Shown piece by piece: positions 1-42,202 of a stretch of 42,202 nucleotides of DNA (position 1 is its first letter; each line of letters opens with the position of its first letter). Below the pieces are notes generated by a model, which did no database searches, was not told the DNA's origin, and saw only the letters and a program-made list of their open reading frames with translations. The translations under genes and the position numbers were made by a program. The stretch comes from Kiritimatiellia bacterium (GTDB lineage Bacteria; Verrucomicrobiota; Kiritimatiellia; RFP12; UBA1067): assembly GCA_017525225.1 (NCBI GenBank), contig JAFXTB010000163.1, forward strand, positions 1 through 42,202, read 5' to 3'.

Positions 1-981
1 GTGAGCTACGCCGACAAGAGGCTCGGCTCGGCCGGCGAGGCGTTCGGCGACGACTACGACCTTCCCAACGAGGACGCCTATCTCGAGACGTGCGCCGCGA
101 TAGCGAACGCGCTCTGGAACGAGCGCATGTTCCTCATGCATGCAGACGCGAAGTACATCGACGTGCTGGAGCGCGCCCTCTACAACGGCATGCTCTCCGG
201 CGTGTCCCTGGGCGGCGACGAGTTCTTCTATCCCAACCCGCTGGCGAGCAAGGGTGGGTACAAGCGGTCCAAATGGTTCGGTTGCTCGTGCTGTCCCGTG
301 AACGTGGTGCGCTTCCTCCCGCAGGTGCCGAAGTTCGCCTACGCGGTGTGCGGCGACGCGGCGTACGTGAACCTCTTCGCCGAGAGCGCCGCTACGCTGC
401 GGCTCGGATGCGGCCGCGTGAAGATCTCGCAGAAGACGGACTATCCCTGGACCGGATCGGTGCGCCTCGATGTCACGCCGCCGAAGGATGGCGCGCGGTT
501 CGCGCTCCATGTACGCGTGCCGGGATGGTGCGTGGGGCGGCCCGTTCCAAGCGACCTCTACGTGCAGACCGTCCCGGGAACACTCGCGGACTTCTCCCTG
601 AAGGTGAACGGGACGAATGTAGAGGTGAAGCCGGTGAAGGGCTTTTGCGTCGTCGACCGCAGTTGGAAGAACGGCGATACGGTCGAGATATCCATGAACA
701 TGCCCATCCGCCGTATCAAGGCGCACGTGAAGGTCGAGACGGACAGGGATCGCCTTGCGGTGGAGCGTGGACCGATCGTCTTCTGCGCGGAGGGTGTGGA
801 CAACGGCGGCAAGGCGTTCGATACGGCAATACCGGCGGACGCAACGTTCACCGAGGGCCGCATCGAGCTGGACGGCCAGCCGTTCGTGTCGCTCAAGGCG
901 TCCAGCGGAACGACGCTTGTGCCCTACTGCATCTGGGATAACCGCGAACCGGGCAATGAAATGCAGACCTGGTTCCGCTGA
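1..981 (+). CDS. GH127 beta-L-arabinofuranosidase, C-terminal part (5'-truncated by window)
   Basis: This is the 3-prime part of a GH127 (DUF1680) glycosidase, which removes terminal beta-L-arabinofuranose from plant glycans. The GTG at base 1 is almost certainly an internal valine, because the conserved core starts immediately. Counting from that codon, E13 in GEAF, E29 and C31 in ETC, and C97/C98 in WFGCSCC match the acid/base glutamate, the zinc ligands and the nucleophilic cysteine of the characterised enzyme HypBA1. The 16-residue spacing between the two glutamates is the same as in HypBA1. The C-terminal half is beta-sandwich-like. The next gene starts 19 bp downstream, so it probably heads or belongs to the secreted-protein operon reaching 6070. 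The missing N-terminus prevents judging the signal peptide. Confidence 0.9.
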   Translation: MSYADKRLGSAGEAFGDDYDLPNEDAYLETCAAIANALWNERMFLMHADAKYIDVLERALYNGMLSGVSLGGDEFFYPNPLASKGGYKRSKWFGCSCCPVNVVRFLPQVPKFAYAVCGDAAYVNLFAESAATLRLGCGRVKISQKTDYPWTGSVRLDVTPPKDGARFALHVRVPGWCVGRPVPSDLYVQTVPGTLADFSLKVNGTNVEVKPVKGFCVVDRSWKNGDTVEISMNMPIRRIKAHVKVETDRDRLAVERGPIVFCAEGVDNGGKAFDTAIPADATFTEGRIELDGQPFVSLKASSGTTLVPYCIWDNREPGNEMQTWFR

Positions 982-1000
982 CGGCTGAAGGGGCAGGACG

Positions 1001-3346
1001 GTGCATATGGAAGTACAGCGCGTACGCGGACCATGCCGAGGCCGGCTTGCCGTGCTTGCCATGCTCGCGCTTTGCGCCGCTTCGGCGAAGACCGTCCTCT
1101 TCGACTTCGAGGGGCCGAAGGGTGCGGAGGGCGTGACGCTCGTCGATGGCAGGCACTACGGCTATTCCATCACCAACGCATTTGCCACGGGCGGCGAACG
1201 TTCGTACCACATGCGGTTCTCGCAGTGGGGGGAAGATGCCGCCGGATACGACATGTATCCGTGGACGACCTTCAGGATCCCCAGGGAGCTTTCTGACTGG
1301 CGCGGCTACGACCGACTCGCCTTCGACATCGTGACCACGGGCCCGGGCGGCGACCTGTTCTCCCTACTGATACGCTCGACCAACAAGGTGGAGTCGCTGG
1401 CTTTCCGCTACAGGTGGGTCGGCCACAGCCAGGGCCTGAAGCGGTTCGTGGTCCCACTGGACAAGTGGAGCGACGAAGTGCGGGCAGACTGCCTGCACAG
1501 CCTTACCTTCATCATACGCATGCCGCAGGCGACGGACTTCTATCTCGACGAGATCGCGCTGTACAGGCCCGGCGAGACGATCCCGCCGCCGGACGGCAGA
1601 GGCGTCACGGACGACCTTTTGCCGTTCCTTGGACGGTACATCGATTCGCTCAAGGAGGGGAACGAGGAGAGCGGACGGATTGTCCGCCATGGCGCGTCGA
1701 TGCGCGCGTTCCTCGCGGATTGCGCGGCCAGGGGCACCGCCTCTGACGGGATGGCCGTGGGCCAGGCCCGTTCGACGGAGCGCGTGATGCCGCGCGATGC
1801 GTTCACGGCCCGTGCGGCGGACGAGGTGTCGGTGCGGCTCGCCAGGAACGAGACGGAGAGCTTCCAGATCGTGGTGGCGAATCTCAACGAGGACCTTCGC
1901 GACGTGGGCGTGGCCGTGGAGGGTGATTTCGTCGGCGAGGGCGGCGCGGGCACGTTCGCGGCGGCGAACGTGAGGCCGTGCGTCACCGGTTTCGGCAACG
2001 TCTACGAGCGTGCGACCTACCATGCGCATCCCGGCGACCGCGCGCATCTGGGATGGTACCCGGATCCGATACTCGACTTCCTTGAGACCGCCGACGTGAA
2101 GGGCGACGACGTGCAGAGCTTTTGGGTACGCGTGAAGGCACCGGAGGGCCAGGCGGCAGGATGCTATCGTGGCGCGCTCGTCGTATCCGCCACCCGCGCC
2201 GACGGCAGGCGCGTCTCGCGCCGCGTGCCGGCAAGGATCCGCGTGAACGCCTTCACGTTGCCAAGGACATCGCCCCTGCCGCTGATGATAACCTTCCATC
2301 CGGAGACATCCAGCACCGTGTTCGAACGGGAAGCGAGGCGGCGCATCGCAAGGGATCCCAAGTCTCCCATCAACATCTGGAGGAGGCATTTTGCGAAGTG
2401 GGTGGATTTTCTTGCCGACCACTACATCACGATGTCGTGGCTATACGGGAACGACACGGCCCAGATGAAGGACATGTACCTGCCCGCATGGCGGCGGTTG
2501 AGGGAACAGGGACGGCTGGGGGCGCACTGCATCGGCAACTGGAACTATGTTCCCGATGGTCCAGATGGAGAGAAGACATGGCGCGAAGGCATGCTCGCCA
2601 CGCTTCGGAGGAGATACGAGATGGCCAGGGCCGAAGGGTTCCTCGACGGCGCATATCTCTACGGCGCGGACGAGGTGACGATGAAGTTCATTGAGAACTG
2701 CCGCCGCGCGGCCGAGCTGCTCCATGAACACATTCCCGGTGTGCCGGTAGTCACCACCGGCTGCTGCCAGGGCGGCGGAGTGAAGGGAAGCCCCGGCGAA
2801 CCGCTTGGCGGCGTGATCGACATGTTCGTGCCCACCACCGCCGCATGGCGGCGCGGCGTGGCGGATCCATCGAAGGTACGCGCCGAAGGCCGGCAGCTCG
2901 GCTGGTACATCTGCAACAATCCGGACTACCCCTACGCCCAGATGTTCACGGAGTCCGAGCCGATAGAGGCCCGCATGCTGATGGGCATAATGGCCGCGAA
3001 GTACGACCCCGCCGCATTCCTCATCTGGCAGATATCCATCTGGAACTCCGAACATGTCGTGGAGACCGGCCCGTTCACCGGCATCCGCGAACGCACATGG
3101 ACCAACGACAACGGCGATGGATGCTGGGTGCATGTTGGCCCGGACGGCGTGCCGCTTGCGACGATCCGCCTCGAGAACTTCCGCGACGGGCTGGAGGATC
3201 TATGGTATGCAAGGCTCTACGAGAAGAAGTTCGGTAGAAAGCCCGCCATCCCGGAGACCCTTCTTCGTGATCTTCGTGACTTCTCCCGCGACCCGGCCGG
3301 TCTGGCCGCCTGGCGCGACGCGATCGCCGACGAGCTGGAGAAGTAG
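1001..3346 (+). CDS. Secreted DUF4091-type glycoside hydrolase-like protein
   Basis: This 781-residue exported protein is likely a carbohydrate-active enzyme of unknown substrate. A basic, hydrophobic N-terminus ending near CAASA (about residues 1-29) is a signal peptide. Residues about 30-190 form a jelly-roll-like module starting VLFDFEG, resembling carbohydrate-binding domains. From about 265 (ETESFQIVV) a beta-sandwich leads into a long TIM-barrel-like region. The end (IRLENFRDGLEDLWYARLYEKKFG) is typical of DUF4091 proteins, in which a 'RDGxED' stretch closes the barrel. The start may be GTG 1001 or ATG 1007. AAGGGG at 988-993 fits GTG 1001 better (7-nt spacing). It lies between the GH127 gene and another secreted gene, 22 bp apart, suggesting co-transcription. 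The family is confident; the activity is not known from sequence. Confidence 0.75.
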   Translation: MHMEVQRVRGPCRGRLAVLAMLALCAASAKTVLFDFEGPKGAEGVTLVDGRHYGYSITNAFATGGERSYHMRFSQWGEDAAGYDMYPWTTFRIPRELSDWRGYDRLAFDIVTTGPGGDLFSLLIRSTNKVESLAFRYRWVGHSQGLKRFVVPLDKWSDEVRADCLHSLTFIIRMPQATDFYLDEIALYRPGETIPPPDGRGVTDDLLPFLGRYIDSLKEGNEESGRIVRHGASMRAFLADCAARGTASDGMAVGQARSTERVMPRDAFTARAADEVSVRLARNETESFQIVVANLNEDLRDVGVAVEGDFVGEGGAGTFAAANVRPCVTGFGNVYERATYHAHPGDRAHLGWYPDPILDFLETADVKGDDVQSFWVRVKAPEGQAAGCYRGALVVSATRADGRRVSRRVPARIRVNAFTLPRTSPLPLMITFHPETSSTVFEREARRRIARDPKSPINIWRRHFAKWVDFLADHYITMSWLYGNDTAQMKDMYLPAWRRLREQGRLGAHCIGNWNYVPDGPDGEKTWREGMLATLRRRYEMARAEGFLDGAYLYGADEVTMKFIENCRRAAELLHEHIPGVPVVTTGCCQGGGVKGSPGEPLGGVIDMFVPTTAAWRRGVADPSKVRAEGRQLGWYICNNPDYPYAQMFTESEPIEARMLMGIMAAKYDPAAFLIWQISIWNSEHVVETGPFTGIRERTWTNDNGDGCWVHVGPDGVPLATIRLENFRDGLEDLWYARLYEKKFGRKPAIPETLLRDLRDFSRDPAGLAAWRDAIADELEK

Positions 3347-3368
3347 GAAAGGAGGAACCGTTACAACG

Positions 3369-4580
3369 ATGAAAGCAGAAAGACACCTAGCCACCACCTT
3401 CGCGCTTGCGCTTGCGCTTGCCGCTGGCGGTGCGGCGGACGTCGCGCCGGCCGCGCCGAAGCTCGAGAAGCTTGCGCTCATGGATTCGCTCGACATGGCG
3501 AACTGGTGCGACGTCGAGACGAAGGAGGGATGCGTGAAACTCGTCGAGGACTGCCTCAGGCCGGGCTCCACCGGCATCCTGTGGCGCGACAAGGGCGGCG
3601 GCGGATGGATGCGCTATCCGTCGAAGGAGGAGGTCGCCCCGAAGACGTCGGAATACGTGATCGAAAAGCGCCGCAACCTGCCGCGCTTCGGTGCGTACTG
3701 GGCGCTCAGGCTCGACAACCTCGACTTCGAAGTGTTCCCCTTCGTCTACGAAGAATGCCGTCGCCGCAATCTCGCGTACGGCATCCACCAGACCTACGAG
3801 GAGAACCACACGTCCAACCATTCGCAGAGCCAGTGGACGATCGAACACCCGCAGTTCTGGAACTGCGCGCTGGACGGCATACCCTGGCCGGGCCACGCAT
3901 CGCTCGCATATCCCGAGGTGATGGCGCACAAGCTCCGCTTCGCCGACGAGCACATCGCCCTCAAGCCGCAGAAGATATTCATCGACATGTGGCGCTGCGG
4001 ACACTGGAGCCTGCGCTGGGAGTACGTAAAGCCGAACCTCGACCGCTGGGCCGCCCTCTATCCGGGCGAGCCGCCGCCGAAGGATTGGAAGGACGACCGC
4101 TGGACGAGACTCTGCGCCGAATCGACGATGGCGTACCTGCGCGAATACGGCCGCAGATGCAAGGCAGCCGGGATACAGCTCGTCATAGGGCTGCCCGAGA
4201 TGGATCTCAAGGACGATTTCGCCTGGCGGCAGTACGGGCTCGACTGGAAGCTGCTGATGGCGGAGGGCACGATAAACGGCATCTGGGTCATGAACGCGAA
4301 ATACGATCCAGCCCGCGCCATGGAGTCCACGCGCGAGATCCTCGCGTACGTGAAGTCCAAATGCGTCAACGGCGGTAAGGCGTACTTCGGGGTCAACTGG
4401 TATCCCGCCCGCGGCGGCGGAATCGCGCGCTACGCGCAGCTTTCGGGCTGCACCAGCGCCGAGGCGACCAGGCGGCTCATGGAGATGCTCTCGACCCTTG
4501 GCTACGCCGGGGCCGTCTTCGAGTGCCTGGACTGCCACTGCTATCCCAAGGACGTATGCGAGGAGCTGAGAAAATGGTGA
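3369..4580 (+). CDS. Secreted TIM-barrel glycosidase-like protein, function unknown
   Basis: The protein is 403 residues. The ATG at 3369 is chosen because AGGAAAGGAGG (3346-3356) precedes it and it opens a clean signal peptide (FALALALAAGG, cleavage near residue 25). The longer frame upstream overlaps the previous gene and has no RBS. Alternating hydrophobic strands and helices, with acidic pairs in IFIDMWRCGHW, IGLPEMDLKDD and AVFECLDCHCY, look like a GH10/GH-A-type barrel. I cannot assign a family. The signal-peptide codons contain a short GCGCTT tandem repeat (about 3402-3420), which encodes the ALALAL stretch. Its last bases overlap the start of the following beta-propeller gene, so the two are translationally coupled. 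Confidence 0.6.
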   Translation: MKAERHLATTFALALALAAGGAADVAPAAPKLEKLALMDSLDMANWCDVETKEGCVKLVEDCLRPGSTGILWRDKGGGGWMRYPSKEEVAPKTSEYVIEKRRNLPRFGAYWALRLDNLDFEVFPFVYEECRRRNLAYGIHQTYEENHTSNHSQSQWTIEHPQFWNCALDGIPWPGHASLAYPEVMAHKLRFADEHIALKPQKIFIDMWRCGHWSLRWEYVKPNLDRWAALYPGEPPPKDWKDDRWTRLCAESTMAYLREYGRRCKAAGIQLVIGLPEMDLKDDFAWRQYGLDWKLLMAEGTINGIWVMNAKYDPARAMESTREILAYVKSKCVNGGKAYFGVNWYPARGGGIARYAQLSGCTSAEATRRLMEMLSTLGYAGAVFECLDCHCYPKDVCEELRKW

Positions 4581-6070
4581 TGCGAGCTCTTATGGCCGCC
4601 CTCGCCGGGGCGGCGCTTTGCGCGCGCGGCGCGCAGGACGAATCTGTCGTGGCCGGCGAGAATCCCGCGATCTCGCGCGATGGCCGCCGCCTTGCGTTCC
4701 AGCGCATCGAGAACCGGCGCTGCCATCTGGGCGTCGTCGATCTCGCAACCGGCAGGATCGAATGGGTCGCGCGCGGCGATACGGACCGGACCCGGCTTGA
4801 GAACGCCTGCCACCCCGCCTGGGGGCCGGACGGTTCTCTCGTCTACTCCTACGCCAACATGACCAACACGGCCTACGAGCGGTTCTCCGCAAAAGGCCCC
4901 AAACTCGGCTACGCGCTCCGCGTCTGGAAGGACGGCTCGTCGCGCGAGCTCGTGGGTGGGCTCACGCGTAACTTCAGTCCCTCGTTCACCCCGGACGGCC
5001 GCACCATATACTTCTGCCGCCAGGGTGGACGCGGTGCGGCCGGCCGGCACGACTTCACCCGTCGCATGGGGATCGCCCGCGTGGATGCGGCGGCGGAGCA
5101 CCCCGACCCGCTGCCCGTGATCGGATGCCCGTCGCGCGACGCGGGCCTCAGCCAGCCAGTCGTCTCGCCGGACGGCCGATGGCTTGCGTATGCGGAACTG
5201 TCGCGTGCGTACGGGATCTGGGGGATAAAGGTGGGCCGCCTGGAGAATCCAAAGGAGCAGATGTCGGTATCTTCCGGCGACCAGAGCGCCTACGCGCCCA
5301 ACTGGTTCCCCGATTCGCGCCACATCGTGTATACCGGCTTCTCGGTCGGCGATCCCGGATGGTGCGTGTATGTGATGGACGTGGCAAGCGGCGCCATGAA
5401 ACGCCTCTGCGAAGGCGAGGATGCGTGCGTTGCGCCGGACGGACGAACGATCTACTATTCGCTCCGTGGCGAGATACGCCGCCGCGCCGTAGATGCCGCC
5501 GACTTCCCCGCCCCCGCTCCGCTTCCGCCAGACCCCAGCCTCCAGCCCGAGCAGGTGCTGGCAAGGTACGATACCGTAACCACAAACCGTACGAACAAGG
5601 TGATCAAGGCACCGCATGCGTGCAGTCCGGATACCGTCCATTTCTATCGCTACAAGTTCTTCTGGGATGGCCGCCCCGACGCCTTCCTGTGCGCCTGCGC
5701 GTTCGGCGGAGCCGGCAGCTCCTGGTCGTTCGTGCTGGATCACGCCTCGACGATGAGCGGTGTGGAGATTGGAGGCTCCTCGACGTGCACGGCCGGCATC
5801 GGCGACGAGATCGGCGTGGGGATGCATGAGATCACGTCGATCATCGCCGGGGGCGTCGTGTACAACTCGATCGACGGATGTGTTCCGATGCCGCGAAGGG
5901 GGCGTCTGCCGCGCGACCCGTGCGCCGGCGTGTGGCACATGAACATCTTCCCGAATGGCGGACGCCTCAACGACCGCGTCAAAGACGACAAGCTGCGGGT
6001 GGAGTCCGTGGAGATGGGCATCGGCTGGCCGAAGAACGTGCCGCGTCCGCTCGTATTCCCGCTTCCATGA
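4574..6070 (+). CDS. Secreted PD40/TolB-type beta-propeller protein
   Basis: The protein has 498 residues. The ATG at 4574 overlaps the previous stop by 7 nt and follows GAGGAG (4560-4565). Upstream in-frame codons lack an RBS. After a signal peptide (about 1-21, ALCARGAQ) there are six WD40-like PD40 strands of the form 'P-x-x-[SG]-P-D-G-R': near residues 29, 77, 121, 179, 222 and 267. This pattern builds a TolB-like propeller. The C-terminal 170 residues differ and include a cysteine/glycine-rich stretch (SSTCTAGIGDEIG). Propellers of this kind bind proteins or glycans, and some act as oligosaccharide lyases. Here it probably serves the secreted glycan-degrading set. Catalytic residues cannot be pinpointed. 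A promoter for the next module follows directly. Confidence 0.7.
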   Translation: MVMRALMAALAGAALCARGAQDESVVAGENPAISRDGRRLAFQRIENRRCHLGVVDLATGRIEWVARGDTDRTRLENACHPAWGPDGSLVYSYANMTNTAYERFSAKGPKLGYALRVWKDGSSRELVGGLTRNFSPSFTPDGRTIYFCRQGGRGAAGRHDFTRRMGIARVDAAAEHPDPLPVIGCPSRDAGLSQPVVSPDGRWLAYAELSRAYGIWGIKVGRLENPKEQMSVSSGDQSAYAPNWFPDSRHIVYTGFSVGDPGWCVYVMDVASGAMKRLCEGEDACVAPDGRTIYYSLRGEIRRRAVDAADFPAPAPLPPDPSLQPEQVLARYDTVTTNRTNKVIKAPHACSPDTVHFYRYKFFWDGRPDAFLCACAFGGAGSSWSFVLDHASTMSGVEIGGSSTCTAGIGDEIGVGMHEITSIIAGGVVYNSIDGCVPMPRRGRLPRDPCAGVWHMNIFPNGGRLNDRVKDDKLRVESVEMGIGWPKNVPRPLVFPLP

Positions 6071-6103
6071 GGCGGTGGAATTTGCTATAATCCCTGTCCA
6101 GGG
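6063..6103 (+). promoter_or_regulatory. Promoter of the DoxX-barrel module with palindrome at the start site
   Basis: TATAAT at 6086-6091 is preceded by TGC (extended -10). A weak -35 TTCCAT lies at 6063-6068, with a 17-bp spacer. The expected start site falls inside CCCTG-TC-CAGGG (6092-6103), a perfect inverted repeat that could be an operator. The first ATG is 49 bp downstream of the -10. Confidence 0.6.
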
Positions 6104-6139
6104 AAAAATAGGAGACTCTTTCAAGGAAACGGGACAATC

Positions 6140-7510
6140 ATGGGAAAGAAGGTATTACCGGTCTTTATGGCCGTGCTTCGCATCGCGATTGGATGGCATT
6201 TCCTCTATGAGGGCGTATGGAAGCTGATGCAGAAGGACGGCTGGAGCTGTCTGTCGTATCTCGACTCCGCGCAGGGGCCTCTGGCCTGGTTGTTCAAGTG
6301 GATGGCGTCGCAGGGATGGATCGTCGCCATTGGCGACCGGGCGGTGGAGTTCGGCCTTGTGGCGATCGGGCTCGCGCTCATCACGGGCGTGCTGGCGCGC
6401 ATAGCAGCGCTTTTCGGCATCGCTCTCATGGCGATGTTCTACTGCTGCCAGCCGCCGGAACCGTTCGCGACCGCCATGTCCGGCGCGGATGGCAGGTTCT
6501 TCCTGATCGAGCGCAACGCGATCGAGGCGGCAGGACTTCTCTTCGTGGCGGCGCTGCCCTGCTGGCGCGGATGGCTGCGCACGCTCCTGCCCGGCGCGAT
6601 CGCGCTGGCCGTCTTCGGCGGATGTTCCTGGATGCACTACCGCGCAGGCGGCTTCAACAAGGTTGCGGCCGTCACCTCCGCCACCGTGAAGGTGCACGAG
6701 TTCACGGCGCTTGCCGCCCTCAAGGCCCCGTTCGCGGACAAGGTGGAGATCGGTGGCGTCACGATATCGCGCCTTGCGTTCGGCGGCGACCTGGTGGCCG
6801 GCCACGCCCATGCGCGCGACCTCATCTGGACGGATGACTTCATGCGCCGCTACAACAGCGGCGTCACGCTCGGCCGCACCGTTCGCTACTGCCTGCATTG
6901 CGGAATCGACGCGGCGTTCGTCGAGCCTGCGTACATCGCGCAGATGGCTGCGGCCGCAAAGGCCGTGAACGGCGACATGAAGTTCTTCGCCAACTGCGCC
7001 GATGCGAAGGACGCCGCGCTTGCGGCCTCCGGCGGCGCCAAGAGCGTGTATCTGCGTCCGCAGGTGGTGGACGAGCTTGCACGCAAGGGCGATGCGGCGA
7101 AGATCTCCGCGCTCTTCACCGATCTCAAGGCGACCGGGCTTCCCGTGGGCATCGGCGCCGAGGACGTTGCGACCGTCAGGTTCTGCGTGGAGAAGGGGAT
7201 CGTGCCGGCATACTGGGTGCTGGCCTTCCATTCGCTGGACTATCCGGCGGCGACGATGGCGCAGCGCTGCAACAACATCTGGTGCACCGATCCAAAGGCG
7301 GCCGCGGCGTACATGAAGACGCGCTCCGAGCCGTGGATCGCGATCCGCTGCCTGGCCGGCGGCGCGTTCGATCCCCCAAAGGCGTACAAGTACGCCAGGG
7401 ACAACGGGGCTACGGCCGCCGCGATCGATCTGCTCGACTACCGCATCGTCGAGACCGTCAACGGCATCGTGGCGCCGCCGGCGCCTGCCAAGGCGAAGGG
7501 AGGGAAGTAG
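6140..7510 (+). CDS. DoxX-like membrane domain fused to aldo/keto-reductase-like barrel
   Basis: The protein has 456 residues and two parts. Residues 1-170 are a DoxX-like membrane domain with at least four hydrophobic segments (about 7-25, 64-85, 87-103, 127-141) and another at 150-165. Its motif R14-IAIGWHFLYEGVW recurs in the next gene (7513). Residues 201-443 are a barrel related to the Tat protein at 7985: shared stretches are TISRLAFGGDL / KLSRLLLGGNM, HxRD (H224/H85), PVGIG / PVGLG, DYP and the final DYxxVExVN. The barrel resembles aldo/keto reductases, but the Asp-Tyr-Lys-His tetrad is not apparent. Two histidines of the 7985 protein (H171, H207) are replaced here (about R306, E341), so this copy may be non-catalytic. 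RBS AAGGA is at 6123-6127. Known DoxX proteins are quinone- or thiol-linked membrane subunits; redox work is an inference. Confidence 0.75.
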   Translation: MGKKVLPVFMAVLRIAIGWHFLYEGVWKLMQKDGWSCLSYLDSAQGPLAWLFKWMASQGWIVAIGDRAVEFGLVAIGLALITGVLARIAALFGIALMAMFYCCQPPEPFATAMSGADGRFFLIERNAIEAAGLLFVAALPCWRGWLRTLLPGAIALAVFGGCSWMHYRAGGFNKVAAVTSATVKVHEFTALAALKAPFADKVEIGGVTISRLAFGGDLVAGHAHARDLIWTDDFMRRYNSGVTLGRTVRYCLHCGIDAAFVEPAYIAQMAAAAKAVNGDMKFFANCADAKDAALAASGGAKSVYLRPQVVDELARKGDAAKISALFTDLKATGLPVGIGAEDVATVRFCVEKGIVPAYWVLAFHSLDYPAATMAQRCNNIWCTDPKAAAAYMKTRSEPWIAIRCLAGGAFDPPKAYKYARDNGATAAAIDLLDYRIVETVNGIVAPPAPAKAKGGK

Positions 7511-7512
7511 TC

Positions 7513-7995
7513 ATGGAGTTTCTGGAGAAAAGGCAGAACCTCGTGGTGTCGGTCATGCGCTTCGCGCTGGGCTGGCATCTCGCGTACATGGGCGTGTGGG
7601 CGCTCACCTCGGAATGGACGCATTCGTGGGCAGGGGTGTTCCGCTGCGCCCACTGGCTGTTCGGTGGCCTCTTCCGCGCCATTGGCGGATCGGCGGCGAT
7701 GGGGGCCGTGGACCTGGCCCTCGCCTGGGCGCTCCTCGTCGCCGGCGTCCTGCTGATGCTCGGCCGTGCCGTGCGCTACGCGGCGGTGTTCGGCATATTC
7801 TACCTCGCGCTGATGTACATGCTCAACCCGCCGCATTTCGGCCATACGGGCGAAAGCCATTTCCTGTATGTGGACCGCAACGTGGTGGAGATCTGCATGC
7901 TGCTGTGCGTGATGGCCTGGGGAGGCTGCGGATGCGCAAAGGCGGAATGCCGCGAAGACGGGAACGATGGAGAAAGGAAGACCAATGAAGCCTAA
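7513..7995 (+). CDS. DoxX-family membrane protein
   Basis: A 160-residue membrane protein, normal in size for DoxX. Four hydrophobic segments lie at about 10-30, 58-75, 77-98 and 123-137. R16-FALGWHLAYMGVW and the later FLYVDRNVVE match RIAIGWHFLYEGVW and FLIERNAIE in the fused protein encoded just upstream, so the two DoxX domains are paralogues. The ATG follows the previous stop by 2 nt. The gene overlaps the next start by 11 nt, tying it translationally to the Tat-exported barrel protein. It probably forms a membrane partner for that protein. The last 25 residues are charged and cysteine-bearing (GGCGCAKAEC). Confidence 0.75.
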   Translation: MEFLEKRQNLVVSVMRFALGWHLAYMGVWALTSEWTHSWAGVFRCAHWLFGGLFRAIGGSAAMGAVDLALAWALLVAGVLLMLGRAVRYAAVFGIFYLALMYMLNPPHFGHTGESHFLYVDRNVVEICMLLCVMAWGGCGCAKAECREDGNDGERKTNEA

Positions 7996-9001
7996 TGTCA
8001 ATCGAAGGGAACTGATATTCGGCGGGGCGTCGCTGCTGGCGCTCGGCGGCGCGGGCGCGTACACGAAGGCGATGCGCTCCAAGCCAGTCGTCCGCGTGAC
8101 CGGGCCGGAGATATCGGCGTTCCTGCCGGAGCGCGACCTCGAAGGCCTCGGCCATCCGATCACCGAGTACGGGAAGATCGGCAATGTGAAGCTTTCCCGT
8201 CTCCTCCTCGGCGGCAACATGATCGGCGGCTGGGCGCACTGCCGCGACATGCGCTTCTACGACAAGCTCGTGAAGGCGTACTTCACCGACGAGCGCGTGT
8301 TCCGCAACTTCCGCATCGCCGAAGCCTGCGGGGTCAACACGATCCTCACCAACCCCGCGCTGATGCGCGTCATCAACCGCTACTGGCGCGAGGATGGCGG
8401 AAGCATCCAGTTCATCTCCGACTGCGGCTACCGTGGTGGAGTCATCGAAGGCGCGAAGGTCAGCGTGGAGAACGGCGCGAGCATGGTCTACTACCATGGC
8501 GGCATGGCCGACAGGGTGGCGCTGGTCGAGAAGGACTGGAAGAAGCTGCGCCAGTATCTCGACGAATCCCGGAAGCTCGGCGTGCCGGTCGGCCTCGGGT
8601 GCCACAACCTCAACACCGTCAAGTTCTGCGTCGAGCACGACTGCCTGCCGGACTTCTGGATGAAGACCGTGCATCGCATCGACTATCCCACGGCGCACCT
8701 GTCCGAGGACAAGGGCAAGAAGTCCGCGATCGGCCTTGGCGCCTGCGACAACCGCTTTGTCGACTGCGACCGCCAGGAGACGTTCGACTACATGGCCACG
8801 CGTCCCGAGCCGTGGATCGCGTTCAAGGTGCTGGGTGCCGGCATCGAGCATCCGCGCGACGCCTTCCCCATCTCGTACAAGGGCGGCGCCGACTTCATCT
8901 GCTGCGGGATGTACGACTACCAGGTGGTTGAGGACGTGAACATCGCCAACGCCTACTTCGAAAAGGGTCTGCCCGAGCGCAAGCGTCCGTGGCACGGATG
9001 A
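7985..9001 (+). CDS. Tat-exported aldo/keto-reductase-like barrel protein
   Basis: The protein has 338 residues. The start at 7985 is preferred over 7967 because GGAGAAAGGAAG (7969-7980) is its RBS and the protein then opens with a Tat signal (N6-RRELIFGGASLLALGG). Residues 60-320 form a barrel of the kind annotated aldo/keto-reductase-like in planctomycetes and verrucomicrobia. Conserved points shared with the fused paralogue at 6140 are H85-x-R87-D88, H230 in TVHRIDYP and D311-Y312. H171 and H207 are present here and absent there, suggesting this is the active copy. The usual AKR catalytic tetrad is not evident, so cofactor and substrate are unknown. Tat export implies folding, perhaps with a cofactor, before transport. 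The stop lies 9 bp from the convergent trpF stop. Confidence 0.7.
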   Translation: MKPNVNRRELIFGGASLLALGGAGAYTKAMRSKPVVRVTGPEISAFLPERDLEGLGHPITEYGKIGNVKLSRLLLGGNMIGGWAHCRDMRFYDKLVKAYFTDERVFRNFRIAEACGVNTILTNPALMRVINRYWREDGGSIQFISDCGYRGGVIEGAKVSVENGASMVYYHGGMADRVALVEKDWKKLRQYLDESRKLGVPVGLGCHNLNTVKFCVEHDCLPDFWMKTVHRIDYPTAHLSEDKGKKSAIGLGACDNRFVDCDRQETFDYMATRPEPWIAFKVLGAGIEHPRDAFPISYKGGADFICCGMYDYQVVEDVNIANAYFEKGLPERKRPWHG

Positions 9002-9010
9002 CCGCCCACG

Positions 9011-9625
9011 CTATCTCGGAGGTAATTCCGCGAGAAACGCGTCCAGCAGGGCTGTGGACTTGACGCCGGGCGCAGTCTCCAGCGAGCTGTTCACATCTAC
9101 TATGTCCGCGCCCGATGTGGCGGCGGCCGCTGCATTGGCGGCGGAGATGCCGCCCGCCAGTACCACGCGGCGCCCGGCGCGCTTCAGGTCTGCTATGCGC
9201 GACCAGTCCGCCAGCCGCCCGGTGCCGCCGCTTCTTGCGCCATCTCGGCCGTCTAGAAGCGTCGCATCCTCTCCCGCACAGTCCTTTTCGTCGCCTGCGA
9301 GCCTCCACACCTCGCAGCCCTGCGCCTTGATGGCCGCCACCTTCTCCGATCCGTATGCGCCGTGCAGCTGCACGACGTCCAGAGGAACGGCCTTCGCGAT
9401 CTGGAGTATCTCCGGTACGTCCTGCTCCACGAACACCCCGACGAATCGCGGGGCGTCCACTCCGGTTTCATGGCGTACGTTATGGGCGATCTCCCTTGCG
9501 CGCGCCGCGTCCACGCGCCTTGGCGAACCGGCGGCGAAGATGAATCCGAGGTAGTCGATGCCGCGTCTTGCGGCCTCGAGCGCGAACGCGGCATCTGTGA
9601 TGCCGCATACCTTCAGCTGAGGCAT
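9011..9625 (-). CDS. trpF: Phosphoribosylanthranilate isomerase
   Basis: Catalyses the Amadori rearrangement of phosphoribosylanthranilate to CdRP in tryptophan synthesis. It is 204 residues long, as usual for TrpF. The N-terminal LKVCGIT carries the catalytic cysteine C7. YLGFIF, VGVFV, VQLHG and the phosphate-binding LAGGI / DVNSSLE stretches follow in family order. The start at 9625 is chosen since LKVCGIT must be near the N-terminus; it overlaps the end of trpA by 13 nt. It is the last gene of trpCBAF, and its stop nearly meets the convergent gene at 9001. No terminator is visible between them. Confidence 0.95.
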   Translation of the reverse strand: MPQLKVCGITDAAFALEAARRGIDYLGFIFAAGSPRRVDAARAREIAHNVRHETGVDAPRFVGVFVEQDVPEILQIAKAVPLDVVQLHGAYGSEKVAAIKAQGCEVWRLAGDEKDCAGEDATLLDGRDGARSGGTGRLADWSRIADLKRAGRRVVLAGGISAANAAAAATSGADIVDVNSSLETAPGVKSTALLDAFLAELPPR

Positions 9626-10368
9626 GGCTTCTTTCCGTCGGCAAGGCATTTCACCAGGGCGGAGCCGACGATGAAGCCGTCGGCATGGCGGCAGACCTCT
9701 TCGCCCTGCGCCTTCGTGGAGATGCCGAATCCGGCCGCCACCGGGATGTGCGCCACGGCGCGTATCGCATCGAGGCGGGCGGTGAGGTCGGGCGGCAGCT
9801 CCGTGCGCGCGCCGGTCGTCCCCTTTACCGTGATCACGTAGAGGAAGGAGTTTTCCAGCCCGGCCTCGCTTTCAACCACGCGCTCGATGGGCGTGTTGGG
9901 TGCGATCAGCGGGATGTATCCCACGCCGCGCGGCTTGAGGAATTCCAGCAGCTCGTCGCGTTCCTCCAACGGCAGATCCACCGCCAGGACGGCGTCGATC
10001 CCGGCATCGGCTGCCGCATCCGCGAACGCCTCCAGCCCCTTGGAGAAGATGAGGTTGTAGTATGAGAAGAGGACTATCCCCGTATCCGGATGGCGTGCGC
10101 GCAGGCGCTTTGCCAGCGCGATGGTCCAGTCGAGAGTGGTCCCCTGCCTCAGCGCCTCGTATGCGGCGGAGCGGATGACGCCGCCATCGGCGAACGGATC
10201 GGAGAAGGGCACGCCCAGCTCCACTATGTCGGCGCCGCCGGCGATGACGTCGTCCACGGCCTGTTCGCTGGCGTCAGGCGTTGGAAAGCCCATCGTGAGG
10301 TAGGCGATGAACGCGCCGCGATTCTCCGCCTTGGCCTTTGCGAATGCGTTGGTGATACGCTGTTTCAT
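9613..10368 (-). CDS. trpA: Tryptophan synthase alpha chain
   Basis: Cleaves indole-3-glycerol phosphate to indole and glyceraldehyde 3-phosphate; indole is channelled to TrpB. It is 251 residues, slightly short of the usual 265-270. The catalytic acids E50 (DIVELGVPFSDP) and D61 (FADGGVIR) are in place. The YIPLIAPNTP loop, the TGARTELP mobile loop and the phosphate-binding GFGIS are present. An RBS-like AAAGGAAT lies just upstream on the minus strand. It is separated from trpB by 21 nt and overlaps trpF. Confidence 0.95.
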   Translation of the reverse strand: MKQRITNAFAKAKAENRGAFIAYLTMGFPTPDASEQAVDDVIAGGADIVELGVPFSDPFADGGVIRSAAYEALRQGTTLDWTIALAKRLRARHPDTGIVLFSYYNLIFSKGLEAFADAAADAGIDAVLAVDLPLEERDELLEFLKPRGVGYIPLIAPNTPIERVVESEAGLENSFLYVITVKGTTGARTELPPDLTARLDAIRAVAHIPVAAGFGISTKAQGEEVCRHADGFIVGSALVKCLADGKKPCLS

Positions 10369-10389
10369 TGGAGATTCCTTTCTTTGTCG

Positions 10390-11580
10390 CTAGACGTTGG
10401 ACGCGCTTGCGTGGGCCTTCTTGTACCGCATGATGTTCTCCATGTCCTTGTCGCCACGTCCGGAGAGGTTGACGAGCAGTATCTTGTCCTTGTCCATCCC
10501 GGGCGCGCGCCTTATGGCTTCGGCGAGAGCGTGGCTCGACTCGAGCGCGGGGATGATCCCCTCGAACCTGCAGAGGGCGTCGAAGGCGGCGATGGCCTCG
10601 TCGTCGTCGACCACGGTGTATTCGGCGCGTCCTGTATCGTGGAGATGGCAGTGCTCCGGCCCTACGCCTGGATAGTCAAGCCCGGCGGAGACGGAATAGG
10701 TGTCGAGGATGTTGCCGTCGTCGGTCTGCAGGAGCATGGTCTTTGCACCGTGCAGCACGCCGAGCCTGCCGCCGTTGATGGATGCCGCGTGCTCGCCGCT
10801 GGCGATACCCTTGCCGCCCGCCTCTACGCCCACGAGCTTCACTTCGGGATCGTCGATGAATCCGGCGAAGAGCCCCATGGCGTTCGATCCGCCGCCGACG
10901 CAGGCGATGGCTTCGTCCGGCAGGCGGCCGTACTTCTCCAGGCACTGCCGCCTGGCCTCCACGCCGATGACGCTCTGGAAGTCGCGCACCATCTCCGGAT
11001 ATGGCGCCGGGCCGGCCACCGTGCCGATCACATAGAAGGTGTCGTCGCAGTTCGCCACCCAGTCGCGCAGGGCCTCGTTCATTGCGTCTTTGAGGGTGGC
11101 GCTGCCTTCGGAGACGGCGTTGACCTTGGCGCCCAGCATCTTCATGCGTTCGACGTTCGGGGCCTGCCGTTCCACGTCGATCGCGCCCATGTATACCTCG
11201 CAAGGCATCCCGAAAAGCGCGGCGACCGTCGCCGTGGCGACTCCGTGCATTCCGGCGCCGGTCTCGGCGATGAGCCGCTTCTTGCCCATGCGCCTGGCGA
11301 GCAGCGCCTGGCCGATCGTGTTGTTCACCTTGTGTGCGCCGGTGTGGTTCAGGTCTTCGCGCTTCAGGAGTATGCGCGCGCCGCCCAGATGCTCCGAAAG
11401 GCGCTTCGCGAAGGTGATCGGGCTTTCACGCCCCACGTAGTCGCGCAGGATCTCGTTGAACTCCTGCGAGAACGATGGATCCTGCTTCGCCGCCTCGTAT
11501 GCGGCCTCAAGCTCCCTCAGCGGGGCCATCAGCGTCTCCGCCACGTACTGGCCGCCATAGATTCCGTAATGTGCATTCAT
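10390..11580 (-). CDS. trpB: Tryptophan synthase beta chain
   Basis: A PLP enzyme condensing indole with serine to give tryptophan. It is 396 residues, normal for TrpB1. The ATG at 11580 gives the canonical start [17 protein letters not shown]; the longer frame only adds residues antisense to the intergenic spacer. K84 in HTGAHKVNN binds [12 protein letters not shown] holds the catalytic glutamate, and GGGSNAMG binds the cofactor phosphate. It lies 46 nt downstream of trpC and 21 nt upstream of trpA. Confidence 0.97.
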
Positions 11581-11626
11581 GTTCTTCTGTTCCTTGGCAT
11601 TGGTCCTGTTTCTATTTTCCCCGACA

Positions 11627-12418
11627 TCATGCGCCCTCGGGCCGCATAAGCTCACACAGCCTGTCGCCGGGGTTTTCCGCGCGCATGAGCGCCGTGCCCA
11701 CGAGAAAGCCGTCCGCGCCTGCCGCCTGCGCCCTGCGGATCGCCTCCGCCGTATGCATCCCCGACTCGGCGATGCGCAGGCATGGACGCGGTATCTGCCC
11801 CACGAGCGTCTTGAGGAGCGATACGTCGCAGGCGAAGTTGCGCAGGTTGCGGCAGTTCACGCCGACGATCCGCGCGCCGGACTGGACGGCCCGCTCGATC
11901 TCCCCCGCATCGTGCGTCTCCACGAGCGCGGCAAGGCCGAGACCGTGCGCGAAGGCCAGAAGCTCCTTCAGCGCGGGGTCGTCCAGGACGGCCGCGATCA
12001 GCAGGACGGCGTCCGCCCCGGCCGCGCGCGCCGCCGCCACCTGGTATGGCGACGATATGAAATCCTTGTAGAGGATGGGGATATCCACGATCCTTCGAAC
12101 GGCCGAGAGGTATTCCTCCGAGCCGAGGAACCTGTGCGGTTCGCAGAGGACCGAGAGCGCCGCCGCGCCTGCGCCTTCAAGCGCCTTCGCCAGCTCGACG
12201 GGGTGGAACGCCTCGCGAATCATCCCTTCCGAGGGCGATGCCCGCTTCAGCTCCGCAATGACGCGCGGTGTGGACGAAGCCTGGAACGCCGCCGCGAAGT
12301 CGCGTGGCGCTGGCGCCGCCTCAGCGCGGCGCAGCATCTCTACGAACGGTACCTCCGCCTCGCGCCTTGCGGCATCGTCGCGGCGCGCCTCCGTCAGCTC
12401 TGCAAGTATATCGTTCAT
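11627..12418 (-). CDS. trpC: Indole-3-glycerol phosphate synthase
   Basis: Closes the indole ring of CdRP to form indole-3-glycerol phosphate. It is 263 residues. Catalytic stretches [13 protein letters not shown] (E and K), [27 protein letters not shown] and IAESGMHT are all present. The ATG at 12418 has GGTGGAG just upstream; the longer frame would start inside the promoter. It heads trpC-trpB-trpA-trpF. The earlier pathway genes trpE, trpG and trpD are not in the window, so the operon is split in this genome. With a start site predicted near 12460, the leader is only about 40 nt, too short for a classical trp leader peptide and attenuator. Confidence 0.96.
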
Positions 12419-12466
12419 GGTCTCTCCACCTTGTTCCCGTCTATGGCCAAGGTTCAAAAAACACTG

Positions 12467-12497
12467 ATTATACCACATTCCCCGCCACAGGTGTGGC
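12467..12497 (-). promoter_or_regulatory. trpC promoter with overlapping palindrome (candidate operator)
   Basis: On the minus strand TATAAT (12472 down to 12467) is preceded by TGG, an extended -10. No good -35 is visible. Instead, the perfect inverted repeat GCCACA-GG-TGTGGC (12484-12497) covers the -35 position. A repressor bound there would block the promoter. The binding protein is unknown; a tryptophan-responsive repressor is a guess. Confidence 0.55.
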
Positions 12498-12520
12498 ATA
12501 AAATAAGTAATGTTCAGTTA

Positions 12521-12540
12521 GGGGCGGCACGGGGCGGCAC
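12521..12540. repeat. Tandem 10-bp repeat
   Basis: GGGGCGGCAC occurs twice back to back (12521-12530, 12531-12540) in the divergent spacer between trpC and the GH109-like gene. It may be a replication-slippage product or a regulator site. The rest of the spacer (12419-12621) holds the trpC promoter. A weak plus-strand candidate (TTGCCT 12560, TAGACT 12584) could serve the GH109-like gene. Confidence 0.6.
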
Positions 12541-12621
12541 CGAGGTCGGCCTAATTCTCTTGCCTTCCAAGAGAGGGTTGTGATAGACTATCCATCGTCT
12601 AAAGGAGAAGGAGGCTTGACA

Positions 12622-14082
12622 ATGAGGAACGATGCGAATGGGCAGAGCAGGCGCGATTTTCTTGCCGGCGCGGGCTTTGCCGCGATGTCCATGATGGCAG
12701 GCGGATGTGCAAGCGGGTTCAAGCTCGGCGGCAACGGATCAATGAGCGGCTTCAGGGCGCCCCGCCTCGAGCGGGTACGCGTAGGGGTGGTGGGCGTGGG
12801 ATCGCGCGGCACCTACGCGCTCAAGCGTCTCGCCTTCATCCCGGGCGTGGACGTCGCGGCGTTCTGCGACATCAATGAAGAGGCGATGAAGCGCTGCCGG
12901 GACTTCCTTGCGGAGAAGAAGCTCCGCCCAGCCCGCGAGTTCCTGGGGCCGGAGGCGTACAAGGGGCTCTGCCAGTGGGACGGCGTGGACGTGGTGTACG
13001 CCTGCGTGCCGTGGAAGCTGCATGCGCCGGTGGCGATCGAGGCGATGCGTGGCGGCAAGCATGCGTTCGTCGAGGTTCCCGCGGCGATGGACGTCGACAG
13101 CTGCTGGGAGCTCGTCAAGACCAGCGAGGCCACCCGCCGCCACTGCATGATGCTGGAGAACTGCTGCTACGGCGAGAACGAGATGCTCGCGCTGAACATG
13201 TGCAGGCTGGGCGTCCTCGGCGAGACGGTGTACGGCGAGGCGGGCTATCTGCACAGCGGCAAGACGCGCGGCTTCAAGCTCAGCGAGTTCCGCGCCGAGT
13301 GGTACCAGGAGCACCGCGGCAACTACTATCCCACCCACGGCCTCGGCCCGGTGGCCCAGTACATGAACATAAACCGCGGCGACCGATTCGACTACCTGTG
13401 CTCGATGGAGACGAAGTCCGTTGGCGACCTGATCCGCGAGGGCGATCCGCGCTGGAACGGCGAGAACCTGGAGACGTTCAAGAAGTACAAGATCGGCACG
13501 TACAACTCCTCGCTCATCCGCACCGTCAACGGCAAGGTGATACTGCTCAACCTCTCCTGCAGCGCGCCGCACCCGTATAGCCGGATCAACACGATCCAGG
13601 GCACGCACGGCATCTTCATGGACTATCCGCTCAGGATCGACATCGAGGATACGCCCGGATCCGGTCCGCACGAGGTGCACAGGGGAAGGAACAACGAGAA
13701 CTACGACAGCAAGCGCACCGCCATGTACCGCGAAAAGTACATGCATCCGCTCTGGAAGCAGATCGGCGAGCTGGCGAAGAAGGCCGGCGGACATGGCGGC
13801 ATGGACTTCCTCATGGACCTCAGGTGGGTGTACTGCCTCCAGAACGGCCTGCCGCTCGACATGGACGTGTACGACCTTGCCTCATGGAGCTGCCTGTGCG
13901 AGATAACGGAGAAGTCGCAGGCCAGGGGCGGCGAACCGACAAAGATCCCCGACTTCACTGACGGCGCATGGAAGACCATGCAGCCACTCGGGATCGTGAC
14001 GATAGATGTCTCCAAGATGGACTTCTCGAACGTCGGCAAGGCCGGGCCGCAGCAGACGATCGGGCATTCCAAGGAAGGCTGA
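12622..14082 (+). CDS. GH109-like NAD-dependent glycosidase (alpha-N-acetylgalactosaminidase family), Tat lipoprotein
   Basis: The protein has 486 residues. The ATG at 12622 follows AAAGGAGAAGGAGG (12600-12613). The N-terminus has a twin-arginine motif (S9-RRDFLAGAGF) followed by a lipobox ending at C29, so it is likely a Tat-exported lipoprotein. Residues about 53-64 (RVGVVGVGSRG) form the Rossmann NAD loop. YPTHGLGPV (about 236-244) and GHGGMDFLMDLR (about 393-404) are hallmarks of GH109, whose characterised members remove alpha-GalNAc by an NAD redox mechanism. Substrate specificity within the family is broader than first reported, so the sugar is inferred. It is followed after 4 nt by a second Tat oxidoreductase, suggesting the two act together on exported substrate. 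Confidence 0.85.
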   Translation: MRNDANGQSRRDFLAGAGFAAMSMMAGGCASGFKLGGNGSMSGFRAPRLERVRVGVVGVGSRGTYALKRLAFIPGVDVAAFCDINEEAMKRCRDFLAEKKLRPAREFLGPEAYKGLCQWDGVDVVYACVPWKLHAPVAIEAMRGGKHAFVEVPAAMDVDSCWELVKTSEATRRHCMMLENCCYGENEMLALNMCRLGVLGETVYGEAGYLHSGKTRGFKLSEFRAEWYQEHRGNYYPTHGLGPVAQYMNINRGDRFDYLCSMETKSVGDLIREGDPRWNGENLETFKKYKIGTYNSSLIRTVNGKVILLNLSCSAPHPYSRINTIQGTHGIFMDYPLRIDIEDTPGSGPHEVHRGRNNENYDSKRTAMYREKYMHPLWKQIGELAKKAGGHGGMDFLMDLRWVYCLQNGLPLDMDVYDLASWSCLCEITEKSQARGGEPTKIPDFTDGAWKTMQPLGIVTIDVSKMDFSNVGKAGPQQTIGHSKEG

Positions 14083-14086
14083 TGGC

Positions 14087-15463
14087 ATGGCGGACGGCGC
14101 GGAAAGTCTTGATTGCAGCAGAAGGGGCTTCCTGAAGGCGGGCGCGGCAATGGCGGCCGGGACGGGCCTCGGGCGGCGCTCGATGGCCGCCGTCCTCACC
14201 GGCAGGCGTACCATACGGGCGGCGATCGTGGGGTGCGGCGGCCGTGGCACGAGCCTGCAGCCGCCGAAGAACCTCCAGGACGTATACAGGTTCGGGGCGC
14301 TGGGCAACCTTGTAGCCGCCGCCGACATCCTCAGACAGTCCGGCGTGGACGTTGAGGTGAAGCCGGTCGCCTTCGCGGACTACTTCCTTGATCGCGCGAA
14401 GGTTGCCGCGCGCAAGTTCGGCGTGGACGAATCGAACGCCTACGGTGGCGCCAATTCGTACAAGGCGATCATGGCGCGGGAGGATGTCGACGCGGTGCTG
14501 CTCGTCACGCCCCTCAGCTTCCGCCCTCGCCATACGATGGCGGCGGTTGCGGCGGGCAAGCACATCTTCGCGGAGAAGGGCGTGGCGGTGGACGCGCCCG
14601 GTGTGCGCGCCATGATCGCCGCGTCCAGGCTCGCCGCCGAGAAGCGCCTTACCCTTGTATGCGGTACGCAGCGCCGCCACCAGCGCGGGTACCTGCTGCA
14701 GCGCAAGGCGCTCGACGAAGGCAGGATCGGCCCGATCACGAGCGGCGAGGTGTACTGGAACACGGGCTCGTCGTGGGTGAGGCCGCGCGAACCGTGGATG
14801 AGCAACAAGGACTACCTCTGCAACAACTGGTACAACTTCTCGGAGCTTTCCGGCGACCATGTCTGCGAACAGCATGTGCACAGCCTCGACATCGCGAACT
14901 GGTTCGTAGGCCGCCCCCCCAGAAGCGCGCTCGCCTTCGGCGCGCGCATGCGCAGGGTCTCCGGCAACGACTACGACTTCTTCTCGTGCGACTTCGACTA
15001 CGGCGGCGGAGTGCACGTCCATTCGATGTGCCGCCAGATCAACGGATGCAAGAAGGACGTGCGCGAGTTCTTCCGCACCAGGGAGGCCCTCATATCCGGC
15101 GGCGGACTCGTCAAGACGTGGGACGGCAGGACAATCCTCCTCGATGGTGATTTCCCGGACGTGAACCCTTATGTGCAGGAGCATGTCGATTTCCTGAAAT
15201 CCATCCTCGGCATAGGACCATACCTGAACGAAGGCGAAGCGTGCGCGATGGCGTCGGCCACCGCCGTCATGGCGCGCCTTTCGGCGTACACGGGGCAGAT
15301 CGTGACGATGGCCGATCTTCTCCGCAGCGAAAACAGCCCCTACTACAATCTTGCGATGTCGCCTTCGCCGGAGGATTTCGAGAAGGATGGCGACGTCCCG
15401 ATGCCAGAGTATTCCGACAACCGATATCCACTTCCGGGCGAAGCCTGGAAGCCCGCAACATGA
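14087..15463 (+). CDS. Tat-exported Gfo/Idh/MocA-family oxidoreductase
   Basis: The protein has 458 residues. The ATG at 14087 follows AAGGAAGG and lies 4 nt after the previous stop. The Tat signal is S11-RRGFLKAGAAMAAG. The Rossmann loop AAIVGCGGRG (about 45-54) binds NAD(P). The HIFAEKG stretch holds the family's catalytic-site lysine, and the EQHVHSLD segment its usual histidine. Such proteins oxidise or isomerise sugars, and in PVC bacteria many carry Tat signals like this one. The substrate is unknown. A run of seven C (14924-14930) falls in the coding sequence. Pairing with the GH109-like protein suggests a periplasmic sugar-oxidising step. Confidence 0.8.
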   Translation: MADGAESLDCSRRGFLKAGAAMAAGTGLGRRSMAAVLTGRRTIRAAIVGCGGRGTSLQPPKNLQDVYRFGALGNLVAAADILRQSGVDVEVKPVAFADYFLDRAKVAARKFGVDESNAYGGANSYKAIMAREDVDAVLLVTPLSFRPRHTMAAVAAGKHIFAEKGVAVDAPGVRAMIAASRLAAEKRLTLVCGTQRRHQRGYLLQRKALDEGRIGPITSGEVYWNTGSSWVRPREPWMSNKDYLCNNWYNFSELSGDHVCEQHVHSLDIANWFVGRPPRSALAFGARMRRVSGNDYDFFSCDFDYGGGVHVHSMCRQINGCKKDVREFFRTREALISGGGLVKTWDGRTILLDGDFPDVNPYVQEHVDFLKSILGIGPYLNEGEACAMASATAVMARLSAYTGQIVTMADLLRSENSPYYNLAMSPSPEDFEKDGDVPMPEYSDNRYPLPGEAWKPAT

Positions 15464-15476
15464 AAGTGCAGGAGAC

Positions 15477-18400
15477 ATGAAAAGAACCTCATTCGCAGGA
15501 CTCGTCGGCGTAGCCTGCGGCATTGCCGCCATGCTTGCGTCCATGCCGCTCGGCGCCACGACAACCGAGATGACGTGGAACGACTTGGACCTCCAGACGT
15601 CCGGCTCGTGGGGCAGACCCGAAAACTGGCTGGATGCCAACGGACAGGCGCCCGCTGTCGCGCCGACGAACGCGGCGGACCATTTCGCCGTCATGCTGCC
15701 GGCGCTGTCGTTCGCGCAGGTCAATAAGGTCTGGCAGGGCAAGTTCGGCAAGACGATCTCGACCGGCGGGCTCTTCGGCGAGGGCAACAGCACGACGCTC
15801 GCGGAATACTCCGTGAATCCCGTCATCGATTCGATAGGTGCCGACGAATCCTGGATAACCCACCGCTATACGATCATGGCAGGACTTTCGGCAAAGGAAT
15901 ACTGCATCCCCCCGCAGCGTCTCTTCTCCGTGCGCGACCCCAACGGCTTCCGGGGAATGTGGATCGCGGGATACGCCAACACCGTCTTCGAGCTGCGTGC
16001 GGAAAACGCATTCACGCCGGTTATGCATGCGTTCGACACGGCGAAGGCACCTACCGTGCGTGTGCCCGACATCGGCACGGAGGCGGTGATCGGCGGAATC
16101 CGCGGCGGCGGAACGGTATACAAGACCGGTAACGGCACGCTTGAGGTGGCAGGCGGCGCGACGGAAGGCGCCAACTACATCGTCAAGGAGGGTTCGCTGC
16201 GGCTGGACGGTCGTGGAACAAACGACACGGCGATCCTCGAACGGCTCTTTTCCGAGGCGCTTCTGCATCTCGACGCCAGCGTACCGGACACCCTGGTGGT
16301 CAGCAACGACAGCGGCTTCGCCTGGATAACGCGCTGGAACGACGTGCGCGGCAACAATTCCTACGGATATTCAGAGAACTTTTCCTCCACCAACGATAAG
16401 CTGTATCCCTATTCGATGCCGCCATTCAGGAGCCCGGCCCTGTCGCCCACCGGGCTGCCGCTTGTCGACTTCGGCGCGAACACCGCCGGCCAGGTTGCAG
16501 AGCTCGGGCCACTCTACTGCCACATGGTCATGTCGCCCTCGCTCAACAACGTGCGCGAGGCCGTGTACGCGGTACAGACGCCCAAGGGTCCCGTGAACTG
16601 CACCATCCTCGGCAGTTCTTCGGCCACGTACGACTGGATATCCGACGGCACGGGCGGCACATTCTTCTCGGTGGGGTACGAGGCGAACAACGGGGCGAAG
16701 GTGCCGAAGGGAAGCTTCACCATCAACGGCGCGCCCACGCTCATCAACGAGTTCGCGTCGCTTCCCTCTTCGACGCTCACCAACATGCTTGTGATGCACG
16801 CCTGCCCGATAGGAAACACCTCCGTAAACGCGCTCGGCACCGACCGTCACAGCAGGGAGCGTTCCGGCGGAAGCCGCATGGGCGAGATACTTCTCTTCTC
16901 GCGCGAGCTCACGAGGGCGGAGCGTACCGCGCTCGACCGCTATCTCGTGCGGAAGTGGGTTGACGGCTCCAGCTATTCCGCAAATGGCGTATGCCTCGCG
17001 GCGGATGCGGCCATCGACGTCTCCGAAGGCTACGCGCCGCACGTGGGCGTGGTCAGCGCCGCAGGTTCGACGATCGTAAAGACGGGCCCGGGGACGCTGG
17101 AGATGGACGGCGCCGCAGCCGTGGCCGGTGCGCCGAAGATCGACGTGCGGGCGGGAGGCGTGCGCTTCTCCGACGCGGAAACCACCACCAACGCCCCTGC
17201 CGAGGGCGCGTACATCTGGCTTGACGCGTCGAAGACGGACACGTTCACCTACGCCCAGGCGGGAGGCGGCGAGCCCGCATACGTCACCGAGTGGAAGGAC
17301 TGCCGCCCCGGCGTGAACCTGGTCGCCACGGCGCGGGCTTTCAACGCCGGGTGCCTGCCATTCACGGTAGATGGCGAGACGCGCGGACTTTCCACCGTCA
17401 ATCTCGGCGACGGCGGCAATAGCGCGTCCGGCACGCAATGCTTCTTCGCGCTGCCCACCTGGAGCAGCAGCTCCGTCGCGGACACCTACGCCGGATTCGT
17501 GGTCGTGAGATTCCACGACACCAACAACTCCGTCCCGTTCTTCGGTTCGCGCAACCTCGAGTTCCTGCGCTCCGGGGGGGTACTTTCCGCACACAGCTAC
17601 CTGCAGCCCAACGCCATTTCGGCGTTCTGGACCGTCAACGGCCGCCAGACGGACGCATTGGAGCAATGCGATGATCTCAAGCAGTCGGACAGGTTCGTGG
17701 TCATCGCCTTCCGCAGCCTGACGCCGATGATGCTCGGCGCTATCGCGAAGGACAGGTACAGCGGGTCGGCATACGTCTGCGGGAACATGACGATCGGGGA
17801 GTTCATCACGTACCACAGGCAGATCACGCCTGGCGAGTTCCGAGCGACCGAGGCGTATCTGATGGCGAAGTGGCTTGGCGCCAGGCATCCGGCAAGGGAC
17901 GGGGTGATCGGGGAGCTCTCCTTCGCCGCCGGCGCAGACGCCGTCGTCGACACCGACCGCGACCTTTTCGTGGAGAAGGTGTCCGGCGGCAACGGACGCA
18001 TAGTCAAGAAGGGCGCCGGCAACGCTACGGTCGAGGGTTTCCGCCCAGGCATCGACAGTCCCGATATCGTGGTGGAGGAGGGGAACCTAACGATAGGTTC
18101 CAGTTCCAACCTGATGAACGAGGCGCTCTTCCACTTCGACGCAAGCGACATGGATTCGCTGACATACTATGTGGAGGACGGGGTCACCAACGTGACCGCC
18201 GCGGCGGATGTGCGCGGCAACGGGCTTGTGGCGCGCTCGGCATACGATGGGGCCAACGCCGGGGTAGTACCTTCGAACTACGCGACGAACAATCCCATCC
18301 TTGAGATGGTGGAAACCAAGCCTGGGGTGTGGCGCCGCGCGTTCGATTTCGGAGACCGGAATGCGAAGGACATCGGGAGGGAGAAGGCGGCCGCGTTCTA

Positions 18401-19154
18401 CTTCCAGCTCAACGGGGCAAGTACGTATTTCACCAATGTGCGCGAGACGTTCGTCGTCGCGCGGCAGAAGCAGGGCGATAAATACGTATTCGTGAACATC
18501 CTCGGTTCAGGTTTCTACAGTACCGGCTCGTCAACCAACACTGTGCCGAGCGCGCTGAACTACTACCGCGGCACGGCGGAGCTGGTCAACAGCACATACG
18601 GCTACGCGGGATTCGCGAACAATGGCAGCGTGCGCATCGATGGCGTGGATGGTGCTGGATACACCGCCACGCTCAACTATGAAGACGGATTCCGCCTTCT
18701 GGAATTCATCCCTGGCGGCAACACGCGCGTGGGCGGGCTTACGCTCGACCGGACCGCCACGGTCGGCGGCTCCTGGATATGCGAGGTGATCGGCTTCTCG
18801 CGCGAGCTGACGACGGACGAGCGTGCATTCCTGCGCAGCACGATGCGGGCCAAGTGGTTCGAGGATACGCCCTGGCCTTCCACCGGTTCGCTTGCGGTGA
18901 CGGTCGGCGCCGGCACGCTTTCGTTCTCCGGCGTTCCGATCGCGCCGTCCTCGCTTTCGGTGACCGTCCCGCCCGGTACGCCGGAAGGGGTGTATGTGCT
19001 CGCGACCTCCGAGGCCGGCTTCGCCGACCCCGACATCTCCAGGTGGAACGTGTCGATCGCAATACGCAACGCATATTCGTGCAGGCTTGAGCTCAATGGT
19101 ACGGAGCTCAGGGCGATCATTACCAAGAAAGGATTGAGGGTGCATCTGAGATGA
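15477..19154 (+). CDS. Large surface protein with three LamG-like modules and beta-strand-repeat linkers
   Basis: The protein has 1225 residues. The start at 15477 follows GCAGGAG; the longer frame runs through the previous gene. A signal peptide ends near residue 28. Three similar modules follow, each opened by an autotransporter-type linker (KTGNGTLEV about 214, KTGPGTLEM about 533, KKGAGNATV about 842). A LamG/concanavalin-like domain then begins LDAS or similar (about 258, 579, 883) and ends with a 'Y/F-x-R-x-[LI]-T...Y-L-x-x-K-W' helix-strand. Module spacing is about 310-320 residues. The last 15 residues (LRAIITKKGLRVHLR) resemble the end of the surface protein at 28133. A G7 tract lies at 17574-17580. 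It probably displays carbohydrate-binding modules at the cell surface; no catalytic motif was found. Confidence 0.7.
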   Translation: MKRTSFAGLVGVACGIAAMLASMPLGATTTEMTWNDLDLQTSGSWGRPENWLDANGQAPAVAPTNAADHFAVMLPALSFAQVNKVWQGKFGKTISTGGLFGEGNSTTLAEYSVNPVIDSIGADESWITHRYTIMAGLSAKEYCIPPQRLFSVRDPNGFRGMWIAGYANTVFELRAENAFTPVMHAFDTAKAPTVRVPDIGTEAVIGGIRGGGTVYKTGNGTLEVAGGATEGANYIVKEGSLRLDGRGTNDTAILERLFSEALLHLDASVPDTLVVSNDSGFAWITRWNDVRGNNSYGYSENFSSTNDKLYPYSMPPFRSPALSPTGLPLVDFGANTAGQVAELGPLYCHMVMSPSLNNVREAVYAVQTPKGPVNCTILGSSSATYDWISDGTGGTFFSVGYEANNGAKVPKGSFTINGAPTLINEFASLPSSTLTNMLVMHACPIGNTSVNALGTDRHSRERSGGSRMGEILLFSRELTRAERTALDRYLVRKWVDGSSYSANGVCLAADAAIDVSEGYAPHVGVVSAAGSTIVKTGPGTLEMDGAAAVAGAPKIDVRAGGVRFSDAETTTNAPAEGAYIWLDASKTDTFTYAQAGGGEPAYVTEWKDCRPGVNLVATARAFNAGCLPFTVDGETRGLSTVNLGDGGNSASGTQCFFALPTWSSSSVADTYAGFVVVRFHDTNNSVPFFGSRNLEFLRSGGVLSAHSYLQPNAISAFWTVNGRQTDALEQCDDLKQSDRFVVIAFRSLTPMMLGAIAKDRYSGSAYVCGNMTIGEFITYHRQITPGEFRATEAYLMAKWLGARHPARDGVIGELSFAAGADAVVDTDRDLFVEKVSGGNGRIVKKGAGNATVEGFRPGIDSPDIVVEEGNLTIGSSSNLMNEALFHFDASDMDSLTYYVEDGVTNVTAAADVRGNGLVARSAYDGANAGVVPSNYATNNPILEMVETKPGVWRRAFDFGDRNAKDIGREKAAAFYFQLNGASTYFTNVRETFVVARQKQGDKYVFVNILGSGFYSTGSSTNTVPSALNYYRGTAELVNSTYGYAGFANNGSVRIDGVDGAGYTATLNYEDGFRLLEFIPGGNTRVGGLTLDRTATVGGSWICEVIGFSRELTTDERAFLRSTMRAKWFEDTPWPSTGSLAVTVGAGTLSFSGVPIAPSSLSVTVPPGTPEGVYVLATSEAGFADPDISRWNVSIAIRNAYSCRLELNGTELRAIITKKGLRVHLR

Positions 19155-20356
19155 AGATTCGGTCGCTTGCATTCGTGGTTTCGTCCGCCGCCGCGCTTGC
19201 TGGTGCGGCGGGCGTGCGCGACATCTACATCAACGTGGACTTCTGCGACGAGGTCCGCTGGAACTGGAACAGGACCGGACGCGGCTATACGGCCGAGACC
19301 GTGACAAACCTGCTGCGCAGGTGCCGGGAATCCGGGGCGACCGGCATAAACCTCCGCTCTGCACCGCTCGGAATCGTGTTCCACCCGTCCAAGCGGGCGT
19401 GGCATATAGACGAGGCGCTGGAGAAGGGCGTGCATTCGCCATCCGTCGTGGCGCGCCTCACCGAGAGCAACGCCTTCGGGAGGATCGCGCAGAAGACGAT
19501 CGACAGCTTCAGCGCGACGATGAAGACCCTGCCGGACGCCGTCGCCGAGTTCGCCGCCGTGGCGAAGCACGAGGGACTGAAGTTCAACATCTGGGTAGAC
19601 ATCCACGACGAGATGTTCGGCAAGTTTACGACCGAGCACCCCGAATGCCTGGTGAGGACGCCCGACGGTAGGACGTTCCCCGCCCTGCGCGACTATGGGA
19701 ACGAGATGGCCGTCCAGGACAAGCTGGCGGAGCTGGAGGAATATTTCAAGTACCGTCCGGACGGCTTCTACTTCTGTCCGTCATGCCACACGCGCCACAT
19801 GAAGATAGACGAGCCGGACGGCGCGTTCGGCACGCTGCCGGCGGCGAAGTTCACGGATTTCCTGCGTCGCGCCAAGGATTCGTTCAGGCCGCATGGCTTC
19901 ACCCTGACGGTGGGTACGGCGTGTGGAGGCGTGCTGAACTTCTGCTCGCCGCACTTCTCCACCCATGTGAAGTACCGCATAGAGCACGACTGGAAGAGAT
20001 GGATCGACGAGAAGATAGTGGACGCGCTCGTCGTCGCGGACTACGAGCGGCTGCACGAGTTCGACGGCATCTGGACATCCAAGGGAATCCGCAAGGATGG
20101 CTCCGGCCGGCTGCCGATCGACTACTGCCTGAGGGAATTCCCGACGTACGCCAAGGGCCGCGTGAAACTCTACTACTTCTCCACCTGGCTTACGGGGCCG
20201 ACGATGGAGAACACCCTGCGGCGGGGCACCTACGACGTCCTCGCCTACGGGCTCGACGGCATGTTCATCCACGAGGCGATGATGATAGAAGGCCTCCCCG
20301 GCGGCTTCGAGGCGGTGGCCAGGATGCGTGCCAGGTTCGACGACGCCAACCGCTAG
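19151..20356 (+). CDS. Secreted family-10-like glycosyl hydrolase (GHL10-type)
   Basis: The protein has 401 residues. Its ATG overlaps the stop of the large surface protein (ATGA), so translation is coupled. A signal peptide (about 1-21) precedes a TIM-barrel: INVDFCDEVRWNW, TGINLRSAPLG, FNIWVDIHDEMFG, DGFYFCPSCHTRH and LVVADYERLHEFDG are strand ends rich in D/E/H. The layout resembles the GHL10/DUF187-type glycosidases and the paralogue-like gene at 39289. The catalytic acids are not certain. It probably works on the glycan bound by the preceding surface protein. Confidence 0.65.
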   Translation: MKIRSLAFVVSSAAALAGAAGVRDIYINVDFCDEVRWNWNRTGRGYTAETVTNLLRRCRESGATGINLRSAPLGIVFHPSKRAWHIDEALEKGVHSPSVVARLTESNAFGRIAQKTIDSFSATMKTLPDAVAEFAAVAKHEGLKFNIWVDIHDEMFGKFTTEHPECLVRTPDGRTFPALRDYGNEMAVQDKLAELEEYFKYRPDGFYFCPSCHTRHMKIDEPDGAFGTLPAAKFTDFLRRAKDSFRPHGFTLTVGTACGGVLNFCSPHFSTHVKYRIEHDWKRWIDEKIVDALVVADYERLHEFDGIWTSKGIRKDGSGRLPIDYCLREFPTYAKGRVKLYYFSTWLTGPTMENTLRRGTYDVLAYGLDGMFIHEAMMIEGLPGGFEAVARMRARFDDANR

Positions 20357-20382
20357 CCATTTACAACATACAGGAGGACGAC

Positions 20383-22155
20383 ATGCGCAAACTGAATCCG
20401 GTGGAGATGAAGGACTGGGAGATCGCCGAGGCGGCGGAGGAGTCGCTGCGGCCCGCGGCCGATCTCGCGGCGGAGCTGGGCCTCGAGGACGGCGAATGGT
20501 CGGCCTACGGTCCGTCGCTCGCCAAGATCGACGCCACGAAGGTGCTGGGCCGCCTTGAAGGCTCCAGCCGCAGGGCGAAATACATCGATGTCACAGCGAT
20601 CACCCCCACCCCGCTCGGCGAGGGCAAGACCACCACCACGCTCGGACTCGTGGAGGGGCTTGGGCGCATCGGCAGGAAGGTGGTGGGCGCCGTGCGCCAG
20701 CCGTCCGGCGGACCGACGTTCAACGTGAAGGGTTCCGCCGCCGGCGGCGGGCTCGCGCAGGTGGTGCCGCTTTCAGCACTGTCGCTCGGCCTCACGGGCG
20801 ACATCGACGCGATCACCAACGCGAACAACCTCGCGATGATCGCGCTTCTCTCGCGCCTCCAGCACGAGCGCAACCACGACGACGCATGGCTCGCCGCGCG
20901 CAAGATCGATCACCGCCTCGACATCGACCCGGACCGCATCCAGCTCAGGTGGGCGATGGACTTCTGCGCGCAGATGCTGCGCAACGTCACAGTGGGCCAG
21001 GGCGGCCCGCTCGACGGCTTCGAGATGCCCAGCGGATTCTACATCACCGTCGCCTCCGAGGTGATGGCGATCCTCGCGATGTCGGCCGACCTGGCCGACC
21101 TGCGCGCAAGGCTCTCGAGGATGGTCGTGGCCTACACGAAGGACGGCCGCCCCGTCACCACGGCCGACCTGGAGGTGGACGGCGCCATGTGCGCCTGGCT
21201 CGTGAACGCCGTCAAGCCCACGCTCATGCAGTCCATCGAAGGGCAGCCCATGCTGGTGCACGCCGGACCTTTCGCCAACATCGCGATAGGCCAGAGCTCT
21301 GTCATAGCCGACAGGCTCGGCTCGAAGCTCGCCGACTACCTCGTAACGGAGAGCGGCTTCGCCGCCGACATCGGATTCGAGAAGTTCTGGAACATCAAGT
21401 GCCGCTGCTCGGGGTTGAAGCCCGACTGCGTGGTGCTGGTGGCCACGGTGCGCGCGCTCAAGGCGCACGGCGGCGCACCCGCCGTCAAGGCCGGCATGCC
21501 GCTCGACCCCGTGTACACGCACGAGGCGCTGGACTTCCTCGAGAAGGGATGCGAGAACCTGCTCGCGCACATCGACATCATCAAGCGCGCCGGCATAAAC
21601 CCGGTCGTATGCCTCAACGGCTTCTACACCGACACGCCCGCCGAACGCGCCCTCGTGCGCCGCGTCGCCGAAGGCGCCGGCGCGCGCTTCGCCGTCTCGG
21701 ACCACTGGCTCAAGGGCGGCGAAGGGGCCGTGGAGCTGGCGGAGGCCGTGATAGCGGCGTGCGACGAGCCGAACGACTTCCACTTCCTTTCCAGCCTCGA
21801 TGAACCGCTCGCCGCGCGCATCGAGACGATCGTGAAGGATGTCTATGGCGGCGACGGGGTGGACTTCTCCGAGACGGCCGCGGCAAGGCTCGCGCAGCTT
21901 CAGGCCGACCCCGCCACGGCCAGGCTGCCGGTGTGCATGGCCAAGACGCAATACTCGCTTTCGCATGACCCGAAGCTGCTGGGGCGGCCGAAGGGCTGGC
22001 GCCTGCCGGTGAGGGACGTGCTGCTCTACAGCGGCGCAGGGCTGGTGGTGCCTGTCGCGGGCGACATCAAGCTGATGCCGGGCACCGTGGCGAACGCGGC
22101 CTACCGCCGCATCGATGTCGATGTGTCCACCGGCCGCGTGAAGGGGCTCTTCTAG
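20383..22155 (+). CDS. fhs: Formate--tetrahydrofolate ligase
   Basis: An ATP-dependent cytosolic enzyme making 10-formyl-THF from formate, used in one-carbon supply and acetogenesis. It is 590 residues, longer than the common 556. The ATG at 20383 follows CAGGAGG. The P-loop TPLGEGKTTTT is at 76-86, followed by VRQPSGGPTFNVKGSAAGGGLAQV and the LTGDIDAITNANNL folate-site stretch. The C-terminus (IKLMPGT) is typical. It lies 26 nt after a secreted glycosidase gene and 48 nt before a lipoprotein gene, an unusual setting for a housekeeping enzyme. No other folate gene is adjacent. The identity is firm. Confidence 0.96.
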   Translation: MRKLNPVEMKDWEIAEAAEESLRPAADLAAELGLEDGEWSAYGPSLAKIDATKVLGRLEGSSRRAKYIDVTAITPTPLGEGKTTTTLGLVEGLGRIGRKVVGAVRQPSGGPTFNVKGSAAGGGLAQVVPLSALSLGLTGDIDAITNANNLAMIALLSRLQHERNHDDAWLAARKIDHRLDIDPDRIQLRWAMDFCAQMLRNVTVGQGGPLDGFEMPSGFYITVASEVMAILAMSADLADLRARLSRMVVAYTKDGRPVTTADLEVDGAMCAWLVNAVKPTLMQSIEGQPMLVHAGPFANIAIGQSSVIADRLGSKLADYLVTESGFAADIGFEKFWNIKCRCSGLKPDCVVLVATVRALKAHGGAPAVKAGMPLDPVYTHEALDFLEKGCENLLAHIDIIKRAGINPVVCLNGFYTDTPAERALVRRVAEGAGARFAVSDHWLKGGEGAVELAEAVIAACDEPNDFHFLSSLDEPLAARIETIVKDVYGGDGVDFSETAAARLAQLQADPATARLPVCMAKTQYSLSHDPKLLGRPKGWRLPVRDVLLYSGAGLVVPVAGDIKLMPGTVANAAYRRIDVDVSTGRVKGLF

Positions 22156-22203
22156 CGTTCCCGTTCCGGTGAAGGACCATGATCGAATGAAGGATTGCTC
22201 CAA

Positions 22204-23364
22204 ATGAGAAGAATCGTGCTTCTAGTCTTCGCGGCCGCCGCCATCTGCGGCTGCTCCACCATGGATGCCCCTGCGCCATGCGCGGCGGCGTCCGCCACCT
22301 CCTGCGCCGCGCCGCTCAAGGTTGGCGTTTATGCCGACCGCGGACCGGGCGGCATCGGCGCGGTGGAGTGGTTCCGGCTCGTGGATGAATCGCCCGAGAT
22401 GTCCCTCACGCTGCTCGATTCCGCAGATGTGCGCGCAGGCAGGCTGGAAGGTCTGGACGTGCTCGTGATGCCTGGCGGCTCCAGCAAGACCGAATACGAT
22501 TCGCTGGGCGTGGAGGGCGTGGCGAAGATGAAGGAGTTCATGCGCTCGGGCGGCGGCTACATCGGCACATGCGCGGGATGCTGTCTGCTGATGGACGGCC
22601 CGAAGCAGCGCGCGCGGGTGGTTCCGTGGAACACGTGCGGCTCGGAGGGCGATCTCTTCTTCCCGCAGTTCAAGCTTACTCCCGCCGGACAGAAGGCGCT
22701 CGGCCTCGGCGCAGGGCCGCACGTGATTCGCTACCACGGCGGTCCGTTCCTGTGGCCTACCACCAACAGGATCGCGGAGGCGAATGTGGAGGTGTGGGGC
22801 ACGTTCAACGCCGAGGCCACGTTCAAGGGTCGGCTGAACAAGGACAAGAAGATGTTCGGCGCGGCGGCGATCCTCGGCGGCACCTACGGCAAGGGGCGGC
22901 TCTTCGCCACCTCCGCGCATCCAGAGTACTTCGAGTGCACGCTGCCGTTCGTGAAGGCTGCCTTCAGGTACGTGACCGGACGCGACGTGACGTTCCCCGC
23001 GCGCACGCGCCGGCCACGCGCTCTCTCCGTGGGATTTCTCGCAAAGGGCATCTCCGGCAAGGACGCGGCAGAGACCGCGCTCGCGCTCTCGAAGGTGAAG
23101 GACTTCGACCTGGTGCTGATCGACAAGGATGGTATCTTCATGCGCCGGATGGACAACATCGACGTGCTGGTCGTGCCTAGCGCCGTGTTCAAGAAGGACA
23201 AGGGGATCGCCGCGGCGATCTCCGCGCTGGAATCGCGTGGCGGAAAGGTCCTCTATTGCTGCTCCGGCGCCGACAAGGCCCCCGCAGGCGCGGCTGTCAG
23301 CACGACAGGCGACGCCGTCGTGGACGACGTCCGCAGACTCTTCCCGCAACCCACAGCCCATTGA
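22204..23364 (+). CDS. Lipoprotein with class-I amidotransferase-like (BPL_N) domain
   Basis: The protein has 386 residues. The ATG at 22204, with AAGGA 9 nt upstream, is preferred to the TTG at 22195. The lipobox is ICGC with C17. Residues 38-250 form a GATase1-like fold: LVMPGGSSKTEYD, the nucleophile elbow GTCAGCC with C123, and SAHPEYFE near 242. This matches the biotin-protein-ligase N-terminal-like (BPL_N) family, which lacks the ligase itself. A second, shorter domain of the same flavour (FDLVLIDKDGIF, VLVVPSAVF) lacks the elbow cysteine. The substrate is unknown. It lies 48 nt after fhs and 8 nt before the SGNH-like gene. Confidence 0.7.
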   Translation: MRRIVLLVFAAAAICGCSTMDAPAPCAAASATSCAAPLKVGVYADRGPGGIGAVEWFRLVDESPEMSLTLLDSADVRAGRLEGLDVLVMPGGSSKTEYDSLGVEGVAKMKEFMRSGGGYIGTCAGCCLLMDGPKQRARVVPWNTCGSEGDLFFPQFKLTPAGQKALGLGAGPHVIRYHGGPFLWPTTNRIAEANVEVWGTFNAEATFKGRLNKDKKMFGAAAILGGTYGKGRLFATSAHPEYFECTLPFVKAAFRYVTGRDVTFPARTRRPRALSVGFLAKGISGKDAAETALALSKVKDFDLVLIDKDGIFMRRMDNIDVLVVPSAVFKKDKGIAAAISALESRGGKVLYCCSGADKAPAGAAVSTTGDAVVDDVRRLFPQPTAH

Positions 23365-23372
23365 AAGGCGAC

Positions 23373-24167
23373 ATGCGCAGTACCATCCCCATGATTGCGG
23401 CATTGGCGCTTGCGGCGACCGCGCAGGCCGTCTCGCCGGCGGCTGTACCCATGCGCTACACAGGCGACCAGATCGTACCGTGGGCGGGGCGGCACTATTG
23501 GGACAGGCGGCGCGAGGTGAAGCTGAAGGAGATCGCCAAGGGCCCCAAATCCATCGACTTCGTGTTCATCGGCGGCACCATCGTGCAGAACTGGGAGGGC
23601 TGGTGCGAGGATGAGGACGTCACCAAGGTGGCCCGGCTGTACTCCGACGGCAAGCTCGCATATCCCAACGGACCCGGCCAGGCGGTATGGCGCGAGCTGA
23701 AACGCTCGTACAAGATCCTGAACATCGCCATGGCGGGCGACACCACCCAGCACGCGCTTTGGCGGCTGCAGAACGGCGAGCTCGAGGGGTACATGGCCAG
23801 AGGCGTGGTGCTGATGCCGGACTTCGCGAACATGGACCAGCCGGAAGGATTCGCGGAAGGGGTGAAGGCCATGCTGGACAGGATCGCCGAATACCAGCCG
23901 CAGGCGATTACGCTGCTCATGCCGATACTGCCGTGCGGCGATGGGCCGGACGATCCCCGCCGCGTGAAGGTGGACCGCATAAACGCCATCATCAAGGGCT
24001 ATGCGGATGGCCGCAGGGTGGTATGGTTCGACCTGTCGGACCGCTTCCTTGCCGGCGGCGCGGCGCGGCGCGATCTCATGCCCGACGGCATCCATCCTCT
24101 CGGCAAGGGCTATTCGGTCTGGCGCGATGCGCTCCTGCCCCGCTTCAAGGCCATCTGCGGCCGATGA
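23373..24167 (+). CDS. Secreted SGNH/GDSL-like protein lacking the usual active-site serine
   Basis: The protein has 264 residues with a signal peptide (about 1-19). The overall pattern is that of PAF-acetylhydrolase-like SGNH esterases: block II GDTTQHALWRLQNGEL (122-137) and block V D238-G-I-H241-P are kept. Block I, normally GDSIT, reads G67-G-T-I-V, so the serine position is T69. Block III, normally GTNN, reads DFAN (150-153), replacing the oxyanion asparagine by alanine. The protein may be a binding pseudo-esterase or use a different nucleophile. It is the last gene of the run from 12622. The 149-bp spacer behind it (24168-24316) shows only a small inverted repeat (AAGTG-A-CACTT, 24279-24289). 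Confidence 0.7.
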   Translation: MRSTIPMIAALALAATAQAVSPAAVPMRYTGDQIVPWAGRHYWDRRREVKLKEIAKGPKSIDFVFIGGTIVQNWEGWCEDEDVTKVARLYSDGKLAYPNGPGQAVWRELKRSYKILNIAMAGDTTQHALWRLQNGELEGYMARGVVLMPDFANMDQPEGFAEGVKAMLDRIAEYQPQAITLLMPILPCGDGPDDPRRVKVDRINAIIKGYADGRRVVWFDLSDRFLAGGAARRDLMPDGIHPLGKGYSVWRDALLPRFKAICGR

Positions 24168-24316
24168 CCCCGCGAATGCTGGCCAGCTGTACCGTGGCAT
24201 GAAGGTGATAAATCCATTTGCGTAGGAATTGGTACTCGGCATGTGTTCGAATGAAATCGCGTCCCGCCGTCCAGTATTAAGTGACACTTGATGATTTGTT
24301 CCGATGACCTGCGGTT

Positions 24317-25222
24317 CTAGGGGGCCAACCGGTTGGCGCGGTATTCCCGGGGGGTGACGCCTATGACGCGGCGGAACGTGTTGGCGAAGTGCTGCGTCGA
24401 GTAGAATCCCAGCTCCTGTCCGATGGAGGTTACAGTTCGTTTCGTCGTGGAAAGTAGTTCCCTTGCCTTGTCGATGCGGCAGTTGAGCACGTATGCATGC
24501 GGAGGAAGTCCCTTGGCTCGCTTGAAGGAACTCGAGAACGAGGCGATGGATACTCCACATTCCCCGGCGAGGTCGTCGACAGGGTATTCCGCATCAGGGG
24601 CGTTCTGGATGCGTTTCACGATTTCATCTATCTTGGAGGATGATTTTACGGGAAGCCCCCTCGCGGCATCTATCAATGCAATCAGCAGGTCCAGTGCCGC
24701 AGCCCTCATTTTGACGCGGCGAGACGGTGAGCGCTTGTTTACGCTGTCGTAAATATCGAACATACGTTCAAACGACGCTCTCACAGCCGGCGTGCCGGCA
24801 TAGAGACGCTTCGGAAGATGCGTCAGCGAGCGAATGACCCATTCGCTGCCGCGTTCGTCAAGTCCGAGAATGCGCTGGTTCCTTTTGGGAATCTTGAAGA
24901 GAATTCCGTAGATTTTAAGACCGCTTGGATTGGTGCGCAGATGATGCGGTTCGTCGGGCGCGGAGACGAAGATGCTTCCAGGAAGAAACTGGTATTCCTT
25001 GTCGGGCGTGTCGAATATCAGATTCCCCTTGAGGCAGAAGGAGAACTCCATGCAGCCCGGGTGGAAGTGGAATTCCGGCCCTCTCCGGATCGCGGAAAAG
25101 TTGCTGCTTCTCAAAACGGGGATGCAGTCCGCGCCATCGGGTCTCAAGTCGAGGATGCGTAACCCCGGTTCGTCACAATGGAGAATCTTGTCGGCTTTAT
25201 AGAGAATCTTGTCGGCTTTCAT
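24317..25222 (-). CDS. AraC-family transcriptional regulator, probably leaderless
   Basis: The protein has 301 residues from ATG 25222. The cupin-like sensor domain (about 30-130) has FHFHPGCMEFSF and PGSIFVSAPDEPHH, as in sugar-sensing AraC regulators. Two helix-turn-helix units occupy about 205-297 (DDLAGECGVSIASFSSSFKRAKG, then SIGQELGFYSTQHFANTFRRVIGVTPREYR). A GTG at 25228 is in frame, but the promoter -10 (25235-25230) would put the start site at about 25223, making the ATG leaderless. No RBS is present. Residues 2-7 and 9-14 repeat KADKIL because of a 21-bp in-frame duplication. It is divergent from the two-CBM gene at 25368 and likely controls it. Confidence 0.85.
   Translation of the reverse strand: MKADKILYKADKILHCDEPGLRILDLRPDGADCIPVLRSSNFSAIRRGPEFHFHPGCMEFSFCLKGNLIFDTPDKEYQFLPGSIFVSAPDEPHHLRTNPSGLKIYGILFKIPKRNQRILGLDERGSEWVIRSLTHLPKRLYAGTPAVRASFERMFDIYDSVNKRSPSRRVKMRAAALDLLIALIDAARGLPVKSSSKIDEIVKRIQNAPDAEYPVDDLAGECGVSIASFSSSFKRAKGLPPHAYVLNCRIDKARELLSTTKRTVTSIGQELGFYSTQHFANTFRRVIGVTPREYRANRLAP
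25181..25219. repeat. 18-bp direct repeat in the araC-like gene's first codons
   Basis: GAGAATCTTGTCGGCTTT occurs at 25181-25198 and again at 25202-25219, with a 21-bp period. Read on the minus strand it encodes KADKIL twice near the N-terminus. The copies are identical, so the duplication looks recent. Confidence 0.85.
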
Positions 25223-25235
25223 GGACACGATTATA
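25223..25235 (-). promoter_or_regulatory. Promoter of the AraC-type regulator
   Basis: TATAAT on the minus strand (25235 to 25230) is preceded by TGG (extended -10). The predicted start site is about 25223, essentially at the ATG (25222). Confidence 0.6.
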
Positions 25236-25267
25236 CCATATCTGCGATGCGTATGGAAATTGCCTAA

Positions 25268-25325
25268 GGATAAAATATTTTATTATCGGATTTTATTCTG
25301 GCTCGTTTCGGATAAATGATATAAT
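25268..25325 (+). promoter_or_regulatory. Promoter and candidate AraC operators upstream of the two-CBM gene
   Basis: TATAAT at 25320-25325 is preceded by TGA (extended -10); no strong -35 is visible, as expected for an activator-dependent promoter. Upstream is an AT-rich island unlike the rest of the window. It holds a perfect 14-bp palindrome ATAAAATATTTTAT (25270-25283) and three GGAT(A/T)(A/T)(A/T) words at 25268, 25288 and 25310. The 20-22 bp spacing is about two helical turns, typical for AraC-family half-sites. The last overlaps the -35 position. Confidence 0.5.
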
Positions 25326-25367
25326 GCTCAGCGCATTTTCAACCGCAAAGGGGAAAGGAGTGCTGCG

Positions 25368-28061
25368 ATGAGAAAAATGTCTGTTGCAATGGGTGTCTGC
25401 TGCCTCGCGACCGCTGTCGCGTACGGCGCCGTGGGGGTGGGAGAGAACATCATCAATGGCGATTTGGTCTCCGACGGCATCGGCGGGGTGCTGAACTGGC
25501 AGGTGTGCCGCCCGTCAGGTGCGCCAGAGGTCGGCAGGCTCCGCGAGACTGGCCCTGACGGTAGGACCGCCGTGCGCCTTTCAGGTGACGGGGCGTCGTT
25601 CGACTTCGAGCATGCGGAGATCCGCCTCGCCGTCGGCGGACGGTACAGGCTAAAGACATACGTGCGCACGCACGGCCTCGCCCCGGACGCCCGCAGCGAA
25701 TACATGATATTCAATACGGGCTGGACATGGAGCGGCGCCGCGAAGATGCCTGCGGACACGGGCGGGAAGTGGGTTGAGATCGAATGGGAGGGGATCGTGC
25801 GGAAAGGCGTATACGCGCCTGACGTCTACACCTGCGCCTTCTACTTCTCGAAGATTCCGCAAGGGGGATATGCAGACATCTCGCATCCAAGGCTTCTCGC
25901 CTGCACGGAGGACGCTGCGGCCGCAGCAGAGCCAGTGCCCCTCGCCAAGCCGTATCGTCCGCGCATCGTCCCGTTCGATCCGCTGCTTTCCGAGATTGAC
26001 GCCGGCTCGGCGGAGATGTCCTTCTACTTCACGGGCGATTTGGCTGATCCGCCGGAGCGCTACATGCTGGAGGCGGAGATTGCAGGCCGCACGGCGAAAG
26101 CCGCGCTCGGCTCCGGCAAGTTCGCGCGCGTTTCGTTCGGACGGATCCCCGAAGGACGCCATACGCTCTCCGTCTCGATCCGCCCGGCCTCCGGCGGCGA
26201 TGCAGTCGCGTCAGACTCGTATCCCGCCACGGCGTCAACGCCGGCGCGCGAGACGCCTGGCCGCAGGCTGAACAATTTCGTCACCGAGCTGCTGCGCGTG
26301 CCGCTAGCGGATGGTGAATACTCTTTTTCGCTCGCCCGTGACAGATGGGTGCACGTTTCGTTCGACAAGCCGTATGAGGGCGTGACGGCGGACATCGACG
26401 GCGCTGCCAACCCCAATGCCGTGCGCGTGCGCGCCGACGGCGCTTCAGAGGTGATGCGCAGGCTCGGCCCCGGCGGCCACACCGTCACCGTCCGCGGCGT
26501 GAAAGGCTGCGCATCCGCGGCCTCCGGCGTCCTTGCGGTGAGGCTCGTCAAGGTTCTCGAGGTGAACTTCGGCCGCACGGTGTACACGCCGACGGACTTC
26601 GACAGGTTCGGCGCGTACAACCACGACTTCTACACGCGTTTCGGCATGTATCGTGCCGTGAACAAGGCCGAATACCCGACATGGTACGACAAGGCCCATC
26701 CCGAGTTTCCGGCCAATCTCAGGGACCGTGGCTGCGAGACGAGGGCGCACATGCGCGGCGGTTCCATGCAGATACGCTACGACATGGACGCATACCGCGC
26801 AATGTTCACGAACAGCGTCACGTGGCGGATGCGCCGGCCGATCGAGATAGACGAGAACGCCATCTCCGCCAACACGCGCATCAAGTACAATGCGGCCGAG
26901 CTCTTCTGGGAACTCGGCGTGAACGGCGGATGGTGCATGGACGTGAACCTGGAGGACGCCGGGCGCGACATGTACAGGACGCCGATGCGCGACATGTCCG
27001 AGCTGGCAGCCATGGTCAACTCGGGCAACGGAACGTCGTACGTGGTACCGGAGGCGTACTCCTACATCCCGGCGGATGCCGAGGCGTGTGCCGCGACGAT
27101 GGACCACTGGCGCAAGTTCGCGAACGGCGCCCGCACGCTCGTCCCCGCCGCCCCGAGCCGGTTCGTCTATCTCATGAGCGGATGGGTCTGGCCGGGGGTG
27201 TACACGCCATGGGGAATCCCGGAGACGGACATCAAGGCGTTCTACGACGACTTCATCCACATGCTCGCTACGGATCCCGCGTTCGCGGACGTGGGCGGGA
27301 TAGGGCTGTCATCGCCGGCTTGCGACGAGGAGACGTTCCGTTTCGCGATCCGTGCCATGCGCCACTACTGCGTGGAGGGCTCCATCAAGCGCCTTTCCGA
27401 GCGCTTCGGCCTGAAGCTACTCCCGGGCATCATGGGCAACGGAGACTTCAACGAAGGCGAAGATGGTCTTTCCGGCTGGACGCTCGCACCGGCGGAGCCA
27501 GGCAGCCTCGCGCGCGGGAGCACGGCGGGGCTTGGCGTTTCGGCATGGGGGCAGCTTCGCAGACTCAGCAGGTTCAGCAGGTTTCCCCCCGGCGTGAAGC
27601 CGGGCGATGCATACATGGTGTTCAGGAAGACGGCCACCGGCGTGAACAGGCTTGTGCGCAGGCTTGTGAACCTTACGCCTGGCAGGCTGTACGAACTGAC
27701 GTTCTGCACGCACGATCTCGACGACATCGAGACGCGCAAAGGCGTCCGCACGCCCGTCAGGATGGTGCGGGCGCGGATAGCCGGCGGCGAGGAGATCCCG
27801 GAACTTGGCTTCGACTCCATAGGCGATCCTAGGAAGGGACCGCGCAACAAGGTGGAGACCGTGACGCACCGTATCGTGTTCCGGGCCTTGTCGACGCAGG
27901 CCGAGGCGGTGTTCTCGGACGACGGAGCGCCGGCGGAGCCCGGCCGCCGCAGGGTGCTCAACTGGGTTGGCGCGCGCCCGTTCTACTGCGAGGACGAGGC
28001 GGAGCTGCGCGACCTCATCGCAGTGGGCGCCGCGCGCCCGAAACGGAAAGACGGCAAATGA
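25368..28061 (+). CDS. Secreted 897-residue protein with CBM4/9-like ends, unknown core
   Basis: AAAGGGGAAAGGAG precedes the ATG. The signal peptide ends at about AYGA (residue 24). Residues 27-185 look like a CBM4/9-type jelly roll (IINGDLVSDGIGGVLNWQV ... GGRYRLKTYVRT). A second one starts near 690 (GNGDFNEGEDGLSGWTL) and runs to about 870. Between lie beta-rich domains (210-410) and a 270-residue region with many aromatic and acidic residues (YNHDFYTRFGMYR, MDVNLEDAGRDMY, IGLSSPACDEE) that may be a TIM barrel. I do not recognise the core family. Carbohydrate binding or cleavage is inferred from the flanking modules and the divergent AraC-type regulator. Confidence 0.65.
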   Translation: MRKMSVAMGVCCLATAVAYGAVGVGENIINGDLVSDGIGGVLNWQVCRPSGAPEVGRLRETGPDGRTAVRLSGDGASFDFEHAEIRLAVGGRYRLKTYVRTHGLAPDARSEYMIFNTGWTWSGAAKMPADTGGKWVEIEWEGIVRKGVYAPDVYTCAFYFSKIPQGGYADISHPRLLACTEDAAAAAEPVPLAKPYRPRIVPFDPLLSEIDAGSAEMSFYFTGDLADPPERYMLEAEIAGRTAKAALGSGKFARVSFGRIPEGRHTLSVSIRPASGGDAVASDSYPATASTPARETPGRRLNNFVTELLRVPLADGEYSFSLARDRWVHVSFDKPYEGVTADIDGAANPNAVRVRADGASEVMRRLGPGGHTVTVRGVKGCASAASGVLAVRLVKVLEVNFGRTVYTPTDFDRFGAYNHDFYTRFGMYRAVNKAEYPTWYDKAHPEFPANLRDRGCETRAHMRGGSMQIRYDMDAYRAMFTNSVTWRMRRPIEIDENAISANTRIKYNAAELFWELGVNGGWCMDVNLEDAGRDMYRTPMRDMSELAAMVNSGNGTSYVVPEAYSYIPADAEACAATMDHWRKFANGARTLVPAAPSRFVYLMSGWVWPGVYTPWGIPETDIKAFYDDFIHMLATDPAFADVGGIGLSSPACDEETFRFAIRAMRHYCVEGSIKRLSERFGLKLLPGIMGNGDFNEGEDGLSGWTLAPAEPGSLARGSTAGLGVSAWGQLRRLSRFSRFPPGVKPGDAYMVFRKTATGVNRLVRRLVNLTPGRLYELTFCTHDLDDIETRKGVRTPVRMVRARIAGGEEIPELGFDSIGDPRKGPRNKVETVTHRIVFRALSTQAEAVFSDDGAPAEPGRRRVLNWVGARPFYCEDEAELRDLIAVGAARPKRKDGK

Positions 28062-28132
28062 CAAATAAGGAATCGGTACAGCGGTGCAAGCAGTTGTGCC
28101 AGACCTGTGCCGGGAAAAAGGAGGGAACAACC

Positions 28133-30310
28133 ATGAATGTAAACTTCAATTCAAACGGCGGTCGCATCGCGGCGCCCGTTGCCGCGGTTGCCGCCATGCT
28201 TGCAGGAAGCCTCTCGGCCGTTGACACGCTCGTATGGACGGGCCGCTACAGCGACAATCTCAACGACACCGATGCGAACTGGACGAACCGCGCCACAGGC
28301 GCGGAAGCCTGCTTCACGATGGGGGCTGCGAAAAACGAGAACATCGTGTTCTGCGTCCCCGAAGGTGAGACGAAGACGGTCACGCTGAACAAGAAGGGCG
28401 TGTACAATCCGTCCACAATGCGCTTTGACGTCGACGGCACGCTGAACATGGACAACACGACTGGGGATGCCTATTTCGGCTGGCAGCAGGGCGCCTGGGC
28501 CAAATACGGCAAGGGAACGGTCCATCTGGACGGGAAATACCGCATATTCGTCGCACCGGGCGGCGGAACCGATTCGCTTACCGTGCACGAAGGGACTTTC
28601 GACATCCATTCTGGATATGAGACGTTCAGCACCGCATGGAACAGCGCAAAGAACATCACGGTGAAGGATGGTGCCACGTTCGCAGTGCATGGGCGCAACA
28701 TGCAGGGGGCGAAGAACCTGCATCTCGACACCGGGTGGAAAGTTATCGTTGAAAAGGGTGGGCGCTTCCACTTCGATTCGTATCAGGACGCTGCCCACAC
28801 GGCCGGGCACAGCATGCTGCCGAATCTCGAGTTAAACGACAGCAAGGCGTTCGACTTCGGCGGATGCATCGGCTTCATCGAAGGCGTAAAGGCCATGGGC
28901 ATGTTCACGCTCGGCAAGACGGTCGTGCTGAACGGCACGGGCGCTCCGTACGGTTGGAGCCCAGAGGATTCCGGCGATGCGAAGCGTGCGCGCGTACATC
29001 TGCGCGCCGCACCGGGCTATACGGAGTTCCGCGTGGCGGATGTCGTGGCCGGCGACGCCGTGGACTTCCATCTCGGATTGCAGGTCGCCGACCAGTGCAC
29101 GAACTATTCCGCCAGCGTCTGGCTGCCCGGCGGGCTGATCAAGACCGGAGCCGGCACGATGACGCTCACGAACCACCTCAGCAGCTTCACCGGCGACATC
29201 ATAGTCCGCGAGGGTACGCTGATGTTCGGTCCAGAGACGGCCGAAGGCATGAATGTCGCATTCTTGGGGCTCCGCGACTACCGCAACGGCACATCATGGT
29301 TCGGTTCCCAGGCTGCGGCGCGTACGTTCAGCATCTCCAACGGCGCGACACTGTACATTCCGCACCGCAACGTGTGGGGGTCGTTCGCGAAGATCACGAA
29401 CAGCACGTGCGGCGCCTCCACGTTCTTCATCGACGGCGGCGGCAAGTTGAAGTTCAGGGATGGCCAGGTGAACGTGATCCCCAACGTGACGGTGAAGGCC
29501 GGTGCTCGTCTGTTCGAGGCAATAGGCACTTACGGATTAGGCGTCGGCATGATCGCAGGCACTTTCAGGGTCACGGGAGACGCCGCGTTCGAATGGCCTT
29601 GGCACAACAAGGACGCCACCGTGACATCGACGACAATCTCCAGAACGGCGTTGAGCATGGCAGGATATCCCGAAACGGTGTTCGACGTCGGGGACGTGAC
29701 GGACGACGTTGGCGTGGACTGCACGATCCACATTCCGTTCATAGTGAACAACACCTTCCTCCGCACGGACACTAATCCCGTGTACGATCTTGACGACTGG
29801 TTCTACGGATTTCGGAAGGCGGGCGTCGGCACGATGCGCCTCACGGCTCCCTCGTTCGAGCGTAGCGGCGTGGCGTTTGCGCCTCTCAACGGATACATCA
29901 CCGTCGCGGAGGGAACGCTGCAGGTGGACGGCGGAATGCTGGACAAGACGAGCAACATCGTCGTGAACGCATCTGCGATGCTCGCTGGCACCGGCACCGT
30001 GAAGCGCGTCACATTCGACGCGGGGGGGGGATTCCGCGCATCTGCGTCGCAGGCCGCCGCGCTGACAGTGCTGGATGCATGCTCTTTCGGCGCCGGCGGC
30101 ACGGTCGATCTCGTCAACAGCGATTCCGTGCCGGTACGGCAGATCAACGCGAAGTTGATGTCCATCGGCGGAGAGGTGTCTGGACGCGAACACCTCTCCG
30201 GCTGGACGGTGACAGTGGACGGAGTGGCGCAGCCGTGCATGGGCATACTGTTGAAAGGAGGAACGCTCCATGCGAAGTACTTCAAGGGCTTTACGTTAGG
30301 CTTCAAGTAG
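28133..30310 (+). CDS. Surface protein with autotransporter-associated beta-strand repeats
   Basis: The protein has 725 residues. The ATG at 28133 follows AAAAAGGAGGG (28116-28126). The signal peptide ends near residue 27 (LSAVDTLVW). The body is beta-solenoid-like with low-complexity strand-turn repeats. It includes LIKTGAGTMTLTNHLSSFTG with IIVREGTLMFG (about 340-372) and KAGVGTMRLT with ITVAEGTLQVDGG (about 563-602), typical autotransporter-associated repeats. No autotransporter beta-barrel is present. The protein ends LHAKYFKGFTLGFK, similar in pattern to the end of the 15477 protein. A G9 tract at 30022-30030 lies 280 bp before the stop; slippage there would replace that C-terminus. Likely a surface adhesin or glycan-binding protein. 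Confidence 0.7.
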   Translation: MNVNFNSNGGRIAAPVAAVAAMLAGSLSAVDTLVWTGRYSDNLNDTDANWTNRATGAEACFTMGAAKNENIVFCVPEGETKTVTLNKKGVYNPSTMRFDVDGTLNMDNTTGDAYFGWQQGAWAKYGKGTVHLDGKYRIFVAPGGGTDSLTVHEGTFDIHSGYETFSTAWNSAKNITVKDGATFAVHGRNMQGAKNLHLDTGWKVIVEKGGRFHFDSYQDAAHTAGHSMLPNLELNDSKAFDFGGCIGFIEGVKAMGMFTLGKTVVLNGTGAPYGWSPEDSGDAKRARVHLRAAPGYTEFRVADVVAGDAVDFHLGLQVADQCTNYSASVWLPGGLIKTGAGTMTLTNHLSSFTGDIIVREGTLMFGPETAEGMNVAFLGLRDYRNGTSWFGSQAAARTFSISNGATLYIPHRNVWGSFAKITNSTCGASTFFIDGGGKLKFRDGQVNVIPNVTVKAGARLFEAIGTYGLGVGMIAGTFRVTGDAAFEWPWHNKDATVTSTTISRTALSMAGYPETVFDVGDVTDDVGVDCTIHIPFIVNNTFLRTDTNPVYDLDDWFYGFRKAGVGTMRLTAPSFERSGVAFAPLNGYITVAEGTLQVDGGMLDKTSNIVVNASAMLAGTGTVKRVTFDAGGGFRASASQAAALTVLDACSFGAGGTVDLVNSDSVPVRQINAKLMSIGGEVSGREHLSGWTVTVDGVAQPCMGILLKGGTLHAKYFKGFTLGFK

Positions 30311-30358
30311 CGGCAGACGGCCGGGGAGGATTGACGATGCGGGAAAGGCAGGTAAACA

Positions 30359-31957
30359 GTGAAAGAGAAAGCCATGCAAGGAAGGCCGCATGCGGGAAAT
30401 CCGCACGTACGGTTTGATGAAGGGGCGGGTGCTCCGGCGCGTTCGGGGCGTTCCGTTCTACTCTACAAGTTTTGTACTGTGGCAATGGCCATACTTGCAG
30501 TACCTGCTGCATTGGCGGAAATACTTGTCACAGTCGATCCGGCGGATGCGGTCGGGCCGATAAAGATAATGAATGCGGTGAACAACGGCCCGTCGAAGGC
30601 GCGCGCCGATCAGAGCCGGGGGAACTTCGCCGACTACAGGGCGTTGCGCATCCCGTATGCGCGCACGCACGACTCAGTCAACCAGGCGACCTCGAACGGG
30701 CACACCGTGGACATCTCGGCGGTGTTCCCGAACTTCGACGCCGACGAGAACGACCCGAAGAACTACGACTTTGCCTACACTGACAAGTTCCTTGAGACGA
30801 TCATCGCCGCCGGCACGAAGCCGTTCTTCCGTCTCGGGCAGACGATCGAGAACGGCATCAAGAAGTACCATGTGTTTCCGCCGAAGGACTTCGCGAAGTG
30901 GGCGCGAATCTGCGAGCACGTGATCCGCCACTGCAACGAGGGCTGGTGCGACGGGCACGAGTGGGGCATCGAGTACTGGGAGATATGGAACGAGCCTGAC
31001 GCCGAGCTGGACGAGAACCGCCGCATGAGTTGCCAGTGGCAGGGGACCAAGGCGCAGTTCTTCGAGCTGTACAAGGTGGCGGCGCAGCACCTGAAGAAAT
31101 GCTTCCCTCACCTGATGATCGGCGGCCCCGCGCTCGGATGGCGCCCCGACTGGACGGACGAATTCCTTGCGTACCAGCGTGCGGCGGGCACGGAGCTGGA
31201 CTTCTTCTCGTGGCACGACTACAACCGCCGACCGGACTGCGTGGTGCGCGGCAAAGCGCCGCGCTTCCGGGCGCTTCTCGACAAGCACGGCTATACGAAT
31301 ACCGCGTCCATCCTGAACGAATGGAACTACGTGAAGAACTGGACGACGGACTTCCCGTACACGGCGCGCGTCATCTCGGAGGCGAAGGGCGGCGCGTACG
31401 CGGCGGCGTACATGAGCCTGTGCCAAGACGCGCCGATTGACATGCTGATGTACTACGACGCGCGTCCTGGCACGATATTCAACGGGCTGTTCGACTTCTA
31501 TGCCTACGCCCCGCGCCCGGCGTACTATGCTTTCTTCTCGTGGGCGGATCTGCGCGACCTTGGCACGCAGGTGAGGGTAAAGGTGGATTTCCCGGACCGG
31601 GCGGAGGTGATCGCGAAGGTTGAGGAAGAGTCTAAATGGGAGTTCCCGCCGCTTGCGTACGAGTCGAAGGGCATCATCACCAACGAGGTTGTGACGGCGA
31701 CGGCGGCGAAGGGACGGGACGGATCGCTCGGGATGTTCGTCACGCGGTTCACCGACGACGACAACATCACGGCACCGGAGAAAGTCGTGGTGCGGCTCGC
31801 GAAGGGCGGCTTCACTGGGCGCGTACGCGCCTACGTGACGGATGGTGTGCGTCTCCATTCGCCCATCCACCTCACCGTCGACCACACGGGCGCGGTGTCG
31901 TTCGGCCTTGCGCCGAACGCGTTTGCGTACATCGAGGCGAAGTCTGCGCCGATGTAG
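30359..31957 (+). CDS. GH39-like glycoside hydrolase with intron-derived N-terminus
   Basis: The protein is 532 residues if GTG 30359 is used (AAAGGCAGG upstream). It is a clan GH-A enzyme resembling GH39 beta-xylosidases and alpha-L-iduronidases. The acid/base is E212 in EIWNEPD and the nucleophile E321 in ILNEWNY. A C-terminal beta-sandwich follows from about 420. The hydrophobic signal core (FCTVAMAILAVPAALA, 38-53) is normal. The first 36 residues, however, are translated from a group II intron 3-prime relic (30383-30466), giving GNPHVRFDEG and LLYK. The original n-region is therefore lost or replaced. In-frame alternatives GTG 30479 or ATG 30485 would leave almost no signal peptide. The stop abuts a decayed Fic gene. 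Substrate is inferred only to the family level. Confidence 0.8.
   Translation: MKEKAMQGRPHAGNPHVRFDEGAGAPARSGRSVLLYKFCTVAMAILAVPAALAEILVTVDPADAVGPIKIMNAVNNGPSKARADQSRGNFADYRALRIPYARTHDSVNQATSNGHTVDISAVFPNFDADENDPKNYDFAYTDKFLETIIAAGTKPFFRLGQTIENGIKKYHVFPPKDFAKWARICEHVIRHCNEGWCDGHEWGIEYWEIWNEPDAELDENRRMSCQWQGTKAQFFELYKVAAQHLKKCFPHLMIGGPALGWRPDWTDEFLAYQRAAGTELDFFSWHDYNRRPDCVVRGKAPRFRALLDKHGYTNTASILNEWNYVKNWTTDFPYTARVISEAKGGAYAAAYMSLCQDAPIDMLMYYDARPGTIFNGLFDFYAYAPRPAYYAFFSWADLRDLGTQVRVKVDFPDRAEVIAKVEEESKWEFPPLAYESKGIITNEVVTATAAKGRDGSLGMFVTRFTDDDNITAPEKVVVRLAKGGFTGRVRAYVTDGVRLHSPIHLTVDHTGAVSFGLAPNAFAYIEAKSAPM
30383..30466 (+). mobile_element. Group II intron 3'-end relic (domains V and VI)
   Basis: Bases 30383-30415 fold like group II intron domain V: a lower helix (30383-30390 with 30408-30415), the two-base bulge CG (30406-30407), and an upper helix (30391-30395 with 30401-30405) capped by a GAAA-containing loop. 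The sequence differs from the consensus form (GAGCCGTATGCG ... CGCACGTACGGTT) at about three lower-strand positions. A hairpin compatible with domain VI follows (30422-30459, GU-rich). A60 (30460) stands seven bases from 30466, and the end reads CTCTAC, fitting the branch-point A and the 3-prime AY rule. Domains I-IV and the reverse transcriptase are absent, so it cannot splice alone. The identification is from recall of domain V consensus. Confidence 0.68.
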
Positions 31958-32146
31958 TGTTGCTGGCGATGTACAAGAGCGGGGGGCGAGGCCGGCTGTG
32001 GACCGTTCATCGACTTCATGCTCGACAAGATCCTCCGTGCCCTCAAGGCCAAAGGCGAGGCCTACGAGCCGACGCGGAAAAGCAAGCCGCAAACTACCAG
32101 GAAAACTACCAAGAAAATCATGGACTTCATCGCCAAGGTTGACTAA
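31957..32146 (+). pseudogene. C-terminal remnant of a Fic-family protein, frameshifted
   Basis: Immediately after the GH39 stop the frame from 31957 reads LLAMYKSGG. After one extra base in or beside a G6 tract (31981-31986) the next frame reads CGPFIDFMLDKILRALKAKG and then TTRKTTKKIMDFIAKVD, ending at TAA 32144-32146. PFI-[DE]-FML-x-x-IL followed by KTT-x-KI is the usual junction between the Fic domain and the winged-helix tail of Fic (AMPylating) proteins. The catalytic HPFxxGNGR motif and everything upstream are missing. It has no start codon or RBS and is surely inactive. Confidence 0.6.
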
Positions 32147-32149
32147 GGT

Positions 32150-32170
32150 GGTCACGCGGGACGCGTGACC
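32150..32170. repeat. Perfect 9-bp hairpin, REP-like
   Basis: GGTCACGCG (32150-32158) and CGCGTGACC (32162-32170) pair perfectly around a GGA loop, directly behind the Fic remnant, and are followed by CTACC. There is no U-tract, so it is a poor intrinsic terminator. Similar short palindromes ending GTGACCCTACC occur as dispersed repeats in verrucomicrobial genomes as far as I recall. The rest of 32171-32249 shows nothing recognisable. Confidence 0.5.
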
Positions 32171-32249
32171 CTACCGTGTGAACGGCAGGTTTCAGAGCAC
32201 GCTGGAACGCGATGTGTCGAGCAGTTTGCCATCTGGGCAACATCTTCCT

Positions 32250-32278
32250 TGCGCCCCCAAGGGGAATATGCTAAACTA
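32250..32278 (+). promoter_or_regulatory. Promoter of the MscS-type channel gene
   Basis: TTGCGC (32250-32255), a 17-bp spacer and TAAACT (32273-32278) preceded by TGC (extended -10). The ATG is 83 bp downstream of the -10. Confidence 0.6.
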
Positions 32279-32360
32279 ACCGCCATTCGAAACAATGTAT
32301 TGTCGGCCTTGGTCGTGCGGCCGGTGTCGCATCGGCCGATGGCCTGGTGGAGAAGAAACA

Positions 32361-33284
32361 ATGGCTACAAATGCAGTTGAAGCGGCCTCGGCCTCGGGCC
32401 TTGGCGCACAGGCGTGCGATGCGTTCGCGCGGGAATACTCGCGCGGGCAGGAATTCCTCGAACAGGCCTGGGCCTGGGTCATGGACAAGGGCGTGGAGTT
32501 CCTCGCCAACCTGGTGATGGCGATACTCATACTCGTCATCGGCGGGCTTGTCGTGAAGCTCGTCACGGCGATCGTGCGCAAGGCGCTACGCCGGACGAAG
32601 CGCGTGAACGCGCTCCTGGAGTCGTTCCTGTGCAGTGCGGTCTCGAAGACGGGCTGGATATTCCTCTTCGTGATAGCCCTCGGACGCATCGGCGTGGACG
32701 TGGGGCCGCTGATCGCGGGTCTCGGCGTGACGGGCTTCATACTCGGCTTCGCGTTCAAGGATACGCTATCCAACTTCGCAAGCGGCATAATGATCGCGCT
32801 CAACCAGCCGTTCAAGGTGGGCGACTACGTGATCGTGGGCGGCGTGGAGGGCGCTGTGCGGGAGCTCAACATGATGGCCACGGTGATAGCCACCGCCGAC
32901 AACAAGAAGATCGTCATACCCAACAGCAACGTGTGGGGAGGGCCGGTGACGAACTTCAGCGCGCATGACACGCGCCGTGTCGACATGTCCATCTGCATCG
33001 CGTATGGCGCGGACATCGACAAGGCCAGGGACGTGGCCATAGAGGCCGTGAAGTCGCTGGCGGACGCCAGCGGCAGGGCCCTCGCGTTGGCCGATCCAGC
33101 TCCGATGGCGGAGGTTTCCTCGCTGGACAGCAGCGCCATCGTGCTGACCGTCCGCGCATGGTGCAGGACGGCCGACTACTGGGACGTGTTCTTCGGCGGC
33201 AACCAGGCCGTGAAGCAGGCCTTCGACAAGGCCGGCGTGGCGATTCCGTTCCCGCAGATGGATGTACACATCAAGCAGGCGTGA
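32361..33284 (+). CDS. MscS-family small-conductance mechanosensitive channel
   Basis: An inner-membrane channel that opens under membrane tension to release solutes on osmotic downshock. It is 307 residues (E. coli MscS is 286). ATG 32361 follows GGTGGAG. Transmembrane segments lie at about 50-75 and 93-112. TM3 spans about 113-150 (GLGVTGFILGFAFKDTLSNFASGIMIALNQPFKVGDYV), carrying the glycine/alanine-rich pore helix. The soluble domain contains VIPNSNVWGGPVTNFS, a family signature. The first 45 residues are an extra cytosolic or periplasmic helix. It is 16 bp ahead of rnhB. Confidence 0.93.
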   Translation: MATNAVEAASASGLGAQACDAFAREYSRGQEFLEQAWAWVMDKGVEFLANLVMAILILVIGGLVVKLVTAIVRKALRRTKRVNALLESFLCSAVSKTGWIFLFVIALGRIGVDVGPLIAGLGVTGFILGFAFKDTLSNFASGIMIALNQPFKVGDYVIVGGVEGAVRELNMMATVIATADNKKIVIPNSNVWGGPVTNFSAHDTRRVDMSICIAYGADIDKARDVAIEAVKSLADASGRALALADPAPMAEVSSLDSSAIVLTVRAWCRTADYWDVFFGGNQAVKQAFDKAGVAIPFPQMDVHIKQA

Positions 33285-33300
33285 AAGGCCTGCGCCTGGC

Positions 33301-33936
33301 ATGGCCGTCACCCTTGAATACGAGCAGGCGCTTGGCGGCACAGTGCTGGGCGTGGATGAAGCCGGGCGTGGACCGCTGGCGGGCGGCGTGTTCGCCGCCG
33401 CCGTGAACGTGCCCCTTGCTGCGGCTTGCGGCCTGCTCGCGGGAGCCTGGGCAGGGGTGAACGATTCCAAGAGGCTTTCTCCGCGCAGACGCGAGGCGCT
33501 GGCGGCGGTGATCCGCGCAACGGAGGGCTGCACATGGGCCGTGGCCTCCGCCACGCCGGCGGAGATCGACCGTCTGAACATCCTGCGTGCGACGCACCTG
33601 GCGATGCGGCGCGCGGTGGAGCAGGCGATGGCGGCGCTCGGCGGAGAAGTGCGGGCGCTTGTGGACGGACTGCCGGTCCAGGGGCTGCCGTGCCCGTCCA
33701 GGAACCTTGTCAAGGGCGATGCGAAGTCGCTCCTGGTGGCGGCGGCATCGATCCTCGCGAAGACCGCGCGCGATGCGGACTGCCTGCGGATGGACGCGGC
33801 CTACCCCGGCTACGGCTTCGCCCGGCACAAGGGCTATCCAACGCCCGAGCATCTGGCCGCCCTCGACCGTCTCGGGCCGTGCCCGGAACATCGCCGGTCC
33901 TTCGGCCCGGTATCCCAGATGAGGCTTTTCGACTGA
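33301..33936 (+). CDS. rnhB: Ribonuclease HII
   Basis: Cuts RNA in RNA/DNA hybrids and at single ribonucleotides in DNA. It is 211 residues, typical. The catalytic DEAGRGPLAGG (D19-E20) and VNDSKRLSPRRRE are present, then ALVDG (catalytic Asp), KGDAKSLLVAAASILAKTARD and the C-terminal PGYGFARHKGYPTPEH. The start at 33301 is used since LGVDEAGRG lies about 20 residues from the N-terminus in the family. No strong RBS is visible; it probably relies on coupling to the channel gene 16 bp upstream. Confidence 0.96.
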   Translation: MAVTLEYEQALGGTVLGVDEAGRGPLAGGVFAAAVNVPLAAACGLLAGAWAGVNDSKRLSPRRREALAAVIRATEGCTWAVASATPAEIDRLNILRATHLAMRRAVEQAMAALGGEVRALVDGLPVQGLPCPSRNLVKGDAKSLLVAAASILAKTARDADCLRMDAAYPGYGFARHKGYPTPEHLAALDRLGPCPEHRRSFGPVSQMRLFD

Positions 33937-33964
33937 CCAACCAAACAATGCAAGGATAAAAGCA

Positions 33965-35374
33965 ATGAAAAGACCAATGACATGTCTCGTGGCGGCCTTC
34001 GCAGCGCTGGCGCTGCAGGCCGAATTCAAGGCGGGATTCTCCCGGATGGACATAACCCCGCCGCTCGGCGTGCCGATGCCGGGATATTTCAGCAAACGCG
34101 TGGCGGACGGCGTCCTGGATCTTCTCAATGTGGAATGCGTGGCGCTTTCTGACGGCGCCAGCGAGGCGCTCATATATCGCGTGGACAACATCCACCTCCC
34201 CAACCCGTTCCTCTCGTTGGCGTTTCCCGCGATCACCGCCGCCACCGGCGTCCCGCGCGACCGCATATACATCCATTCCACGCACATCCACACGGGACCT
34301 GCCGCCTGGCCGCGCGACAGCCTGACCGTGACGCGCAACGGCTTCACCGACGAGGAGAACCGCCTCACGCGGCTCTATGCCGACTTCCTCGTGTCGCGAC
34401 TGGCCGACAGCGGGCGTGCCGCGCTCGCCGATCTCGCGCCTGCGAGGATCGGCATCGCCAGGACCGTCTGCCGCAACGTCTCGTTCATCCGGCGCTTCCG
34501 CATGAAGGATGGCAGCGTACGCACGAATCCCGGCGTCGGCAATCCGAACATCAAGGAGGCGCTCGGCACGCCGGATGAATCCTTGCAGCTGGTGCGTTTC
34601 TGGCGCACGGGCGCGCCCGACATCGCCATCGTCAACTTCGGCACCCATCCCGACACCGTCGGCGGCACGAAGTACTCCGCCGACTGGCCGGGCGTCGTGT
34701 GCAGCACGTTCGAGAACGGAGTCGGTGGCGGCGTGAAGTGCCTCTTCCTCAACGGGGCGCAGGGCGACGTGAACCATATTGACGTGCATCCTTCCCCGGC
34801 GCGCAAGGCGCTGAAGAAGGCGGACAACCGCTTCTACATGGGCCGTGCGGTCGCCGGCGCGGCGATGTCCGTGTGGGACATGTGCGAGGAGGTTCCCGCC
34901 GGCGCCGTGCGCGGCGCGGTGACTTCCGTGTCGATGCCGGCGAACGTGCCGACTGCCGACGAGATAAAGTGGGTCGATCTCTTCGATGCCGGCCGCGTCA
35001 AGGAGATCCCTCTCAAGGGCATGGAGCTGAATACGCTCACGGGCCCCTCCTCTCGCGTGCGCAAGCTCAGAAACGGCCCCGACCACTTCGACATCCTCGT
35101 ATCGTCCGTGACGATCGGCTCGTCGATCGCCTTCGCGGGCGTGCCCTGCGAGCCGTTCGTGCAGATCGGCTGCGATATCAAGGCGCAGTCGCCGCTGCGC
35201 ATGACGATCGTCTCCTGCCTGACCAACGGCGCCGAGGGCTACATCCCCTCTACGTCGGCGCACCGCGAGGGCGGATACGAGGGGCTTTCATCGCGTTTCA
35301 AGGCCGAAACCGGCGACAGGCTCGTCGCCGCGCAGGTGGAACAGCTCAAGCGCCTGGCGGCCTCCGCGCCCTGA
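33965..35374 (+). CDS. Secreted neutral/alkaline ceramidase-like hydrolase
   Basis: The protein has 469 residues with a signal peptide (about 1-19, LALQA). AGFSRMDITPPLGVPMPGY is the typical N-terminus of neutral ceramidase-like proteins (PF04734). The metal-site histidines appear in IHSTHIHTGP (about 101-110), and NGAQGDVNH corresponds to the region around the catalytic serine, although no serine stands there. It is much shorter than true ceramidases (about 650) and lacks their C-terminal Ig-like domain. In PVC bacteria such proteins are common and uncharacterised, so ceramide cleavage is not assured. RBS AAGGA is at 33952-33956. Confidence 0.7.
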   Translation: MKRPMTCLVAAFAALALQAEFKAGFSRMDITPPLGVPMPGYFSKRVADGVLDLLNVECVALSDGASEALIYRVDNIHLPNPFLSLAFPAITAATGVPRDRIYIHSTHIHTGPAAWPRDSLTVTRNGFTDEENRLTRLYADFLVSRLADSGRAALADLAPARIGIARTVCRNVSFIRRFRMKDGSVRTNPGVGNPNIKEALGTPDESLQLVRFWRTGAPDIAIVNFGTHPDTVGGTKYSADWPGVVCSTFENGVGGGVKCLFLNGAQGDVNHIDVHPSPARKALKKADNRFYMGRAVAGAAMSVWDMCEEVPAGAVRGAVTSVSMPANVPTADEIKWVDLFDAGRVKEIPLKGMELNTLTGPSSRVRKLRNGPDHFDILVSSVTIGSSIAFAGVPCEPFVQIGCDIKAQSPLRMTIVSCLTNGAEGYIPSTSAHREGGYEGLSSRFKAETGDRLVAAQVEQLKRLAASAP

Positions 35375-35391
35375 GTCTTCGCAAATGCCGC

Positions 35392-36806
<1,415 letters not shown>

Positions 36807-36824
36807 ACAGAAAAGGAGAAAGAG

Positions 36825-37046
36825 ATGAAGAGCATCATGACAATCGCCGCTGTGGCGATCTGCGGACTGACGGTCCTCGTGGCCGGCTGCTCGGAGGAGA
36901 CCGAGGCCCAGAGGGCCGAGAAGAACCTCAAGGCCGCCGTTGGCAACGCGGGCAAGGCTGCCGACAAGGCTGCCGCCGACGCGAAGAAGGCCGGCGAGAA
37001 GGTCGCCGCCGACGCGAAGAAGGCCGCCGACGCCGCCAAGAAGTAG
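36825..37046 (+). CDS. Small Ala/Lys-rich lipoprotein with 11-residue repeats
   Basis: The protein has 73 residues. AAAAGGAGAAAGAG precedes the ATG. The lipobox LVAGC gives C22 as the lipidated residue. The remaining 50 residues are charged helix: an 11-residue (hendecad) period is visible in AADAKKAGEKV / AADAKKAADAA, backed by a 22-bp DNA repeat (36972-36993 and 37005-37026, 33-bp period). Such helices resemble LEA-type stress proteins or Lpp-like envelope spacers. The role is unknown. It is 18 bp after purB and is followed by a strong hairpin, so the two may form one transcript. Confidence 0.75.
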   Translation: MKSIMTIAAVAICGLTVLVAGCSEETEAQRAEKNLKAAVGNAGKAADKAAADAKKAGEKVAADAKKAADAAKK

Positions 37047-37137
37047 GCGCGTAGCCTTTAAGCGGCTTGAGCGACTTCAAGGGTGGTCCGATGAAAACCG
37101 GTCCGCCATCGGGGTTGCTATGGCCGCCTGTCGACAA

Positions 37138-37169
37138 ACGGGGCCAGGCCCGAAATGGCCTGGCCCCGT
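37138..37169 (+). terminator. Perfect 13-bp GC hairpin between purB unit and next lipoprotein
   Basis: ACGGGGCCAGGCC (37138-37150) pairs without mismatch to GGCCTGGCCCCGT (37157-37169), with the loop CGAAAT. It is followed by GGTTCT, not a U-tract, so termination may be partial. A smaller stem (CCGATG 37088-37093 with CATCGG 37107-37112) precedes it. Confidence 0.5.
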
Positions 37170-37194
37170 GGTTCTAATGAAAAGGGAGGATGGG

Positions 37195-39276
37195 ATGAAG
37201 AGAACTGGTTTCATGACGATGTTTCTGATGGCCTGCGCGGCGGCGCTTGCGGTGTCTGCCGGCTGTGCGAAGGAGAAGGCGGTGTTCGGGCCTGCCATAT
37301 CCACGGCGAACCTCCCGGAGCCAGGCAGGGAGCTTGCAGGCGCGCGTTTCAACAACGGGCTTGGCGCCTGGACGCTGGACAACTACCGCAAGCTACTTGC
37401 CGTGGAGACGGTGGGATCCGGCGAGGACGCCGCGCTCAGGCTCACCAACGTGACGTCCGAACGCGACACCGCCTGGTCGCTGAAATCGCCCGTGTTCGAC
37501 GCGACGCCTGGCAGGGAGTTCGCGGTAGTGGTGTTTGCGCGCGGCAAGGTTTCCATGAGGGCACCGTTCTCCAAGAACGCGCTGGCCACGCACGTGGCCT
37601 GGCTCGATGCCGAGGGCAAGCCCATCCTGGCGCAGGATGTGGACGGCAAGATGCGGCCCAGCGGGCTGAAGTTCGGGTTCGGTTCGCAGGGCGACGCCTG
37701 GATCAAGACGGTGGTGAAGGGGCGTTTCCCGGAAAACGTGCGCAAGTCGCGCGTGGTGCTCGGCTGCGACGCCCCGGACGTGGCGAAGGACGCCTACCTG
37801 GAGATACGCTCCGTACGTGTGCTGGAGCGCGAGGATGGCGGGAGCTGGGATTTCGGCGACCTCGAGCCGCCGGAGATAGAGCCGGAGCGGATGGGGCCGA
37901 TCGCCGATGCGCAGTCGCCGTTGCGCTTCCGCGTGGACGACGCATCGCCGCTTGACAGGGCGGCGTTCTCGTGCGTGCTCGATGGCAAGGATGTGACGGC
38001 GGACGTGAGGCATGTCGGCGGAAGGCTTTTCGAGTATGCGGGCGCTTCGCCGCTGGAACGGGGCCATGTGTACATCCTTGAAGTGGCCGCCAAGGACGTG
38101 TACGGGAACGCACGGAAGGAAAGCCTGCCATACTGGTTCGGCGACGCCGCCACAAAGGGACTCGCCACGGTGCGCGACGACGGCATGACGCTTCTCGACG
38201 GCCAGCCGTTCTTCCCGATCGGCATATTCTCCGTGCGCAAGGGGGCGTTCAACGGAGAGGACATAGACCGCGCCGTGCGCGGGCTTAAGGAAATCGGCAT
38301 GAACACGCTGCACTCCTACATGCGCCGCACGGTGAACGGAAAGGACTACGAGGACTTCCTCGATGCCTGCGACCGGCACGGCATGCGCGCGGTGGTGGAG
38401 CCGACCTTGCGCAAGTACAACGACAAGACGCATGTCGACGAGCAGCGCGACACGCTCGTGGCTGGAGCCAGGCATCCCTCGCTGCTGGCATGGTGCATCG
38501 GCGACGACACCGCCAGCCACCGCCAGCCGGCCGAGGTACTGACCGACCACCGTCTCTGCCATGCGATAGACAATGCGCGCCTCACCACGCAGGCCGACAT
38601 CGCCTCCTACGAGGGCCGCTACCAGGCGTACGCGAAGGCGACGGACACGATGATCCTCGAGGTGTATCCTTTCCGGGCCGAGACGCCAGAACCCGACGGC
38701 CTCGCCCGCCTGGTGAGGGATGTCAACCATGCCATTACGGACAAGAAGCGCGCCGGCGCAGAGAACCGCGGCGTGTGGGCGCTCGTGCAGGCCTTCGATG
38801 GATGGACGCTCTGGAAGCGCTTCCCGACGCTCGCCGAGATACGCGCCATGTCCTACCTGTCGGTGATACACGGATGCAGGGGCGTACTCTACTACACATA
38901 TCTTTCTGGCAGCAAGAAGCACGGGGTCGCCTCCGATCCGAAGCAGTTCGAGACGCTGGCCGCGGTGACGAAGGAGCTGGCGTCGCTCAAGGACGACCTC
39001 TGCGCCCGCGACGCCAAGGAGCAGCCTGCCGTCGCGGTGCTGTCGGGTCCGGCGAAGGACCTCTGCGGATTCCCGTCAGTCACATGCCTTCTCAAGGACG
39101 GACCTTCCGGCAGGCTGCTTCTTGCGGCCAATTCCACGACCGAGCCCGTCAAGGCGCGCATCGGCGTGTCGGCGAAGGGCGCGGACGTGCTTTTCGAGAA
39201 CCGCAGCGTATCGGCCGCCGGCGGCATAGAGGACGAGTTCGCGCCCGGCGCGGTGCATGTGTACCGACTGAAGTAG
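37195..39276 (+). CDS. Lipoprotein with jelly-roll domains and GH-A-like TIM barrel
   Basis: The protein has 693 residues. The ATG at 37195 follows AAGGGAGG. The lipobox ends at C24 (VSAGC). Residues 35-215 form a CBM-like jelly roll (AGARFNNGLGAWTLDNYRK ...). A short Ig-like part follows (about 240-315). From 330 (DGMTLLDGQPFFPIGIFSVRKGAFNGEDID) a GH2/GH5-style barrel runs to about 610, with TLHSYM, VVEPTLRKY, LAWCIGDDT and EVYPFRAETPEPDG as strand ends. The proton donor normally in 'NE' reads GDD here, so activity is uncertain. A C-terminal beta domain closes the protein. The next secreted gene begins 12 bp later. Confidence 0.65.
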   Translation: MKRTGFMTMFLMACAAALAVSAGCAKEKAVFGPAISTANLPEPGRELAGARFNNGLGAWTLDNYRKLLAVETVGSGEDAALRLTNVTSERDTAWSLKSPVFDATPGREFAVVVFARGKVSMRAPFSKNALATHVAWLDAEGKPILAQDVDGKMRPSGLKFGFGSQGDAWIKTVVKGRFPENVRKSRVVLGCDAPDVAKDAYLEIRSVRVLEREDGGSWDFGDLEPPEIEPERMGPIADAQSPLRFRVDDASPLDRAAFSCVLDGKDVTADVRHVGGRLFEYAGASPLERGHVYILEVAAKDVYGNARKESLPYWFGDAATKGLATVRDDGMTLLDGQPFFPIGIFSVRKGAFNGEDIDRAVRGLKEIGMNTLHSYMRRTVNGKDYEDFLDACDRHGMRAVVEPTLRKYNDKTHVDEQRDTLVAGARHPSLLAWCIGDDTASHRQPAEVLTDHRLCHAIDNARLTTQADIASYEGRYQAYAKATDTMILEVYPFRAETPEPDGLARLVRDVNHAITDKKRAGAENRGVWALVQAFDGWTLWKRFPTLAEIRAMSYLSVIHGCRGVLYYTYLSGSKKHGVASDPKQFETLAAVTKELASLKDDLCARDAKEQPAVAVLSGPAKDLCGFPSVTCLLKDGPSGRLLLAANSTTEPVKARIGVSAKGADVLFENRSVSAAGGIEDEFAPGAVHVYRLK

Positions 39277-39288
39277 ACTGGAGGCGAG

Positions 39289-40959
39289 ATGAAACATTCT
39301 GCATGCATCGTGGCGTGCCTGCTGGCGGGCGAGGCGGTCTTTGCCGCCGACATCGCCGCCCGGCATGCGGCCGCCGTGGCACGTGTCCGCACGTTCGTGT
39401 ACAACACGGACGGATGCGACATGCTGTACTACCCCACGAACGCCAACATCAACGTGGACGCCTTCATCGGGCAGAGGCTCGGGTACGTGCGCGACACCCG
39501 CATCTCGACCATCTCGTACTGTCCGCTTTCGTCGGGATTCGGGTGGTTCACGCTCCTGGGCGTGGGCGATCCGCTGACGAACACGATGAATACGGCAAGC
39601 TCGCGCATGAACGCCACGCTGCGGTTCGCCGAGATAGGTCACGACTGCCTCGAGATGGCGCTGGCGTTCGGCAGGGATCGGGGCATGGAGCGATTCCTCT
39701 CCATACGCATGAACGACTCGCACGATGGCTCGTCAAGGCCGCACGAAGGGAAGTTCCATCCGCTTTTCTCGACGTTCCGCCGCCAGCATCCGGAATGCCT
39801 CATGGGCGATCCCGCCAGGAACGAGTGGCCGCAGCAGTGCGCATGGCAGTGGACGTGCGTTGACTACGGCCATGCGGCCGTGCAGGACCATGTGCGCAAG
39901 TTCATCCGCCAGTTCTGCGAGAAGTACGACATGGACGGCATCGAACTGGACTTCTGCCGCCATCCGAAATACTTCAAGCGCTGCTCGTACGGCGGCATAG
40001 CCACGGACGCGGAACGCGCAACCATGACGGCGCTGCTGGCCGACATACGCTCCATCGTGCGCGCCGCCGAGAAGCGCAGGGACCGCCCCATCCTCCTGCA
40101 CGCGCGCGTGCCGGATTCCGTGGAGTACTGCCGCGACATCGGCCTCGACCTGGCGGCCTGGCTCAAGGCCGGCCTGCTGGACGGCATCATCGGCGGGTGC
40201 TACTTCAACCTGAACGACTGGAAGACCATGGCCGACTTCGCGCATTCCCTCGGAGCAAGGTTCTACGCCTCCATCGACGAATCCCGCATCCCGGGCGCGT
40301 GCAAGCGCTGGGGCCGCCGCAGCATCCAGGGCCGCGACACGCTCGAGAACTACTGCGCAAGCTACGCGCAGGCGATGTCCGCCGGCTGCGACGGCATCTA
40401 CCTCTTCAACATCGAGCATGAAAGGCTCAGGGCCTTCACGCAGGTGGACCCGCGCGAAACGGACGGCCTCGACAAGATCTACTTCGCCACGCAGCGCGGC
40501 AAGGGCGGATACGAGCCGACGCACTACCTGAAGGACGGCTACCGCTACAAGAACCTTCCGTACATCGACCCTGCCGCCGATCCGGACACGGTGCTCAAGG
40601 ACCAGTCCGGCCTGCACGATCCCGGGCTCGACTTCGCGAAGCAGTACCATGTGAACAAGGCGCGAGAGTTCGGCATACGCATCGGCGACGATTTCGCCCG
40701 CGCCGCCGCGAAGGGGCTTCGGCCGCGCATCACGGTGATGGCGCTTGCCACGGAGCTTTCCGCGTCGGACGCGCGCTTCTCGGTCAACGGGCACGCGCTC
40801 AAGGACGCGGAGTTCGGAAGCGGGCTGTTCATCTTCCGGAACGTGCCGCCCGACTGGTTCGTCAAGGGTGTCAACACGTTCCAGGTCGCTCCTGCCGGCA
40901 AGCCGTTTGTGCTGAACGACTTCGCCGTGAAGATCGAATACGCGCAGGCCGGTCGATGA
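39289..40959 (+). CDS. Secreted family-10-like glycosyl hydrolase
   Basis: The protein has 556 residues, with the signal peptide ending at VFAAD (about 19). The barrel (about 30-390) has FLSIRMNDSHDGSS, MDGIELDFCRHPKYF (the likely acidic active-site strand), ILLHARVPDSVEYC, FYASIDESRI and GIYLFNIEHE. This is the arrangement of GHL10/DUF187-like hydrolases and resembles the gene at 19151. The C-terminal 130 residues form a beta-sandwich. The stop overlaps the maf start (ATGA), coupling it to a housekeeping gene. Substrate unknown. Confidence 0.65.
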   Translation: MKHSACIVACLLAGEAVFAADIAARHAAAVARVRTFVYNTDGCDMLYYPTNANINVDAFIGQRLGYVRDTRISTISYCPLSSGFGWFTLLGVGDPLTNTMNTASSRMNATLRFAEIGHDCLEMALAFGRDRGMERFLSIRMNDSHDGSSRPHEGKFHPLFSTFRRQHPECLMGDPARNEWPQQCAWQWTCVDYGHAAVQDHVRKFIRQFCEKYDMDGIELDFCRHPKYFKRCSYGGIATDAERATMTALLADIRSIVRAAEKRRDRPILLHARVPDSVEYCRDIGLDLAAWLKAGLLDGIIGGCYFNLNDWKTMADFAHSLGARFYASIDESRIPGACKRWGRRSIQGRDTLENYCASYAQAMSAGCDGIYLFNIEHERLRAFTQVDPRETDGLDKIYFATQRGKGGYEPTHYLKDGYRYKNLPYIDPAADPDTVLKDQSGLHDPGLDFAKQYHVNKAREFGIRIGDDFARAAAKGLRPRITVMALATELSASDARFSVNGHALKDAEFGSGLFIFRNVPPDWFVKGVNTFQVAPAGKPFVLNDFAVKIEYAQAGR

Positions 40960-41516
40960 AGCTGATACTCGCCTCGGCGTCGCCACGCAGGGCCAAGATT
41001 CTGGCATCCGCCGGCTTCGACTTCACGGTGCTGAAGACCGATGCGCCGGAGGTCGCCCATCCCGACGATCCGGAGCGTACGGTCGTGGAGAACGCGGTGG
41101 CGAAGCTCAGGGCGGCCCAGGCCGCGGCGGCGACCGCGCCCATCATTGCCGCCGACACGATAGTGTGGCATTCCGGACGCATCTACGGCAAGCCGCGCGA
41201 TCTGGCGGAGGCGGCGGAGTTCCTGCGTTCGCTTGCAGGCAGGACGCACACCGTGTTCACGGGCGTCGCAATCGCCATGCCTGACGGCGGGCTTTCGACA
41301 GACTGCGTGCGTTCGGACGTCACCTTCCACCCTCTCGACGAGGCGAAGATAGCGGAGTACATCGCGCGGGTGCGACCGCTCGACCGGGCGGGCGCCTACG
41401 ACATCGATGAGTCCGGCGACCTGATCGTGGCTTCATACACGGGCTCGTACGAGAACATCATGGGGCTGCCCCTCGAACCCATCCTGAAGAGGCTGGGACC
41501 TGCCACGCGCCTCTAG
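40956..41516 (+). CDS. maf: Maf-like nucleoside triphosphate pyrophosphatase
   Basis: Maf proteins hydrolyse non-canonical or pyrimidine nucleoside triphosphates and influence septum formation. It is 186 residues, the usual size. LILASASPRRAKIL binds phosphate. PIIAADTIVWHSGRIYGKP and RAGAYDIDESGDLIV contain the conserved acids. The subtype is dTTP/UTP-like or m7GTP-like and cannot be settled by eye. It starts within the stop of the preceding glycosidase gene. Confidence 0.93.
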   Translation: MKLILASASPRRAKILASAGFDFTVLKTDAPEVAHPDDPERTVVENAVAKLRAAQAAAATAPIIAADTIVWHSGRIYGKPRDLAEAAEFLRSLAGRTHTVFTGVAIAMPDGGLSTDCVRSDVTFHPLDEAKIAEYIARVRPLDRAGAYDIDESGDLIVASYTGSYENIMGLPLEPILKRLGPATRL

Positions 41517-41519
41517 CCG

Positions 41520-41548
41520 TTGCATTTCAGGCGGCGGTATGGTAGAAT
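41520..41548 (+). promoter_or_regulatory. Promoter of the GH20-like gene
   Basis: TTGCAT (41520-41525), 17-bp spacer, TAGAAT (41543-41548) preceded by TGG. It is the best-formed promoter in the window and lies directly behind the maf stop. RBS AAAGGAG follows at 41562-41568. Confidence 0.7.
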
Positions 41549-41573
41549 ACGTCAAACCTTCAAAGGAGCAAAC

Positions 41574-42202
41574 ATGAAGCCTACAAGAAGAGATTTCCTA
41601 GCCATGGCCGCCGGCGGCGTCCTTGGCGGCTGCGCGACGGGCGGCCTCGATTCCATCGCCGGGACGCCTCCGTTCTCGTGGGGCGTGCTGCTGCACCTGG
41701 GCGGCAACATGTGGGACGACTTCGAGAACGGTCCCGACGACTGGGCCAAGAGCGAGGAGGAGGAGAGGCTGCATCCCAATCCGTACGGCCCGAGCGGCAA
41801 GCGCCGCAGCAAGTACCACTGCTACATGCGCACGCACGACGACCTCTGGCGGAAGTCCGTGGACCATGCGGCGGCGGAGGGTCTCAACCTCGTGTTCATC
41901 GACCTGGGCGAAGGCATGGCGTATCCCAGCCATCCCGAGCTCGCCGTGCCCGGCACATGGAGCGTGGAGAAGATGCAGAAGGAGCTGGCCCGCATCCGCG
42001 CGCTCGGGCTGGAGCCGATTCCCAAACTGAACTTCTCCACCTGCCACGACGCCTGGCTGAAGAACTACCACCGCATGATCGCCACGAGGAAGTACTACCA
42101 GGTGGTGGCGGACGTGATCCGCGACACGTGCGAGATATTCGGTCATCCCCGGCTCTTCCACATCGGCTTCGACGAGGAGATGCCCATCGCGCAGTTCAAC
42201 CA
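41574..42202 (+). CDS. Tat lipoprotein, GH20-like hydrolase, 3'-truncated by window
   Basis: The open frame from ATG 41574 continues to the window end (209 residues seen). The Tat motif is T4-RRDFLAMAAGG, followed by a lipobox ending at C20 (LGGC). A TIM-barrel start follows: FSWGVLLHLGGNMWDD, GLNLVFIDLGEGMAY, GLEPIPKLNFS. FHIGFDEE near the end resembles the DE catalytic pair of GH20 hexosaminidases (HxGxDE). Homology beyond that motif is uncertain, and the missing C-terminus leaves the family open. Confidence 0.65.
   Translation, partial: MKPTRRDFLAMAAGGVLGGCATGGLDSIAGTPPFSWGVLLHLGGNMWDDFENGPDDWAKSEEEERLHPNPYGPSGKRRSKYHCYMRTHDDLWRKSVDHAAAEGLNLVFIDLGEGMAYPSHPELAVPGTWSVEKMQKELARIRALGLEPIPKLNFSTCHDAWLKNYHRMIATRKYYQVVADVIRDTCEIFGHPRLFHIGFDEEMPIAQFN

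Follow-up and report, generated by a model that had tools for sequence, protein, structure and literature searches.

Duplicated DoxX–barrel genes in a Kiritimatiellia bacterium: a predicted flavinylated periplasmic oxidoreductase whose parts may be divided between two copies

The locus and its setting

The window, the whole 42,202-nucleotide stretch analysed here (contig JAFXTB010000163.1 of a Kiritimatiellia bacterium), belongs to a metagenome-assembled genome (MAG) of 4.2 Mb (G000, contig C61), and its closest matches are gut and rumen Kiritimatiellae. Three consecutive genes on the plus strand form a cassette. In the first, F, a DoxX membrane domain is joined to a diverged barrel of the aldo-keto reductase (AKR) type; the other two encode a DoxX protein and a barrel, S, separately. 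The features are as follows.

6140–7510, plus strand: fused gene F, 456 aa, DoxX (four transmembrane helices), fifth transmembrane helix (TM5), linker and diverged AKR-like barrel (open reading frame, Pfam, alignment, model)
6140–6553, plus strand: DoxX domain of F, four predicted helices, H5-29, H59-82, H86-103 and H125-138 (Pfam PF07681, 30.4 bits; model)
6572–6643, plus strand: TM5 of F (aa 145–168), without a twin arginine (model, alignment of relatives)
6665–6685, plus strand: flavinylation-type motif A-A-V-T-S-A-T (aa 176–182) in the flexible linker of F, candidate FMN acceptor T182 (alignment)
6731–7477, plus strand: barrel of F, with universal residues replaced, N78 by D217, H207 by E341, K227 by L361 and K281 by R403 (alignment, structure match)
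7513–7995, plus strand: split DoxX gene, 160 aa (open reading frame, match to the DoxX domain of F)
7985–9001, plus strand: split barrel gene S, 338 aa, overlapping the split DoxX gene by 11 nt (open reading frame, model)
7985–8080, plus strand: Tat signal at the N-terminus of S (NRRELIFGG...), a homologue of TM5 in the fused proteins (alignment)
8090–8110, plus strand: position at which S has lost the motif, now V-R-V-T-G-P-E (aa 36–42) (alignment)
8162–8974, plus strand: AKR-like TIM barrel of S, keeping N78, H85, R87, D88, H207, K227, H230 and K281 (model, alignment)

A first-pass annotation of this DNA had described the protein at 6140 as the sum of the next two genes, and the latter as overlapping by 11 nt. 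Both statements hold: the overlap occupies 7985–7995, and the two parts of F align with the split genes at 29% identity for the barrels (E=2e-43) and 32% for the DoxX parts (E=1e-12), a similarity that, by these alignments, is well beyond chance. The source assemblies are MAGs, and the gene calls derive from open reading frames. The order of F, DoxX and Tat barrel recurs in gut and rumen Kiritimatiellae MAGs (L003–L015) wherever the contig is long enough, and because the same cassette is present in so many of them, an assembly or frameshift artefact is argued against; a sequencing artefact as the cause of the split was rejected on the same ground. In one of these loci (L011) the second DoxX–barrel pair is itself fused (500 aa), and a Hydrogenedentes MAG (L017) carries a single fused gene.

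Behind the cassette, at 9011–12499, lie trpF (Pfam PRAI) and open reading frames reading like trpA, trpB and trpC, all on the minus strand, so that the cassette ends at a convergent boundary. Also around it are a protein with a GH123 catalytic domain (1001–3346), an apparently exported protein that has no Pfam match (3366–4580) and a Tat-type GH109/Gfo-Idh-MocA protein (12580–14082). The GH123 and GH109-type genes suggest a glycan-degrading surrounding, which is a statement about the setting only. Around the loci of relatives, a conserved partner gene that would point to a substrate was sought and none was found, the recurrent neighbours being only scattered Gfo/Idh/MocA-type genes (cluster c2, five loci) and a beta-propeller pair.

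DoxX and barrel: family and fold

The DoxX domain of F scores above the Pfam PF07681 cut-off (30.4 versus 23.6 bits) and shares its four-helix core with the DoxX/DoxD family (PF07681/PF04173), while the split DoxX protein falls below the cut-off (14.3 bits) yet clearly aligns with the domain of F. DoxD is a subunit of thiosulfate:quinone oxidoreductase (TQO); the NCBIfam TQO DoxD model gives 11.7 bits here against a cut-off of 300, and by this test the locus does not encode a TQO subunit. Searches by sequence for a solved relative of DoxX or of the barrel gave nothing useful, the yield being weak similarity of the IMPDH loop type. That DoxX and barrel belong together, as had been proposed at first pass, is borne out by fusions in two phyla, in Kiritimatiellae and Hydrogenedentota.

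The AlphaFold model of the S barrel (pLDDT 76, pTM 0.76) is predicted to be a (beta/alpha)8 TIM barrel with the N-terminal hairpin typical of AKRs. In a structural search with this model (VIA list), AKR-fold chains fill the top (Z 19.3–16), led by PA4992 (PDB 4exa/4exb, Z 19.3); the same protein is still the first match of the F barrel, but more weakly and among other TIM barrels. The resemblance is one of fold. No family in Pfam or NCBIfam covers the barrel, and the Pfam AKR profile matches neither F nor S nor the relatives tested. As the first-pass annotation had remarked for both copies, the canonical Asp-Tyr-Lys-His tetrad is not evident on reading the sequence alignments. Unlike PA4992 and its kin, the S-type barrel is exported and conserves other residues.

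Some genomes (G546, with L083, L085 and L088–L091; G006, G096, G119 and G158) encode up to about ten stand-alone barrels exported by Tat, which suggests a diversified family of periplasmic enzymes. A distant sister family in Verrucomicrobiota (L066–L081; about 260–300 aa, no evident signal peptides, TRLIIGANPFGGYSHQ...) has N78, H85, H207 and K281 in common with the barrel, and the four members tested have no significant Pfam match.

Membrane topology and export

The model of F comprises the four DoxX helices, a fifth helix at 145–168, a low-confidence, presumably disordered linker at 174–193 and then the barrel. Its charges fit an inside N-terminus, with MGKK before TM1 and an arginine between TM4 and TM5, and five helices starting from inside place the barrel outside. 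The barrel is thus predicted to be periplasmic, and neither such a cytoplasmic location nor a lack of DoxX–barrel co-occurrence in other genomes, the two results that would have refuted the first-pass proposal, was seen. A cytoplasmic AKR was rejected on this predicted topology together with the Tat signals.

Among the fused relatives, 34 of 35 carry a twin arginine directly before TM5, an internal Tat signal of the form RRxx-hydrophobic. The mean hydrophobicity of their TM5 is 1.49, as against 2.20 for the best DoxX helix, and 2.5 Lys/Arg residues follow it. The F proteins have departed from this pattern: the twin arginine is missing in window F and in 10 of 11 F proteins overall, TM5 hydrophobicity is 1.87, and 0.91 Lys/Arg follow the helix. 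By alignment, the Tat signal at the N-terminus of S is one and the same element as TM5 of the fused proteins. Membrane proteins with five helices that use both Sec and Tat have been described, namely a Rieske homologue, Sco3746 and a polyferredoxin (PMC5449189), and the fused relatives resemble them in having five helices, a twin arginine directly before TM5, positive charges after it and a globular C-terminal domain. They differ in their DoxX core, which that paper does not mention, and in the AKR-like barrel; window F differs further by loss of the twin arginine, so that it is the wider family that fits.

A flavinylation-type motif in the linker

In fused proteins of the ancestral type, from Kiritimatiellae and Hydrogenedentota, the linker carries the motif D-x-x-[ST]-[GS]-A-[TS], its first position D or E, about 37–39 residues before the GGN core of the barrel in the alignment of fused proteins. 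The motif is present in 53 of 56 fused proteins and in none of 60 unfused barrels, duplicates removed (Fisher p=7e-30, a test that ignores shared ancestry). All 42 representatives end the motif with A followed by T or S, and 40 of them open it with D or E. It closely resembles the published target of the flavin transferase ApbE, D-x-x-[ST]-G-A-[ST], of which seven residues suffice, a change of D to A having a minor effect and G to A lowering flavinylation to about half; serine at the glycine position is not reported there (PMC12052999). The full published form is found in 15 fused relatives, and in one linker (L040) a sub-threshold FMN_bind match lies exactly over the motif (E=0.017). In window F the variant reads AAVTSAT and in other F-type proteins EAVTSAT, whereas S has lost the motif (VRVTGPE). 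Also conserved are a lysine at position +2 from the acceptor and, beyond it, a Phe/Leu pattern. In one protein (L103), a tandem duplication of about 17 residues between motif and barrel (TFRFAQLNELKGKVPH twice) moves the motif from 38 to 54 residues ahead of the core.

Further indications come from apbE itself. A PF02424 profile search of 68 Hydrogenedentota genomes found apbE as the immediate neighbour of a fused gene, in the same orientation, at four loci from three of the genomes: upstream with a gap of 121 bp (L144), downstream at 51 bp (L145), and downstream with overlap (L146 and L147). The neighbouring apbE genes have Pfam E-values from 1.6e-55 to 6e-88, and the adjoining motifs are all canonical (DAFSGAT, DAFSGAT, DAMSGAS and DAVSGAS). 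The four proteins fall on two well-separated branches of the tree; coming from three genomes, the loci are not fully independent. About 0.05 such loci would be expected by chance, a rough figure based on 26 fused genes and an assumed apbE density of two per 5.9 Mb. No adjoining apbE was seen at the Kiritimatiellae fused loci examined, and the window's fused gene has none either, the window genome encoding ApbE at two loci (PF02424) on other contigs. Mere co-occurrence in a genome carries no information, as most genomes of these phyla encode ApbE (66 of 68 and 233 of 288).

The departure of window F from the published motif has parallels in its own genome. An RnfG-type FMN_bind protein, in the same gene run as RnfC, carries EAITSATITS, and an RnfD-like frame between the RnfC and RnfG genes carries EAVTTATPL. 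Because Rnf subunits are known ApbE substrates elsewhere, E for D and S or T for G can be read as a local dialect of the flavinylation motif. RnfG-type FMN_bind proteins of this Kiritimatiellae family (L210, L220, L180–L209) have TSAT, TAAT or TGAT, often with E for D; at the level of sequence, these forms are a lineage dialect of the ApbE motif. The Thr or Ser of the linker is the likely redox cofactor site, the predicted acceptor of FMN. Elsewhere in the window genome (L212:2317-5081), its second apbE-like gene directly follows the gene of a membrane protein in which c-type haem motifs occur (Pfam hits Cytochrome_C7/C3); this may be a further unit for electron transfer outside the cytosol.

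Fusion, duplication and fission

A quick IQ-TREE phylogeny of 101 barrels with SH-aLRT support recovers an F clade (11 rows, support 100) on a very long stem of 2.31 changes per column and an S clade (8 rows, support 99), both nested inside the fused proteins (support 99). The fused state is, by this tree, ancestral, and the split pair of the window a secondary fission. The first-pass annotation had treated the fusion as Rosetta-stone evidence for a DoxX–barrel partnership; the association stands, and the direction is the reverse, from one gene to two. The basal member of the S clade (L011) is still fused to DoxX with the motif already gone, hence loss of the motif preceded fission between TM4 and TM5. 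The fused gene would have been duplicated in tandem in the window's lineage. Copy S would have retained Tat export and the conserved residues of its barrel; it would have lost the flavin motif first and been split between TM4 and TM5 afterwards, giving the two genes that overlap. Copy F would have kept DoxX, TM5 and the flavin motif while losing the twin arginine and several universal barrel residues.

N78, H207 and K281 are present in 90 of 90 barrels outside F, including the distant family that lacks signal peptides, whereas in all 11 members of the F clade H207 is replaced by E, K281 by R and N78 by D or E. K227, universal in exported barrels, is L or V in F, and the C-terminal RxRxW is lost; H85, R87, D88 and H230 are retained. 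Two histidines had been noticed at first pass as lost from F, and both replacements are real (H171 to R306, H207 to E341), but only H207 is universal outside the F clade, H171 being unconserved in the family (mostly Q). The "catalytic plus structural pair" proposed on that basis comes close, the evidence favouring a catalytic barrel plus a flavin carrier.

Alternative explanations

Three other readings have to be weighed. The barrel could be an ordinary NAD(P)H-dependent AKR that is merely exported or fused, as the AKRs heading the structural matches to S would allow, but the absent Pfam match, the lack of an evident tetrad, the different set of universal residues (N78, H85, H207, K281) and Tat export to the periplasm, which is not known to contain free NADPH, leave this reading with very little probability. 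Hardly more probable is that F is degenerating into a pseudogene, which would leave the split S pair as the only one that matters. The long stem and the loss of universal residues, twin arginine and RxRxW would fit decay, yet F is an open frame in the related genomes examined, mostly at about 65–75% identity to window F, with H207E and K281R fixed throughout the clade and motif and DoxX conserved.

More weight, though still little, attaches to the reading that the motif has a structural role behind TM5, in export or as part of the linker, and bears no flavin, DoxX and barrel forming a periplasmic module with another cofactor or none. This is close to what was proposed at first pass, where a periplasmic redox module of DoxX and barrel was suggested and the ApbE-type motif, the internal Tat signal of relatives and the replacements in F beyond two histidines were overlooked. 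The non-canonical window copy speaks for it, and the conserved Lys and Phe/Leu pattern imply that the whole linker may be structurally constrained. Against it stand the canonical D-x-x-S-G-A-[TS] in distant members, apbE adjoining at four loci, the sub-threshold FMN_bind match on the motif and the shared E/S dialect in RnfG of the same genome.

Proposed function and implications

Computation shows the architecture, the predicted fold, the conservation of the motif, the apbE genes adjoining in relatives, the fission and the replacement of residues. These findings are best accommodated if the locus encodes a duplicated, subfunctionalised, membrane-tethered periplasmic oxidoreductase flavinylated by ApbE, with flavin carrier and catalytic barrel divided between the copies, a reading to which we assign a probability of roughly two in three. 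In the ancestral protein, the four-helix DoxX part, presumably inserted by Sec, would contact the membrane redox pool, the twin-arginine TM5 would export the barrel by Tat, the linker Thr or Ser would receive FMN from ApbE, and the AKR-like barrel would act on a substrate in the periplasm. In this arrangement DoxX would connect the quinone pool with the covalent FMN, which in turn would exchange electrons with the barrel's active site, a path that would replace NADPH. Since S keeps the residues without the motif and F the reverse, flavin and contact with the membrane would come from F and the active site from S, F most likely serving, in a putative F–S complex, as the flavin-carrying membrane partner of the catalytic barrel. 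More tentative, and on balance doubtful in its full form, is the broader history in which an AKR-fold family exchanged NADPH for a covalent, ApbE-attached linker FMN on a dual Sec-Tat DoxX anchor, and duplication in gut Kiritimatiellae then separated carrier and catalyst into an obligate pair.

Known ApbE-flavinylated extracytosolic proteins include NqrB/NqrC, RnfD/RnfG, FMN_bind, DUF2271 and DUF3570 proteins (PMC8238504, PMC11334425). The fused family is similar to them in its extracytosolic [ST]GA[ST]-type motif, its membrane redox partner and the presence of apbE in the genome, adjoining in some relatives; it differs in that the motif sits in a linker between DoxX and an AKR-like barrel, with no FMN_bind domain. 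Neither survey mentions DoxX or aldo-keto reductases. In the open-access literature no description of DoxX with flavinylation, FMN or AKR was found, nor any paper treating DoxX, ApbE and flavinylation together; a prior description may exist elsewhere. What is new, on this reading, would be the combination of domains in a membrane redox protein flavinylated in the manner of ApbE substrates.

If this is true, the family would constitute a new class among ApbE-flavinylated extracytosolic proteins and another family of dual Sec-Tat membrane proteins, and DoxX, whose function has long been unclear, would acquire a concrete redox function, anchoring a flavin enzyme to the membrane. The two window copies, each lacking what the other has kept, would offer a testable case of subfunctionalisation followed by gene fission.
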